64,000 nucleotides of DNA. Origin: Thermoproteota archaeon (GTDB lineage: Archaea > Korarchaeota > Korarchaeia > Korarchaeales > Korarchaeaceae). Positions within the stretch are counted from its first letter, which is position 1. Each line of letters opens with the position of its first letter. The notes under the pieces are model-generated. The model ran no database searches. It saw only the letters and a program-made list of their open reading frames with translations, and was not told where the DNA came from. The DNA is taken from NCBI GenBank assembly GCA_015522685.1, contig WALU01000035.1, forward strand, positions 58,035 through 122,034, in the 5' to 3' direction. This document shows positions 1 to 64,000 of this stretch, piece after piece. Both the position numbers and the translations under genes were made by a program.

Positions 1-438
1 AATAAATTTATTGGGAAGTTTTACTACAACTATTGCGTTGTCTTTAGGATCAAAAGCTATCTGAGTGGAGAAGAATGCACCATTAGGCTCCACTATGAGA
101 GCTCCGAACCTGTAACTCCATGCTATTAAAACCTTAGTCCTCGGCGTATACGAAAATGTTAGATTAGAGTAAAAGTAGTAGGAAGTATTCCTTATTAATT
201 TACGATTTTTTATAGATCCAGATACTACTGTTATGTTATAGCTCCTAAACTTAGGAACCAAAACCCACGTGAAGCCAGAGTTGTTAGATTCGAATTCTGT
301 CGTTATACTTATCCAACCACTATCTCTGACGATATATGTATAGGTAAAAAGTCCTTTGCCTTCCATATGAGATGCAGAGACAGGAAAGCTAGGAATGATC
401 AACAAGGTTATCAGGATCAGCAGACCTTTCCATTTCAT
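1..438 (-). CDS. Secreted/membrane ectodomain protein, partial (runs off the window start)
   Basis: Hand translation from ATG at 438: MKWKGLLILITLLIIPSFPVSASHMEGKGLFTYTYIVRDSGWISITTEFESNNSGFTWVLVPKF..., open to base 1; N-terminal signal peptide. Not in the ORF track because it has no stop in the window. Confidence 0.7.
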   Translation of the reverse strand, partial: MKWKGLLILITLLIIPSFPVSASHMEGKGLFTYTYIVRDSGWISITTEFESNNSGFTWVLVPKFRSYNITVVSGSIKNRKLIRNTSYYFYSNLTFSYTPRTKVLIAWSYRFGALIVEPNGAFFSTQIAFDPKDNAIVVVKLPNKFI

Positions 439-505
439 TTCACAATACCAGAGACAGAAAGAGGGGATATCTATTTAACTTAACCGGCCCTAAATAGGGG
501 ATTGT

Positions 506-1825
506 ATGGAGATACTAATAAGGGGGCTCAAATATATAGTAACTCAGGATGATCGTAGGAGGATCCTCAGGAACTCAGACATTCTAATTAAGGATGGTAT
601 AATAGAATCTGTAGGAAAAGTTAGCGGTTATACAGACTACGTAATTAATGGAAGTAATTTCGTAGCAATCCCAGGTTTAATTAATACTCATGCTCATGTT
701 CCAATGACCTTGTTTAGGGGAGTAGCTGATGATATGAAGTTATTTCCATGGCTACAGGATAAGATATGGCCTATGGAGGCTAATTTAAAGCCCTATCATA
801 TAAAGGCTGGCACAGAGTTAGGATTATTAGAGACCATAAGAACAGGTACCACAACTCTCTTTGATATGTATTTCTTTGAAGATGCAATAGCTGAAGTATT
901 TACAGAATTTGGTTCTAGAGGAGTGTTAGCTGAAGCAATACTAGATTTTGGGACGCCTGAATGCAAGGATGTGGATAGCTGTTTAAGTATAGCTGACAAT
1001 TTTGTTAAAAAATGGAAGGACCATCCCTTGGTGGAGCCAGGATATGGTCCTCATGCTCCTTACACAGTTTCGCCAGAGAGTCTCAAACGCATCTCAGGGA
1101 AAGCTGCTGATAATAACTCGCTAATACAGATACACTTAGCTGAAACACAGAGAGAGATAAATGAGATTAAGGAAAAAACTGGAAGGAGACCCATAGAGCT
1201 AGCCAAGGAAGTAGGGGTCTTAGGCCCTAAGACTGTAGCAGCGCATGTAGTATGGCCTTCTGAAAGAGAGGTAAAATTGCTTGCTCAAAGTGGAACCCTT
1301 GTGTCCCATAATCCTGTAAGTAATTTGAAATTAGCATCTGGTTTCTCTCCAGTTCCTGATATGATTAATGAAGGTGTAAAGGTGTCATTAGGAACTGATG
1401 GACCTGCGAGCAATAATTTGATGGATCTTATAGAGACTATTAAGGTGACTGCTCTCATTCACAAGACTGTAAAGAAAGACCCTACAGTAATGCCCGCTCA
1501 GCTTGTGTTTGATATGGCAACTAGAATACCTGGAGACTTCTTAAATTGGAATATAGGAAGAATAGAACCAGGATTCGATGCAGATATAGTTCTACTAGAT
1601 GCTGAGCTACCTTGGTGGACCCCGCTTCATTCCGTTATTTCTCACTTAGTTTACTCAGCTAGGAGTACTGACGTGAGGTATGTGCTCATCAAAGGTGATT
1701 TGGTACTGAAAAATGGCAAATTCACCAAGAAAGATGAAACCGAAATCATGAGAAACGCCGAAAAAGCTTCATTAGATTTACTGGAGAAATCAGGTGTGAG
1801 CTCTATGCTTAAGGACATGAGTTAA
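506..1825 (+). CDS. mtaD: Amidohydrolase, 5-methylthioadenosine/S-adenosylhomocysteine deaminase-like
   Basis: 439 aa; PGLINTHAHVPMTLFRG, HLAET, GTDGPASNN metal-site motifs of the MtaD/SsnA family. Confidence 0.85.
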   Translation: MEILIRGLKYIVTQDDRRRILRNSDILIKDGIIESVGKVSGYTDYVINGSNFVAIPGLINTHAHVPMTLFRGVADDMKLFPWLQDKIWPMEANLKPYHIKAGTELGLLETIRTGTTTLFDMYFFEDAIAEVFTEFGSRGVLAEAILDFGTPECKDVDSCLSIADNFVKKWKDHPLVEPGYGPHAPYTVSPESLKRISGKAADNNSLIQIHLAETQREINEIKEKTGRRPIELAKEVGVLGPKTVAAHVVWPSEREVKLLAQSGTLVSHNPVSNLKLASGFSPVPDMINEGVKVSLGTDGPASNNLMDLIETIKVTALIHKTVKKDPTVMPAQLVFDMATRIPGDFLNWNIGRIEPGFDADIVLLDAELPWWTPLHSVISHLVYSARSTDVRYVLIKGDLVLKNGKFTKKDETEIMRNAEKASLDLLEKSGVSSMLKDMS

Positions 1826-2371
1826 TTGAGCATAGCTTGGTATTGCAATATTACATGCGATATCTAGGCTCTTAACGAAATCTAGAGATTTAGTTCCTTC
1901 TATCTCAACGAATTCGCCTAATTTAGATACTTTATCCAAGGAAATCTTCAAATCTAATCCTTTTACTCTAATGTTGGTTCTACTTTTCTCTACCACATTT
2001 TTCACATTAAATCCTCTCTTCTTTAACTTTGTAAGAAGCTCTTCTTCATTATTTGGACATTTAAACTTAAATCCTATTCTGGAGAGTGCTTCAGTACAGC
2101 TGTTACTTCCTAGCGGCCCTTCTATCTCCTCTCTGACTTTTTCTCCTTCCGATTCCTTTCTAGAGCTTTTATATGTAATTAAGGTATGTCCATTAACTCT
2201 TCTAATCCTTAAAACTCTATCTGAGATGAGTAATTCACATTTATCATTGTCTAAGTAGAGATCTTGCTGATATTCCTCATTTATAGTTTCATAGTCTAAT
2301 CCCTTCATCTTCAGTAGTTCTAAAAAGGTATGATGATCTATTCTAACCTTCACCTCAATTTCTAAGCCCAA
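1790..2371 (-). CDS. CYTH-domain protein (CyaB/thiamine triphosphatase-like)
   Basis: LEIEVKVRID...VLRIRRVNGHTLITYK...EFVEIEG CYTH pattern; probable TTG start at 2371 preceded by AGGTGG; the longer ORF start lies inside a tRNA. Confidence 0.75.
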   Translation of the reverse strand: MGLEIEVKVRIDHHTFLELLKMKGLDYETINEEYQQDLYLDNDKCELLISDRVLRIRRVNGHTLITYKSSRKESEGEKVREEIEGPLGSNSCTEALSRIGFKFKCPNNEEELLTKLKKRGFNVKNVVEKSRTNIRVKGLDLKISLDKVSKLGEFVEIEGTKSLDFVKSLDIACNIAIPSYAQLTHVLKHRAHT

Positions 2372-2409
2372 GAGACCCACCTTAAATGGAAAAGGCGGCG
2401 AAGCCCTAA

Positions 2410-2494
2410 TGCGGGGGGTGGGATTTGAACCCACGCACCCCTAAGGGAGCGGATCTTAAGTCCGCCGCCTTTGTCCTGGCTCGGCCACCCCCGC
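2410..2494 (-). tRNA. tRNA-Leu (UAA)
   Basis: Reverse complement GCGGGGGTGGCCGAGCC...GGACTTAAGATCC...GGGTTCAAATCCCACCCCCCGC; type II with variable arm; TATA-like TTATAAAAAG about 25 nt upstream (about 2515-2524). Confidence 0.95.
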
Positions 2495-2556
2495 TAAATT
2501 ATGTTTAGCGATACGACTTTTTATAATTTTCCAACCCTTAAATAAGGGGTGCTTAA

Positions 2557-2907
2557 GTGAGCCAGCAGGTAAGGGTAGCTAGCTCTCCAATAGCAGTTAC
2601 TGACGATGAAGTATTAGCTCTCGGTTTTGAGATGATAGGGATACCAGCTAGGGTAATAAAGGGAAGGAGGAATTTACTTAGGTTCTTTAGGGATCACGAG
2701 GCTGAGCTACCTCATGTAGTATTTATGAATGAGAGAGTTGCCGATGAGATAGCTGATTACAGACATAATCTCCTTAGAAGAAAGAAGATTTATCCAGTAT
2801 TTGCAATAGTGCCAGATATGGAAGGAGCTAGAGGAACTAGGTTAAAGGAGTTGGCATCCTTGCTTGCGAAGGTCCTCGGTAGTGAAGAATTGAAGTTTCT
2901 TGGGTGA
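2557..2907 (+). CDS. atpF: A-type ATP synthase subunit F
   Basis: 116 aa, small CheY-like subunit; first gene of the ATPase operon. Confidence 0.75.
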   Translation: MSQQVRVASSPIAVTDDEVLALGFEMIGIPARVIKGRRNLLRFFRDHEAELPHVVFMNERVADEIADYRHNLLRRKKIYPVFAIVPDMEGARGTRLKELASLLAKVLGSEELKFLG

Positions 2908-3232
2908 GGTAATGCCCAAATTAGTTGAGGCCATTATGGAAGCTGAGAATGAGGCTACTAAAATAACCCTGGAAGCTGAGGAGGAAGCTAAGAGAATAAT
3001 TGAGGAAGCTGAGGAGGAAGCTAAGAGAATAATTGAGGAAGCTAAAAATTCTCCTGTAGAAGCGAAGCTTCCTAAGAACATAGATAGGGAGGCTCAGGAG
3101 ATAGTAGAAAGAGCGAAGATGAAAGTGGAGGAATTAAGGGAGAACGCGATGAAGAAAATGAATTTTCTTGCCAACGAAATAGTTAGAGAGGTGTTGGAAG
3201 GTGAGTGGGGAGGAAGTAGTCGACATAGATAA
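2900..3232 (+). CDS. atpH: A-type ATP synthase subunit H/G-like coiled coil
   Basis: Ala/Glu-rich heptad coiled coil (EEEAKRIIEEAEEEAKRIIEEA), positioned before subunit E. Confidence 0.65.
   Translation: MGEVMPKLVEAIMEAENEATKITLEAEEEAKRIIEEAEEEAKRIIEEAKNSPVEAKLPKNIDREAQEIVERAKMKVEELRENAMKKMNFLANEIVREVLEGEWGGSSRHR
2972..3037 (+). repeat. 33-bp perfect tandem duplication inside the coiled-coil ATPase subunit gene
   Basis: GAAGCTGAGGAGGAAGCTAAGAGAATAATTGAG at 2972-3004 and again at 3005-3037. Confidence 0.95.
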
Positions 3233-3842
3233 GAATTCTGAGACGATCGTTAGGGCCATTTTAAAAATGGCGGAGGATAGAGCTCGTGCTATTAGAAAGG
3301 AAGCAGAGGAGAGAGCTAATGAGATAATAGGATCAGCAAAGGAAGAGGCAGATATAATCATAAAGGCAAAAAGAGAACGAATTGAAAGGGAGCTAAGGGA
3401 AGAGGTAGCGAGGAAAAGAAGCGCTGCCGAGGTAGAAGCAAACCAACTTATACTAAGAATGAAAACAGAGCTATTAAATGAGTTATTTAGGAGAGTCAAC
3501 CAAAAGCTAGCAGCCATATCTGAAGGTCAAGATCTCAACTGGGAATATAAAGAACTCCTAGCTAAATACTCCCTTGAAGGAGCTAAAGCTCTTGAGGAGA
3601 AGAGAGTATACCTAATGGGTAGAGAGAATGATAAGAAATTGCTAGAGAGCATCTCTAAAGAGCTTGGCAAAAGAGATATAGAAGCTTTAGTAAATGATAA
3701 GACAATACCAATAATAGGTGGTGTCGTTGTCAGGGACGAAAGAGACATGAGAAGATATTATAACACGTTCGATGGGAGATTCGGAGCATATAAGGAGGCC
3801 AAGGAGATAGAGATCATCCAAAGATTATTTGGGGAGGCGTAA
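3201..3842 (+). CDS. atpE: A-type ATP synthase subunit E
   Basis: 213 aa; N-terminal coiled coil, C-terminal GGVVVRDERDMRRYYNTFDGR. Confidence 0.85.
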   Translation: MSGEEVVDIDKNSETIVRAILKMAEDRARAIRKEAEERANEIIGSAKEEADIIIKAKRERIERELREEVARKRSAAEVEANQLILRMKTELLNELFRRVNQKLAAISEGQDLNWEYKELLAKYSLEGAKALEEKRVYLMGRENDKKLLESISKELGKRDIEALVNDKTIPIIGGVVVRDERDMRRYYNTFDGRFGAYKEAKEIEIIQRLFGEA

Positions 3843-3844
3843 TT

Positions 3845-5629
3845 TTGTCCGAGCTTATTTATGAGAAGGGAGTTATTGTCCATATAAAAGGTCCTGTTGT
3901 AGAAGCGGATGAGATGAGAGGGGCTAGAATCAGAGAAGTTGTATATGTGGGAGAGGAGAAGCTTATAGGAGAGATTGTTAGGATCAAAGGGGATAGAGCA
4001 ATTATACAAGTTTATGAGCCTACTGGAGGAGTAAAGGCCGGGGAATATGTTGAGAGAACAGGCGAACCCTTATCTGCTGAATTAGGTCCTGGATTGTTAG
4101 GTTTAGTTCTCGATGGTCTAGGTAGACCGCTGGAGGTAGTTGCAGAGAAGGCAGGAGGCCCTTTTATAATTAGGGGTATAAAGGTACCTACCCTTCCAAG
4201 AGATAAGAGATGGCATTGGAGTCCAACAGTAAGGGTAGGAGATGGAGTTATAGCAGGAGATGTTCTAGGAGTAGTTCCAGAAGGATCTATAACTCATAAG
4301 GTAATGTTACCACCCAAGATAGAGAAGGCTCGGGTCTTGGAAGTACAACCCGAAGGAGATTATACTATAGAGGAACCCATAGCAGTAGTGGAGCATATAG
4401 GAGAAAAAAAAGAAGTGAAGATGTATCATAAATGGCCCGTCAGGAATCCAAGACCTTTTAGAGAGAAGCTAGCTCCCGTTGAACTTTTAGTTACAGGTCA
4501 GAGAGTCATAGATACATTCTTCCCGATAGTAAAGGGTGGGGCTTCGGCAGTACCTGGAGGATTTGGTACAGGAAAGACCGTTGCACTCTATCAAATCTCC
4601 AAGTGGGCAGATGCCGATGTCGTTGTTTACGTCGGATGCGGCGAGAGAGGCAATGAGATAACTTATTTGCTTCATACATTCCCCGAGCTCATTGATCCCA
4701 AGAGCGGCAGGCCTCTCTTAGAGAGGAGCATTCTGATAGCTAATACTAGCAACATGCCAGTACCAGCAAGGGAGGCAAGTATCTTCATGGGGATAACTTA
4801 CGCCGAGTATTATAGAGATATGGGACTCAACGTTGTACTTACTGCCGATTCCACCTCGAGATGGGCTGAGGCACTAAGGGAGCTTAGCTCTAGGCTTGAA
4901 GAAATTCCTTCTGAAAGAGGATATCCCGCATATCTTCCAGATTACATAGCGTCCTTCTATGAGAGAGCCGGTAGGGTAAAGGTGATGGGAAACAGGGATG
5001 AGCTAGGATCTGTAGCCGTGATAGGAGCAGTAAGTCCCTCTGGTGGAGACCTAAATGAGCCAGTTACTCAGCATACAATGAGATTCGTCGGTGCTTTCTG
5101 GGCGTTGGATAAAGAACTCGCATTTAAGAGGCATTTTCCATCTATAAATTGGCTGAGAAGTTTCTCGAAGTATGCTGGAGGATTAAAGGAGTGGTGGATA
5201 AAGAACTCAGGATATGACATGATGTCCTATAGAGATAAGGCCATAGCCTTACTTCAGAGATCATCTAGTTTAGAGGAAGTTGCTAGAGTTGTTGGAGAGG
5301 CAGCTCTTTCCGATGAGAATAGATTGATTCTCTTATCTGCAGAACTGATAAAGGAGAGTTTCCTAGTACAAAATGCCTATCACGATATTGACTCTTACTG
5401 CTCACCAGAGAAGCAAGCTCTTCTATTAAGAACTTTATTGGAGTTCTATGATAGAGCCAAGCCCATGATTGATGCTGGAGTACCTATGTCGGAGATTTCT
5501 GAGATGAAATCTTTAGGTGATCTAAGGAGATTAAAGTTCGTCCCAGAGGAAAAGTTCAAGGATACAGCAAAGGAGGTTATATCCCAGTTAGAGACCGAAA
5601 TATCCTCCTTAATTGCTAAGGTGGGGTAA
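3845..5629 (+). CDS. atpA: A-type ATP synthase catalytic subunit A
   Basis: 594 aa; P-loop [26 protein letters not shown]; no intein by length. Confidence 0.97.
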
Positions 5630-5630
5630 T

Positions 5631-7037
5631 ATGTCTATATATGGTCTCGTTTATAAGGATGTTGATCAAGTTAAAGGCCCTTTGGTCATAATGAGGGGCG
5701 TTCCAGGGGTAGCTTACGAGGAAGCGGTTAGGATATACTCTGAAAGTGGAAGGGAATGGTTTGGGCGAGTGCTTGAGGCTGGAAGGGATAAGATAGTTAT
5801 ACAAGTACTTGGAGATACCGAGGGTTTAGACTCCAATGCTATGGTGAAGTTCACAGGTTCTACTTTGAAAATGCCTGTATCCGATGAGATGTTGGGTAGG
5901 GTTTTCAACGGAGCTGGCGAACCCATTGATGGAGGCCCTAGGATAAGAGCTGATGATTACAGAGACATTAATGGAGCTCCAATAAATCCTGCTAAGAGGG
6001 ACTATCCTGATGAGTTTATAGAGACAGGTCTTTCTTCCATAGATGGAATGCTCAGCCTAATTAGAGGACAGAAGTTACCTATATTCTCGGAATCTGGTCT
6101 ACCTCACAACGAAGTTGCTGCTCAAATTGCTAGACAGGTAGTAGTGCCAGGTAAAGCAGAGAGATTTTCTATAGTCTTTGCAGCTATTGGTTTGAAGTAT
6201 GATGATGTCTTGTTCTTTAGAAGGCAGTTTGAGGAGTTCGGAGCACTTAGCAGATCTGTATTGTTCTTGAATTTAGCAGATGACCCTGTAATAGAAAGAA
6301 TTACTACTCCAAGAGTTGCTTTAACTGCAGCGGAGTACTTAGCTTTCGATTTAGGTATGGATGTCTTAGTTATAATAACCGATATGACCAACTACTGCGA
6401 GGCATTAAGGGAGCTTAGTTCTGCTAGGGAAGAGGTTCCAAGTAGAAAAGGATACCCAGGGTATATGTATAGCGATTTAGCAAGTATTTATGAGAGAGCT
6501 GGTAGAATCATAGGTAGGCCTGGATCAATAACATTCATGCCCATATTAACCATGCCTGGGGGAGACCTAACACATCCAATTCCAGACTTAACTGGCTATA
6601 TCACGGAAGGGCAAATCTTCTTGGATCTAGATCTATACAATAGAGGTATATATCCACCCATAAATGTGTTACCCAGCCTCAGTAGGTTGATGAAGGACGG
6701 TATAGGTCAAGGTAAGACGAGAGAAGACCATAAAGAAGTATCTGATCAGTTATATGCTGCATATAGCCAAGGTACGAAAGCTAGAGAGCTGGTACAGATA
6801 GTAGGGGAAGCTGGATTGAGCCCGAGGGAGAAGCTTTACCTTAAATTTGCTAGGAGATTTGAGAATGAATTTGTAGCTCAAGGGTTCAGAGAGAGAAGAA
6901 GCATAGAGGAAACTTTAGATATAGCTTGGAATATACTGTCCATCCTACCCGAGTCGGAATTCACGAGGATAAGTGAGAAAACGCTGGATAAGTATCATCC
7001 CAAGAAGAGAGCTGAAGCTAAGATAAAGGGTGAGTAA
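5631..7037 (+). CDS. atpB: A-type ATP synthase subunit B
   Basis: ISEGRxPxP-like [45 protein letters not shown]. Confidence 0.97.
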
Positions 7038-7656
7038 GGTGAGCTTCCGTTCAGTAGGGAGGATCCTCCCCACTAAAGGTTTTTTGATAAGATTAAGAGA
7101 AAGGACCCATTTATTGAGATCAGGAGTAGATGCTCTTAAGATGAAGAGAGATCAGTTAATTAAAGAAAGCCAGAGCCTCCTCTCAGACCTCAAGAAAAGA
7201 TCCGGTACTGAAAAGAAGTTGGAGAAGGCATATAGAATGCTTAGACTAGCATACGCTGCGGCTGGCCCGGATGAAATGAGAAAGTCCTCTCTTTTAACAA
7301 TGCCTCTATTAACAGAGATAAAAGTTAGGAGTATTATTGGCGTGGAGATCCCAGAGATATCGACAAGGGAATTCGAATTAGCGACTTCTCCTTCGCTTAA
7401 CGCTGTTGTTATAGCAGCGGCTAGGAAGTTCTCTGAGGCTATAAAGGAGATTATGCCTCTTATTAACTCTGAGGCTAAATTTGAGAGAATAGCTGAAGCC
7501 TTGGCAGATACCATAAGAAAGGTAAATGCACTAGAAAAGATAATAGTCCCTGATCATGAGGCTGCTATTAAGTACATAGAGGAAGCATTAGAGGAAGACA
7601 CCCTTGAGGAGTTCCTTAGAGTGAAGGAGTATAGGCAGATAAAGGAAGGAGAGTGA
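7030..7656 (+). CDS. atpD: A-type ATP synthase subunit D
   Basis: 208 aa, long coiled-coil central stalk subunit, operon position. Confidence 0.9.
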
Positions 7657-8702
7657 AGGTAGTGTTAAAAGACCCAAAAGAGAAGTACCTAGTAGTTAGG
7701 ACCCATGGGCTTGCCTCTCATTTGATAGATCCCAATGAGATAAGATCTTGGGCCTTTATAGAGAATGAAAAGACTCTTTTTGACAAACTATCCCCCACAG
7801 AGTATGCAGGTTTCTTTGAAGGACCAGAAGACCTTCTAGATGTTATGAAGATAGAAGAGGCCTCTATAGGAGTTAATTCGATAAGAGCAAGGCGGATTAT
7901 ATCTTTGCTTAGAGGAACCAGGGTAGAGAATCTAGTATTGACCTTCATGAGTAAGTATGATCTAGAGAATTTAAGAAGGATAATTTTTTTGTTACTCTAT
8001 GGGAGAAAGGAAAAATTAAGGCTCTTACCAATTAGATTTGGTACTTTGGATATTGATAGGCTATCTAAAGTTCAAAATTTCGAGAATCTCGTAGACATGA
8101 TAGATAATAGAAAAGTGAGAGATTTAATCTCTTCATGGCTATCTAGTGAGAGAGAAGCTGCAGAACTTGATCTACTGGTTGATAGATATTACTTAGATAA
8201 AATGTTCGGGCATTTAAAGGAATTAAAAGTAGGGAAGCAATCTCCAATATACCAGCTGGTTTGTTCATATGCCGAGAACTATTTTCTTAGAATAATGCTG
8301 AAGTCAAAGTATCTTAGGATAGATAAGAGCATAATCTCTAGGGCATTTACTAGGCTTCCCTTTAGAAGAATTATGTTCATATATGAAAAGACGGAGGATT
8401 TAAACGATTTTCTAGATGAGCTTGTGAATTTATCTCCCTATAGACTGGTTTCTATCGAGATAAAAAATGCTATAAAGGATGTAGGTGAGCCTTGGGTTAT
8501 AGAGCATGCTATAGAGAAGAAAACTTACTCAGATGCCCTCAGGATATCACTTAGAGGATCTATGACCATTGCATACGTACTAATGTATTTAATAGCATCT
8601 GAGTGGGAATCTCAAAGTATAAAGACCGTATTATTAGGCAGGATGAGCGGTGTAAATCCTGAAGTATTATATGATTTGCTTTCTCCTCCCTCTCCTTCTT
8701 AA
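7653..8702 (+). CDS. atpC: A-type ATP synthase subunit C (AC39-like)
   Basis: 349 aa, RVENLVLTFMSKYDLENLRRII typical of subunit C; operon position. Confidence 0.8.
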   Translation: MKVVLKDPKEKYLVVRTHGLASHLIDPNEIRSWAFIENEKTLFDKLSPTEYAGFFEGPEDLLDVMKIEEASIGVNSIRARRIISLLRGTRVENLVLTFMSKYDLENLRRIIFLLLYGRKEKLRLLPIRFGTLDIDRLSKVQNFENLVDMIDNRKVRDLISSWLSSEREAAELDLLVDRYYLDKMFGHLKELKVGKQSPIYQLVCSYAENYFLRIMLKSKYLRIDKSIISRAFTRLPFRRIMFIYEKTEDLNDFLDELVNLSPYRLVSIEIKNAIKDVGEPWVIEHAIEKKTYSDALRISLRGSMTIAYVLMYLIASEWESQSIKTVLLGRMSGVNPEVLYDLLSPPSPS

Positions 8703-8822
8703 TATAACCTATATTTTATCTCTTTATATTCCTGCTATTCACTTCTTTTTCTTACCAGCAGTAATAAGTTATTAAATGCGAGATTTTACCTAAAATAGAG
8801 GAATAAGGAGAATTCTTCTCCT

Positions 8823-9143
8823 TTATATTATCAGGAATGCCACCAGCAGTCCATATACTGCAACTCCCTCAGCAAGACCTCCTAATATGAGGACCTGTGT
8901 GAATGCATTCGGATTTTCAGCTAACAGCGCACTTCCACCAATGGCAACTCCATATAGTCCTATCCCAGCTCCTATAGTGCTGCCCAATACTGCGAGAGCA
9001 GCTCCAACATACCTAAGCCCCCCTCCTGCCGGCACAGCATTTCCCGATGATGCAGCAGACACAGTCATTATAGATAGAGGAAGTAGCAATAGAGGAAGAC
9101 CTAGAATTAGGTAGGTGAGCAATTTCTTAGTCCTCAGGCTCAT
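8823..9143 (-). CDS. atpK: A-type ATP synthase proteolipid subunit K (c)
   Basis: Signal-like N-terminus followed by one hairpin, GSTIGAGIGLYGVAIGGSALLAENPNAFTQVLILGGLAEGVAVYGLLVAFLII, with the conserved Glu. Confidence 0.9.
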   Translation of the reverse strand: MSLRTKKLLTYLILGLPLLLLPLSIMTVSAASSGNAVPAGGGLRYVGAALAVLGSTIGAGIGLYGVAIGGSALLAENPNAFTQVLILGGLAEGVAVYGLLVAFLII

Positions 9144-9224
9144 CATACAACCACCCATGATATTCCAAGAATATCTTAGAGACCTTTAGTTAGTAGAATA
9201 AGATTAATAAAAAGTTGCCATTCT

Positions 9225-10856
9225 TCAAGAGAAGGTAGGCCCTAGAAGCTCAGATACTCTCTTGAACGGCCTACCTGATGCCCTATAGAATTTCGTGAAG
9301 AACTCATAGAATGTTAGCCTAGTGGCTTGAATGAATGAAAGTAACCCTTCTAGTCCCATGACAGCTATATTTATGAATATGAAAGATCCTAGAGCTATAG
9401 GAGATAGGAGAAAGCTTATGTTACTCAGATTAAATATCTCTTGACCAGCTATTAGCTGAGCTGCGAGTACTCCAAATACCTCATGTATAACAGCAAATGC
9501 AGCAAGCCTTACATAGGAAAGAGAATTGCTGAGTAAAGCCAGTGTACCCTCCAAAGCTACCGCTATAAGTTCTGACATACCTTCTCCGATGCCATGCCCC
9601 TCCTTTACAGATTTGTATATGGGGGAGACCATTGTTATCAGGAGGAATATTCCCATTGAGAGGAACAGCGGATCTTTTGCGATGAGGTTTAGTTGAGCTC
9701 TATCCCAAGTTACTGCAAGTACAGCACCAAAGTACATTATGACTGTAAATAATCCTTTATACTCAAAGATTGCTGCAAACAAGTCTCCTTCGATGAACTT
9801 ATTTATTGTATTTACAATGAAGCCCACTTCCATTTCTAGAGCGCCAAAGAGGAGTGAAATTACTATAAGCTGTACTATATTATATAAGGGGCTTATTATA
9901 GGCTTTAACACTTCAATGAAGAAGAACATACCATATAAGTACCCAAAGAACATCGATGCAATTCCAGAATAGATTAACAATCCACCTAGATCCTTCATAC
10001 TTCCTCTAAATTTCTTATAGAGGTAAACTCCCAATAGAAGCGTTGATAGACCATGTCCCATGTCACCAAACATCATACCAAACATTAAGGGGAAGAATAT
10101 TGCTGTGAGAATTGTAGGATCTAGTTCGAATATCGATGGAATCCCGTACAGTTTATGTGTTAACAGAGTTACCGGTTTTATTACATTAGGCATTTTAGTC
10201 TTAGAAGGAGCTTTACTCCCCTCTCCAGCTTCTTCAAATTCTATAGCAGTATATTTCCCAAGGTTATCTCTCAAAGCTTTATCTAGATCTCCTCTCTTCT
10301 TTTGAGGGACCCATCCGGATATTACAGCTGCTTCCTTTCCTACGTAGGTCATAGTTTTAATTTTCTGAGCTAATGCCTTTGGTTTTAGCTTTAATGCCAA
10401 TAATATGAGGGCATGCATCTTCTCTTTTATGCTACTAAGAGATCTTTCCAGCTCATCTTTTAATCTCAGAAATTCTTCTTTCTTGCTCAAACCTTTTAAC
10501 TTCTCTATTTCTCTTTCAATGGAGAGATATCTCCCTATAAGATCATCTAGTTCTAATATCAGCTTTTTATAATTTTCATTTAGCGATATCCCTCCTGATT
10601 GCGATTTTACCAACATCTCTTCCATAGAGATTCCTGTTAGAGAACTTGCCCTCTCTAAGGCTCTTACAATATCTTTATATGCCTCTAGCTCAGGTGTCTC
10701 AATTCCCTCAGGAGGTTTAACGCCAGGTAGTCCTTCAGGTGGTTCTAGATGTATATCATCAAACTCTATTAGAGCTTTAGCCATGCTGTCTGTATATGGT
10801 TTAATCGTGTAAGCATAAAACCGGGCTACCTTCTCAGGTTTAAGCATATAGGTCAC
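9225..10856 (-). CDS. atpI: A-type ATP synthase subunit I (a)
   Basis: 543 aa; GDMGHGLSTLLLG and SNSLSYVRLAAFAVIHEVFG motifs. Confidence 0.93.
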   Translation of the reverse strand: MTYMLKPEKVARFYAYTIKPYTDSMAKALIEFDDIHLEPPEGLPGVKPPEGIETPELEAYKDIVRALERASSLTGISMEEMLVKSQSGGISLNENYKKLILELDDLIGRYLSIEREIEKLKGLSKKEEFLRLKDELERSLSSIKEKMHALILLALKLKPKALAQKIKTMTYVGKEAAVISGWVPQKKRGDLDKALRDNLGKYTAIEFEEAGEGSKAPSKTKMPNVIKPVTLLTHKLYGIPSIFELDPTILTAIFFPLMFGMMFGDMGHGLSTLLLGVYLYKKFRGSMKDLGGLLIYSGIASMFFGYLYGMFFFIEVLKPIISPLYNIVQLIVISLLFGALEMEVGFIVNTINKFIEGDLFAAIFEYKGLFTVIMYFGAVLAVTWDRAQLNLIAKDPLFLSMGIFLLITMVSPIYKSVKEGHGIGEGMSELIAVALEGTLALLSNSLSYVRLAAFAVIHEVFGVLAAQLIAGQEIFNLSNISFLLSPIALGSFIFINIAVMGLEGLLSFIQATRLTFYEFFTKFYRASGRPFKRVSELLGPTFS

Positions 10857-10926
10857 CTTTTTGATGTTCGTTATATTTACCTCGGTTTATTAAAAATGAT
10901 TGCAGTCATTGATAAGCGAAAGTATC

Positions 10927-12291
10927 ATGAGGCTTCTAATATCTATGGGTACTAGACCAGAGATTATAAAGATGGCTCCCGTTTATGAAGCTTTAAGCCG
11001 AATTAGGGATGCAGATCTGCTGCTAGTCCACACAGGCCAGCATTATAACCAGGAAATGAGCGATATATTCTTCTCCGAGCTTGGTATCAGAGAGCCAGAT
11101 ATTAACTTAGGTATTGGATCGGGAAGCCAAATAATACAGACGTCTAGTATCATAAAGGAGATTGGGAGTGTGATTGAGAATTATGAGCCAGAAGCAACTA
11201 TAGCAGTTGGAGATACTAACTCTGTCTTAGGAACAGCTATAGCTTCATCAAAGCTCGAAGTACCGTTCATCCACATTGAATCTGGTTTGAGAAGCTACGA
11301 TTTCACTATGCCAGAGGAAATTAATAGGAGGATCTCCGATCATTTAGCTTCCCTTAATTTCTCACCTACGGTCAGATCCTTTTCAAACCTAGCGGAGGAA
11401 GGATATCCTCCTAGAAGGATCGTGCTTAGCGGAAACACGATAGTCGATGTCGTTAGGAGAACGATGAGTTTGATCCAGAAGTCCTCCATCATTAAGGATC
11501 TAGGAATAGATGAAAGCGAGCCTATTATGACCGTGACAGTACACCGCAAGGAGAACACTGATTATGAGCATAGAATGCTAGGCATAGTGAAGGCTTTAGA
11601 GGAGCTAAATGAGCTAACTATAGTCTGGCCTATGCATCCTAGAACCCTAAGGAAGTTAAAAGAATTTAATATGCTAAGCAAATTGAAATCGATGGATCAC
11701 TTGCTTCTCACAGAACCTTTAGGATATATAGAGTTCCTAAAGTTACTTCTATCTTCTGATGTAATAGCTACTGATTCGGGAGGTGTCCAGGAAGAATCCG
11801 CTACATTAAAAAAACCCTGTGTTATACTCAGGGATAATACAGAGAGGCCTGAGCTAGTGGAGATGGGATTCGGTAAAATAACTGGTATCAACCCCTCAGC
11901 TATAGTATCGGCTGTGAGAGATTTCTTATACCGAGAAGGATTGAGAGAGAAGCTGGAGAGCTTACCTAACCCATTCGGTGATGGAAGAGCAGCAGTACTT
12001 ATTGTAGATATTCTAAGAAGGATCTGGGATCTAAGAAATTTGAAGCAGGAATCTCCACGATTCAAGGGTGGATCTCCTCACTATGTATCGATTAGAGTAT
12101 CAGGAAAGATAGCTGAAATGACAGTATCTAGGCTTAAGGAAGCGACTGGATATGATGTTATAACAATATATGATGCTACGGGAAGATCTATAGCCTTTGA
12201 CCCATCTACACCACTGGTGAAGGGAGAGATAATCAGGTTAAGGGGTGATCCATATAATTTCGACAAGTTAAGGAGATTAATTAAGGGGTGA
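10927..12291 (+). CDS. wecB: UDP-N-acetylglucosamine 2-epimerase with C-terminal TrkA-C-like extension
   Basis: GTRPEIIKMAPVYEAL, HTGQHYN, DSGGVQEE; extra ~80 aa tail SIRVSGKIAEMTVSRLKEATGYDVITIYDATGRSIAFDPSTPLVKGEIIRLRGDPYNFDKLRRLI. Confidence 0.9.
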   Translation: MRLLISMGTRPEIIKMAPVYEALSRIRDADLLLVHTGQHYNQEMSDIFFSELGIREPDINLGIGSGSQIIQTSSIIKEIGSVIENYEPEATIAVGDTNSVLGTAIASSKLEVPFIHIESGLRSYDFTMPEEINRRISDHLASLNFSPTVRSFSNLAEEGYPPRRIVLSGNTIVDVVRRTMSLIQKSSIIKDLGIDESEPIMTVTVHRKENTDYEHRMLGIVKALEELNELTIVWPMHPRTLRKLKEFNMLSKLKSMDHLLLTEPLGYIEFLKLLLSSDVIATDSGGVQEESATLKKPCVILRDNTERPELVEMGFGKITGINPSAIVSAVRDFLYREGLREKLESLPNPFGDGRAAVLIVDILRRIWDLRNLKQESPRFKGGSPHYVSIRVSGKIAEMTVSRLKEATGYDVITIYDATGRSIAFDPSTPLVKGEIIRLRGDPYNFDKLRRLIKG

Positions 12292-12296
12292 TTTTC

Positions 12297-12536
12297 ATGA
12301 ATCCTCTGGAGATAATAGGAACTATCTCCATAGTTGCTGGCGTTTTACTCATCCTAATAGCCTTATTACTTCCCCATAAAAAATTCGGAGATTATAGCGT
12401 GGGAGGTGTGATATTAATAGGACCTATTCCTATAATATTTGGTAAAAATATAAAAACTTCCCTCCTAATAATTCTAATAATTGTCTCTCTTTTGATGATG
12501 ATATTGGTAATTGCGATGATGGGGGCATGGCCATGA
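12297..12536 (+). CDS. Small membrane protein, DUF131-like
   Basis: Two TM segments, GGVILIGPIPIIFGKNIK signature. Confidence 0.6.
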   Translation: MNPLEIIGTISIVAGVLLILIALLLPHKKFGDYSVGGVILIGPIPIIFGKNIKTSLLIILIIVSLLMMILVIAMMGAWP

Positions 12537-12823
12537 GCGAGCCCTATGACGAGAAGATCATTGTGAAGGCCTTCCTTCTGTTTCTAGGAGTCTCTCTTAT
12601 AATAATGGGCTTCTTCGCCCTTGCAATATCCCAAGCAGCCACTCAAGCTGCTCAGCCTAGCGAAGGAGGAAGCTTCATAGTTATAGTAGGACCGTTCATA
12701 TTAGCTATGGGAAAGAATGTATCTCCCATCATTACAATAGCACTAGTGATTATTTCAATAGCTTTTATTATCCTTTTAGTATATCTATCAAAGAAGTTCC
12801 TCGGTGGTGTTTCATGGGGCTAG
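12527..12823 (+). CDS. Small membrane protein, DUF131-like paralogue
   Basis: Same two-TM layout with GGSFIVIVGPFILAMGKNVSP; overlaps the previous gene. Confidence 0.6.
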   Translation: MAMSEPYDEKIIVKAFLLFLGVSLIIMGFFALAISQAATQAAQPSEGGSFIVIVGPFILAMGKNVSPIITIALVIISIAFIILLVYLSKKFLGGVSWG

Positions 12824-13440
12824 AGATATTCTTATCACTTGATCTAATTTCCCTAAACGAAGCTCTCAAGATAGCTAAACTAGCGGTAAAGGCTGGATTT
12901 AAGGAAATAGAAGCAGGAACTCCTCTGATAAAGTCAGAAGGGATGATCTCCGTCAAATCTCTAAGAAAGGAGCTTCCTGAAAGTAAGATCTTTGCGGATA
13001 TGAAGACTATGGATACAGGAGCATTAGAGGCAGACTTAGCATTCGAATCTGGAGCGGACATTATAAGCGTAATGGCTGCTGCTCCTGATGAGACGATAAA
13101 AGAAGCCATAAAAAAAGCTGATGAGGTTGGAAAAGAAGTTTTAGTAGACACTTTAGGGTTAAAAGAAATTACATCTAGGCTTAGGGAAATAGTAGGTATG
13201 GGAATCCATAGAATTTGCCTCCATAGGGGAGTAGACGAGGGGATATTTGAAGAATATGATCTACTAGATAGTCTAAAGGAAATGGACGTCAAATTAGGAG
13301 TTGCTGGTGGTATAAATGCATCTACGATTCCCAATGTGATTAGGAAAGCCGACTTCGTTATGGTGGGAAGGGCAATAACAAAATCCACCAATCCAGAGAA
13401 CGCTGCTAGGGGTATACTAAAGGCTGCCGGTCTGCTTTAA
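12814..13440 (+). CDS. hps: 3-hexulose-6-phosphate synthase (OMP decarboxylase superfamily)
   Basis: EAGTPLIKSEGM, FADMKTMDTG, HRGVDEG, GVAGGINASTIP. Confidence 0.85.
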   Translation: MGLEIFLSLDLISLNEALKIAKLAVKAGFKEIEAGTPLIKSEGMISVKSLRKELPESKIFADMKTMDTGALEADLAFESGADIISVMAAAPDETIKEAIKKADEVGKEVLVDTLGLKEITSRLREIVGMGIHRICLHRGVDEGIFEEYDLLDSLKEMDVKLGVAGGINASTIPNVIRKADFVMVGRAITKSTNPENAARGILKAAGLL

Positions 13441-13452
13441 TGAGAGAACAAT

Positions 13453-16347
13453 TTATCTTCTCCTTCTTTTCCTAGATGTGATTTTTCTCTTTATCGCTTC
13501 TGTCTCTGTTTTAGCTAGCTCTGCAAGGAATTCATCATCTAAGTATGGGTGTTTAGATAGCAGGCCTTCTATATCAACAGAATCTACTCCCCTGGCAGCC
13601 ATAGCTACTATCGCTGGAATGCCATATTTCTCGGTCAGGATCCCAAATTCATGAACTTTATTTGCTAATTCCCAATTACCCACTGACGGCTTTCCTTTAG
13701 CTCTAGATTCGCTTACATATTTCCTAGCTTCTGTAGCCCAATAGCCAGTTACTGCTGCGATCCTCTTACTCCCACATACCGGACATCTCGGTACGTCTTC
13801 TAAATCCAGTAGACCAGACACAGTTACATCCATACTCCATTTCCAGCAGTTAGAGCATACTAGGGTTAGCTGTTGGGACAATATTCTATATTTGAAGCTC
13901 TCCAGCAACTTCTTGTTCAGTTCTGATGGAGGAATCAATTCAAGCGGAAGACCTGATTTCTCTAGTCCAAGAGATGCTAGAGGACTTGGACCTCTTTTTT
14001 CTGATAGAACTAGATTCAATTTGCCATCCTTTATAGCCTTAAGAAGCAACGACGTCAATTCCACATCAAAGTCCTTAGTTAACGTTTCTCTTAAGGCCTC
14101 TTCATATATAGGCGTCTCTTCATACGCTAAGGCCAACTTCCTTAGGCTTATCACTTTAGAGCTAGCACTATCCCTTATTAGGCCCATCCTCTTAGCAACT
14201 TGAAGTAGCTTTATTCTGAAAAAAGAGCTCTCTTCTACAGCTTTTACAAGTAAAGGCTCATAGTTTCTCCTAAGAAGCCTATTTAAGGCCTCCTTAACTG
14301 CTTCCTTCTCCACACCCATTATGGTAATCCTATATGGATCTTCAGTAACTCTAACACCTACTTTGAACTCTAAGGATATAAGGAAAGCTAGCGCTCTTCC
14401 TAATGTTCTATTAACTAAGTTACCTTGAGTCGAGTGAATAATGGTTCCTGATCCTGATATTCCTTCTATGACTATTTTTCTATCTGTAGATAGAGGATAT
14501 CCTCTATCTATGTGCTCCTTCAGAATATCAAGGGATCTCCTTAGATCCTCTTCCCTTGCTGCCTTGTATACTGAGGCCAATCTTTTAACAAGGTATTCCA
14601 TCTCTCCTTCTCCTTTAAGGTACGCCTCTTCAAATGCTCTCCTTATGCTACCTACTTCTAAAGCTGTCTCCCTTGATACAGGCAGCTGCTCTCCAATCCA
14701 GCTAGGAACTGATCCAGCAGGATCAAAGACTTGTTCTACGTAAACCCTGGCAGCTTCTATCCTATTAACTCTCCATACGGATCCTCTAAAAACAAATTTT
14801 ACACCGGGAAGGAGGCACTCTAGAACGAACGTTTCATCCAACTGACCTACGTAAAATCCTGTCATTTCATCTATTACTGGATAAGAGGCAGTATCTGGAA
14901 TCGTGGATATATTAGTAAAGAAGTATTCATGGATGTGATATCCTCTATATCTCTTTATGGAGTCCTCTATGTCATCATACCATAAAATTCGAGGCCAAGC
15001 CTTAGACATGAAAGAAAACAGCTTCCTCACTTCTTCCAAGCTAAGTCCTCTATAGGGCCATGCCCTCCTGGCAATATTAACTAGTTCAGCCAATCTTATA
15101 CTGCCCTTTCTGATCAGCAATCCAATGGCATTATGATATAAGACGTCGTACGATTTCTCAAAGGGTCTAATCCTTTCTAAATCTCCTTGTAACGATCTTC
15201 TAGCTAAAACTATAGATTCTAAGTAATCATCCGGATCTTGTGCTACTATCACACCTTTAGCTATTCTTTGAGGCCCATGTCCAGATCTACCCACTCTCTG
15301 GAGAAGCTTTGTAGCTTGACGAGGGGAGCCGTACTGCACAACCATATCTACGTAGCCAATGTCTATTCCGAGTTCTAATGAGCTTGTACTTACTATAGCA
15401 GATAGCTCTCCTTTTTTAAGAAGAGATTCACTTTCTACCCTAGCATCTTTTGACAATGAGCTATGATGAACATGTATTTTTAATTTATCAGAAAGCTTCT
15501 TTACCCTATATCCTAAGGCTTCTGCCATTGATCTGGTGTTTGTGAAAACAATAACTGATTTTACTCCTTTAATTAAATCTGCTAATAACCTAACCCTAGC
15601 TGCTATCTTAGGTTCCAATAGGAGAGATTTGGATAATTTTACATCTTTTTTCTCGATTTTAGGATAAATTACTCGGATCTCCATACTCCTGTTCTCCTTT
15701 GATATCACCGGTCTACCCTTTCTTCCATGAGCGAAGTATCCAAGAGCTATCTCTGGATTTCCAAGAGAGGCAGAGAGTAGTATCCTCTGAAATTCACTTT
15801 TAGTGATCTTTTTAAGCATTTCCAACGTTAGAGCAAGTTGTACCCCTCTCTTATCATCTATTAATTCATGAACCTCGTCTATTATGACATATTTTACTGT
15901 TTCAAGCCATTTAGATATCTTAGGTCCTGTAAGTATTATTAAGAGAGTTTCGGGCGTTGTAATGAGTATGTCTGGAGGGTTCTCGGATTGCTTCGCTCTT
16001 TCACTTTTAGGCGTATCTCCATGTCTTACTCCTACTATCATGCCGCAATTTTGTGACCAGTAAGTAATTCTCTCCTCAAGGTCCCTGTTGAGCGCTCTTA
16101 AAGGCGTTATGTAAAGGAGCTTAAATCCTTTCTTTTCTCCTTCCTCTTCTCTCATTCTAGTTATAATAGGCCATAGAGCAGCTTCTGTCTTTCCTGATCC
16201 AGTAGGAGAAACCAGTAGAATGCTCTCTCCCTTTAAAATATGAGGAATGGCTAATTTTTGTATATCAGTTAATCGGCGAACTCCTTTATCTATTACAGCT
16301 TCTTTCAGGCATTTTGGAAAAATATAAAACAATTTATTATAATTCAT
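13453..16347 (-). CDS. lhr: Lhr-type superfamily 2 helicase
   Basis: 964 aa; SPTGSGKTEAALWPI, DEVHEL, SSLELGIDIGYVDMVVQYGSPRQATKLLQRVGRSGH. Confidence 0.93.
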   Translation of the reverse strand: MNYNKLFYIFPKCLKEAVIDKGVRRLTDIQKLAIPHILKGESILLVSPTGSGKTEAALWPIITRMREEEGEKKGFKLLYITPLRALNRDLEERITYWSQNCGMIVGVRHGDTPKSERAKQSENPPDILITTPETLLIILTGPKISKWLETVKYVIIDEVHELIDDKRGVQLALTLEMLKKITKSEFQRILLSASLGNPEIALGYFAHGRKGRPVISKENRSMEIRVIYPKIEKKDVKLSKSLLLEPKIAARVRLLADLIKGVKSVIVFTNTRSMAEALGYRVKKLSDKLKIHVHHSSLSKDARVESESLLKKGELSAIVSTSSLELGIDIGYVDMVVQYGSPRQATKLLQRVGRSGHGPQRIAKGVIVAQDPDDYLESIVLARRSLQGDLERIRPFEKSYDVLYHNAIGLLIRKGSIRLAELVNIARRAWPYRGLSLEEVRKLFSFMSKAWPRILWYDDIEDSIKRYRGYHIHEYFFTNISTIPDTASYPVIDEMTGFYVGQLDETFVLECLLPGVKFVFRGSVWRVNRIEAARVYVEQVFDPAGSVPSWIGEQLPVSRETALEVGSIRRAFEEAYLKGEGEMEYLVKRLASVYKAAREEDLRRSLDILKEHIDRGYPLSTDRKIVIEGISGSGTIIHSTQGNLVNRTLGRALAFLISLEFKVGVRVTEDPYRITIMGVEKEAVKEALNRLLRRNYEPLLVKAVEESSFFRIKLLQVAKRMGLIRDSASSKVISLRKLALAYEETPIYEEALRETLTKDFDVELTSLLLKAIKDGKLNLVLSEKRGPSPLASLGLEKSGLPLELIPPSELNKKLLESFKYRILSQQLTLVCSNCWKWSMDVTVSGLLDLEDVPRCPVCGSKRIAAVTGYWATEARKYVSESRAKGKPSVGNWELANKVHEFGILTEKYGIPAIVAMAARGVDSVDIEGLLSKHPYLDDEFLAELAKTETEAIKRKITSRKRRRR

Positions 16348-16500
16348 TTAATGATTTCACCACTTCGGGTTCTCCTACTTCCTATATCAATTGGCAGTAA
16401 AGTGCACAAGGTTGATAAGCTTTTTTAACTCAGTTATAACTTCATATATGGGTAGTCCCAGCTACAGTTCTGAGAAACCCAATGGTAAGAGGTGATATAT

Positions 16501-18159
16501 ATGTCCGTTGCTGGAGGTGCCGGAGGAGCTGGAGGTGAAGGTGCCGGAGGAGCGATCCCCGTCCTAATATTAAAGGAAGGGACTTCTAGAACTAGAGGGA
16601 GAGAGGCGCTTAGACTCAATATTACTGTAGCCAAAACTATAGCTGATACAATCAGGACTTCTCTCAGTCCAAAAGGCATGCAAAAGATGTTAGTTGACCC
16701 ATTTGGAGATGTGATAATAACGCATGATGGCGCTACGATAATGAAGGAGATAGAAATAGAGCATCCTACTGCTAAGATGATGGTAGATCTAGCTAAATCT
16801 CAGGAACAGGAAGCAGGAGATGGTACTACTACTGTTGTTCTCCTAGCCGGTGAACTATTAGCTAAGGCTGAGGATCTATTGGATATGGGTATCCATCCCA
16901 CCGTCATAATTTCTGGTTACAGAAAAGCTTCAGAGAAAGCCATTGAGTATCTAAGTGAAATTTCTATGAAAGTTCAGTGGAACGATAGAGAACTGTTGAA
17001 AAAGATAGCTAAGCTAGCTATGAGTAGCAAATCTGTGAGGGTCGCTCAAGACTATTTAGCTAACCTAGTAGTAGATGCAGCCTTACAAGTTGTTGAGGAG
17101 AGGGATGGGAAGAGAATAGTAGATCTAGATAACATAAAACTAGAGAAGAAGGAAGGAGGTTCTCTCTTCGATACTAAGCTAATAAGGGGAATTGCGATAG
17201 ATAAGGAAGTGGTACATCCTAGGATGCCTAGGAGTATTGAGAATGCTAAGATATCGTTAATAGAGAGCGCGCTCGAGATAAAGAAGCCAGAGCTCTCTTC
17301 TAAGATAAGGGTTACCTCTCCATCACAGGTAAAAGGATTTCTAGATCAAGAAAAACAAATATTGGCTGAGTTAGTTGAAAAGATTGCTGCTACTGGCGCT
17401 AACGTGGTCTTCTGCCAGAAGGGAATAGACGATATTGCTCAGCATTTCCTAGCTAAGCATAGCATACTAGCAGTTAGAAGGGTAAGGAAATCTGATATGG
17501 AGAAACTAGCAAAGGCCACCGGAGCCAAGATCGTTGTTAACGTTAAAGAGATATCGGAGAGGGATCTAGGATACTCTGGGCTTGTTGAGGAAAGGAGGGT
17601 CGGAGATGACAAGATGGTCTTTGTGGAAGGCTGCAGGGATCCAAGGGCTGTAAGCATATTGATAAGAGGTGGAGAAAAGCAGATGATAGATGAAGCAGAA
17701 AGAAACCTTCATGATGCATTGAGTGTTGTCAGAAACGTTATAGAGGATGAGGAGATAGTTGTGGGAGCAGGTGCGGCTTGGATTGATCTAGTGCTTAAAC
17801 TGAAAGATTATGCAGTGCAGCTAGGCGGTAAAGAACAGAACGTAATAGAAAAATTTGCGGAAGCTTTAGAGTCCATACCTAAGACCCTAATAGAGAACGC
17901 TGGTCATGATCCAATAGTGAAGCTAGCCGAGCTTAGAAAGGCTCATGCTGAAGGAAGAAAAGAGTATGGGTTCAATATATATACGGGAGACATAGAGAAC
18001 ATGTATAAAAAAGATGTAATAGAACCAGAAAGAGTTATAAGAAGAGCCATTGAATCAGCTTCAGAGTTTGCCACCACGCTCCTCAAGATAGACGATATAA
18101 TAGCAGCAGCAGGTAAGAAGTTTGAGCCGGGGCCGGGAAAGAGTAGAGGCATCGAGTAA
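16501..18159 (+). CDS. thsA: Thermosome (group II chaperonin) subunit
   Basis: IPVLILKEGTSRTRGREALRLNI, GDGTTTVVLLAGELL, VVGAGAAW; Gly-rich N-terminal extension. Confidence 0.97.
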   Translation: MSVAGGAGGAGGEGAGGAIPVLILKEGTSRTRGREALRLNITVAKTIADTIRTSLSPKGMQKMLVDPFGDVIITHDGATIMKEIEIEHPTAKMMVDLAKSQEQEAGDGTTTVVLLAGELLAKAEDLLDMGIHPTVIISGYRKASEKAIEYLSEISMKVQWNDRELLKKIAKLAMSSKSVRVAQDYLANLVVDAALQVVEERDGKRIVDLDNIKLEKKEGGSLFDTKLIRGIAIDKEVVHPRMPRSIENAKISLIESALEIKKPELSSKIRVTSPSQVKGFLDQEKQILAELVEKIAATGANVVFCQKGIDDIAQHFLAKHSILAVRRVRKSDMEKLAKATGAKIVVNVKEISERDLGYSGLVEERRVGDDKMVFVEGCRDPRAVSILIRGGEKQMIDEAERNLHDALSVVRNVIEDEEIVVGAGAAWIDLVLKLKDYAVQLGGKEQNVIEKFAEALESIPKTLIENAGHDPIVKLAELRKAHAEGRKEYGFNIYTGDIENMYKKDVIEPERVIRRAIESASEFATTLLKIDDIIAAAGKKFEPGPGKSRGIE

Positions 18160-18421
18160 ATTGAGCAAAAACAGCGATCTACTAGGGCCAAAAAGGCTCA
18201 CAAAATTTGAGAAGATAAGGATCATTTCTATAAGAGCCCAGCAGATCGCATCCGGCTCTCCTCTATTTTTAGAAGAAAGTGAGATACCTGAGGGAGTAAC
18301 GGACCCTGTAGAACTTGCTAAATTGGAGATAAAGAAAGGCAAATTACCTCTTATACTTGAGAGGAGGCAAGGAGAGAAAGTATCCCTGCTAGATCTGAGA
18401 GAGCTTCTCAAGAAAGAGTAA
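18159..18421 (+). CDS. rpoK: DNA-directed RNA polymerase subunit K (Rpo6)
   Basis: LTKFEKIRIISIRAQQIASGSP...DPVELAKLEIKKGKLPLILER; exact start uncertain because the long ORF overlaps the thermosome gene. Confidence 0.9.
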
Positions 18422-18454
18422 CTTTTTTAATTGTTGAATATCTATTGAGATACA

Positions 18455-18490
18455 GCTCGCCCTCCAGGCTCCCCACTAAAAGAGGCGGGC
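18455..18490 (+). promoter_or_regulatory. Candidate GC-rich leader hairpin upstream of alba
   Basis: GCTCGCC (18455-18461) pairs with GGCGGGC (18484-18490) with one G-U, extended by U63-A83 and C64-G82 around one bulged C. Confidence 0.35.
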
Positions 18491-18518
18491 CTACACTAGA
18501 TAAGAGGTGATAGGAAAA

Positions 18519-18800
18519 ATGGTGGCTGAGGAAGGAATTGTCTATGTTGGTAAGAAGCCTGCTATCAATTACGTTATGGCTACTACCCTTCAGATAAATA
18601 GGGGCGTAAAGAAGATCGTCTTAAAGGCTAGAGGAAGATCTATATCCAGAGCAGTAGATGTTGCTGAGATTACGAGGCTTAAATATTTCCCTGGTAAGAT
18701 AAAGATCACCGATCTCAGGACAGGCACTGAAGAAATAACGGACGAAAACGGTAGCAGGAGAGATATAAGTGTTATAGAGATCGAGCTCACCCAGGCGTGA
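18519..18800 (+). CDS. albA: Alba DNA/RNA-binding chromatin protein
   Basis: VYVGKKPAINYVMATTLQINRGVKKIVLKARGRSISRAVDVAEI. Confidence 0.96.
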   Translation: MVAEEGIVYVGKKPAINYVMATTLQINRGVKKIVLKARGRSISRAVDVAEITRLKYFPGKIKITDLRTGTEEITDENGSRRDISVIEIELTQA

Positions 18801-18875
18801 GCCCGGGGGGAGATCCCCCTTAACCAATTTTTGAGAAAATTCTTATTACTTCCAAGGTTAGGGAACCGATCGCTC

Positions 18876-20498
18876 ATGAAATCTGAGAAAAAACCACAAT
18901 TTTGGCTTGATAAAATCGCTCAGGATATTATAGATAGAAGAGAAAAGCTGAATCGGAAAGTTGATGTACTCAGGGTTGAATCAGGCATAGGAGCAAGTGG
19001 TTTTCCGCATATAGGATCTGTTGGAGATTCATTAAGGGCCTATGGGATTAAACTCGCTTTGGAAAATCTTGGCTATAAGAGCGAGTTAATAGCCTATAGC
19101 GATGATAGAGATGGACTGAGAAAGATTCCTGTTGGGGTTCCCAAGGAATACTCCAAGTATATAGGGATGCCAGTCAGCGAAATACCTGATCCTTGGGGCT
19201 GTCATTCAAGCTATGGGGAGCATATAAGTTCTATGCTTATAGAGGCGTTAGAGAAACTAGGAATAGAATTTACATTTATTTCTGGAACCGAAGCTTACAA
19301 GTCGGGTCTTCTAGATAAGCAGATATCTAGACTACTTGCTAACAGTGGTAAGGTAGATAGGATAATTAGGGAGGAGGTTGGGTCAAGTAAGCCAGAAGGA
19401 TGGGTTCATTATTGGCCGAGGTGTGAGAAATGTGGGAGGATATATACGACAAGGGTCATCAAGGTAATTCCTGAAGAGAGTAAGGTCATCTATGCATGCG
19501 ATCAGGAGTTCAAAGGAATAAAGGGATGTGGTTATGTAGGAGAAGCCTCTTATTTGAGGGGTGACGGTAAGCTCTCTTGGAAGGGAGAATTTGCAGCTAG
19601 ATGGGCAGCTCTTGGCATAGTCTTTGAACCACATGGGAAAGATATTACTGATTCCTTCAGAGTAAATGCCCGTATATCTAGGGAGATTCTAGATTATGAG
19701 CCCCCTATGACGGTAATGTATGAAATGTTCTTAGACTCCACTAAGAGAAAGATAAGCAAGAGTATAGGTAATGTAATTACCCCTCAAATGTGGATGAAAT
19801 TCTCTCCACCAGAGGCTCTTAGGATGCTTATGTTTAAGAGATACCGTAGTACTAGGAGCATATCTCTCCAGAGATCTCCTCTTTACATCAATGAGCTGGA
19901 AAATGGCGTAAGGAAGTACCATAACTTAGAGAGAATCAGGAGCGAAAGAGACAAGATGACCCTGAAAAGACTGATGGAGTATACCTACCTAATGAAGGGG
20001 GTCCCTACTCCTTGGCCGTATAGGTACACTGCAGTATTGAACGTCGTTGCTATGCTCCCGAGAGATATAAAATTTGATGATCTATTAGGGGTTGTAGCAG
20101 ATCTAATCTCTAAGTATTATGATATTGAACCTAAATCGCTCTTAAGTGAGGAGATGTTTAGAAGATATGTGTACTATGCAAGGAATTACGTAGAGAGCTT
20201 CGGTACTAGTGAGATAGAAAGGATAGAAATAGATGATTCTTTGCTAAATGCAATAGATTCTTTTGTAAAGAGACTGAAGAATGATATGGGAGAGGAAGTT
20301 ATCCAAGACCTAGCTTTTAATACTGCTAGAGAATTGAGAGTATCAGTAAAAGCGTTTTTCCAAGCCATATATATGGTGCTACTCGGTCAGCCTCAAGGTC
20401 CAAAGCTTGGTCCTCTACTAAGAAGGATTGGCATAGATAGATTTAAAAAGTTATACAGTCGATCATTAGAGGAAGGTAAAATTGCCAGAAAAAGATGA
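18876..20498 (+). CDS. lysS: Lysyl-tRNA synthetase, class I
   Basis: HIGS (HIGH-like) and KISKSIG (KMSKS) class I motifs, zinc-type CEKCGR; probable ATG at 18876. Confidence 0.93.
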   Translation: MKSEKKPQFWLDKIAQDIIDRREKLNRKVDVLRVESGIGASGFPHIGSVGDSLRAYGIKLALENLGYKSELIAYSDDRDGLRKIPVGVPKEYSKYIGMPVSEIPDPWGCHSSYGEHISSMLIEALEKLGIEFTFISGTEAYKSGLLDKQISRLLANSGKVDRIIREEVGSSKPEGWVHYWPRCEKCGRIYTTRVIKVIPEESKVIYACDQEFKGIKGCGYVGEASYLRGDGKLSWKGEFAARWAALGIVFEPHGKDITDSFRVNARISREILDYEPPMTVMYEMFLDSTKRKISKSIGNVITPQMWMKFSPPEALRMLMFKRYRSTRSISLQRSPLYINELENGVRKYHNLERIRSERDKMTLKRLMEYTYLMKGVPTPWPYRYTAVLNVVAMLPRDIKFDDLLGVVADLISKYYDIEPKSLLSEEMFRRYVYYARNYVESFGTSEIERIEIDDSLLNAIDSFVKRLKNDMGEEVIQDLAFNTARELRVSVKAFFQAIYMVLLGQPQGPKLGPLLRRIGIDRFKKLYSRSLEEGKIARKR

Positions 20499-20985
20499 AA
20501 GGATAAGAAACTTGCTTCAATTGCGTGCCTATCTGAAAAGAAGGATAGATAAGCTAGAGAAGGAAATCTTGAGGCTGAGGCAAATGATGGAAGCATTGGA
20601 TGATGTACTCTTAGAACAAACGCTTGTTACAGCTGATAAACTAAGAGTTTCATTGGGATCTAGATTGGAACCTAGAAAGGAAAAGAACTTAGAAGAGAGA
20701 GAAGTAGTTTCTGACAATGGCGTAACGTTAGGAGTTGCTAAGGTAGATAAAAGTAGTGGTTCTCTGATATTTATTCCATCTAAGGATATATTAATTAATG
20801 CTAAGGAGAGGCCCATAAGTTCCTTTCTTGCCAGGAAAATAGAGGAATATGGGGGAAAGTGCGAAATAGAGGAGTTTCCTGATGGAAAATTAAAGACCCT
20901 GAAGATAAAAATAAGATCTTTAAATGATTTAAAAAAAATATTCAGGTTACTTAAATGGGCTGTTATAAAATCTGCAGTTCAGTAA
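20482..20985 (+). CDS. Conserved hypothetical coiled-coil protein
   Basis: 167 aa overlapping lysS; N-terminal coiled coil and alpha/beta C-terminus. Confidence 0.6.
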   Translation: MPEKDERIRNLLQLRAYLKRRIDKLEKEILRLRQMMEALDDVLLEQTLVTADKLRVSLGSRLEPRKEKNLEEREVVSDNGVTLGVAKVDKSSGSLIFIPSKDILINAKERPISSFLARKIEEYGGKCEIEEFPDGKLKTLKIKIRSLNDLKKIFRLLKWAVIKSAVQ

Positions 20986-22154
20986 ATAATTCCTTCTATC
21001 ACACCGATGGCGCGATCAATAAAGTTCCAGTTTTCATATTTTTTCCTAAAGTGAGTAGTTTTTCTCAAAAATTTTGAGTGAAAGGATCTTATTGCCTTGA
21101 AAAAGTCAGTTTTTATAGAACTTTGTTCTAGAAGTATGCCTAGTCCCATATCCTGAACGCTTTTAGCATTCTCTATTTTCTCAGTTTGACCTGGAACAGG
21201 TATCAGTAGAAGAGGCTTACCACATACCAATGCCTCTGAAATTGTGGTATGCCCTGCCCTAGATACTACGACTTTAGCCCTGCTTAGATATTCCCATTTA
21301 TCTGGTAACCAGCTGTATACTGTAACGTTGCCTGATAGTTTGAGAACTCCATTCTTTCTAGGATCGCCCAAAGAGATAATGAATCTATAGTCCTCAAGAT
21401 CGGGAGGAATATTTTTAGCTAAATCTAAGATGCTCTCTGCTAAGGATTCCCTTTCTCTCTTTGGACCAGATATCATAACCAAGATAATATTCTCAGGTTC
21501 ATATTGTTTGCATTTCGGCTGAATAAGAGGACCTGAGAACACCACCCTATCATTTAGAGGTTTAGGTAAGTCGCTTGTGTGAAATCTAGATATACTGTCA
21601 TTAGGAGGAAAGTCTGCTATTATTGAAGCATAAGCTAGCCCCCAGAACCTAGTGATTGCTGAATTAACTAATTTTTCAAAAATTTTTATTGCTATTGATA
21701 TATCTCCCAAGTTTCTATTAATGGGAATTGCTTTATAAAATAAGGGAGAGAGGAGAAGTTTAGGCTGATTCAGTATCACTACGCTAGATACTCCTAGATA
21801 TTGAGAAGCCATGAGAGTTGATGCGCGGGAGTCTGAGATTACTATATCCGGTGAGATGTACTCGATATTTTCCTTTTCCTTCCTTAAATGCTCTATGAAT
21901 TTCCTAAAATCAGATAGACTACTTAGAGTCTTTTTTATATCTGGCTGGCCATTCGGTTTTTGCTTCCAGATTATTTCTTCACCTCCTTTGATTAGATCGG
22001 CCTCTGGCATGGTTCTCTGAATGTACTCTATTGCATCTCCGTAGGCTGAAAAGAAAATTCGGAAACCCTCTTTATCAAGTCTCTTAGCTAGACTAACACA
22101 TCTGGAAGCATGACCAAATCCTATTCCAAGGGGAGAGATATATGCTTTTAGCAT
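20979..22154 (-). CDS. MurG/UGT-like GT-B glycosyltransferase
   Basis: GIGFGHASRCVSLAKRL N-terminus and VVVSRAGHTTISEALVCGKPLLLIPVPGQTEKIENA. Confidence 0.75.
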   Translation of the reverse strand: MLKAYISPLGIGFGHASRCVSLAKRLDKEGFRIFFSAYGDAIEYIQRTMPEADLIKGGEEIIWKQKPNGQPDIKKTLSSLSDFRKFIEHLRKEKENIEYISPDIVISDSRASTLMASQYLGVSSVVILNQPKLLLSPLFYKAIPINRNLGDISIAIKIFEKLVNSAITRFWGLAYASIIADFPPNDSISRFHTSDLPKPLNDRVVFSGPLIQPKCKQYEPENIILVMISGPKRERESLAESILDLAKNIPPDLEDYRFIISLGDPRKNGVLKLSGNVTVYSWLPDKWEYLSRAKVVVSRAGHTTISEALVCGKPLLLIPVPGQTEKIENAKSVQDMGLGILLEQSSIKTDFFKAIRSFHSKFLRKTTHFRKKYENWNFIDRAIGVIEGIIY

Positions 22155-22156
22155 TC

Positions 22157-22771
22157 TTATATCTCCTTTTTAACTATCTTCCCCTTAGGCTTGACTTCTG
22201 AGAAGATTTCCGCTGGGAATATGTATACTTCAGTACCGCTATATAGCCAGCAATCTTTCCACAATCCAGCTTTAAGGCAAGTTTGACTGAGGAATTCAGT
22301 GGAATTCCATGAGTATTCCGTTGCAACTTGTGGAAGTAATAGACCAGAATAGAATCCCCTTTTGATTATTAATCCATGATTTCCAATCCTAATCATCTTA
22401 GGTAGACTTTCTCTATCAACGACTTTATCATCTATTCTTTTAGGCGGGGTTAATATTGACACTTCTACTGTTACACTGCCCAGCTCATCTTTAGATAGAG
22501 GAGGGAACCTTGGATCTTCAAATGCTGCTGCTACAGCTGCTCTAATGACAGCTTGATAGAGAGGTAAAATAGGCTCTGGATAGCCTATGCATCCCCTTAA
22601 CGTGCCATCGGGAAATGTATTCAGAGTAACAAATGCACCAGATGGTTTCTCTAGTTTGGTATAAGATGGTGATTTGATTTTAGGAAATACGCCTTTTATC
22701 ATATAAGTTTCGATAGATTTCCTAGCTAATTTAACTAGGTAAGTCCCTTCTTCTAACGAGAATTTATCCAT
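22157..22771 (-). CDS. AMMECR1-domain protein
   Basis: GAFVTLNTFPDGTLRGCIGYPEPILPLYQAVIRAAVAAAFEDPRFPPL. Confidence 0.92.
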   Translation of the reverse strand: MDKFSLEEGTYLVKLARKSIETYMIKGVFPKIKSPSYTKLEKPSGAFVTLNTFPDGTLRGCIGYPEPILPLYQAVIRAAVAAAFEDPRFPPLSKDELGSVTVEVSILTPPKRIDDKVVDRESLPKMIRIGNHGLIIKRGFYSGLLLPQVATEYSWNSTEFLSQTCLKAGLWKDCWLYSGTEVYIFPAEIFSEVKPKGKIVKKEI

Positions 22772-22775
22772 AAGA

Positions 22776-23642
22776 TCACCTCCTTAGCAAGGCTACTGGA
22801 TTGCCCAAACTTCCCCCGACATTCTCAGCTAATGCTTCGCATTTAAGGGTCGTCAAGTAAAATACTGGTGCTCCTAAATCTATCTCTGTTAATGTTTCAT
22901 AATTAGCCATGCCTTTGGCAATAATTAGCCTTGATGATTCAAGAATGTTCATATTTATCTTGCTCTCCTTCTCAATCATTACCCCAAGGGGAGATTCGAG
23001 AGCGAATACGTATGAGCTGTTATAAATATTTTTTAACTCATCGTATGTTATATCATCAGCTGCTGGATTTTTCTTAGCAAATATATAGACTGTTTTGCCT
23101 ATTATCTCAAGATAATTCGCAAGTATTAGGTCAACGGGGACCTCGTGAGCATTATCTAAAATCAAAGAGATTATATCGCTGGAACTCATTCTAGAAATCA
23201 AGTCAAAAGCCTCCTCTGAATGATCTATCTGTAGATCCTTCCTTATTGTCTTCATAAATCGGTTTACTAGATCAGATTCACCATGAAGAGGAACTTCATA
23301 GCCATTCATGGCTGATGAATTTAGTACAAGCCATCTAAATCTGTGATAGCCTTCTGGTAAGTTAGATAACTCTTCATTGATCAATGGAACTATTTTCTCA
23401 TTTATTACCTTAATAAGTTGATATTTAATGCTTTTATATGGGTCCTTCTCCCCAGAGAATTTCTGTAATAGTAATTCTTTATAGTATGCGATATGGGCAG
23501 GTGTAGGTGCACTATCAAGCTTTTCATCGAGAATTTTCACTACCTCTCTGATGAAGGATAGTCTCTTATTGGGCTGTAATATTCGAGCCTCTCTCGCAGC
23601 TACTTTGAGTATGCATGCAGGACATCTATAATCTACTTTCAT
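22776..23642 (-). CDS. DUF89-family (damage-control phosphatase-like) protein
   Basis: YRCPACILKVAAREA N-terminus, DNAHEVPVDLILA, AKGMANYETLTE. Confidence 0.85.
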   Translation of the reverse strand: MKVDYRCPACILKVAAREARILQPNKRLSFIREVVKILDEKLDSAPTPAHIAYYKELLLQKFSGEKDPYKSIKYQLIKVINEKIVPLINEELSNLPEGYHRFRWLVLNSSAMNGYEVPLHGESDLVNRFMKTIRKDLQIDHSEEAFDLISRMSSSDIISLILDNAHEVPVDLILANYLEIIGKTVYIFAKKNPAADDITYDELKNIYNSSYVFALESPLGVMIEKESKINMNILESSRLIIAKGMANYETLTEIDLGAPVFYLTTLKCEALAENVGGSLGNPVALLRR

Positions 23643-23696
23643 GTCTCTCGGGAGTATGACCGAAAAATTGATTAAAATTTAAGGGGATGTAATCTT

Positions 23697-24386
23697 ATGA
23701 TTGAGACTCCGAGGCTCTTGATCAATCTTAAGGCTTATTTAGAATCTTCAGGAGATAGTGCTTTGAGAATAGCTAAAGCTGCTGAGAAGGCATGGAGAGA
23801 GACGAATATACTTATTGGAATAGCGCCCAATATAATATATCTGAGGATGCTAGCTCTTGATGTTGAAATACCTGTATATGCCCAGCATATAGATCCCGTC
23901 AGTGTTGGAGCCCATACAGGCCACGTACCACCAGATCTCGTAAAATCTGTGGGAGGAAGTGGATCCTTAATAAACCATTCTGAGAGGCAGGTTGGCTTGC
24001 ATCATATAAGTGAGGTAGTTAAAATGCTAAGAGAACTCAATCTCTCTTCAATAGTATGTGTTCCAACTCCAGAGGAAGCTGCTGCTGTATCAGCCTTAAA
24101 TCCAAATGCTATTGCTATAGAACCTCCTGAACTTATAGGAACAGGAGTATCTGTATCAAAGGCTAAGCCAGAAGTCGTAGTAGATTCCTTGAAGGCTGTT
24201 ATTGATGTCAATCCGAATGTAGATCTCTTTTGTGGCGCTGGGATAACTAATGAAGATGATGTAAGAGCCGCTATAAAGCTAGGAAGTTATGGTATATTAG
24301 TGGCATCTGCTATTGCTAAGAGTCCAGATCCTTACAAAAAAATTAGAGAATTAATAAAACCTTTTATTGAGATCACTCGGGCTTAA
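23697..24386 (+). CDS. tpiA: Triosephosphate isomerase
   Basis: LINLKAY, VGAHTGHVPP, NHSERQ, EPPELIGTG, GAGI. Confidence 0.95.
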   Translation: MIETPRLLINLKAYLESSGDSALRIAKAAEKAWRETNILIGIAPNIIYLRMLALDVEIPVYAQHIDPVSVGAHTGHVPPDLVKSVGGSGSLINHSERQVGLHHISEVVKMLRELNLSSIVCVPTPEEAAAVSALNPNAIAIEPPELIGTGVSVSKAKPEVVVDSLKAVIDVNPNVDLFCGAGITNEDDVRAAIKLGSYGILVASAIAKSPDPYKKIRELIKPFIEITRA

Positions 24387-25470
24387 ATCTATCCTTGAGT
24401 TTCTCTAATACCTTTGGTAAGGTGGTATACTCCATTTCCTCAGGTCCTAATCTATGGGGCATAAAAGGTCCATGCCTTCTCATGTAATCAGTTACGAGAT
24501 TAGCCATTCTCCTAGTCTCATCGAATGCTACATCAGAGAATAGATCACTTGGGCCTATGAGCTTGGAGCTTTGAACCTGAAAGCCCAGAGCTATTATTCT
24601 AGGCGGCCCATCAAACCTCGTAGGTCTTGCATCTGCTTCAGAGACCGGCATTAGAGGTCCATTATGTGATCCTCTCATCCAACCAGCAACTAGGAAGGGA
24701 AATGAATATGGTTCTAGGACCTCACCTAAGGCAGGAAAGCCACTCTGCGCTCTCACTATTGCTACAGGGTCATCTTTCCCTACATACTTACCAGCAATGA
24801 GATTTAGCCTAGTAGTACTTACACATGCTGCTATCTCCCTATCCGATTTCCTAAAGATCCTTCTCACTAGATATCTATTAGGAGTTCCTATAAGAGATAA
24901 AATGCCATACATCTCCTCTGGAGAAGACATCTCCACTACTTTACTCTCTATAACATCCATTATTTCGAATATAAAGCCATTATGCAGCCTAGGATCTATT
25001 ACTAAGCCTGCCGTATTGAATGGATCAGCAAATGTCTTAAACATTGGAAGATTGAATGCTCCTGGTTCCGTCTTATCGGCCATGAATATAACAATAGGGT
25101 CAGAAGGCCTCTCTTCAAACTCCATCTCTGCTACTCCTGGGCCCATTCCTTTAAGGTTTCCTGAAAAAGCGTCCTTTAGGAGATCTTGACCAGCACCATA
25201 TAAACCTAATTCTTTAGCTACCTCTGTAGCCTTCTTAAATGTATTCCAAGCAAGCTCGTGTATTTCAGGATTCTCTACTCCCTTCCTATGAGTCATAACC
25301 AGCTGAAGGTCATCTCCAACTGAGGTTACATAGAAATCCTCTATGAGTCTGCTATCCTTGGCCTTAGATAATTCTTCTGTAGCTATCTTCTTAAGCCTAG
25401 GATGAACAATGTGATGACCTGCAAGACCCCCTACATCTGCTTTTATGACTGAAACTGTAGTCTTTACCAT
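24373..25470 (-). CDS. fbp: Fructose-1,6-bisphosphate aldolase/phosphatase (type V)
   Basis: TVSVIKADVGGLAGHHIVHPR, DLLKDAFSGNLKGMGPGVAEMEFEERPSDP. Confidence 0.95.
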   Translation of the reverse strand: MVKTTVSVIKADVGGLAGHHIVHPRLKKIATEELSKAKDSRLIEDFYVTSVGDDLQLVMTHRKGVENPEIHELAWNTFKKATEVAKELGLYGAGQDLLKDAFSGNLKGMGPGVAEMEFEERPSDPIVIFMADKTEPGAFNLPMFKTFADPFNTAGLVIDPRLHNGFIFEIMDVIESKVVEMSSPEEMYGILSLIGTPNRYLVRRIFRKSDREIAACVSTTRLNLIAGKYVGKDDPVAIVRAQSGFPALGEVLEPYSFPFLVAGWMRGSHNGPLMPVSEADARPTRFDGPPRIIALGFQVQSSKLIGPSDLFSDVAFDETRRMANLVTDYMRRHGPFMPHRLGPEEMEYTTLPKVLEKLKDRFKPE

Positions 25471-25537
25471 ATGGGATCACCCTTATTATTCAGAGTAGAG
25501 GAATATTAAAGTAGCCTAAGAAATACCTCTCAAATGT

Positions 25538-26182
25538 TCAATTGAATACTAAATACCCGTCCTCAGCCAATATCCTTCTAAGCTTATATACAGCCCTTTT
25601 TACGTCAGATTCCTTCTTAGCACCAGTGCATACTAAACTACCTGATGCAAATATGAGGAATACGACATCTGGATCTCTCATCCTGAATATCAACCCAGGA
25701 AACTGCTCCGGCTCATAGAGCGTGTTGGGTAGTTCTAGAGCTAGTTTTTCTATATCTACCTTAATGAATAATCTAGCAGAAGCAACTATGTTCTCTGCTT
25801 TTATGAGGGGCCTTCTTTTTACATCTATACCATGTTTTTTGAGGACTCCTATTGCTGCATTAATGGCTCTAGCTGATTCTTCAACAGATTTTGTACCTGT
25901 ACAGACGAACTTACCGCTACTAAAAAGGAGTAAGGCTGCCTTAGGCTCATCTAATTTAAGAACTAATCCTGGAAACTTCTCTGGATCATATCTAGACTTC
26001 TTAATCTTTCTAGCTATTTCATGGAGATCTAGCCTTTGCCTAATATCTGCAGATGATACCACATTTTGTATAGTGATCTCAGGATCCTTTAGCCCACTCA
26101 GCATTTTTTCTATATCTCTCTCCTTAGAAGTTCTCTCTTCTATTAATCCGCCTTTATCATTGTCAAGTGACATATTTCTCAA
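25538..26182 (-). CDS. tbp: TATA-box-binding protein
   Basis: Two-fold repeat: YDPEKFPGLVLKLDEPKAALLLFSSGKFVCTGTKS / YEPEQFPGLIFRMRDPDVVFLIFASGSLVCTGAK. Confidence 0.96.
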   Translation of the reverse strand: MRNMSLDNDKGGLIEERTSKERDIEKMLSGLKDPEITIQNVVSSADIRQRLDLHEIARKIKKSRYDPEKFPGLVLKLDEPKAALLLFSSGKFVCTGTKSVEESARAINAAIGVLKKHGIDVKRRPLIKAENIVASARLFIKVDIEKLALELPNTLYEPEQFPGLIFRMRDPDVVFLIFASGSLVCTGAKKESDVKRAVYKLRRILAEDGYLVFN

Positions 26183-26311
26183 CTCATTGTTATAAAGATG
26201 GTCTATTATATAAAAAGGAGATCGATGATGCAGAGGGAGATAAATAACTCAAATAAATGAACATATTCATAGAAAATCCTTAAGCTAATTTACCTATGAA
26301 GATTGCATATC

Positions 26312-26860
26312 TTATAGCTTCATCTGATCTTCATTATCATCAATCTCTAAGCCTTCTCCTGCGCCCATCCTCTGAGAATATTCATACAGCACTATTCCTA
26401 TTATTATCCCTATTATAGCTAGTTTAGCTGGAAGACTTTGTAGGATTTCTAGGACTCCTCCTATGTAAGGGACTCTAAATATCGCCTTTCCGTAGATATC
26501 ATTTATAGTTCTATAGCTAGGATCCATGATCAGATTATTGTCGCCCTTTGTGAAAAATATTGGACCGTTAGGGCCTATAGATATCCTCACGATTCTATGT
26601 ACTATAAGGGAGCTAGACCAAGGAACCCTAAATACTATTATATCCCCCACCTTAAGCTGATAGGGATCTGCTTTCACAACAATAAGTAAATCGCCTACAT
26701 CTAATGTGGGTCTCATGGAACCAGAGGTGACTACTGTAAACGGCGATTCTACTCCTGTAAAAAGGGGAAGAGCTGCCTTGAAAAATAGTAAGAAAATGAT
26801 AAAAAGTACAGCTAGAGTTACTAACTCCTTCCCAAGCCATTTATTAGCATCTTCTGCCAA
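26312..26860 (-). CDS. Signal peptidase I (archaeal/ER-type)
   Basis: VVTSGSMRPTLDVGDLLIV, GDIIVFRVP...IVHRIV, FTKGDNN; two TM segments. Confidence 0.9.
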   Translation of the reverse strand: MAEDANKWLGKELVTLAVLFIIFLLFFKAALPLFTGVESPFTVVTSGSMRPTLDVGDLLIVVKADPYQLKVGDIIVFRVPWSSSLIVHRIVRISIGPNGPIFFTKGDNNLIMDPSYRTINDIYGKAIFRVPYIGGVLEILQSLPAKLAIIGIIIGIVLYEYSQRMGAGEGLEIDDNEDQMKL

Positions 26861-26861
26861 T

Positions 26862-27005
26862 TTAAATCGCCTTAACTACCTTAGGTTCCTCTTTTCTTAC
26901 TTTTCTTAGTATCCTATAACCACAACGAGGGCATTTGAAGTCTTTGAAGTATTCCTCCATTTCTTCTTTAGTAAAGGTATATCCACATCTTAGGCATTGA
27001 TACAT
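26862..27005 (-). CDS. rpoP: DNA-directed RNA polymerase subunit P (Rpo12)
   Basis: Hand translation, absent from the ORF track: MYQCLRCGYTFTKEEMEEYFKDFKCPRCGYRILRKVRKEEPKVVKAI; CxxC...CxxC zinc motif. Confidence 0.9.
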   Translation of the reverse strand: MYQCLRCGYTFTKEEMEEYFKDFKCPRCGYRILRKVRKEEPKVVKAI

Positions 27006-27049
27006 TGCTCTCACCAGTAGAAAATCTGGATCTGATCGCTATCATAAAT

Positions 27050-28066
27050 TTATTCTTGTGCTTGAGAAGATACCTTAATTTTCTCCGAAACCCTTCTTTT
27101 TATCTCTGAAAGCCTCTCTTCCTCTATCTCCTCCAACCATTCCTTTCTAGCTTTTTGTATTAGCTCCTTATACCTATTTCTCACAGTTACTTCAGTGACG
27201 TTGGCGGCTTGAGCTAGCTCCCTCTGTGTCCTGTGAATTCCTAGCTCCTGGCATGCCATATAAACAGCAGCCGCTGCAACACCAACAGGCTCTCTTCCCA
27301 TAGTAGCTCCATTTCGCTTAGCTATCTTAATTATTCTGATGGCCTGTGTAGCGATTTCCTCAGGTAAATTAAGCTTAGAGCATATAAGATAAACAAAGTT
27401 CTCTGACTTTGGTGGGGGGATCTGTATACCAAGCTTCCTAAAGAGGAATCTAAAGCTTCTTCCAACCTCCTTTTCCTCTAGTGAGAAATATCTAGATACT
27501 TCCTCTAAGGTTCTTGGAACATCTGTTCTCCTGCATGCGGCATATATGACGGCTGCTACCATAGCATCCATACTCCTTCCCTTAACTAATCCGGCACGAG
27601 CAGCCATTCTGTATAGAGTAGCAGCATCTTCTACAGTTTCCTGTGGTATATTCAGAGATTCAGCGGCATCCCTTATCTTCCTTAAAGCAGGCTCTACTGT
27701 TTTTTCCTTAGAATCAGCTACGTGTTTTTGAGTTCTTTTTAGCTGATTTACAGATTTCTTACTTAATCCACGAGTAAGTGTTATCTCTGTATCTAGACCA
27801 AAACTAGGTCTTAGGGGAGTAACTGGAGCACCTGCGTGCGCTCTCTCCATATATTCATCTGAATCGAAGGCTCTCCAATCTTTAGAAAAGTTAAGTATAC
27901 TAGAATCGATAATTAGGCCGCAATCTTGACATACTAGATCACCGGTTTCAGGATCCTCTACTATATTTGTGCTACCACATCGAGGACAACGAAATTCCTC
28001 CTCAGCTTCAGAAGATTTTTTAGCCTTTCCACGTTTCTCCTTAGATTTAGACAGATAAGACACCAC
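27050..28066 (-). CDS. tfb: Transcription initiation factor TFB
   Basis: Zn ribbon CPRCGSTNIVEDPETGDLVCQDCG, two cyclin repeats. Confidence 0.96.
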   Translation of the reverse strand: MVSYLSKSKEKRGKAKKSSEAEEEFRCPRCGSTNIVEDPETGDLVCQDCGLIIDSSILNFSKDWRAFDSDEYMERAHAGAPVTPLRPSFGLDTEITLTRGLSKKSVNQLKRTQKHVADSKEKTVEPALRKIRDAAESLNIPQETVEDAATLYRMAARAGLVKGRSMDAMVAAVIYAACRRTDVPRTLEEVSRYFSLEEKEVGRSFRFLFRKLGIQIPPPKSENFVYLICSKLNLPEEIATQAIRIIKIAKRNGATMGREPVGVAAAAVYMACQELGIHRTQRELAQAANVTEVTVRNRYKELIQKARKEWLEEIEEERLSEIKRRVSEKIKVSSQAQE

Positions 28067-28088
28067 CCAACTTAGTAAATTGCCGAAT

Positions 28089-28115
28089 AGTATATCTGAT
28101 ATACTTTTATAAACT
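28089..28115 (-). promoter_or_regulatory. tfb promoter: TATA box followed by a 7-bp inverted repeat
   Basis: Minus strand TTTATAAAAG followed by AGTATAT-CAG-ATATACT just upstream of the tfb start. Confidence 0.5.
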
Positions 28116-28286
28116 TTGCGGTAATATTATATGTATTAGTATTTATGGCAATATAACTTTAATTTAATGTCAATATGCTCTCATACAAATACTTCATTGG
28201 ATTAATATCAAAGAAAGATATATTCGGCTAGTAAGATATATTGGCATACATAAGGTTTTTAGATCCATAGACCTCATTAAGAATCA

Positions 28287-28360
28287 GCGGCCGTAGTCTA
28301 GCTTGGATAGGATGTCGGCCCTCCAAGCCGGAGACCCGGGTTCAAATCCCGGCGGCCGCA
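28287..28360 (+). tRNA. tRNA-Gly (UCC)
   Basis: GCGGCCGTAGTCTAGC...TCGGCCCTCCAAGCCGG...GGGTTCAAATCCCGGCGGCCGCA. Confidence 0.95.
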
Positions 28361-28382
28361 TCACTTATTAGGTGATATCCAG

Positions 28383-28718
28383 TTGGAGGATGAAATAGAA
28401 AGTAAGATATCTAAATTAGTGCGGGAATTGGCTAGAAAATATGGTTTTAGAACAGATAAAGCCTTAGACATAATAGCTGACCTCACTATTACCTTCATAA
28501 GATCCATTTTATCATCCAAGGAGAAATTATCTTCATTATCAGATCTTTTAGGGGAAGAAGATGAATGGAAGTACGTCGCTTTTTCCGTAAAAAGAACTCC
28601 TGTTTGCTCAAGCCCCTGCTTGATATCTCTAGATCTTGAAGGAGTTGTCAGAGAATATGGTTTTGGAAACCTCCATTATTTTCTCTTACTCAAGCATATG
28701 TGCGGGGGAAATGATTGA
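28383..28718 (+). CDS. Hypothetical protein, translationally coupled to the C25-like protease
   Basis: 111 aa; ATGA-type overlap with the next ORF. Confidence 0.55.
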   Translation: MEDEIESKISKLVRELARKYGFRTDKALDIIADLTITFIRSILSSKEKLSSLSDLLGEEDEWKYVAFSVKRTPVCSSPCLISLDLEGVVREYGFGNLHYFLLLKHMCGGND

Positions 28719-30385
28719 GATCAGCGTATCTGCTAATGGTTATAATTCTATTCTCATGTGTTCCATTAAATAGTTCAAGAAGCTTACCACAAGTGTATTT
28801 AGCTGGCGATATTAAAACTGCAGCATATTATACATCCTCATTAAATAATAGCTATAGGATAGTCCTTTCAAATAACATAACTAAGACCAAACTAAGGCTG
28901 AAGAGAATAGGTACGCTAATGAAAGAAGTTGCAATGAAAAAAAATATTTACATTAAAGGGCTAAGCCCTAAAGAGCTAGCATACCTCTTAGTTTACTTGC
29001 ATGAGATCAATAAGCCAGATGTTTTGTATAATAAAAGCAAAATACATTCCATATTAAGCAGATTAGGTGATATCATTAAAAACATCTCTAGTAGAAGATC
29101 CAGCTATGCAATTTTGTTTTTCAGTTCAGATGGGGATTATTATGCAATTTTAGCAGCTTATGCAGCAATATTAAAAAAAGCTAGAATGATAGATATGGAT
29201 TATATTAAAGTTAATCCAGCATCGTTGAGAGGCGTAGATTATATGATCATGATTACGAAACCCTTGACTAACATTAACTATGGGAGGTATGATAAAGTTC
29301 TGAAATTGGCATTAGGCATAGATAATGATCCATATTTAGATTCATCTCTCGGAGTAATAACGGGAGTTACAATAGATACTCCTTTCATACTTCTCTTGGG
29401 ATCAACTTTCATCTCATCTATGTCAAGTAAAGCAGTAAGAGGCATTTCTTTAGAAGATGATCTCCCCTTAGCTCGTAAGATAGAATATGTTTCTTCATCC
29501 TATGGCTATAATTCTAAGATAATTCACCCTAATATAAGATATAGTAATATAACTCCTGAAATTGCATTATCAATATTAAATGAGGCGGAAGGCGGCATAA
29601 TTTACTTAAATTTACATGGAAATCCGTATGTGATGGCTTTAAAGAGTGACAGATACCCAATAATCACATCTTCTCTCATAAGGAGAGCAGAGATAGATGC
29701 TTCTATAATAATCACATTATCTTGTGATACTTTGAGATTTTCAGAACTAGAAGATCCGGGCAGATTAATAGCTTACTCTATGCTCCAAGCTGGAACTTTT
29801 GCTTACGTTGGCTCCAGAAAAGTAGAATTTAGCATAAGTTCCGAAGCAGGTACGTCCTATCCTGATCTTCTTCTCTTGATGCTCATGAATGGATACTCCA
29901 TAGGAGAGGCTGTTATGACCATCAATAACTTTCATATAATGGAGTTTCAAAAGGCGGGCATTAGAAACACTGAGGCAGCTTATGAGATTCTTCTAGGGGA
30001 TCCTTCTCTGAAATTAAGAAGTAATACTATGTTTCCGTATAGAGTTCAGCGTATAGCTGGCAGGAAATATGAAATCTATATATTAAGTACTATACCTACG
30101 GTGTATGTTAGACTTACGGGCCTGCAAGGAAATGTAAGGGATATCCATATTGAAAGCAAACTTCCATCTACCTATTATGTATGGTATGTAGATGATAGGG
30201 GTGTGTCTATCTATATATCAACACTCTCCTCAAGCTATAGTGGCTACTTTCCTAGAAAATCAGGTATTCTAATAGAAATACTAGCAAATCAATGGTATCT
30301 GGAGCTAATACCATACATAGCAATTCTGCTAACCATAATCTTATTTCTAGGAATGATTCTGTATTCCAGGAAAGATCACGAATAG
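28715..30385 (+). CDS. Membrane-anchored gingipain/C25-like (clan CD) putative cysteine protease
   Basis: Signal peptide; IIYLNLHGNP (His), IIITLSCDT (Cys), AGTFAYVGSRKVEF, and ILLGDPSLKL near the domain end; C-terminal TM helix. Confidence 0.6.
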   Translation: MRSAYLLMVIILFSCVPLNSSRSLPQVYLAGDIKTAAYYTSSLNNSYRIVLSNNITKTKLRLKRIGTLMKEVAMKKNIYIKGLSPKELAYLLVYLHEINKPDVLYNKSKIHSILSRLGDIIKNISSRRSSYAILFFSSDGDYYAILAAYAAILKKARMIDMDYIKVNPASLRGVDYMIMITKPLTNINYGRYDKVLKLALGIDNDPYLDSSLGVITGVTIDTPFILLLGSTFISSMSSKAVRGISLEDDLPLARKIEYVSSSYGYNSKIIHPNIRYSNITPEIALSILNEAEGGIIYLNLHGNPYVMALKSDRYPIITSSLIRRAEIDASIIITLSCDTLRFSELEDPGRLIAYSMLQAGTFAYVGSRKVEFSISSEAGTSYPDLLLLMLMNGYSIGEAVMTINNFHIMEFQKAGIRNTEAAYEILLGDPSLKLRSNTMFPYRVQRIAGRKYEIYILSTIPTVYVRLTGLQGNVRDIHIESKLPSTYYVWYVDDRGVSIYISTLSSSYSGYFPRKSGILIEILANQWYLELIPYIAILLTIILFLGMILYSRKDHE

Positions 30386-30421
30386 TATTTATAAAGAGAT
30401 TCAGTTAATGGTAAGGGGTGG

Positions 30422-30496
30422 GCCCCGGTAGCTCAGCTTGGTTGGAGCGCCGCCTTGGTAAGGCGGAGGTCGCGGGTTCGAATCCCGCCCGAGGCT
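30422..30496 (+). tRNA. tRNA-Thr (GGU)
   Basis: GCCCCGGTAGCTCAGC...CCGCCTTGGTAAGGCGG...GCGGGTTCGAATCCCGCCCGAGGCT; upstream TATA-like ATTTATAAAG. Confidence 0.93.
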
Positions 30497-30519
30497 TCAT
30501 TTGCAAAGGGTGTGTTACA

Positions 30520-31116
30520 GTGGTACTAGCTACAGCAATTGGTGTGAAGTTTAAAGATGGAGTGGTCCTAGCAGCTGATAGGAGAGTATCTTACGGCACT
30601 TTCGTGTTGAGCAAATCAGCTAAGAAAGTTTTCTTGCTTAATGATAAGGTTGGTATTTCGACAGCAGGCTTACCGGGAGACTTTCAAGAGCTTATTGATG
30701 TGGTCAAATTTAATATGACCATATATGAATTAGACCATGAGAGAAAGGCTAGCCCAACTAATGTAGCCAAATTACTTTCTCTCTTATTATATCAAGGTAG
30801 ATTTAAGGGTATATATTACACTGAGCTTATAGTGGGAGGGGTAGAAGGGGGAGTCCTTAAGATACTGGTTTTAGATCCTGCTGGCGGGCTTATGGAGGAG
30901 AAATTCGCGGCTGTAGGCACTGGGGCTCAGATTGCCACAGGAATCTTGGAGAGAAGATATAAGGACAACTTATCTGGAGATGAGGCTTTAAAACTCGCCG
31001 AGATGTCAATGAGAGAGGCTATATCTAGAGATGCTTTATCTGGTGACGGTATAGATATGTTGCTTATATCTAAATCAGGTACAAAGGTGATATATATACC
31101 TCTCAAAACCGCGTAG
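30520..31116 (+). CDS. psmB: Proteasome beta subunit lacking the catalytic Thr1 residue
   Basis: From GTG 30520: MVLATAIGVKFKDGVVLAADRRVSYGTFVLSKSAKKVF; Asp17 and Lys33 equivalents present, position 1 is Ala. Confidence 0.85.
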   Translation: MVLATAIGVKFKDGVVLAADRRVSYGTFVLSKSAKKVFLLNDKVGISTAGLPGDFQELIDVVKFNMTIYELDHERKASPTNVAKLLSLLLYQGRFKGIYYTELIVGGVEGGVLKILVLDPAGGLMEEKFAAVGTGAQIATGILERRYKDNLSGDEALKLAEMSMREAISRDALSGDGIDMLLISKSGTKVIYIPLKTA

Positions 31117-31125
31117 GGATTTACA

Positions 31126-32241
31126 ATGAGCCTCACCAATCAAGATAGAGTAAAGAGTATGCTAATAGATCTAGCAGGAATAAAGAGTTTTAGGGGAAGA
31201 GAGGGTGAGGTGGTCTACTATATAACGGATCTTCTTTCTAGATATGCAGATAAGGTAATACACCAGCCAGTAAAGGATTGCGCTGGTAATGTAATAGCAT
31301 TTTTAAATGCAAAAAGTAAGGATAATGTTCTCTTATTAGCTCACACAGATACTTTTGAGATATATACCAACTGGACTAAGAGTCCCTGGGGTGATATAGA
31401 GGAGGACAAGTTGTACGGCCTTGGCGTATTTGATGATAAGAGCATGATTGCAGCGATGATGGAGACCTTAATTACTGCATCGAAGTGGGGCAATAGTAGA
31501 GGACTTGTATTTGCAGCTGTATGCGATACTGAAGGGTTTAGTAGAGGTACTTACGAACTGTTGAGAAGCGGCATACTTCCGAATGTAAGTAAAGCTATAG
31601 TGGCTGGACCTACAAATATGAAATTATTCAGAGGAGCTTTTGGTAGGTTCGTATTTGATGTAGATATATGGGGACTAGCTGCTCCAGGTACCGAGGAGAC
31701 GGGAATTAATGCCGTTATAGAGGCTGCTAAGATTATACTTTGGGCAATCGATCTGCCTAAGGTTGATGGTATAGGAGGTAGTGTAGCTCCATTAAGTATA
31801 AAATCCCCTGAACTAATTATAGCCCACCCAGATAGATGTTTAGTAAGGCTAGATAGGCACTATCCTCCGGGGAATGATCCTGGAGTCATAAGAAAGAAGT
31901 TCATGAAACATCTCAAGAAGACCCCAGAGCTAAAAGCCAAGATAAAGGTATCGCTGATGAAGAGGCCTACACCATTTATGGAGCCGTATGAACTAGCAGA
32001 GAACGATGATTTCATAGAGGAGATTCAATCTATAGTAGAGGAGGTGATAGATAAGAGATTAAATGTTGATATTTACAGGACGGTATCTGACGCGAATTAC
32101 CTTTATAGGATGAAGGGAATAAAATCTGTAATATTTGGACCAAGAGGAGGAAATCATCATTCAGCTGATGAGTATGTATCTCTACCATCAGTGTATAAAG
32201 TAGCTGAAATTCTTGCCCACTTGTTTAAACCACAGGGTTAG
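31126..32241 (+). CDS. M20-family metallopeptidase
   Basis: LLLAHTDTFEIY...GLGVFDDKSMIAAMME...VCDTEGF...GGNHHSADEYV. Confidence 0.85.
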   Translation: MSLTNQDRVKSMLIDLAGIKSFRGREGEVVYYITDLLSRYADKVIHQPVKDCAGNVIAFLNAKSKDNVLLLAHTDTFEIYTNWTKSPWGDIEEDKLYGLGVFDDKSMIAAMMETLITASKWGNSRGLVFAAVCDTEGFSRGTYELLRSGILPNVSKAIVAGPTNMKLFRGAFGRFVFDVDIWGLAAPGTEETGINAVIEAAKIILWAIDLPKVDGIGGSVAPLSIKSPELIIAHPDRCLVRLDRHYPPGNDPGVIRKKFMKHLKKTPELKAKIKVSLMKRPTPFMEPYELAENDDFIEEIQSIVEEVIDKRLNVDIYRTVSDANYLYRMKGIKSVIFGPRGGNHHSADEYVSLPSVYKVAEILAHLFKPQG

Positions 32242-32243
32242 AA

Positions 32244-33365
32244 ATGATTTCTCAAGATTTTCTCATAGATTTTCTCATCTTCTGGGCTGCTGTCTATGCA
32301 ATCGGATCTGTCACGAGCAGATACTTAGGGAAACGTAGATTAAAGGTCAATATATTTTATATAGAGTTGTCATTTCCTCCAGAGAGTTTTTCTAGCGTGT
32401 TTAGACCATTGGGTAGAATAGTCGGCCCTCTTTTCAAGCTAGGCATAATCTCCTTACTTGCGCTTTCCGCAATAACATTTATTTATATGATTCAAATAAC
32501 AATTAGTGCCATTTCTGGGCCTAAGGTAGCCGGAATAGTGCCAGTTATACCGGGAGTGACTTTTGAATTGAGTGCACCTGTTCTTCTCTCGATATTCATC
32601 GTCTTAGTTGTCCATGAATTTGGGCATGCTGCTGCAAGCACATATGTGGGTGTCCAGATAAAGAAGATTTCTTTTTTCATTCTATTTCTCTTTATAGGAG
32701 CATTTGTGGAACCAGATGAAGATTCTATAAAGAGACTTGATCCTGTACGTAGGATGGGAATCTACTCCTCTGGCATATTCATGAATATTCTAACAACATT
32801 GCTTGTAGTTATAATAGCACTTTCTATATTTCCTGGATTTCTCTATTCTCCATCCGGCGCCTATGTAGAAAATGTTTTTCAAAATGGTCCATCATATGGT
32901 ATACTGCCCAATAATGTAGTAATCAAGCAGATAGGAAGGTATAAGGTTACGGATCTTAAGTCTCTGATAGAAGCGCTGAGAGAGTATCGTCCAGGGGAGA
33001 GTGTTCAAGTAATTACAGATCGAGGATCATTTATAGTTAAGTTAGGGCCTAGACCAGATAACCCTAGTATGGCATTTTTAGGCGTTAGGCTCTCCTCTTT
33101 CCCATATTATTCCCCAATAATACCCCTTCCTAGTTATATTATTATCCAACTTATAGAATTATTCTACTTTCTTTTACTCTTCAACATAGGATTAGCGGGC
33201 CTAAACGCCCTGCCAATGCTACCATTGGATGGTGGTTTAGTTCTATCAGAACTGCTAACGATCTATCTCGGGAATGAAACATTGGCGAGAAAACTGACTT
33301 GGGCTGTATCAGCCCCTCTGGCTTTAATATTGGTATATAATGTGCTATTATTTTTCTTGAGTTGA
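32244..33365 (+). CDS. Site-2 protease family (M50) with PDZ insert
   Basis: VVHEFGHAAAS (HExxH), LPMLPLDGG, internal PDZ-like region GPSYGILPNNVVIKQIGRYKVTDLKSLIEAL. Confidence 0.9.
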   Translation: MISQDFLIDFLIFWAAVYAIGSVTSRYLGKRRLKVNIFYIELSFPPESFSSVFRPLGRIVGPLFKLGIISLLALSAITFIYMIQITISAISGPKVAGIVPVIPGVTFELSAPVLLSIFIVLVVHEFGHAAASTYVGVQIKKISFFILFLFIGAFVEPDEDSIKRLDPVRRMGIYSSGIFMNILTTLLVVIIALSIFPGFLYSPSGAYVENVFQNGPSYGILPNNVVIKQIGRYKVTDLKSLIEALREYRPGESVQVITDRGSFIVKLGPRPDNPSMAFLGVRLSSFPYYSPIIPLPSYIIIQLIELFYFLLLFNIGLAGLNALPMLPLDGGLVLSELLTIYLGNETLARKLTWAVSAPLALILVYNVLLFFLS

Positions 33366-34393
33366 TTAGATTGCCGAATCCATTCAAACAAGCTGCAGTA
33401 CCTTTAGATGTAGATGATATTTTAGATATATCATTTAAAAGAGCTTTCAAGAAATTAAAGCCAAGAAAGAGCAAAGGAGATAAACTTCTCATTTACAAGG
33501 CAAGAGAAATATCAAGAATACAAGTGATATCGGATACTTTAACAAGTAGATTGAATAAAGTTGTTAAGAAGTTTCCCAATATAGACAAATTAGATTCCTT
33601 CTATAGAGAATTGCTTGATGTGCTAGCGAGTATCAATCGAATTAGGCACTCATTAGGAGCCATCCAATGGGCTTCTAAACTAGTAAAGAGATTATCTAGG
33701 ATATACATCATTAGAATAAGGAAATCAAATGATCTTGATCTCATGGTACAGCTAAGAAAGGAAGCTCTTGGTAGAATATCCTCTGTTATTAAGAGAGTAA
33801 GTCCAGAAATAAATTTCTTAAGGGAGGTAATACCTACTCTAAGAGATTTACCTGACTTAGATACCGAGGTAACAGCTGTAATAATAGCAGGAATGCCCAA
33901 CACTGGAAAAAGTACATTACTATCCAGATTAACTACACAGGTACCTGAGATAGCTCCTTATCCTTTTACAACTAAGGGATTAATTATCGGACATGGAGAG
34001 TTAAATGGCGAGAAAATACAATTTATAGATACTCCTGGTTTGCTAGATAGACCACTATTTAAGAGGAATAGGATAGAATTACAGGCTATAGTAGCTCTAA
34101 AATATTTGAGAGGAATCGTGTTGTATATCTTTGATCCAACAGAGATATGTGGATATTCTATAAGGGAACAAGCTTCTCTACTAGAAGATCTCAAAAACTC
34201 TTTAAAGCAATTTATTATAGCTATCGTGAATAAAGCAGACTTAGAAAGGGAGTATAGAGAGAATTTCGAAAAAGTATCTGATTATTTGAGAAGGAGGAAT
34301 ATGAAATTCATAAAAATATCAGCTGAAGAAGGGATGGGATTACCAATGCTAAAGAAATTCCTATCTTACAATCTAAAGGAGGAAGTTGAATGA
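33362..34393 (+). CDS. NOG1-like GTPase
   Basis: IAGMPNTGKSTLLSRLT, DTPGLLDRP, NKAD. Confidence 0.85.
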   Translation: MIRLPNPFKQAAVPLDVDDILDISFKRAFKKLKPRKSKGDKLLIYKAREISRIQVISDTLTSRLNKVVKKFPNIDKLDSFYRELLDVLASINRIRHSLGAIQWASKLVKRLSRIYIIRIRKSNDLDLMVQLRKEALGRISSVIKRVSPEINFLREVIPTLRDLPDLDTEVTAVIIAGMPNTGKSTLLSRLTTQVPEIAPYPFTTKGLIIGHGELNGEKIQFIDTPGLLDRPLFKRNRIELQAIVALKYLRGIVLYIFDPTEICGYSIREQASLLEDLKNSLKQFIIAIVNKADLEREYRENFEKVSDYLRRRNMKFIKISAEEGMGLPMLKKFLSYNLKEEVE

Positions 34394-35424
34394 AAGAGGT
34401 CTTCTTTCTCTCAGGAGAACATCCTCCCCTCCCAGAAGAAGAAGTGAAGGCAGTACTAGAATCATATGGGGTTGAGTATAAGGTAGTGATGAAAGTGGAT
34501 TCCGCACTCGTTCTGGATATTGATATAAAGCATCCTATTCGAAAATCATTGAGAGATAGGCTAGCCTTCACAAAATCTTTTGGAAGTTTACTAGCTATAC
34601 TAAAGCCTGAGGACCTAACTAGAAGGAAGCTTGATGATATCAATCCTCCAAGGATTACAGGAAAATTTCGGGCTACAGCAGTAAGAGTTAGAGGATGTTG
34701 TAAATGGATAAGGAGATCAGACCTAGAGAAGGAGATAGGATCTTGGATCCTTTCAAGAAATCAGAGAGCTAAAGTAGACTTAAGTAATCCAAATGCAGAG
34801 ATAATCGCTTTACTTACTTCTAACATGATTATCATCCTTCTAAAGGAATATGAGATCGATAGGACCTTATTCAAAATAAAAGAGGTTGCAGCTAGACCTT
34901 TTGTCCATCCAGCATCTATGAGACCTACCCTAGCTAGAGCCATAATCAACCTAGCTAGAACTAGGCCGGATGATATGGTATTAGATCCATTCGTTGGAGT
35001 TGGTGGTATAGCTTTGGAGATATTATCTATTGGCGCTAAGGTGATAGGTGCTGACATAAGCGATAGAATGTTGTTTGAGACAAAGAATAATCTAATCGCC
35101 TATGGATTTCTGGAGGGATTTAAGCTGATATCTGGAAATGCCCTTGATCTGAATTTGGAGGAGAAAGTTGATAGAATAGTCACGGATCCACCATATGGTA
35201 GGATAAGCAAGCCGATCGGCTTTAGCTCCAGCGAGTTAGTGAGAAGATTTATCAAGAAGTCACCTGAATACCTTAAGAAGGGAGGTTGGATTGCTATATC
35301 TGTCCCTGAAGGACATTTAGATGAGCACCATTTCCTTGACTCAGGGTTTGAACCGATTCAGAGTTTCTATGTAAGAGAGCATAGATCTTTGACTAGGCAC
35401 CTATGGACAGCGAGGTTACCTTAG
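34390..35424 (+). CDS. tRNA (guanine-N2) methyltransferase, Trm11/TrmG10-like
   Basis: DPFVGVGGIALEILSIGAKVIGADIS, TDPPYGR. Confidence 0.85.
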   Translation: MKEVFFLSGEHPPLPEEEVKAVLESYGVEYKVVMKVDSALVLDIDIKHPIRKSLRDRLAFTKSFGSLLAILKPEDLTRRKLDDINPPRITGKFRATAVRVRGCCKWIRRSDLEKEIGSWILSRNQRAKVDLSNPNAEIIALLTSNMIIILLKEYEIDRTLFKIKEVAARPFVHPASMRPTLARAIINLARTRPDDMVLDPFVGVGGIALEILSIGAKVIGADISDRMLFETKNNLIAYGFLEGFKLISGNALDLNLEEKVDRIVTDPPYGRISKPIGFSSSELVRRFIKKSPEYLKKGGWIAISVPEGHLDEHHFLDSGFEPIQSFYVREHRSLTRHLWTARLP

Positions 35425-35425
35425 C

Positions 35426-36334
35426 ATGAAGGTTAGGTTCTTAGGAACGAGCTCAGCAATACCTACAGGTAGCAGGGGCTTACCTGCTATACTAATTAAA
35501 ACAATGGATGATTCTATATTGCTAGATTGCGGTGAAGGAACACAGAGACAGATGATCAAAGCAGGAGAAAGTTTGATGAAGATACGTAATGTTATCATCA
35601 CTCATTTACATGGGGATCACTTCTTTGGTCTTCTTCCGCTAATTCAGACATTAGGGATCCTCAGAAAGAACTCAGAGCTTCATATAATAGGGCCTTCTGG
35701 TTTAGAGGGCATAATTGGGGAGATAGAATATATAATGGGTTCTAAACACCAGTTTAAGACGTCCTTCACTGAAATAGAGACAAAAAGGATATATAAGCTT
35801 AACAAATTCATCTTAGAATTCTTCCCGGTAGATCATGCAGGTTTTGAGACATATGGAGTAAAGATTAGAGAAAAAGAAAAACCTGGCCGTTTTAATCCCG
35901 AGAAAGCGGATGAGCTTGAGGTACCGCCCATCCTCCGAGGAATACTTCAGAGAGGCTTCTCCGTCAAGCTTCCAAATGGAAAGATAGTAAAGCCACAGGA
36001 GGTAATGGGCCCACCTAGGAAGGGGCCTATTATAGTTTACTCGTCAGATACTAGGCCAGTAGAATCCGTAGTAAGCAAGGCGAAAGGAGTAGATATGTTA
36101 ATTCACGAAGCTACATATTTACACGATTTGAGGGATAGAGCTATGGCTACTGGTCATAGCACCGCTCTAGAAGCGGGGGAAGTTGCTAATGCTGCCAATG
36201 TGAAGAAGTTGATTCTTACCCACTTTAGTGCTAGATATAAGGAAGAAGACTTAGTAAAATTCAAGAAAGAAGCATCTAACATCTTTAAAGGAGAAATTGT
36301 AATAGCTAAAGATTTTTTAACGATCAGCCTCTGA
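35426..36334 (+). CDS. rnz: Ribonuclease Z
   Basis: MKVRFLGTSSAIPTGSRGLPA, DCGEGTQRQ, ITHLHGDHFFGLL, GHSTALEAG, LTHFSARY. Confidence 0.96.
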   Translation: MKVRFLGTSSAIPTGSRGLPAILIKTMDDSILLDCGEGTQRQMIKAGESLMKIRNVIITHLHGDHFFGLLPLIQTLGILRKNSELHIIGPSGLEGIIGEIEYIMGSKHQFKTSFTEIETKRIYKLNKFILEFFPVDHAGFETYGVKIREKEKPGRFNPEKADELEVPPILRGILQRGFSVKLPNGKIVKPQEVMGPPRKGPIIVYSSDTRPVESVVSKAKGVDMLIHEATYLHDLRDRAMATGHSTALEAGEVANAANVKKLILTHFSARYKEEDLVKFKKEASNIFKGEIVIAKDFLTISL

Positions 36335-36341
36335 ATCTACT

Positions 36342-36824
36342 CTATTTGCTTCCAAAGAGAAGATCATGAACTGTCGCCTCCTCAATAGGTCTTCCCCTCT
36401 CGGTCTTAGGTACAAGCCAGTTGGCTAGTACTATAGGATTTCCTTCATATTCTATCTTAAGTAGTATTACGCCTAGAGGAGATATCTCTTCTCTATCACA
36501 TAATCTTACCTTGCCGTTGTATGCCGCCTGTTTATGGAACCTCAAAGGCCTTAGTTCATGCTTTCTAGTTAACAGTAGGCTCCTAGCTGTATCTAAAACT
36601 CTATTATTTCTAAGTGAAGATCTGAGCTTTATTAGAGGCTCATAACCCTCCTTTCTAATAATTATCTGCTTTATTTCATCTCCTATCATCTCAACGTCAT
36701 CTACTTCTTCATTAAAGGGGATTATTGTGTTAATAGCATGGAGGACTTTCTTTGGATCTTCTGTAGGATAAATCTCTGCCTCAGCTGTCAATTTAATATC
36801 TATCCTATTTTCAGATAGTCCCAA
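36342..36824 (-). CDS. UPF0201-family RNA-binding-like protein
   Basis: AEIYPTEDPKKVLHAI, NNRVLDTARSLLL, HKQAAYNGKVRLCD. Confidence 0.75.
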   Translation of the reverse strand: MGLSENRIDIKLTAEAEIYPTEDPKKVLHAINTIIPFNEEVDDVEMIGDEIKQIIIRKEGYEPLIKLRSSLRNNRVLDTARSLLLTRKHELRPLRFHKQAAYNGKVRLCDREEISPLGVILLKIEYEGNPIVLANWLVPKTERGRPIEEATVHDLLFGSK

Positions 36825-37210
36825 TTCTCGACCCTCCTCCTAGTAAAGCTCTCTAATTCTTCTATGAGAGGGGGGAATTTCAGAGAGATATATTGTTTTC
36901 TAGGAAAATCATCTAGCTTCCCTCCCAATTCTGTTATTACTTTTTTCAATCTTTTATAAAGTAATACGCCTTCTCTATCGAAATCTGTTAGAATAATGAA
37001 AGTCTTACCTCCTACTCTCTTACACCCTTCATTCTTAATATCTCTAAGTAGAAGGGATGCCAAGGTGAATTTTCCCTTAATACCCACTCCTTTTAGTGCC
37101 TTCACATCCCTAGATCCCTCAACTACTATTTCAACGTCTAAAGGAGAAGATCTAGCGTTCAGCATATTTACCCATTGAGCAATATAACTTATGAGAATCT
37201 TTGACCTCAA
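36800..37210 (-). CDS. Toprim-domain protein
   Basis: VVEGSRDVKALKGVGI...FIILTDFDREGVLLYKRL. Confidence 0.8.
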   Translation of the reverse strand: MRSKILISYIAQWVNMLNARSSPLDVEIVVEGSRDVKALKGVGIKGKFTLASLLLRDIKNEGCKRVGGKTFIILTDFDREGVLLYKRLKKVITELGGKLDDFPRKQYISLKFPPLIEELESFTRRRVENWDYLKIG

Positions 37211-37294
37211 ACAGATCTCCTATCGACTAGAGCCGGTATATGTTAATAAGATTATTTAGGGTGTTTTGTATATATATTGGGATGGTGAAGTACG

Positions 37295-38467
37295 ATGAAA
37301 CGGAATGCAACAGTGCTAGTCATTATACTATTACCCATAATGATATCTTCTTTACTCGCACCGGTTATGGAGATCTCCGGTGAGCCGAGCAAGAGTGCCT
37401 TTATAAATAGAATGAATGTTAATGCTGGGCTTCTCGAGAATTCCTCCGTAAGAGTAACAATAATTGCTGAAATTTTGGTACCAAGTGGATGTAATGGAAC
37501 TATCAACTCGATTGCATTTCCTGTAGTACCTGTAGGAATTGCCATGGAGAATCCAGAGAAGGGGATTCAGAACTACAAGGTTCTATTGGGTGACATAACT
37601 GTAAAGAAAATTAAAACTGAGTCCTTCAGTGATGTGTTGCTTGTTAAGTTCCTTAGAAAGTTAAAACCCGGAAATGCGACTAATATATCGTTTACATTCA
37701 CTCTCAAGCCATCTACAGCATTGGTAAGATTATCGGATAGTAGGTACAGGTTTGCTTATAGAATGTACATGCCTAACATTACTGTTTACTATAACACTTC
37801 TACTATGAGGACAATACTTCCTTATGGGGCAGGCATAACTAAAGTTGGATCTAATGGTATAGTTGAGATGGATTCTCTCTCTGATAGACTAACTGCAGTG
37901 TGGAAAACTTTTGGACCACCAAGAGGAGCTGGTTGGGACTTTATCTTAGAATTCAAGATTTTAAATGAAGTTCCAGTCATAGCTTCTCCTGAGACTACCT
38001 CTTCGGCTAATATAACAGTTACAAAAAAGGAGAATTTCTTCTCTCTTTCAGAGTTAATGCTCCTAATTATAATTTCAAACATCATAACAGGAGCTTCAGC
38101 TCTAGCTTTTTACAAGAGAGCCATCAAAAGGAAGACAATCGTAGAGAGATGGACTGATGAAGAAAAGGAGCTCACATTAAGTGAAGAGGATCTATTGAGA
38201 TATAGAGACTTAATTGAAAAATTGGATAGAGATGAGAGAGATATAGTGAATATATTAATGAGTAAAAATGGAAAGATGGAACAAAAAGAATTACCAGGAT
38301 TAACTGGCTTCTCGAAGAGCAAGGTTTCTAGGATGCTAAAAAGACTTGACTCTCTTGGCGTAGTAAAGAGGACATCTTTAGGTAAGACAAAGATGATAGA
38401 GCTCAATCCGGCATTGAAAGAAGTACTTAGGGATGAAAGCGAGTCCCATGCGGAGGGTGGGATTTGA
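37295..38467 (+). CDS. Membrane-anchored ectodomain protein with C-terminal winged-helix DNA-binding domain
   Basis: Signal peptide, N-glycosylation-rich beta ectodomain, TM LSELMLLIIISNIITGASALAFY, then DERDIVNILMSKNGKMEQKELPGLTGFSKSKVSRMLKRLDSLGVVKR. Confidence 0.75.
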   Translation: MKRNATVLVIILLPIMISSLLAPVMEISGEPSKSAFINRMNVNAGLLENSSVRVTIIAEILVPSGCNGTINSIAFPVVPVGIAMENPEKGIQNYKVLLGDITVKKIKTESFSDVLLVKFLRKLKPGNATNISFTFTLKPSTALVRLSDSRYRFAYRMYMPNITVYYNTSTMRTILPYGAGITKVGSNGIVEMDSLSDRLTAVWKTFGPPRGAGWDFILEFKILNEVPVIASPETTSSANITVTKKENFFSLSELMLLIIISNIITGASALAFYKRAIKRKTIVERWTDEEKELTLSEEDLLRYRDLIEKLDRDERDIVNILMSKNGKMEQKELPGLTGFSKSKVSRMLKRLDSLGVVKRTSLGKTKMIELNPALKEVLRDESESHAEGGI

Positions 38468-38533
38468 ACCCACGCACCCCTAAGGGAGCGGATCTTGAGT
38501 CCGCCGCCTTGGACCTGGCTCGGCCACCCCCGC
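38449..38533 (-). tRNA. tRNA-Leu (CAA)
   Basis: Reverse complement GCGGGGGTGGCCGAGCC...GGACTCAAGATCC...GGGTTCAAATCCCACCCTCCGC. Confidence 0.95.
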
Positions 38534-38558
38534 CATAAGAAGAATCAGCCTAGGCAAT

Positions 38559-39413
38559 TTAAAGGTTTTGTGGCGATATTCCTGTCTTTAAATAATCCAT
38601 TATACCTGTAAGCCTCCTTGGTACCATTCTTCTTGTAATCCTTCTATAAAAATTAGTAGGATTTGGAGATAACCTTACAAATATTGCCTTGGCATTAGAA
38701 CCGGAAATCTTTATAGGAGGAGACATTTTAATTGGAGATAGACCATCAGCTATAGCATAGACATATGGCTCTGAGGACCAAATCTCTACTTTCAAGTTTA
38801 AGGGAATAACGAATGATTTTACGGCCAGAGCGAGGCTTGGAGGCCAAGGAGCTACATAAGATACAATCATATCTTTAGATCTTGGATCTAGTAGAGGACC
38901 TCCTGCAGCAAGGGAATACGCTAAAGATCCGGTAGGCGTGGATATTACGACACCATCACATATACATTCTCCTGCAGGTACAGAATCGACAGCTATTCCA
39001 AGCCTAGATGATTTTCCCATTTTCCCGCTCCTTATGAGGAGCTCATTTAGGGCTATTAGTTTAGGTCTTCCTCTAATTTCTATTGTACTCGCTTGTTCAA
39101 GCCAGTACATCCCCTTTCTTAATATATCAGGTAAATAACTCAATTTATCCGAGTCGACTTCCAGTAGGGTGCCGTATGTACCATCCTTTATACCAAGTAA
39201 TGGAACTCTTCCCTGTATTTGATGGAATGCTCGAAGGAGTGTACCATCACCACCAACTATTATAGCTATGTCAGGCGCAGAACTTTGGTCCACTATGCTT
39301 ATACCCGCAGAAACCAAGGTTTTCTCTATAGTCCCAGCCAATTTTAAGGTTTTCTGCTTATCTCTGTTATATATTAATGATACTTTGTCTACTGGAGAGC
39401 CTTTCACTAGCAT
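38559..39413 (-). CDS. nadK: NAD kinase
   Basis: IIVGGDGTLLRAFH, GVVISTPTGSLAYSLAAGGPLLDP. Confidence 0.93.
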   Translation of the reverse strand: MLVKGSPVDKVSLIYNRDKQKTLKLAGTIEKTLVSAGISIVDQSSAPDIAIIVGGDGTLLRAFHQIQGRVPLLGIKDGTYGTLLEVDSDKLSYLPDILRKGMYWLEQASTIEIRGRPKLIALNELLIRSGKMGKSSRLGIAVDSVPAGECICDGVVISTPTGSLAYSLAAGGPLLDPRSKDMIVSYVAPWPPSLALAVKSFVIPLNLKVEIWSSEPYVYAIADGLSPIKMSPPIKISGSNAKAIFVRLSPNPTNFYRRITRRMVPRRLTGIMDYLKTGISPQNL

Positions 39414-39487
39414 TGCATGAATTCAACAGTTGGGCTTATTTAACATGCTTTCCATTACTCATGGTGTACATATTGATATCAAGAAGA

Positions 39488-39976
39488 ATGGCTAGAACAT
39501 TAGAAAAACTTCATTATATTAAGGTAGTACCAAAAAAAGATATAAGTTTAGAGAGAATTGGTATAAAATTATTTAAAGGAGTTGAGGCAGAGATACCTAG
39601 GTGGTTGGCAGATGAGTTAGAAGGAGAGGGATTTATAGTAAAGGAGGATGAGAACCCAAAAATTATTAGCGAGTTATATTACAAGGAAAAAGTTTCAATA
39701 ACTCCCCTTGAGATACCTCCTTACGTATATTCGCTGATTAGGGGGATCTTGAGATCACCACCGGAGGATTCTCTCATGAGGAGGGATTCTTTAGCGTTAA
39801 TCAATAGGAGGATAAGTAAAATATTGAACTATATTAGGACTTCTCTTACTCTTAGAACTAATAAAACGCCAAAAAATTTACTTTTAGAGGAACTCATCCT
39901 TTATAATGCCCTGAAGCTAGTGTTAGATGAATGGATGAGTACTTTCTTAGAAATAAGGGATGAGGGTGATGGTTGA
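39488..39976 (+). CDS. GINS complex subunit (Gins23-like)
   Basis: KGVEAEIPRWLADELEGEGFIV small domain at the N-terminus, helical C-terminal part, directly upstream of mcm. Confidence 0.7.
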   Translation: MARTLEKLHYIKVVPKKDISLERIGIKLFKGVEAEIPRWLADELEGEGFIVKEDENPKIISELYYKEKVSITPLEIPPYVYSLIRGILRSPPEDSLMRRDSLALINRRISKILNYIRTSLTLRTNKTPKNLLLEELILYNALKLVLDEWMSTFLEIRDEGDG

Positions 39977-42107
39977 GAAAGCATTATTATTAGATCTGGA
40001 TGAGCTCTCTGAGAAATATAAGGAGTTCATACAGTTCTATACAGATGAATCTGGAGAGCCTATCTACAGAAAGTCTTTAGGGCAGATGATAGAAGATCAG
40101 AGAAATTCATTGAATGTAGATTGGGAACATTTGTATAATTTTAATTCTGAGTTCAGGGAAATAGCAGAAGATATAATAATACATCCATCGGCTCACATGA
40201 AAGCTGGCTCTGCTGCTCTAAAAGACTTGGTTAGCGATTTACTAGGAGATTTAGTTAGAGAGGATAGATATAGGATATATAGCAAGGGTAGATTCCACCT
40301 TAGATTTTACAATATACCTACAAAAGCTTCTTTGAGAGATGTAACTAAGTTCTCAATAGGAAGACTTGTTGAGATAGGAGGTATAATAACTAGGGTCTCC
40401 GCAATTTATGATAAATTAGTTAGGGCCGTTTTTGTTTGTACGAACCCTGAATGTGGGAGAATAGAAAGCGTTGATATAATCGGTGGAAAGTTTAGACCTC
40501 CTGAGAGGTGCCCTGAATGCAATTCTCCCATGAGATTTGATCACGAATTAAGTGAATTTGTCCGTTGGAGATCTGTAAGGATACAGGAGAGACCCGAAGA
40601 CCTCCCGCCAGGCATGATGCCTGAGCATATAGATGGAGTACTACTGGATGATCTGGTTGATGAGGTAAAGCCTGGAGATAGGGTTAAAGTAACGGGCATA
40701 ATAAGGATAAAGCCTGCAAGGGGAGAAGAAAGAGGAAGCGAGGGACCAATCTATAGAAGATATCTAGAGGTAATTCATGCAGATGTTCCAAATAGGATTT
40801 ATGAGAAGCTTGAGATAACACCAGAGGATGAGGAGGATATATGGAAGCTAGCCTCGAAGGACGGATTAGAGGAACTTATAGTGAAATCTATCGCCCCCTC
40901 TATATTTGGCTGGATAGAGGTCAAAAGAGCGATAGCTTATGCCCTTTTTGGAGGAAGTACCAAGTTTCTGCTTGATGGTTCTAAAGTTAGAGGAGAGATA
41001 AATATACTTATGGTAGGAGATCCTGGTGTAGCTAAAAGTCAGCTGTTAAAGTATACATCTCAATTAGCTCCAAGGGGATTATACACAACTGGTAAAGGGT
41101 CAACAGCTGCTGGCTTGACGGCAGCCGTTGTAAGAGATTCAACAATAGGCGGATGGACCCTTGAGGCTGGTGCATTAGTACTAGCTGATAGAGGAGTGGC
41201 CTGCATAGATGAATTTGATAAGATGAATGAAGATGATAGAAGATCAATTCATGAAGCCATGGAGCAGCAAACAATATCCATAGCTAAAGCCGGTATAGTA
41301 GCTACTTTAAATGCTAGAACTACAATAATAGCTGCAGCTAATCCGAAGAAGGGAAGATATGATGATTACGTGTCTATAGCTGAAAACATAAATCTGCCTC
41401 CAACGATCTTATCTAGATTCGATTTAGTTTTCATAATGAAGGATAGGCCAAGGCCAGAGGCTGATAATATGGTAGCTGAGCATATTTTGATCACTAGAAT
41501 GGGAAGAAATCCCGAGGCTAAGCCTCCTATAGATCCTCCTCTGCTAAAGAAGTACATTGCTTATGCAAGGCAAAATATAGATCCTATCCTTACAGAAGGG
41601 GCTGCTAGGAAAATAAAGGAGTTCTATATTGAGATGAGAAAGCCAAGTGTAAGCAGTGAGGAGGAGAGAGAGCCTACGTTTGAGACTATAGCTATAACCC
41701 CAAGGCAGTTAGAGGCTTTAATAAGGTTAAGTGAGGCGAGAGCAAGGATGCATCTTAGGAAGGAGGTCACGGAGGAAGATGCCGAGAGATCAATTCAGCT
41801 GGTCAAGATAATGCTTGAGGGTGCTAGCTATGATGTAGTCTCAGGAATGTTAGACATTACTGGGTTAATGACAGGAGTATCCTTCCCTGCAGTGAAGAGA
41901 AGAGAGTTAGTCTTCCAGATGATAAGGGATTTGGCAGAGGAATCTGAGGATGGCACTGTAGACCGGGAATTAGTAGTGAAGAAGGCTGCAGAAAAGTTGA
42001 ACCTCGAACATAAAGAGTATGTGATAGAGGATATACTTAGGAAGCTGAACGAGGACGGCTTGATTATCTTTCCACCAGGTGGAAAGATAAGGCTACTAGA
42101 AGGATGA
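39960..42107 (+). CDS. mcm: MCM replicative helicase
   Basis: GDPGVAKSQLLKY, FDKMNEDDRRSIHEAMEQQTISIAKAGI, SRFDLVF; no intein by length. Confidence 0.97.
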   Translation: MRVMVEKALLLDLDELSEKYKEFIQFYTDESGEPIYRKSLGQMIEDQRNSLNVDWEHLYNFNSEFREIAEDIIIHPSAHMKAGSAALKDLVSDLLGDLVREDRYRIYSKGRFHLRFYNIPTKASLRDVTKFSIGRLVEIGGIITRVSAIYDKLVRAVFVCTNPECGRIESVDIIGGKFRPPERCPECNSPMRFDHELSEFVRWRSVRIQERPEDLPPGMMPEHIDGVLLDDLVDEVKPGDRVKVTGIIRIKPARGEERGSEGPIYRRYLEVIHADVPNRIYEKLEITPEDEEDIWKLASKDGLEELIVKSIAPSIFGWIEVKRAIAYALFGGSTKFLLDGSKVRGEINILMVGDPGVAKSQLLKYTSQLAPRGLYTTGKGSTAAGLTAAVVRDSTIGGWTLEAGALVLADRGVACIDEFDKMNEDDRRSIHEAMEQQTISIAKAGIVATLNARTTIIAAANPKKGRYDDYVSIAENINLPPTILSRFDLVFIMKDRPRPEADNMVAEHILITRMGRNPEAKPPIDPPLLKKYIAYARQNIDPILTEGAARKIKEFYIEMRKPSVSSEEEREPTFETIAITPRQLEALIRLSEARARMHLRKEVTEEDAERSIQLVKIMLEGASYDVVSGMLDITGLMTGVSFPAVKRRELVFQMIRDLAEESEDGTVDRELVVKKAAEKLNLEHKEYVIEDILRKLNEDGLIIFPPGGKIRLLEG

Positions 42108-42111
42108 AACA

Positions 42112-44226
42112 ATGAGTATAGATAACCTACTGAGAAGGGCCGGTATAGATAGCCTGTATCCCACCCAGCAAGCCATAATAGGATATGGTCTCCTCGATGA
42201 GGGAAACTTTGTCCTAGCAGCACCCACAGCATCAGGAAAAACGCTAGCTGCTGAAATGGTAATGAATGAAGAGTTAGAAAATGGAGGCAAGGTTCTTTAT
42301 CTTGCTCCCTTAAGAGCTTTAGCCTATGAGAAATATGAGGAGTTTACTCATATCTTCAATAAATGGAATGTTAGAATCTCCATTGGAGATTATGACTCTT
42401 CTGAGGAGCCTTTAGGGGACTACGATTTAGTTATTATGACCTATGAGAAGTTTGACTCAGTTCAGAGACATAAATCCTCTTGGCTATTTGATATATCCCT
42501 GTTAGTACTAGATGAGGTTCATTATGTAGGTGATCCTCATAGGGGACCAACCTTAGAGATGGCAGTTTCAAAATTCATGTATTGCAATAAATCTGCTAGG
42601 AGGATAGCTCTAAGTGCCACCATAACGAACCTAAATGAGATATCTAGGTGGCTGGATGCCAAGCCCATACGTGTAGATTGGAGACCAGTTCCTCTGAAGG
42701 TTGGGATGTTCTTCGATGGAACTATTATATATCAGGATGGAACGACTGAGCCTCTTTCAGGTAGGGGCATTCTACCTCTAGTGGAGAGAAGCTTAAAGTC
42801 TGGAGGCCAAGTTATAGTATTCTATAATAGGAGGGTAGATGCCGTTTCATGGGCTGAAAAGTTAGCTAGCAAGTTTAATTTTGGGGGTAAGGAACTTAGC
42901 GAGGCTGTAGGCAGCTTAAAGCTTTCTACATATTCTTCTTCAAAGCTGGTCGATAGATTAGCATCTGTTGTGAAGAGAGGGGTGGCCTTCCATCATGCAG
43001 GTCTCCCATTTGAGTTGCGCAAGGCTATAGAGAAATCATTTAAGAGAGGTGATTTGAAGATCATAACTGCTACGCCTACATTGGCAGCGGGGGTCAATTT
43101 ACCAGCTAGGACAGTTATCATAAGCTCCTATATGAGATATGATAGAAGTGTTGGAAGGATAGTTCCTATATCAATCATGGAGTTCTGGCAGATGGCGGGT
43201 CGAGCAGGCAGGCCTAGATACGATAAGTATGGAGAAGCCTTCATAATAGCAAATAGCGAGAGAGATGCCGATATAATGTTCAGGAGGTATCTCTCCTCAG
43301 AACCAGAGCCTATTTCATCCTCCCTTTACGATATATCTCAGTTAAGGAACCATGTATTAGCATTAATATCTTCTCAAGGCTATATGAATAGAGACAGTCT
43401 GTACGAGATATTCCAAAGGACTCTCCTATCTATACAAGGGGGAGATAAGATTTTAGATAGATCTCTCCCCTATGTCCTCTCATCTCTGGAGAAGGAGGGT
43501 TTTCTTATAAATGATGGAGCTAGTTATAAGGCTACATCCATAGGAAGGAGAGTATCTGAGCTTTACGTAGATCCATCTTCAGCATACCTTATGATTCAAT
43601 CAATGGACGAATTAGAAAGGAGGTTTGCTTTATCAGAGATGCTGGAACTTCCTATCCTACAATTAATTGCTATGCTTCCTGATATGCCCAGGATATCGAT
43701 ACAAAGGGGAAAGCGCCATATGCTAGAGGAGGCAGCAGAAGAGATTGAAATGCTAATTCCTTTGGAGGAATCTCCTATATCTTCTCTTTCTGAGCTTCTT
43801 CAGATAACCAAGGCTGCTCTTTCTTTGAATATGTGGATATCCGGGATGAGTGAGGGCGATATAGAGGAAAAATTAGGAATAGAGCCAGGTGATCTAAGGG
43901 GATTGGCAGAGACGGCTACTTGGTTGTGCTATGCCTATTCAGAGATAGCTAGGCTTCTTGGTAATTATGAGGTATCTGAATGGTTAAGGAAGCTTTTTAT
44001 GAGGATAAAATATGGTGCTACAGAGGAGCTACTCTCTCTTGTGTTAGTGAAGGGAATTGGTAGAATTAGAGCGAAGATCCTCTATGAGAAAGGATATAAA
44101 ACCATTAAAGATATAGCTTTAGCAAATACGGAAGATTTAGAGAAGCTTCCCGGTATTGGAAAGCAATTATCTAGGGAGTTGATTAATCAAGCGAGGTCTG
44201 TCCATTATGCAAGTTCATCCGATTGA
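42112..44226 (+). CDS. hel308: Hel308/Ski2-like DNA helicase
   Basis: APTASGKTLAAE, DEVHYVGD, MAGRAGRPRYD, C-terminal HhH LVKGIGRIRAKILYEKGYKTIKDIA. Confidence 0.95.
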   Translation: MSIDNLLRRAGIDSLYPTQQAIIGYGLLDEGNFVLAAPTASGKTLAAEMVMNEELENGGKVLYLAPLRALAYEKYEEFTHIFNKWNVRISIGDYDSSEEPLGDYDLVIMTYEKFDSVQRHKSSWLFDISLLVLDEVHYVGDPHRGPTLEMAVSKFMYCNKSARRIALSATITNLNEISRWLDAKPIRVDWRPVPLKVGMFFDGTIIYQDGTTEPLSGRGILPLVERSLKSGGQVIVFYNRRVDAVSWAEKLASKFNFGGKELSEAVGSLKLSTYSSSKLVDRLASVVKRGVAFHHAGLPFELRKAIEKSFKRGDLKIITATPTLAAGVNLPARTVIISSYMRYDRSVGRIVPISIMEFWQMAGRAGRPRYDKYGEAFIIANSERDADIMFRRYLSSEPEPISSSLYDISQLRNHVLALISSQGYMNRDSLYEIFQRTLLSIQGGDKILDRSLPYVLSSLEKEGFLINDGASYKATSIGRRVSELYVDPSSAYLMIQSMDELERRFALSEMLELPILQLIAMLPDMPRISIQRGKRHMLEEAAEEIEMLIPLEESPISSLSELLQITKAALSLNMWISGMSEGDIEEKLGIEPGDLRGLAETATWLCYAYSEIARLLGNYEVSEWLRKLFMRIKYGATEELLSLVLVKGIGRIRAKILYEKGYKTIKDIALANTEDLEKLPGIGKQLSRELINQARSVHYASSSD

Positions 44227-45580
44227 TTATAGATATGGCTCAATGGAAATGAGGAAGATATTTGAACCAGAAAATAAGATAAGACTCATGGCTAGGACGG
44301 AAGCTGCTCTAGCTAAGGTTCAGGCAATGTATAATGTAATACCAAAAGAGGCTGCTGAGGCTATTAAGAGAGCTTCTAAAGAAATAGAGTACGAGAATGT
44401 AAAGAAAGAGGAGGAAAAGACAAAGCATGAGACGATGGCCCTTGTGAAAGCTCTAGCCAGAAAATCTGGGTCTTATGGCGAATATGTCCATTTAGGAGTT
44501 ACCTCAAACGACATCTTGGATACTGCAATGGCACTTCAAATAAAAATGGCAGGGCGCCTCCTCATAAAAAGATCATCTCGCCTTCTTAATGCAATAATAG
44601 CTAAGGGAGAGAAAGTTGAGGGGATTGTAGCTTTGGGAAGAACGCATGGTGTGGTTGCCGATCCGATCCCTCTTTCCTTGAAGTTTGCTCTCTGGTCTTA
44701 TTTAGTTAGGAGATCTATGAAGAGGCTTGTCCTCGCTTTAGAGGATGCTGCTGTAGGTAAGATTAGTGGGGCAGTTGGAACTATGGCAGCTCTTGTTGAA
44801 CTTGGTGTCAGGGATCCCAAAATGCTACAGCAGAATGTTTTGAGGGAGTTAGGTTTAAAATCAGCTGAAGTAACAACGCAGGTTGTGCCTAGAGATAGAT
44901 TAGCTTATCTAATATCCATGATGTCTCTCTATTCATCAGCCTTAGATAATATAGGCAATGAGATAAGAAATCTTCATAGAACGGAGATAGGTGAGATGAA
45001 GGAATACTTCGAAGAGACAAGTCAGGTCGGGTCCAGTACCATGCCTCACAAGAGAAACCCTATAAAAAGTGAAAAGGTATGTGGGCTAGCTAAGATAATG
45101 AGATCCCTCATTATAGCAGCGCTTGAGAATGTTGTTCTTGAGCATGAGAGAGATCTAACTAACAGTTCGGCTGAGAGATGCTTTTTACCTGAGGCTTTTA
45201 TCATCTTAGAGGAACAGATTATTACATTGTCTGATGTTATAGAAAATTTGAAGATAGATGAGAGGAGAATAAGAGAAAATTTAGAGAAATATAAAGATTT
45301 AGCGCTTAGTGAGAGGCTTATGATAGCTTTAGTAAAGAAGGGGATGGGAAGGCAAACTGCTCATGAAATCGTAAGGAAGCTCTCTATGGAGTCATATTCT
45401 ACCGGGCAAGGTATTTTTGAAATCGCTATGGAGGATGGATCCATTAGAAATGTACTAGCATCTGATGAGATAAAGGAACTACTTGACCCATCTAGTTACA
45501 TAGGTATTGGTGAAGAGATAGCTAGAGAGGAGTTTTATAGAGCTAAGGAATTCCTGAAGGAGGTACGCGGTTATGGCTGA
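44207..45580 (+). CDS. purB: Adenylosuccinate lyase
   Basis: GRTHGVVADPI, GSSTMPHKRNPIKSEKV. Confidence 0.95.
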   Translation: MQVHPIDYRYGSMEMRKIFEPENKIRLMARTEAALAKVQAMYNVIPKEAAEAIKRASKEIEYENVKKEEEKTKHETMALVKALARKSGSYGEYVHLGVTSNDILDTAMALQIKMAGRLLIKRSSRLLNAIIAKGEKVEGIVALGRTHGVVADPIPLSLKFALWSYLVRRSMKRLVLALEDAAVGKISGAVGTMAALVELGVRDPKMLQQNVLRELGLKSAEVTTQVVPRDRLAYLISMMSLYSSALDNIGNEIRNLHRTEIGEMKEYFEETSQVGSSTMPHKRNPIKSEKVCGLAKIMRSLIIAALENVVLEHERDLTNSSAERCFLPEAFIILEEQIITLSDVIENLKIDERRIRENLEKYKDLALSERLMIALVKKGMGRQTAHEIVRKLSMESYSTGQGIFEIAMEDGSIRNVLASDEIKELLDPSSYIGIGEEIAREEFYRAKEFLKEVRGYG

Positions 45581-46907
45581 GGTAAAGATGAGTTTTCTAG
45601 GAGGAGCTAAGGGTGTCGGCAGATCTAGTATTGAGTTATCAAATGAAAATGGTTCGATAATATTAGATTCAGGGGTTAATTTAGGAGGTAAAGGTGAAGA
45701 TAGATATCCCATAGACCCAAAGGGAAAAATCTCTGCTTTAGCCCTTACTCATGCTCATCTAGATCATTCTGGCTATGTGCCAGCGATTCTATCCAAATGG
45801 GATTGTGACCTCTTTGCTACCTCTCCTACTGTAGACATTTCGGAGATATTGCTTAGGGACTACCTAAGTTTGATACCAGATAATGAAGCTAAGCCTTATG
45901 ATGCTAGTGAGATATATCTACTGAGAAGAAAGGAGAAATCAATTAGGTTTGGATTAGCTACTGAGCCCATTGAAGGATGGGAGCTCATTCCTTTTAATGC
46001 TGGTCATGTTCTTGGTTCTGCTATGATTTACTTAAGATCTCCTGATGGTACGTCCATATTATACACAGGTGATCTGAACACCACAAACACAAGAACATTG
46101 AGGGGAGCCAATATGAACATTCCAGAAGTCGATTATTTGATAATAGAGAGCACATATGGAGGGGATGAGGACATACACCCTTCTAGGAAAAAAGTAGAGA
46201 GAAAATTCGTTGAGGATATAAAGAAAGTTTTGGAATTGGGCGGTGTAGTAATAGTACCTGCATTTGCACTAGGAAGATCCCAGGAGGTTCTCCTCACTTT
46301 AGTACATTATATCGAATCAGGCTTTCTTCAAGAGGTACCAATCTTCATAGATGGTATGATAAGAGAGGTTTCGAAGTTTTATTCGATGTATTGGTCTTGG
46401 TTGAGGCCTGAATTGCAGAGAAGAATCAGAGAAAGTAAGAGGGGCTTGTTTGACCACAGGACCATAGAGGAGGTGAGAAATAGAGATGAACTTCTGGAAT
46501 TAAGCGAGCCTTTTATAATCATTACGACATCTGGTATGCTCCAAGGAGGACCTGTTTTGACATATCTTAAGCATTATGGTATTAAGAAGGGTAATTTGAT
46601 CTATCTTACCGGATACCAAGTTAGGGGTACTAGAGGACGATTGTTATTAGATGGTGCGAGAGATTTACAATTACCAGATGGTTCTTCTATACATATAGAG
46701 GCTGATGTGCAATTTGCTGATTTCTCTGCCCATGCTGACCAGCCAAATCTAATTAATTTCATATCTAAACTCTGGGAAAAGGGACTTAAGGAAGTCGAAT
46801 TGGTACATGGAGAGCCTGGTAAGATGATTCAGTTGAGGAGAAAGCTTGAGAGAAGAGGCATCAGGACATATATACCCGAGTTAGGGGAGAGTATTATATT
46901 GAGCTAG
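45573..46907 (+). CDS. beta-CASP family ribonuclease (aCPSF-like)
   Basis: LTHAHLDHSGYVP, STYGG, TTSGMLQGGPVL, FSAHADQPN, VHGEP. Confidence 0.93.
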   Translation: MAEVKMSFLGGAKGVGRSSIELSNENGSIILDSGVNLGGKGEDRYPIDPKGKISALALTHAHLDHSGYVPAILSKWDCDLFATSPTVDISEILLRDYLSLIPDNEAKPYDASEIYLLRRKEKSIRFGLATEPIEGWELIPFNAGHVLGSAMIYLRSPDGTSILYTGDLNTTNTRTLRGANMNIPEVDYLIIESTYGGDEDIHPSRKKVERKFVEDIKKVLELGGVVIVPAFALGRSQEVLLTLVHYIESGFLQEVPIFIDGMIREVSKFYSMYWSWLRPELQRRIRESKRGLFDHRTIEEVRNRDELLELSEPFIIITTSGMLQGGPVLTYLKHYGIKKGNLIYLTGYQVRGTRGRLLLDGARDLQLPDGSSIHIEADVQFADFSAHADQPNLINFISKLWEKGLKEVELVHGEPGKMIQLRRKLERRGIRTYIPELGESIILS

Positions 46908-46986
46908 TTATAGCATGATATTTCTAATGTATTACATTCAACTAGCCTCCTTTATATTGACAAAATTTCCCTTTTAAAAGGGAAAA

Positions 46987-47643
46987 ATGCTGGCTAAGTT
47001 AGTCTATCCTCATCAAGGTAACGGGTTCCTTTCTAGATTATTTTCCAAGTTATTTAGAAAGAAGAAAAGGATAATGCTTGGAGTATATGGACCTGTTAAT
47101 TCAGGTAAGACCACACTAGCCAATAGGATGTGTATGGACTTCGTGGGTGAGAAGCTAGGGTCTGTAAGTAGAGTGCCTCATGAGACTAGATCCATCAATA
47201 TCATGGAGAACGTTTCTTTGAAGCTGAAGAATGGATCATCTCTTGTAATGGATGTTGTAGATACGCCAGGGATCGCTACTAGAATTACATACAGAAGTTT
47301 TCTCAGATACGGTTTTAAGAAGAATGAAGCCTTAGAGAGAGCAGCGGAAGCGGCTAGGGGAGTAGTAGAGGCAATAAAGTCAATGGAGCATGTTAATGTC
47401 GCTCTTATCGTGATTGACTCCACAAAAGATCCCACATCCCAAGTAAATTGGGTTATAGCAGGGAACTTAAAAGCAAGGAACGTTCCATATATAGTGGTTG
47501 CAAATAAAATAGATTTACCATATTCTAGGCCATTAAGGGTTGAAAAGGCCTTCATAGATGATAGAGTTGTCTCAATATCTGCTCTAAGAGGAGATAACAT
47601 AGAAGAGTTATATAATGCTATCATAGAGGTGGCTGCAAGTTGA
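46987..47643 (+). CDS. Era-like GTP-binding protein
   Basis: GVYGPVNSGKTTLANRM, DVVDTPGIA, VANKIDLP. Confidence 0.85.
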   Translation: MLAKLVYPHQGNGFLSRLFSKLFRKKKRIMLGVYGPVNSGKTTLANRMCMDFVGEKLGSVSRVPHETRSINIMENVSLKLKNGSSLVMDVVDTPGIATRITYRSFLRYGFKKNEALERAAEAARGVVEAIKSMEHVNVALIVIDSTKDPTSQVNWVIAGNLKARNVPYIVVANKIDLPYSRPLRVEKAFIDDRVVSISALRGDNIEELYNAIIEVAAS

Positions 47644-47912
47644 CTATTTTATTTCTTAATGAGTTCTCGAAGAAGAATATCCAAGAAATTACCAGCTTTT
47701 TAAAGGAAGGTAATATAATAATAACGAGATCCATTAATCCTGAAGCTGCAGTCTCTGCGATAGAGGACTTGTTGTCCCGTCACGAGGGCGAATCATCTGG
47801 ATTTGAGATAGAGAAAATCCTAGGGAAGGACCTATTTCTTATCCATAATGGGCGCGTTAAATTACATAAGTATGGCAATGGGGTTTTACTCTCAGGTGAG
47901 AAGATTTGTTGA
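47640..47912 (+). CDS. Small protein, DUF2073-like
   Basis: 90 aa, coupled between the Era-like GTPase and the zinc-ribbon ORF. Confidence 0.55.
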   Translation: MTILFLNEFSKKNIQEITSFLKEGNIIITRSINPEAAVSAIEDLLSRHEGESSGFEIEKILGKDLFLIHNGRVKLHKYGNGVLLSGEKIC

Positions 47913-48244
47913 GAGTCCTTCTGGTTTGCAGATCCTGCGGCTATGTCAAGGATCTAGAGAATTCAGAAGATCTTCTTCCAGATTCATGTCCATTATGTGG
48001 CTCTAAAGATCTAGAATTTATGATCTTGAGAGAAAAAGGAATTGCAGAGGAAGATAAAGGAAAAGTCAGTAGTTATAGCCCTGAATTCGTCAATAGTTTG
48101 GTAAAAGAGGCCTTTTTAAGGCAAGTATCTCCTGGAGAGTGGGAAATCGATCTAGGAAAAACAATGTCTGAAAATGCTTCAATAGCTGAGATAGAACCTG
48201 GTGAGTATGAAGTGATTTTTAAGGTTGTTAGGAAGAGCTCTTAA
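47906..48244 (+). CDS. Zinc-ribbon protein
   Basis: LLVCRSCGYVKDLENSEDLLPDSCPLCGSKDLEFM CxxC...CxxC. Confidence 0.7.
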   Translation: MLRVLLVCRSCGYVKDLENSEDLLPDSCPLCGSKDLEFMILREKGIAEEDKGKVSSYSPEFVNSLVKEAFLRQVSPGEWEIDLGKTMSENASIAEIEPGEYEVIFKVVRKSS

Positions 48245-49010
48245 TCTTCCTGCCAATAATTATGAATCCTGTATGTCCAATCATCCTTGGATGTGGTCTT
48301 GTTCTTCTTTCATTACATTCAAATTCTCTATCTAATATCTCATGTATCTCAATAAGACTAAATCCTATATTCCTAGCAGCTAAGACTACCTTACTTATCT
48401 GTTCGCATGATGGTACGAATATCACAAAAGTTCCATTCGATTTTAACTTCCGATGTACCATAGGAAGCAGCTCCCAAGGATCAGGTATATCCATAAATAC
48501 AGCATCTAAATTATTTTCTTCTATCCCCTCTTTAGCATCTTTTAATTTTAATTCAACATTAGAGAGTTGAAATGCATTTAAATTTTGTTTAGCCACCTTA
48601 ATTGAACTTTCTCTTATATCATAACTATAGACCTTCCCTTCGGGTCCTAAAAAGGTTGCTAGTATAAGAGTAAGCGCGCCAGATCCGGTGCCTATTTCAA
48701 CTATCCTATCTCCTGGTTTTATTCCTGATTTAAGCAGAATGAAGCCTGAATCCTTAGGATATATTATTTGGGTGGATCTGCCGAGTTTTTCCACTATGTC
48801 TACTAGGGTAGGTCTGTGGACTTCTACGGGGACTCCCTTAGAAGTTTCGGTGGTCATACCCCAATCTTTACCAATTAAAGAGCCAATATCTATAGTACCT
48901 TTATGCGTATGTATAACCTTCTTCCTCTCTATTTTAACGAGGAATTTCTTAGGCCTGCCTTTCTTACTATAGATAACTAGGAGGGCTAGGCCTCCCTCCT
49001 TAATGAACAA
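48228..49010 (-). CDS. trmI: tRNA (adenine-N1)-methyltransferase TrmI-like
   Basis: IIYPKDSGFILLKSGIKPGDRIVEIGTGSGALTLILA, DAVFMDIPDPWELLP. Confidence 0.92.
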   Translation of the reverse strand: MFIKEGGLALLVIYSKKGRPKKFLVKIERKKVIHTHKGTIDIGSLIGKDWGMTTETSKGVPVEVHRPTLVDIVEKLGRSTQIIYPKDSGFILLKSGIKPGDRIVEIGTGSGALTLILATFLGPEGKVYSYDIRESSIKVAKQNLNAFQLSNVELKLKDAKEGIEENNLDAVFMDIPDPWELLPMVHRKLKSNGTFVIFVPSCEQISKVVLAARNIGFSLIEIHEILDREFECNERRTRPHPRMIGHTGFIIIGRKIKSSS

Positions 49011-49025
49011 AGTATAATTCCTCCA

Positions 49026-50165
49026 CTACAGAAGTGCCCTCGCTATTTTTGCAGTAAGATTAGGATATTTCATCAGTTTTATTGCTACCTCCTTAAGGTT
49101 GGTTCCATTGGCCAAGTTTATTATATCTTCATAGTTTAGGATATCTGCTAGCTGGTTGAGATCGTTATCCCCAAGTCTTTCAAATACTCTCATAGCCCTT
49201 AAGCTGTCCTTTATTCTTTTTATCCAAGGTTTATATTCTTTATTAAAGGAACTAAGTGCCTTTGAAGAGGTATCTCCTTTTTCTATAGCTTCTTTTATGA
49301 TTTTACTTGCTGCTTTACCAGCAGCTATAGAAGAGTGAATGCCAGCTCCTGTAAAGGGGACCACCATCCCAGCAGCATCTCCAAGCAAGATAACGCCATC
49401 TCCTATGTACTCTTTTGCAATTCCTCCTATAGGTACCGCTGCACCTCCAATTCCTATTATCTTAGCATTTTTGAATAAGTCCGGCCTCTCTTTAATGAAC
49501 TTATCTAGATAAATCTTGGGCGCTCCGGGCCTTATGCCTATACCAACGTTAGCTATATCATCACCTTTGGGAAAGACCCAAGCATAGCCCCTAGGGGCCA
49601 TTGATCCTACATATATATGGCCTGTCTTATAAGAGTCTAATTCTACTCCTACCATCTTATACTGGTAGACAGGGATTAATTCAGAGCTATTATTTAAGCC
49701 AGATGTTTTTGCAATGGTGGAGTTATAACCGTCGGCACCTATCGTAACTTTAGCTTTAAAGATACCTCCTTTAGCAGTTCTAATGCCCACTACTTTCCCT
49801 CCTTCTTTTACCACGCTATCAACTCGCTCAGCTATTCTAATCTCAGCACCAGCCTTCACAGCTTCCTTGGCCATCTCCTGCAGGAATAGATCTTTGTTTA
49901 TCGCGAACCCATGAAGAGGTATCTTTACGTATTTGCCTGAAGGAGAGTATACTCTCATGCTTAGTTCATTGGCCACTATCCCTGGTTTTGGCTCTATTCC
50001 AGCGGTTTCGAAAGTTTCCTTACTTACTCCCTCTCCACAAGGTTTCCAAGCTTTTATATCGGAATAGGCTTCAAAGAGGAGAGTCCTTAGTCCTAATTCT
50101 GCAGAATACCTAGCTGCTGATAGACCTGCAGGCCCACCGCCAACTATTATCACATTATATTCCAT
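49026..50165 (-). CDS. Geranylgeranyl reductase family FAD protein
   Basis: VIIVGGGPAGLSAARYSAELG, KPCGEGVS, GDAAGMVVPFTGAGIHSSI. Confidence 0.92.
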   Translation of the reverse strand: MEYNVIIVGGGPAGLSAARYSAELGLRTLLFEAYSDIKAWKPCGEGVSKETFETAGIEPKPGIVANELSMRVYSPSGKYVKIPLHGFAINKDLFLQEMAKEAVKAGAEIRIAERVDSVVKEGGKVVGIRTAKGGIFKAKVTIGADGYNSTIAKTSGLNNSSELIPVYQYKMVGVELDSYKTGHIYVGSMAPRGYAWVFPKGDDIANVGIGIRPGAPKIYLDKFIKERPDLFKNAKIIGIGGAAVPIGGIAKEYIGDGVILLGDAAGMVVPFTGAGIHSSIAAGKAASKIIKEAIEKGDTSSKALSSFNKEYKPWIKRIKDSLRAMRVFERLGDNDLNQLADILNYEDIINLANGTNLKEVAIKLMKYPNLTAKIARALL

Positions 50166-50331
50166 GATTGCACCGGATTACCTAATGTCAATCCTATTTC
50201 AGTGTTTTTCTCAAACTTTGTAAATTAGTCAATTGACGAGATAAAGTTCAGAATGATAAGCCATATAGGTAAGATTTTATAGTTGAAAATGAGCATACAC
50301 CCTAAGTTGGGAGGCTTCAAGGAGCTTCTCA

Positions 50332-50366
50332 CGTCGTCATCCCTCCGGCTATGCCGGATGGCGGCG
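50332..50366 (+). promoter_or_regulatory. Strong GC-rich leader hairpin upstream of the small winged-helix ORF
   Basis: 11-bp stem CGUCGUCAUCC / GGAUGGCGGCG (50332-50342 with 50356-50366), two G-U pairs, inner GGC-UAU-GCC; sits just before AAAGGTGA. Confidence 0.5.
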
Positions 50367-50370
50367 AAAG

Positions 50371-50616
50371 GTGAATAAATTGAGGATTCTGATGGATGCG
50401 CACTTGAGAATCTTGCGAAAACTTGAAAAGGCGAGGAGTGATGGCGTTGTTGCTTCTGAGCTAATTCCTGACAGGGTTGCAAGAGAATTCGTCCTGAAGT
50501 ATCTCTCTAATAAAGGTCTGATTATGAGGAGAAGGAGGTTTAGGGGAGAGCGCGTTTTCATTACCTCTAAGGGCTTAAATATGCTTAGGACATCAGGAGA
50601 CGGAATAGCTGACTAA
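50371..50616 (+). CDS. Small winged-helix DNA-binding protein
   Basis: ILRKLEKARSDGVVASELIPDRVAREFVLKYLSNKGLIMRRRRFRGERVFITSKGLNML; start may be TTG at 50380 after AGGTGA. Confidence 0.65.
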   Translation: MNKLRILMDAHLRILRKLEKARSDGVVASELIPDRVAREFVLKYLSNKGLIMRRRRFRGERVFITSKGLNMLRTSGDGIAD

Positions 50617-50926
50617 CTTCGGCCTTTCCTTTTTATTATTTTATTCCCGAGGTCATTAGAGATAGGAGGCTTTCTCTGAGTCTTTAGGGTTAAATACTCG
50701 GATGGAGCTTCAATTAGGAGATCTAAAAATAGGCATGTCGGGAGGTATATTAAAGGAGAGAATGACAAAGCTATATCAGATTTAATGGTGGCATGTTCAT
50801 ACATATAGTTGTAGTAAATGAAAATGATGAACTGTTGGTTACAGATAGAGCCGTATTATCAGAACTAGAAACGATGAATTCCATTCAGATCATCCTTTTT
50901 ATTACTACGAAGAAAGCATATTAATC

Positions 50927-51469
50927 CTAAATTGGAAGAAAGGCTTCAAGAAGAAGATTAATAGCCTCTTCTCTAGTAGAATGGTTTATAGTCACTAGAA
51001 CCATCCCTAAATTAGGTTGTCCGTAAATCATAAGCCATCCATCTGGTGCCAGTATAACTGAGGGAAATCCCAAGAGATCTTCTTCTCCTTCAACAATTAT
51101 AGCTACCTTGAATCCAACGGAGGCCATGCGGATAGCCAAGTATATCGCATCCCATGAGTTCGAAGTTATAGTTCCAGGGGGATTCTTAGAGGTAAGAATT
51201 ATATATCCGTTTAGCAATCGAATAGTTGAGCAGTTAGCTTTTCTCTTCTCCCTTAGATCTATAACTACTATGTCTGGAGGCTTTCCCATGTCAATGAGAG
51301 AAGCAGTTACTCTATCTCCGACAGATATTATTTTTTCTTTACCTATATCTGAGGAATTCTCTACTACTTTACCTTTTATTTCTGTTATTTTTTTTCTATA
51401 TTCCTTCTTGAGTGATATATTATAAAGCAATCTGACGCCATCTTCAGAGAGGTACCATTTAGAATTCAT
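50927..51469 (-). CDS. GTP-dependent dephospho-CoA kinase (DUF359)
   Basis: PDIVVIDLREKRK, VEGEEDLLGFPSVILAPDGWLMIYGQPNLGMVLV. Confidence 0.85.
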   Translation of the reverse strand: MNSKWYLSEDGVRLLYNISLKKEYRKKITEIKGKVVENSSDIGKEKIISVGDRVTASLIDMGKPPDIVVIDLREKRKANCSTIRLLNGYIILTSKNPPGTITSNSWDAIYLAIRMASVGFKVAIIVEGEEDLLGFPSVILAPDGWLMIYGQPNLGMVLVTINHSTREEAINLLLEAFLPI

Positions 51470-51489
51470 ATCAAAGAGATTAATGTGAA

Positions 51490-52300
51490 TGTTCCTAATA
51501 TTAGATGCGCTAGCTGCTGGTGAAGGGAAAGACTTTCCTCTTTATATATAATAGGGATAATCCAAGACCATTGCTGGCTTATTAGAGGAATTCGATATCT
51601 TTCATAGGATTATAAGGATAGAGGACTACCTAAGATTGATGCTGAGAGAATTCGATGTTCTTCTCATTAATGCTATAAGTATGTAGCAAAGAAGACTGCT
51701 GTAATATCTAAAACCTTAGGAGACTCGATAACATCGAATTTAGATCTAGTTAGAGGGCTAGGTTTCGACTTAGAGGATGGAGAGAAGGAGAATAAGCACT
51801 CGAAATGCCCTTGGAGGAGAACTATTTCTCAGCTTCATTCCTGATGGCTTGAATGAACATTCAATAGATTTTATCAGATCTTATAATATAATTCCTCATT
51901 ATAAAAGCACTAGGGTTTATGCAAGGCAGTAAAAAGCTATTCTAATTTAAATATGCTATAAAAAGAGTTTCTTTAGATGATGTGACATTTGCTAAGCCTG
52001 TTATGAGCAAGATCTTAGGAATCGCGCGCCCTTTCTGGAACTGCTTTTGAGGAGCATAAGTTAAAGCAGGTAATTACCCTAAAGAGATAGTCAGAACGGC
52101 CACTAATCTAAACAAGATAAGAAGAATAAAACTCCTAGAGAAAAGATTATTCATTATAGTTCCTCTATTCTATAAAAGAGGGAATATAATTCCCTCTAAC
52201 TGAATACTGGGCCTACCATCAAGCTAAGGATGAGAAAATGTTTTAGAGCGAGGAGTACGCTGAATATTAGGATAATTGAGGTTATATCAGATAAGTTAGT
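51490..52300 (+). pseudogene. Frameshifted remnant, probably of a B12-binding/radical-SAM family protein
   Basis: In-order fragments on + strand broken by stops/frameshifts: MFLILDALAAGEGK..., SKTIAGLLEEFDIFHRIIRIEDYLRLMLREFDVLLINAISM, LGDSITSNLDLVRGLGFDLEDGEKE, DGLNEHSIDFIRSYNIIPHYKSTRVYAR. Confidence 0.55.
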
Positions 52301-52332
52301 AAAAAGATTGCCAGAAAATTAATCAGTAGATG

Positions 52333-52406
52333 TGGGGCCGCCGGGATTTGAACCCGGGACCACCAGCGCCCCAGGCTGGCATCCTACCTAGCTAGACTAC
52401 GGCCCC
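52333..52406 (-). tRNA. tRNA-Pro (GGG)
   Basis: Reverse complement GGGGCCGTAGTCTAGC...CCAGCCTGGGGCGCTGG...GGGTTCAAATCCCGGCGGCCCCA; TATA-like TTTAAAAATG about 30 nt upstream. Confidence 0.95.
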
Positions 52407-52472
52407 CTAACCCATAGGTATTTACTATCTTCATTTTTAAACGATTATCTAATTGAAGGCTAGAGTAGGGAG

Positions 52473-53273
52473 ATGATAGGGGAGATACATACAGTAAGCA
52501 CTATTGCAGGACTAGTCCTTATAATGTCTATTGGATGGATAGGTTACTTCTATAAGTCCGTAGACTTAGCTGGATTTGTAACAGGCTTACTGATAGGCGT
52601 AGTCTTTGTTTTAGCTGGGGGGTTTCCGGCAGTGCTTATGCTATTAACCTTTTTCTTACTAGGTTCCGCTTTTACTAAGTATAAGTATAAGGCCAAGGAG
52701 AGTATTGGTGTAGCCGAGCTGAAAGGCGGAGCCAGAACTTGGAAGAATGTACTAGCCAACCTCTTTTTCCCTACGATTGCTTTGTTATTCTACTCTGCAG
52801 TTATATGGAAACCAGCTATGATTGCTTTCCTTGCATCACTTTCAGGTGCCCTTTCAGATACTTTAGGAAGCGAGATAGGGGTTCTCAGCAGAAGCCCTCC
52901 TGTGATGATACATAACTTGAAGAAGGTGTCTCCTGGAACTTCTGGTGCTATTTCTCCATTAGGAACTTTAGCCAGCCTAATGGGCTCTTTTTTAATACCA
53001 TTAGAAGCTTTGTCCGTCTCTATGACAGATTTTCGCGGATTTATACTCACTTCCTCGCTAGGTTTCTTCTGCAGTATCATAGATAGTTATATGGGAGTAT
53101 TACAGGCTAGATATAGATGCGAATTGGATAAGAGAGTCGTTGAAAACCTAACCTTATGCCAAGAGGATTATCCTCGAGCAATATCTGGCATAACTTGGTT
53201 AAATAACCATTCGGTTAATTTTTTCTCTACCGGTATAACAGCTGTCATATCCTTAATCATAGGTGCAATATGA
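52473..53273 (+). CDS. DUF92-family integral membrane protein
   Basis: KYKYKAKESIGVAELKGGARTWKNVLANLFFPTIALLF, SGALSDTLGSEIGVLS, GTSGAISPLGTLASL. Confidence 0.88.
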   Translation: MIGEIHTVSTIAGLVLIMSIGWIGYFYKSVDLAGFVTGLLIGVVFVLAGGFPAVLMLLTFFLLGSAFTKYKYKAKESIGVAELKGGARTWKNVLANLFFPTIALLFYSAVIWKPAMIAFLASLSGALSDTLGSEIGVLSRSPPVMIHNLKKVSPGTSGAISPLGTLASLMGSFLIPLEALSVSMTDFRGFILTSSLGFFCSIIDSYMGVLQARYRCELDKRVVENLTLCQEDYPRAISGITWLNNHSVNFFSTGITAVISLIIGAI

Positions 53274-53975
53274 ATGATTATCTCTGTGATCATGCCCTCT
53301 TATAATGAGGGCAAATACATCAGGAGGTCTCTGGAAGCATTAAGGAATGTTGGGATAGATGAGATAGTTGTGGTAGATGGTGGAAGTAGGGATTCTACAG
53401 TAAGTATTGCTAGGCAATATGCTAATATAGTTGAGAGCTCGCTATCTTACGACTCTCCCGCTAAAGCGAGGAATGTAGGTATTAGGATATCTAGAGGGGA
53501 TATTCTTGCTTTCGTAGATGCAGACACTGTTGTAGCTAGAGGTTGGTTAGAGGCCATTAAGAGGGGATTTGATGACGATGTTATAGGCGTTACGGGACCT
53601 GCGTACCCTTTGGAGGATAACAGCCTTACTTCACTGATTTCTTACATTATATCGTACGATATACTGGTTAGATTCACACTCTCAATTGATAGGCCGCATT
53701 TCCTAGGATTCAATGTGGCTTATAGGAGGGATGCCTTGGATAAGATAGGTAGTTTTAGAGAGGATGTAGCTATTTCAGAAGATGCTCTTTTATCTATGAG
53801 CGCTTATAGGGCAGGAAAGCTCAAGTTTCTGCCTGATATGGTTGTTTATACGTCAATGAGGAGAATAAAAAGGAGAGGAGTAAGAGAATCTCTATTTTAC
53901 CTAATTTATAATGGACTGCTTGTCACATTATTTGAGAAGCCCTTCACAGTCTATCCTAAGATCTCAGATCAATAA
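53274..53975 (+). CDS. Family 2 glycosyltransferase
   Basis: VIMPSYNEGKYIRRSLEAL, VVDGGSRDSTV, AFVDADT. Confidence 0.93.
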   Translation: MIISVIMPSYNEGKYIRRSLEALRNVGIDEIVVVDGGSRDSTVSIARQYANIVESSLSYDSPAKARNVGIRISRGDILAFVDADTVVARGWLEAIKRGFDDDVIGVTGPAYPLEDNSLTSLISYIISYDILVRFTLSIDRPHFLGFNVAYRRDALDKIGSFREDVAISEDALLSMSAYRAGKLKFLPDMVVYTSMRRIKRRGVRESLFYLIYNGLLVTLFEKPFTVYPKISDQ

Positions 53976-54200
53976 TTTCTCCATCTCTTCATTCAGTTGA
54001 ACTATCCTTAGGATACTGTTTAGCAAGGCTCTAGCTCTAGATGGCATAAGACCTTTAAGCTCCACCTTCACAATCTTTTCTTGAACATCTATATTAAAAT
54101 CCTTAAAGTCAGGAATGAGGGATTTGTAGAATATATCTGCATCTTCATACTCATTAAATTCTATAAGAAGCTTAATGTTTATCTTCATCAAGTAATTCAA
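53964..54200 (-). CDS. KEOPS subunit Pcc1-like
   Basis: 78 aa; SRARALLNSILRIVQLNEEM signature; exosome-superoperon position. Confidence 0.75.
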   Translation of the reverse strand: MNYLMKINIKLLIEFNEYEDADIFYKSLIPDFKDFNIDVQEKIVKVELKGLMPSRARALLNSILRIVQLNEEMEKLLI

Positions 54201-54741
54201 ATCTCCCTATATTAACTCTTGGGCCTATTTCAATTAAAGGAATTGTCCTAAAGAAGGAAACTGTAGATAAAATGCCTTCTTTCTTAGGAATTAAATAGAG
54301 GAAGATATCACATTCATCGCCAAATCCCTTGAGATTCTCCAAAGAGGATAAAACTGATTTTTTAGCTTTTAGGGAAAGCGAGAGTACCCTGGCTAGCTCT
54401 AATAGGGATTTCGATTTATGAGAAATGCATAGATCCTTTGATGGAAGAGCCCTTCTTTTGGTCATCTCCCTTCTAAGGGTTATCTCCTTTAGGTCGATCA
54501 GTGATATAGGTCTAATGGCTAAAGGTGTCGGCTTGAAGAAGTATAAGGAAGAAGGATTTCCCCCTTTAGTACTGACTATAAGAACTCTCTCAGCCCCCAG
54601 CTTAAGGGCAAGTTCATTAAGATCTTCTAAAGATGCCTTTCCTCTGTTTCTTCTTATAGCACCTGGAATTACGTGATAAAGATCTCTAACAAAAGAACGT
54701 GTCCTTTGGGAGGGTCTTCTCGTGGTTGTTATGAGAATCAA
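54172..54741 (-). CDS. Brix-domain (Imp4-like) ribosome biogenesis protein
   Basis: ITTTRRPSQRTRSFVRDLYHVIPGAIRRNRGKASLEDL. Confidence 0.88.
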   Translation of the reverse strand: MILITTTRRPSQRTRSFVRDLYHVIPGAIRRNRGKASLEDLNELALKLGAERVLIVSTKGGNPSSLYFFKPTPLAIRPISLIDLKEITLRREMTKRRALPSKDLCISHKSKSLLELARVLSLSLKAKKSVLSSLENLKGFGDECDIFLYLIPKKEGILSTVSFFRTIPLIEIGPRVNIGRFELLDEDKH

Positions 54742-54986
54742 GCCCTCTCCCTTGCTAGCTCAGCACTTCTAGCTACTGCTGTGAATGGTTCCCAAGCTCC
54801 TCCTGTAAAGACCTTTCCACACTTTTCACACCTCCAAATACCTAGCCCGATCCTCTTGACAGCTAATGCCCCGCAGTATGGACACTTATATACTCTTTTT
54901 GATTTTTGAGCGATATATTCAACCCTTTTTCTAATCTTAAGTCCATATCTAGGAGTCCTAATCTTTGATCTTGGAGCCCTAGCCAT
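54738..54986 (-). CDS. rpl37ae: Ribosomal protein L37Ae (eL43)
   Basis: YKCPYCGALAVKRIGLGIWRCEKCGKVFTGGAWEP. Confidence 0.96.
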   Translation of the reverse strand: MARAPRSKIRTPRYGLKIRKRVEYIAQKSKRVYKCPYCGALAVKRIGLGIWRCEKCGKVFTGGAWEPFTAVARSAELARERA

Positions 54987-55793
54987 CTATATCACCCTCA
55001 TAATTTTATCTGTGATTTGAGGCCACTTGCTACGAGCAATATTGGCTGCTTTTATAATCTCTTCCATAGTAAACATACCATGCTTCTTTTGAATTGAGCA
55101 GACTCTACCTTCTTTATCTATTGCTAACGTTATTGCTGCATCAGAGACTTGTTCCTCCTCTAAAACGGGATCTAGAAGAAGCTTATCTTCTATCTTCACA
55201 AATGTGAAATTCACGGGAATATCCTTTAGTCTTAATTTCCACTTGCTCTCCTTGATAATCATCTCTCCTTCATCATTCACCTCGACTTCAGATATCTCTG
55301 CACGAGCCAATGCTATTAAGGATGCCATGGTTAATGCATCCTCCAAATTCCCATCATAATCAAGGACATACATATCCAAGAAAATCATATAAACCAGTTT
55401 ACCCTCAGTTATAACCAAGGAAGACATATCTATGGCGTCTGCGCTCCTAATTGCTCTATCCACAACTCTAGCGACCTCAATTGAATTTTCGTTAGGAGGA
55501 CCCGGCTCGAATGCAGGAGAAGCTAAAGGAAGCAATTCTGCATTCGAAACTAGAACTCCTTTATTGGGCGTATCAGAAAATGGTTCACCTACATCAGCCT
55601 TAACCCCAACCAAGACTTGGGTATTGCCAAGCTTAAGCCAAGCTTCACCTTCAGCTTTAGTGAACGTTCCTTCCTTTATTTCAATAGGCCTAAATTCATG
55701 TAAGCTCCTTCCATCTATTCTTTGATCTTGGGAAGCTAGTTCTCTGATATAATCCCTCAGTAGATTGTGAGTAATCAACTCCGGCCCAAACAT
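54987..55793 (-). CDS. rrp42: Exosome subunit Rrp42
   Basis: DQRIDGRSLHEFRPIEIKEG; RNase PH fold without the catalytic set. Confidence 0.95.
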   Translation of the reverse strand: MFGPELITHNLLRDYIRELASQDQRIDGRSLHEFRPIEIKEGTFTKAEGEAWLKLGNTQVLVGVKADVGEPFSDTPNKGVLVSNAELLPLASPAFEPGPPNENSIEVARVVDRAIRSADAIDMSSLVITEGKLVYMIFLDMYVLDYDGNLEDALTMASLIALARAEISEVEVNDEGEMIIKESKWKLRLKDIPVNFTFVKIEDKLLLDPVLEEEQVSDAAITLAIDKEGRVCSIQKKHGMFTMEEIIKAANIARSKWPQITDKIMRVI

Positions 55794-56554
55794 TACAAAT
55801 CACCTTTTACAGACCTCTCAATGACCTGATAAGGCCTCTTTAAAGCTTCCTTCTGCATCTCATAGAGGAAGCGAATGGAATCCCTGCCTAATTCTAAAGC
55901 CTCTTTAAACTGGCTCTCAGTCATAGGACCATCTATCTGTAGTAGAGTTACCTCTTCCGATTCCATAAGCATTGCCATTGGCATATCTGCATTACCCCAC
56001 ATATCCTCATCGTGATTTAGATCGCAAATTACGAAATTTTCGACTCTACCTACTGCGCATGCAGCAACTAGACCTCTCATAGATATTCCTGCATTTGCAA
56101 GTGCCATGGATGCGGCGTTAACTCCTGCTACTCTAGTCCCAGCGTCGGATCTTAGAACCTCAACAAATATATCAATTACCGATCCTGGATAATTCTCAGC
56201 GAATATTGCCGGCTTTAGCGCCTCCCTTATTACTTTTGACAGCTCAACGCTCCTCCTGTCAGGTCCGGGCCTCTTTCTCTCGGGAGTCGAGAAAGGAGCC
56301 ATGTTATATCTAGCTCTTACTAAGGCCTTATCTGGGAGAATCATATGCTTAGGATGAACTTCCCTAGGACCGAATACTGCTGCTAGTATTCTATTTCCTC
56401 CCCATTCAATAAAAGCAGATCCATCAGCTTTATCCAGTACCCCAACAGTCATTCTAATAGGTCTTAGTTCACGAGGTTTCCTACCATCTGTTCTAATCCC
56501 CTCTTCAGTTATTAGGACCTCTGGTTTCTTCTCAATATATAAGGGCATTACCAT
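55793..56554 (-). CDS. rrp41: Exosome subunit Rrp41 (catalytic)
   Basis: RTDGRKPRELRPIRMTVGVL, VLRSDAGTRVAGVNAASMALANAGI. Confidence 0.96.
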   Translation of the reverse strand: MVMPLYIEKKPEVLITEEGIRTDGRKPRELRPIRMTVGVLDKADGSAFIEWGGNRILAAVFGPREVHPKHMILPDKALVRARYNMAPFSTPERKRPGPDRRSVELSKVIREALKPAIFAENYPGSVIDIFVEVLRSDAGTRVAGVNAASMALANAGISMRGLVAACAVGRVENFVICDLNHDEDMWGNADMPMAMLMESEEVTLLQIDGPMTESQFKEALELGRDSIRFLYEMQKEALKRPYQVIERSVKGDL

Positions 56555-56562
56555 CGCCTCTC

Positions 56563-57255
56563 CTAGTTAGATAACTCTTGACTTAGGAAGGAAGATGTCC
56601 TATCACTTAAGCCAGAAATATGAGATTCGTTTTCTATTTTGCGTAAGGCCTTTTCTAATACCAAAAGTTCCTTTAAGGAAGGAGTTTTTACCCATATTCT
56701 CCCATTATTGCTTACTATGAGCTCACTCCTAGTCTTATCTCTAAGTATCGATAGCATAGACTGTCTCTTTCCTATAACCCTCGGTACTTTAGCTGGATCT
56801 ACCTCTAGCAGGTAGCCACCTTCTAGCTTCCCTAACCCCTCCATATCTATTGTAAGAAGTAAAGAGGAGGATCCATCAAAAGCCTTTACCTTAGCTAGAA
56901 GAACATCACCTAATTTTAATTTATATTTCCTCATGTTAACTCTTTCAACGGCTCTACCCCTTGGTATAGGGATAGCTCCTTGATAGGGGGATCTTATATC
57001 CACTATAATTGTGGATCCCGTTATTTTAGATATTATACCTATTGTTATATCTCCCTCTCTAGGTATATAGACACCAGATAATGGAACAATAGATATGTTA
57101 TCTTCCTTTACATCTACTAAACCAAGCTTCTTAGCCCTTATTATGCCAAACTTATCTCTATAAACGTCCTTGCCGAGATTAAGCTTGCCTTTGGCTAGAG
57201 GCTGGCCAGGAACAACTATCTCCTTATTCTTAACGAGTATTATACTTTCACTCAA
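56563..57255 (-). CDS. rrp4: Exosome subunit Rrp4 (S1/KH)
   Basis: [11 protein letters not shown]1 domain, KH-like [11 protein letters not shown]. Confidence 0.95.
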
Positions 57256-57952
57256 CTTCAGCTTGACCTCCCATCTCTCCTATTTTACCAAGTATAAGCA
57301 TTTGGGCGCCTATGGGAAGTTCTACCCTAAATGCCACATAAGACCCGTCTTCAGACCACTTCTCTGATAATATGTTACCCTGTCCTGTTAACAAAGAGCG
57401 AACTTTAGCCCATGCCGAGGCAGGAACCTTGATTGATATGACCACTTGGCCGCTTTTAAGTGGGAGTATCCTCCTTAATTGCCCGATAATCTCTTTTACT
57501 TGTTGCTCAGGCTCTTTTAATGGATCTACTTTAACTTTAGCCTCTTTCATAGCTTTTTCTATCCTAGATACTGGATGTGGTAGATTTGTTTGGGGATCCA
57601 CGAAATTCTTGTGTATGTAGTTAATTATCCACCTTATCTTCTCCTCTTGTAATTTCTTTCTATATTCCGATGTAAGTTGAACCTCTCCTTCCTTCAATAT
57701 TACCTTGGCAATTTCATAGAGGTCCGTGGTTCTAAATGCTTTTTTAAGATCGGATGAGGATGCTTTTAATGCCTTTCTAGCATCCGTAAATACATTCTCA
57801 ACAGCGAGAATGTTTTTAATATCCACTTTCTTTCCTTCTCTAAACTGATAGGCCTTCTCGGGGTATACATACACCTCAAATTTCTTTCCGATACGAGAAA
57901 TCCTCGCAATAACAGGCTCAGGCACCAAATCACCCTTTCGCCTCTTCAACAT
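57248..57952 (-). CDS. SBDS ribosome maturation protein
   Basis: [55 protein letters not shown]; internal start at 57952 likely. Confidence 0.94.
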
Positions 57953-58640
57953 ATCTTGATATTTCATCTTTGGACAATTTCCTATATTTCTTTGTTTTCA
58001 GTTCGATAACAGCAATCTCCAGTGATTTTGCCTCTATCTCGCCCTCTTCTACTTTCATAATGGTTTTTATTGCATATTTAAAGCAGTTATCTAGTGTCAG
58101 ATCAAATTTATAGCTCTGTTTGAAGCTTTCATTTACTTTATCAGAATTCTTTCCGACTGCAAATGCCGCATAGTTATAGAAGGCCCCCCCAGGATGGGTT
58201 ACATATAGCTCTGGGCCTTCATCTATTCCTCCAACAATCATCATCACTCCAAAGGGTCTTAAACCAGCATACTGTGTAAACTGCTGCTTGTAAACAGCTA
58301 TTTTCTTGGCTAGGTTCTTCACCGTGATGGGTTCTCCATATACTAATCTATTATACTGAGCTTCTATCCTTCCCTTCTCAATAAGAACAAGCCCGTCTCC
58401 AACAAGACCGGCAGCTATAGCTCCTATATGCTCATCTATCTTATAGATCTTCTCAGGAGGTGTCGCAAGGGGAGATAAGTATTTTCTGACTGCTAGAAGA
58501 ACAACTCCATCCTTACATTTCATTCCTATAGCAAGGGGAGTTCTCTTAGTAGCAGAGAGAGCATATTCAACCTGAAGAAGTCGCCCATCAGGACTAAAGA
58601 CAGTGATCGCTCTATCATATCCTGTTACCTGTGGAAACAT
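57930..58640 (-). CDS. psmA: Proteasome alpha subunit
   Basis: YDRAITVFSPDGRLLQVEYALSATKRTPLAIGMKCKDGVVLLA. Confidence 0.96.
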   Translation of the reverse strand: MFPQVTGYDRAITVFSPDGRLLQVEYALSATKRTPLAIGMKCKDGVVLLAVRKYLSPLATPPEKIYKIDEHIGAIAAGLVGDGLVLIEKGRIEAQYNRLVYGEPITVKNLAKKIAVYKQQFTQYAGLRPFGVMMIVGGIDEGPELYVTHPGGAFYNYAAFAVGKNSDKVNESFKQSYKFDLTLDNCFKYAIKTIMKVEEGEIEAKSLEIAVIELKTKKYRKLSKDEISRYVEEAKG

Positions 58641-58728
58641 TTGTTCACCCTACTTCGATGATCATCCATTGAACCTTGCTAGGACATATAGAGTTTTCCC
58701 CTTATCCGCCGATTGTTATTACGCTTAT

Positions 58729-59049
58729 CTAAAGAAGATGTTCGCAGAGTTCTCTAGCTTTGCGGAGGGTTCCTGATATCCCTATAATGCTAATAACCCT
58801 ATTATCTTCGTATACTAATGTTAAAACTGCAGTGAGAATTGCCTTCACAGAAGGCTCCGCTGCCTTGATTATATACTTATCTCTGGCGATAGATATTATC
58901 ATGAATTTATGAAAGCCTGTTCCCTTAATTCCAGCTAGTTCATTTATCGCTTTCTTGAGGCATCCAATCAGTTCGCCCTTTGATAATTTAGTATAAATGC
59001 AAATGTACCTCCTACGTTCCTTCATGTCTACGGGTATCTTAAACTTCAT
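58729..59049 (-). CDS. rnp2: RNase P protein Pop5/Rpp14 family
   Basis: MKERRRYICIYTKLS, size and superoperon position. Confidence 0.8.
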   Translation of the reverse strand: MKFKIPVDMKERRRYICIYTKLSKGELIGCLKKAINELAGIKGTGFHKFMIISIARDKYIIKAAEPSVKAILTAVLTLVYEDNRVISIIGISGTLRKARELCEHLL

Positions 59050-59676
59050 TTAGACGACTCCTCTCAACTTTAACTTCCTTTCTTGACTAACCAGATATTT
59101 AGGAAAATCCTTCACGTACATTTTCGCTTGATTTCTATCTAAATCAAAGAAGAATTCCCCAAAAGATATAAGAATCCTAGGTGGGACTATCTCATTCAGA
59201 TCAGATGCAAAAGATGCAATGATTGGGTAAATGCCTGTTTTTATAGCTATTTCTAGCTCAATTTTCACGCTTCTAAGGACTTGAGGATTAGTTTTTATAT
59301 AGCTCATAAGCTGACGGACGGGTATTATAAGAGATCCCTCATTACGCTTCAACTGCTTAGCGCAGATATAATCGAAGTTTGGTCTTCTCTTATCATATGT
59401 AGTTATGATGGCGTCAACTATCTTGCTGTCTGTCGCCTTTCTTGCGTCTTCTAAGCTATCTGGTTTAACAGCTATTAAGTCAAAAGATCTCCTAACATGC
59501 CTTGTTCCAAGTGGCAAATCTGAAGCCTTTATGATTGCCACTTTAAATATACCCTTCGATTTTGGCTCAAGCATCTCTCCTATAACCCCAAGCATATCAT
59601 ATCCTAAGGATGAAGCTTTTCTCTCCATGGAAACTAAATCTTCAGGTTTTTTTGGCTCAAGTATATCTGAGTACAT
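59050..59676 (-). CDS. rnp3: RNase P protein Rpp30
   Basis: PHP-like fold sequence with FDLIAVKPDSLEDARKATDSKIVDAI; adjacent to Pop5. Confidence 0.85.
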   Translation of the reverse strand: MYSDILEPKKPEDLVSMERKASSLGYDMLGVIGEMLEPKSKGIFKVAIIKASDLPLGTRHVRRSFDLIAVKPDSLEDARKATDSKIVDAIITTYDKRRPNFDYICAKQLKRNEGSLIIPVRQLMSYIKTNPQVLRSVKIELEIAIKTGIYPIIASFASDLNEIVPPRILISFGEFFFDLDRNQAKMYVKDFPKYLVSQERKLKLRGVV

Positions 59677-60114
59677 TCAGAAATCCCTTAGACTAGATAA
59701 GAAATCCCTTAGACTAGATAAAACAGATTTTGGAAATGTAAATTTCACTCTCATGTATCCTCCCGGCCCCCCATCATAGAGAGCTATTCTCCTAAAGACG
59801 AGATCTTGTTTATTTAGTCTAATATATAAGTTTCTACCATCTATATGTGAGCCTAAGTTCCCTAGGAACTCAAGAAACTCGCACTCTCTCAGGCCACATA
59901 TGATCAATTTCAATGCTTCTACAGCTTTTTTCTCACTAAGTGATATTTTTATAGATTTAAACGAGTACCCATAGTAACTTTTAAAGTTATTTTCATCTAT
60001 CTTAGGATTATTCTCTTTTGCGAAGAGAAGAATTAAACTCTTTACTCTATCTTCCACCTCTGTCGGATAAGCCATTACAGTAATCTCTGCTGAGATAAGA
60101 GGAGTATTAGGCAA
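59677..60114 (-). CDS. DUF54/COG1325-type RNA-binding protein
   Basis: 145 aa, exosome-superoperon position; C-terminus is a duplicated heptapeptide. Confidence 0.75.
   Translation of the reverse strand: MPNTPLISAEITVMAYPTEVEDRVKSLILLFAKENNPKIDENNFKSYYGYSFKSIKISLSEKKAVEALKLIICGLRECEFLEFLGNLGSHIDGRNLYIRLNKQDLVFRRIALYDGGPGGYMRVKFTFPKSVLSSLRDFLSSLRDF
59680..59721 (-). repeat. 21-bp perfect tandem repeat (2 copies)
   Basis: GAAATCCCTTAGACTAGATAA at 59680-59700 and 59701-59721; encodes the ...SSLRDFLSSLRDF C-terminus of the DUF54 protein. Confidence 0.95.
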
Positions 60115-60118
60115 GGAA

Positions 60119-60721
60119 TCAGACCCTCAATCTAGCAAGCCTTCTCTTTCTTTTAAATCTCTTAACTATCGTAGGCAGGCCTCTATAGGCTCTGAGTCCT
60201 CTAGATTTCTTACCTGCACTAGTAAGACCTCTAAATACTCTCCTTTTATTAGCTGGATTGAGGATCCAGTTGATCCTAGGATCCGATTTCACTACCGGGT
60301 GATGAGGATCTACGAGGATTATTTCATACCAGTAATGCTTCCCGTCTTCAGCTACATAGTATGAATTAAGTACTTCTAGGTTGGAGAATTTTCTCGCAGC
60401 TCTTTCCTCAGCTATTTGTCTTATGCTCTTACTAGGAGTAAGCTTTAGTATACCAAGGCCAGCTGGTTTTCTACCTGATTTAGGCCTACTTTTCCTCCTT
60501 CCCCCTTTCCTTATCCTAACTCTAACAACCACAAAGCCTTGCTTTGCCTTGTAACCAAGACTTCTAGCTCTATCTATTCTGGTAGGCTTGCCAAGCCTTA
60601 TCACTGCTGGCTCTCGTCTCCATTGGATTAACCTATCTTTCCATAGCCTTATGAGATCTTCCTCCCCTTCTCCTCGCTTTCTCCAGATAAGCTTCTCAGC
60701 GTACCTTCCTGCCACTGTCAA
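60119..60721 (-). CDS. rpl15e: Ribosomal protein L15e
   Basis: [36 protein letters not shown]. Confidence 0.95.
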
Positions 60722-60788
60722 ATTTACACCCTACATTCAAGTCCTGACCTTAGTGGATTTTAAAAATTTGATAGTTTAATTATACGAG

Positions 60789-61982
60789 ATGCTCATAGGC
60801 TTAGTAGGAAAAACTAATGTTGGAAAGACAACGTTTTTCTCAGCAGCCACGCTAGTGGAAGCCGAAAGGGACAATAGACCCTTCGTCACGATAAATCCAA
60901 ATGAAGGCGTAGGATATATTAGGGTTAAATCGGTGTGTGCAGAGTTCGGGGTGAGGTGTCAGCCGAAGTGTGGTTGGTGCAATGGAAGATTTAGGTATGT
61001 GCCAATAAAACTTTTGGATGTAGCCGGTCTAGTTAAGGGAGCTCATAAGGGGAGAGGGTTAGGAAATAAATTCCTTGATGACCTTAGAAGATCTAGCGTG
61101 AACATAATAGTAGTAGATGCACCTGGTTCAACTGATGATAGAGGAAATCCAGTTCCTCCATCATCTCATGATCCTCTAGAGGATGTAGTTATCGTTAAGG
61201 AAGAGTTCTCTCTTTGGGTGGCCTCTATTATTGAAAGAGCCAAGAGCAAGATAAGAAGTAGGATAATTGGAGGGTCTTCAATAGATGCTGCTTTATATGA
61301 GATCTTATCAGGGCTTGATGTAAGAAGAGAAGTGATAAAGGAGGTGCTTGAGGATTTATCTCTAGAAATGCCTCCGATGGAGTGGACCGAAGAGCGACTG
61401 CTGGACTTCTCTCGTGAAATCTTAAAGAGAAGCAAGCCCTTTGTGATAGCTGCTAACAAAGTAGACGTTCCTAAGGCAGAGGATAACATTAATAGGTTGG
61501 GCAGAGAGCTAGACGACCCTATAATACCAGTATCCGCAGAAGCAGAGCTTATACTTAGGAGAGCAGCAAGATCAGGGTTCATTAGATATGAGCCAGGAGA
61601 TCCAGACTTCGAGGTCGTTGATGAGAGTAAGTTAACTAGAGTCCAGTTGAAAGCCTTAGATACCGTAAGGGAGAGTGTTCTTAATAAATTTGGTAGCACA
61701 GGAGTTCAAGATACCCTTGAAGCGGCAGTTTATAAGGTATTGAAGATGAAGGTCGTCTTCCCGGTAGAGAACGAGACGAAGCTATCAGATAGAGATGGGA
61801 ATGTGCTCCCCGATGCGATAATACTCCCAGAAGATGGTACTGTTGAGGATCTAGCTGAGAAGATACACAGTGAGATAGCGAAAAAGGCGCTCTACGGAAT
61901 TGATGTGAGAAATAAGAGAAGAATATCCCTAGATCACGTACTGAGCCATAGAGATATTGTAAAGATAGTGGCTGCTAGGTAA
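60789..61982 (+). CDS. OBG/YchF-related GTPase
   Basis: GLVGKTNVGKTTFFSAAT, RCQPKCGWCNGRFRYVPIKLLDVAGLVKGAHKGRGLGNKFLDDLR. Confidence 0.94.
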   Translation: MLIGLVGKTNVGKTTFFSAATLVEAERDNRPFVTINPNEGVGYIRVKSVCAEFGVRCQPKCGWCNGRFRYVPIKLLDVAGLVKGAHKGRGLGNKFLDDLRRSSVNIIVVDAPGSTDDRGNPVPPSSHDPLEDVVIVKEEFSLWVASIIERAKSKIRSRIIGGSSIDAALYEILSGLDVRREVIKEVLEDLSLEMPPMEWTEERLLDFSREILKRSKPFVIAANKVDVPKAEDNINRLGRELDDPIIPVSAEAELILRRAARSGFIRYEPGDPDFEVVDESKLTRVQLKALDTVRESVLNKFGSTGVQDTLEAAVYKVLKMKVVFPVENETKLSDRDGNVLPDAIILPEDGTVEDLAEKIHSEIAKKALYGIDVRNKRRISLDHVLSHRDIVKIVAAR

Positions 61983-63039
61983 AACATGTCCTATCTTTCC
62001 ATAGCTTCCCTTTGATAATAGAACAGTCATTCATCCTTACTGAGGGTGCAGTGACCACACTCATCAACTTAGATCTTGATATTATGCTTGAATCTGTAAT
62101 AAGAGAGTCTTTAACCTCCGATGAATTGATGCTACTCCCTTTCATAGCAATTGAGTTCTCTAATTTCGATGATCTTACTTTTGAACCATCCTCTAAATAT
62201 ACATAGGGATGTAGTTTGGAGTTTGCTACCTCACACTGCCCGATGGCTAGAGGCCCGAGAATTTCAGAATTAACTAGCTCAGCCTTCTCCGAAATGAGAA
62301 TACCACCTTCTTCTAATTCAAAGTTCTTAGGCTTTAGCCTATATCCTGCTATAACATCTTGGAAGAGGAGTCTTTGTGCTTTAAGAAAATCAGACGGCCT
62401 ACCTGCATCTACCCAGGGAGATATCTCTATTACTCCAACTTTCTCTCCATTCCTAGCTGCGAGTGTTAGGGCATCAGTTAGTTCGATTTCTCCTCTAGGG
62501 GAGATTCTTATGTTTTTTAGGTAATCAAAGATTGTTTGAGATAAATAAAATGCCCCAGCTATCACTAAATTCGATGGCTCCTTTCCCTTATCAGGCTTCT
62601 CAACAATTCTATTAAGCAGGCCATCTTTCAGATCAATAACGCCGAACTCCCAAGGTCTGGCCACAGGCGATACAGCTGCTATGTGATCATACTTATCTGC
62701 TGAGGAGATGATAAGATCTTTCGTTTTTGGGGGGATATATACGTCAGAGTATACAAGGAGGAAGCTCTCTTTAATGAATTCCTCTAACCTCAGGACAGCG
62801 TGGCCAGTCCCAAGAGGAGCTCCTTGATCTACCAAAGAAAAACCATACTCTTCAGATAATTTTGAAAATAAATTTTTCTTATAACTAACAACTGCATAAA
62901 TTGGAGATTCATCTTTAACTGTAATAAGATTATATTCAAAGAGAGTGGAGCCAGCGATGGGAAGTAGAGGCTTAGGTCTGGCCTCTGTGGCAGGTAAGAG
63001 CCTATTGCCTTTACCTGCCGCCAGAAGCGCTGCTTTCAA
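61975..63039 (-). CDS. Sugar-1-phosphate nucleotidylyltransferase with left-handed beta-helix tail
   Basis: ALLAAGKGNRLLPATEARPKPLLPIAG, GTGHAVLRL. Confidence 0.92.
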   Translation of the reverse strand: MKAALLAAGKGNRLLPATEARPKPLLPIAGSTLFEYNLITVKDESPIYAVVSYKKNLFSKLSEEYGFSLVDQGAPLGTGHAVLRLEEFIKESFLLVYSDVYIPPKTKDLIISSADKYDHIAAVSPVARPWEFGVIDLKDGLLNRIVEKPDKGKEPSNLVIAGAFYLSQTIFDYLKNIRISPRGEIELTDALTLAARNGEKVGVIEISPWVDAGRPSDFLKAQRLLFQDVIAGYRLKPKNFELEEGGILISEKAELVNSEILGPLAIGQCEVANSKLHPYVYLEDGSKVRSSKLENSIAMKGSSINSSEVKDSLITDSSIISRSKLMSVVTAPSVRMNDCSIIKGKLWKDRTCFT

Positions 63040-63664
63040 TTTGTTCCTGCACCTCTGTAGTTTTCATCTCGACAGGAGTCTCCGATTGTTTGAGCAATAG
63101 CATCTTCCTAAGTTCCACGTACTTCACTGGAGCGACTTTAGAAGCAGCTTTCTGGATCTCTGAGAGTATTAGTATAGGTTCCTTGAATATATATGATTTG
63201 ATAAGATCTTCTACTGTATGTTTGGGTATTACTTCCTTTAGGTATTCATCCACTTTCGCCCTAATTGCATGCTTCTGGCTGCTTTTTATTCTCGTTACCG
63301 TTACAATCAAGGTGAAAACTCTGACCTCACTACCTTCTCCTGTTATACTATCTGTTTGGATATCAACCCTAGAACTCCTCCTCTGAATTATGGACCTCAT
63401 ATAGTCTCTGTTCAGCATTTCTTTGATGAATCTAGCGTATGCTTTATTTCCATCGACTTTAAATATATGGAACCAGAGTTTGTATTTCTCGTGCATGAAA
63501 TCTCCCGTTATATCTCTAACAGAGACTTCCACGTTCCTATTTAGAAGCTTCTCTGGATCACTGGCTGGAGTCTCCCCTATCCACTGATCCGGGAACATAT
63601 CCACTGCATAAACTTGGTACCAAGTCTTTGATACACCCTTTCTTCGCGCCTTTCTTCTAGGCAT
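63011..63664 (-). CDS. rps3ae: Ribosomal protein S3Ae (eS1)
   Basis: KTWYQVYAVDMFPDQWIGETPASDPEKLLNRNVEVSVRDITGDF. Confidence 0.94.
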   Translation of the reverse strand: MPRRKARRKGVSKTWYQVYAVDMFPDQWIGETPASDPEKLLNRNVEVSVRDITGDFMHEKYKLWFHIFKVDGNKAYARFIKEMLNRDYMRSIIQRRSSRVDIQTDSITGEGSEVRVFTLIVTVTRIKSSQKHAIRAKVDEYLKEVIPKHTVEDLIKSYIFKEPILILSEIQKAASKVAPVKYVELRKMLLLKQSETPVEMKTTEVQEQIESSASGGR

Positions 63665-63720
63665 TTATTATCCCTCGGCAGCATTTCAGTGAGAGGTATT
63701 ATAATCTTTTTTGACGGTAT

Positions 63721-64000
63721 GTGCATGTGCCTCCAGTGATAGAAATAGAAAACGTATCTTTCAAATATGAAGACAGTGAGAGACCAGCGCTCCTAGATAT
63801 AAATCTAAAGATTAATAGAGGAGATTTTCTATTGATAACTGGTTCAAGCGGTTCTGGTAAATCCACCCTGCTTAGATTACTGAACGGCCTCATACCTCAT
63901 TTCTATAGAGGAGAAATGAAGGGAAGGGTTCTGGTTGATGGTATTGATACAAAAGAAGCGAGCGTAGCGCAGCTAGCTAGGAAAGTGGGGTTGGTATTTC
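63721..64000 (+). CDS. ABC transporter ATP-binding protein, ECF/CbiO-like, partial
   Basis: Hand translation: VIEIENVSFKYEDSERPALLDINLKINRGDFLLITGSSGSGKSTLLRLLNGLIPHFYRGEMKGRVLVDGIDTKEASVAQLARKVGLVF, open at the window end. Confidence 0.9.
   Translation, partial: MHVPPVIEIENVSFKYEDSERPALLDINLKINRGDFLLITGSSGSGKSTLLRLLNGLIPHFYRGEMKGRVLVDGIDTKEASVAQLARKVGLVF

Follow-up and report, generated by a model that had tools for sequence, protein, structure and literature searches.

Sequence and structure comparisons in this study supported the assignment of a predicted 556-aa korarchaeal protein as a surface-anchored C25/gingipain-like clan CD protease, and gene-order comparison indicated that the 111-aa gene overlapping its start is an independent neighbour, not a dedicated protease partner. 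The DNA analysed is a stretch of 64,000 nucleotides (the window) from a genome whose genus we take to be Korarchaeum, and the search set at the phylum level comprised 29 genomes. The protease assignment, made in a preliminary description of the window from its letters, was borne out by the Pfam matches, the conservation of the catalytic His and Cys, the hhalign comparison and the structure matches of an AF2 model. The protease adds a member to an established enzyme family and is not a new kind of system; what this study defined is a korarchaeal C25 clade that is compact and vertically inherited and that, being close to the limit of what profiles detect, can easily be overlooked.

Locus Organization

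The 111-aa ORF (28383..28718) and the ORF of the 556-aa C25-type cysteine peptidase (28715..30385), both with a TTG start and, like all features given below, on the + strand, were found where the preliminary description had placed them, and the overlap with the protease start is real, with four nucleotides (TTGA) shared between the end of the first ORF and the start of the second. The pair is flanked by two tRNA genes that the description did not mention, namely tRNA-Gly(TCC) (28287..28360) upstream of the 111-aa ORF and tRNA-Thr(GGT) (30421..30498) immediately after the protease. The protein gene that follows encodes the proteasome beta subunit (30520..31116), which holds this position in most genera of the family whether or not the protease is present.

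The gap between tRNA-Gly and the 111-aa ORF is just 22 nt (28361-28382), with no evident space for an archaeal promoter between them, and the 111-aa ORF and the protease may be expressed by read-through from the tRNA-Gly promoter. Between the protease stop and tRNA-Thr (30386-30420), a TATA-like tatttataaag is present, with similar sequence in congeners; therefore, tRNA-Thr probably has a promoter of its own. The nonsynonymous and synonymous differences were pN 0.18-0.46 vs pS 0.66-0.86 for the protease and pN 0.03-0.39 vs pS 0.75-0.87 for the 111-aa ORF. Since synonymous differences are at or close to saturation and the proteins have changed only moderately, both ORFs are real, constrained genes.

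The surrounding region (26312-33365) is rich in peptidases, with a signal peptidase S26, the C25 protease, the proteasome beta subunit, an M20 peptidase and an M50 site-2-type protease within 7 kb. This cluster is suggestive of protein turnover; the order proteasome-M20-M50 is also retained in other genera that lack the C25 gene.

Family Assignment and Conservation of the Protease

The window protein was aligned with 16 homologues that are 21-67% identical to it (n=17). His301 (LNLHGNP; codon at 29615..29617) and Cys337 (ITLSCDT; codon at 29723..29725), the predicted catalytic residues, are invariant in 17/17 sequences, each being the sole invariant residue of its kind, and the spacing between them is 34-36 residues across the homologues. 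The dyad and the GDPSL motif of the C25-type end, at residues 428-432, are all present as the preliminary description had reported, and the conservation of His and Cys, on which it had made the assignment depend, is complete.

Pfam Peptidase_C25 (PF01364) matches 16 of the 17 members, with a best E-value of 7.8e-11. The window protein itself (E=8e-5, 22.5 bits) falls 0.5 bit under the cut-off of 23, which is exceeded by three congeners and by the distant members L016, L017 and L029. Taken together with the uniqueness of the invariant His and Cys, these matches indicate that the resemblance to C25 is not due to chance. Further, hhalign comparison of the protease family with six canonical archaeal C25 domains gave a probability of 97.8% and an E-value of 6.6e-13, and in this alignment, His301 and Cys337 fall on the invariant His and Cys of the canonical domains. 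Searches of PDB sequences with the single sequence and with the family profile returned no gingipain match.

Homologues of the protease were found in 15/16 genomes of the genus, each of which has a single one. In the remaining genome (G004, 63% complete), the proteasome beta gene starts 346 bases from the contig end, which leaves no space for the protease; therefore, the gene is probably missing there because of a gap in the assembly. An internal TAG in two homologous loci (L013 and L014) was considered as recoding and rejected, as it is a normal stop near the C-terminus. Profile comparison revealed no internal repeat in the N-terminal region.

Based on sequence and model, the korarchaeal clade would consist of compact, vertically inherited C25 members, and the enzyme is probably active. 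C25 proteases have already been reported from archaea, and those of Thermoprofundales are largely predicted to be extracellular (PMC6461988). In the open-access literature, outside which most subscription papers lie, no discussion of this korarchaeal clade was found. The canonical archaeal C25 proteins (e.g., L096 and L097) have the C25 domain, the dyad and the GDP end in common with it; those in the checked genomes are for the most part longer proteins (589-1295 aa) with Pfam E-values of 1e-40 to 1e-61, whereas the korarchaeal clade is compact and near the Pfam detection limit. A second C25 protein of G024, a genome of the same order as the window (858-aa frame, L018:304-2763), resembles the protease in having a C25 domain (55 bits) and differs in a weak match to the cell-wall-binding CWB2 model (E 0.0021, below the cut-off) that is unseen in the window protein.

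Predicted Structure and Topology

The AF2 model of the protease, built from 12 sequences, had a mean pLDDT of 76.4 and a pTM of 0.78, with pLDDT <50 in both active-site loops (301-315 and 336-348). In the model, strand 295-300 is followed by His301 and strand 330-335 by Cys337, which puts the two residues at successive core-strand ends, as in RgpB and other clan CD enzymes (PMC4357240). Six PDB matches were below an E-value of 0.001. The five best are all clan CD proteins, comprising two Kgp entries, RgpB and two separases, with the gingipains first, and the sixth is an unrelated dehydrogenase of low probability. The TM-scores to the gingipains are modest (0.34-0.46). These data support a gingipain-like fold class for the modelled protease; a structure without a caspase or gingipain fold, which the preliminary description had named as evidence to the contrary, was not what the prediction gave.

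By the strand and helix order of the model and by hhalign, the caspase-like catalytic subdomain containing His301 and Cys337 is predicted at about aa 240-434 (29432..30016). It is followed by a C-terminal beta domain at about aa 437-526 (30023..30292), in which seven strands at residues 442-524 lie between the catalytic domain and the TM helix; the domain is putatively Ig-like by position and strand count. In RgpB, an IgSF domain comes right after the catalytic domain (PMC4357240).

Concerning the topology, the signal-like segment at the N terminus and the C-terminal TM segment claimed for the 556-aa protein were recovered by hydropathy and as helices of the model. The N-terminal segment (aa 1-24, 28715..28786) has a basic N terminus and a hydrophobic stretch at about residues 3-24, with a model helix at 2-14, and a basic and hydrophobic segment of this kind is found by hydropathy in nearly all homologues. 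The predicted C-terminal TM anchor (aa 526-553, 30290..30373; model helix 527-555) has a counterpart in all homologues, and within the genus, it lies near the protein end, generally with basic residues after it. As exosortase/archaeosortase (PF09721) is absent from all 16 genus genomes in a search that recovered the M. jannaschii positive control, the C-terminus is read as an anchor and was rejected as an archaeosortase signal. A lipobox at the N-terminus (Cys14) was likewise rejected because Cys14 is not conserved.

The gingipains RgpB and Kgp (MEROPS C25; PDB 4ief, 4rbm, 6i9a) share with the protease the catalytic fold class, the order in which His and Cys stand at the ends of successive strands, the beta domain after the catalytic domain and export, which for the protease is predicted, at 10-12% identity in the structure alignment. 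The His-Cys spacing of RgpB, which we take to be 33 residues in the usual numbering, compares with the 34-36 residues of the korarchaeal homologues. Gingipains carry a type IX C-terminal signal, whereas the korarchaeal protease has a predicted TM anchor instead. In gingipains, an S1 Asp on helix 1 gives Arg or Lys specificity, whereas no conserved acidic residue was assignable to the S1 pocket among the protease homologues; acidic residues 247-249 begin helix 251-262 of the protease and are not conserved in distant members. No prodomain was identified in the korarchaeal protease.

The 111-aa Gene

Wherever the region is assembled in the genus (15 genomes), the 111-aa gene immediately precedes the protease, with the exact TTGA overlap in eight loci (L001 and L003-L009) and within a few bases in the others. 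Four further genera of the family also carry it, in seven genomes that all lack this protease. In these seven genomes, all that the protease-family profile A1 matched was parts of canonical large C25 proteins (G016 and G020); in G022, the Pfam C25 profile picked out a C25-like stretch within a frame of 889 aa. In five of the seven, a tRNA and the proteasome beta gene come after the 111-aa gene, and in the other two (G022 and G023), it stands beside tRNA-Gly, away from the proteasome gene, with another neighbour that we recognised by eye and take to be eIF2 gamma. Among 394 genomes, the gene was not found outside the family save for one weak partial match (G197, E 1.6e-4, covering the first 46 positions only), which was treated as chance. 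On this set, the 111-aa protein is specific to the family Korarchaeaceae.

The invariant features of this protein include EW, K, P and C-x3-C (CX3C). It gave no credible family in Pfam, NCBIfam or PDB, and its model is poor (mean pLDDT 59.4) and all-helical. The preliminary description was right that it has no signal peptide, and it has no TM segment either; the protein is probably helical and cytosolic.

That this protein serves as a dedicated inhibitor, chaperone or activator of the protease, the two forming one module, is unlikely. The fixed position in 15/15 assembled genus loci and the TTGA overlap in eight of them favour such a module, but the retention of the 111-aa gene without the protease in four other genera and the occurrence of the protease without the 111-aa gene in four other archaea (G024, G025, L028 and L029) argue against it, so the coupling named in the preliminary description was not upheld as a dedicated pair. 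Further, lacking a signal peptide and TM segment, the 111-aa protein would sit on the other side of the membrane, and it is more conserved than the protease. Among bacterial and archaeal genes, no spacing is commoner than the 4-nt NTGA overlap (PMC12548453); because it is so common, the overlap supports shared expression and not a shared complex. A role gained by the 111-aa protein only in this genus is conceivable. The conserved 4-nt overlap thus does not equal a functional pair here, and comparison with the sister genera separates the two genes.

Proposed Function and Alternative Explanations

From the computed family, fold class, residue conservation and gene order, we infer topology, catalysis, substrate role and a shared transcript as follows. 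The protein is very probably a membrane-tethered extracellular endopeptidase, as judged from sequence and model. It would be exported via the Sec route and held in the membrane by the TM helix at its C-terminus, the catalytic module facing outwards; this module would follow the gingipain plan of an alpha/beta N-terminal region, a caspase-like subdomain and a seven-stranded Ig-like beta domain. Cys337 would act as the nucleophile on the peptide bond and His301 would activate it. The likeliest job of the enzyme would be the endoproteolysis of cell-surface proteins, for turnover or processing, with peptides made available for uptake; surface protein turnover or processing as the physiological role is put forward tentatively, as a possibility somewhat short of even. 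The protease gene would have been inherited vertically in Korarchaeota beside tRNA-Thr(GGT) and probably lost in genera related to Korarchaeum, and the separate Korarchaeaceae-specific 111-aa gene would probably be co-transcribed with the protease in the genus and not depend on it.

It is very unlikely that the enzyme is instead a PorU-like surface sortase/transpeptidase, cutting the sorting signal of exported proteins and joining them to a surface acceptor. PorU (NF033707), the C25-family sortase of the type IX system, is likewise a surface enzyme with the C25 fold, and the membrane anchor, the single copy per genus genome, the vertical inheritance and the lack of an archaeosortase would suit such a function, together with a faint NCBIfam PorU match in 7/17 members. 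However, membership in PorU was rejected, as the window protein does not match the model and the best match, from a congener, has an E-value of 0.004. The canonical large archaeal C25 proteins give far stronger PorU matches (1.2e-25 and 1.9e-19), and these still lie far under the model's cut-off of 420 bits; therefore, the faint matches reflect shared C25 ancestry. No substrate signal was found in a search short of whole genomes. A sortase, which would display proteins on the korarchaeal surface in archaea without archaeosortase, would matter more if true, and little points that way. An inactive C25-fold surface protein serving as an adhesin or receptor is scarcely probable, since an inactive fold would not need the two residues that are the only invariant His and Cys down to 21% identity, against which stand the low-confidence active-site loops and the divergent sequence. 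Membership in another clan CD family (CHAT, caspase/metacaspase C14, C11 or C13) has just as slender a chance: separases are among the structure matches, but gingipains rank first, Pfam gives C25 and no other clan CD family for every matching member, and an Ig-like domain is predicted after the catalytic domain as in RgpB.

History of the Locus

Returning to the preferred reading of an anchored endopeptidase, its gene immediately precedes tRNA-Thr(GGT) not only in the genus but also in G024, from the same order, and in G025, from the same class. The tRNA-Thr of G025 (L060:6477-6563) was missed by ARAGORN and matched only in part by Rfam; its T arm is interrupted by an apparent intron, and its GGT anticodon was read by eye. 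The gene order in G025 is purA-protease-tRNA-Thr, with a divergent upstream neighbour that we identified by eye and take to be purA, and the order in G019, which is without the protease, is purA-111aa-tRNA-Thr. The tRNA-Thr linkage and these two orders suggest that the protease occupied this site before the origin of the genus.

In a species tree built from FBPase and the proteasome beta subunit, the protease-less genera form a clade beside Korarchaeum with weak support (61). As they cluster beside the genus, one loss is the simplest account, and the simplest history is that of an ancestral protease next to tRNA-Thr that was lost in the sister genera, the reading of a single event depending on the clade with support of 61; a gain of the protease in the genus is less economical. 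The loss of the protease in four genera would show that it is dispensable. In two other archaea (L028:1-5821 and L029:4806-10954), the same two large multi-spanning membrane proteins, transporter-like in appearance, are found near a homologue of the protease.
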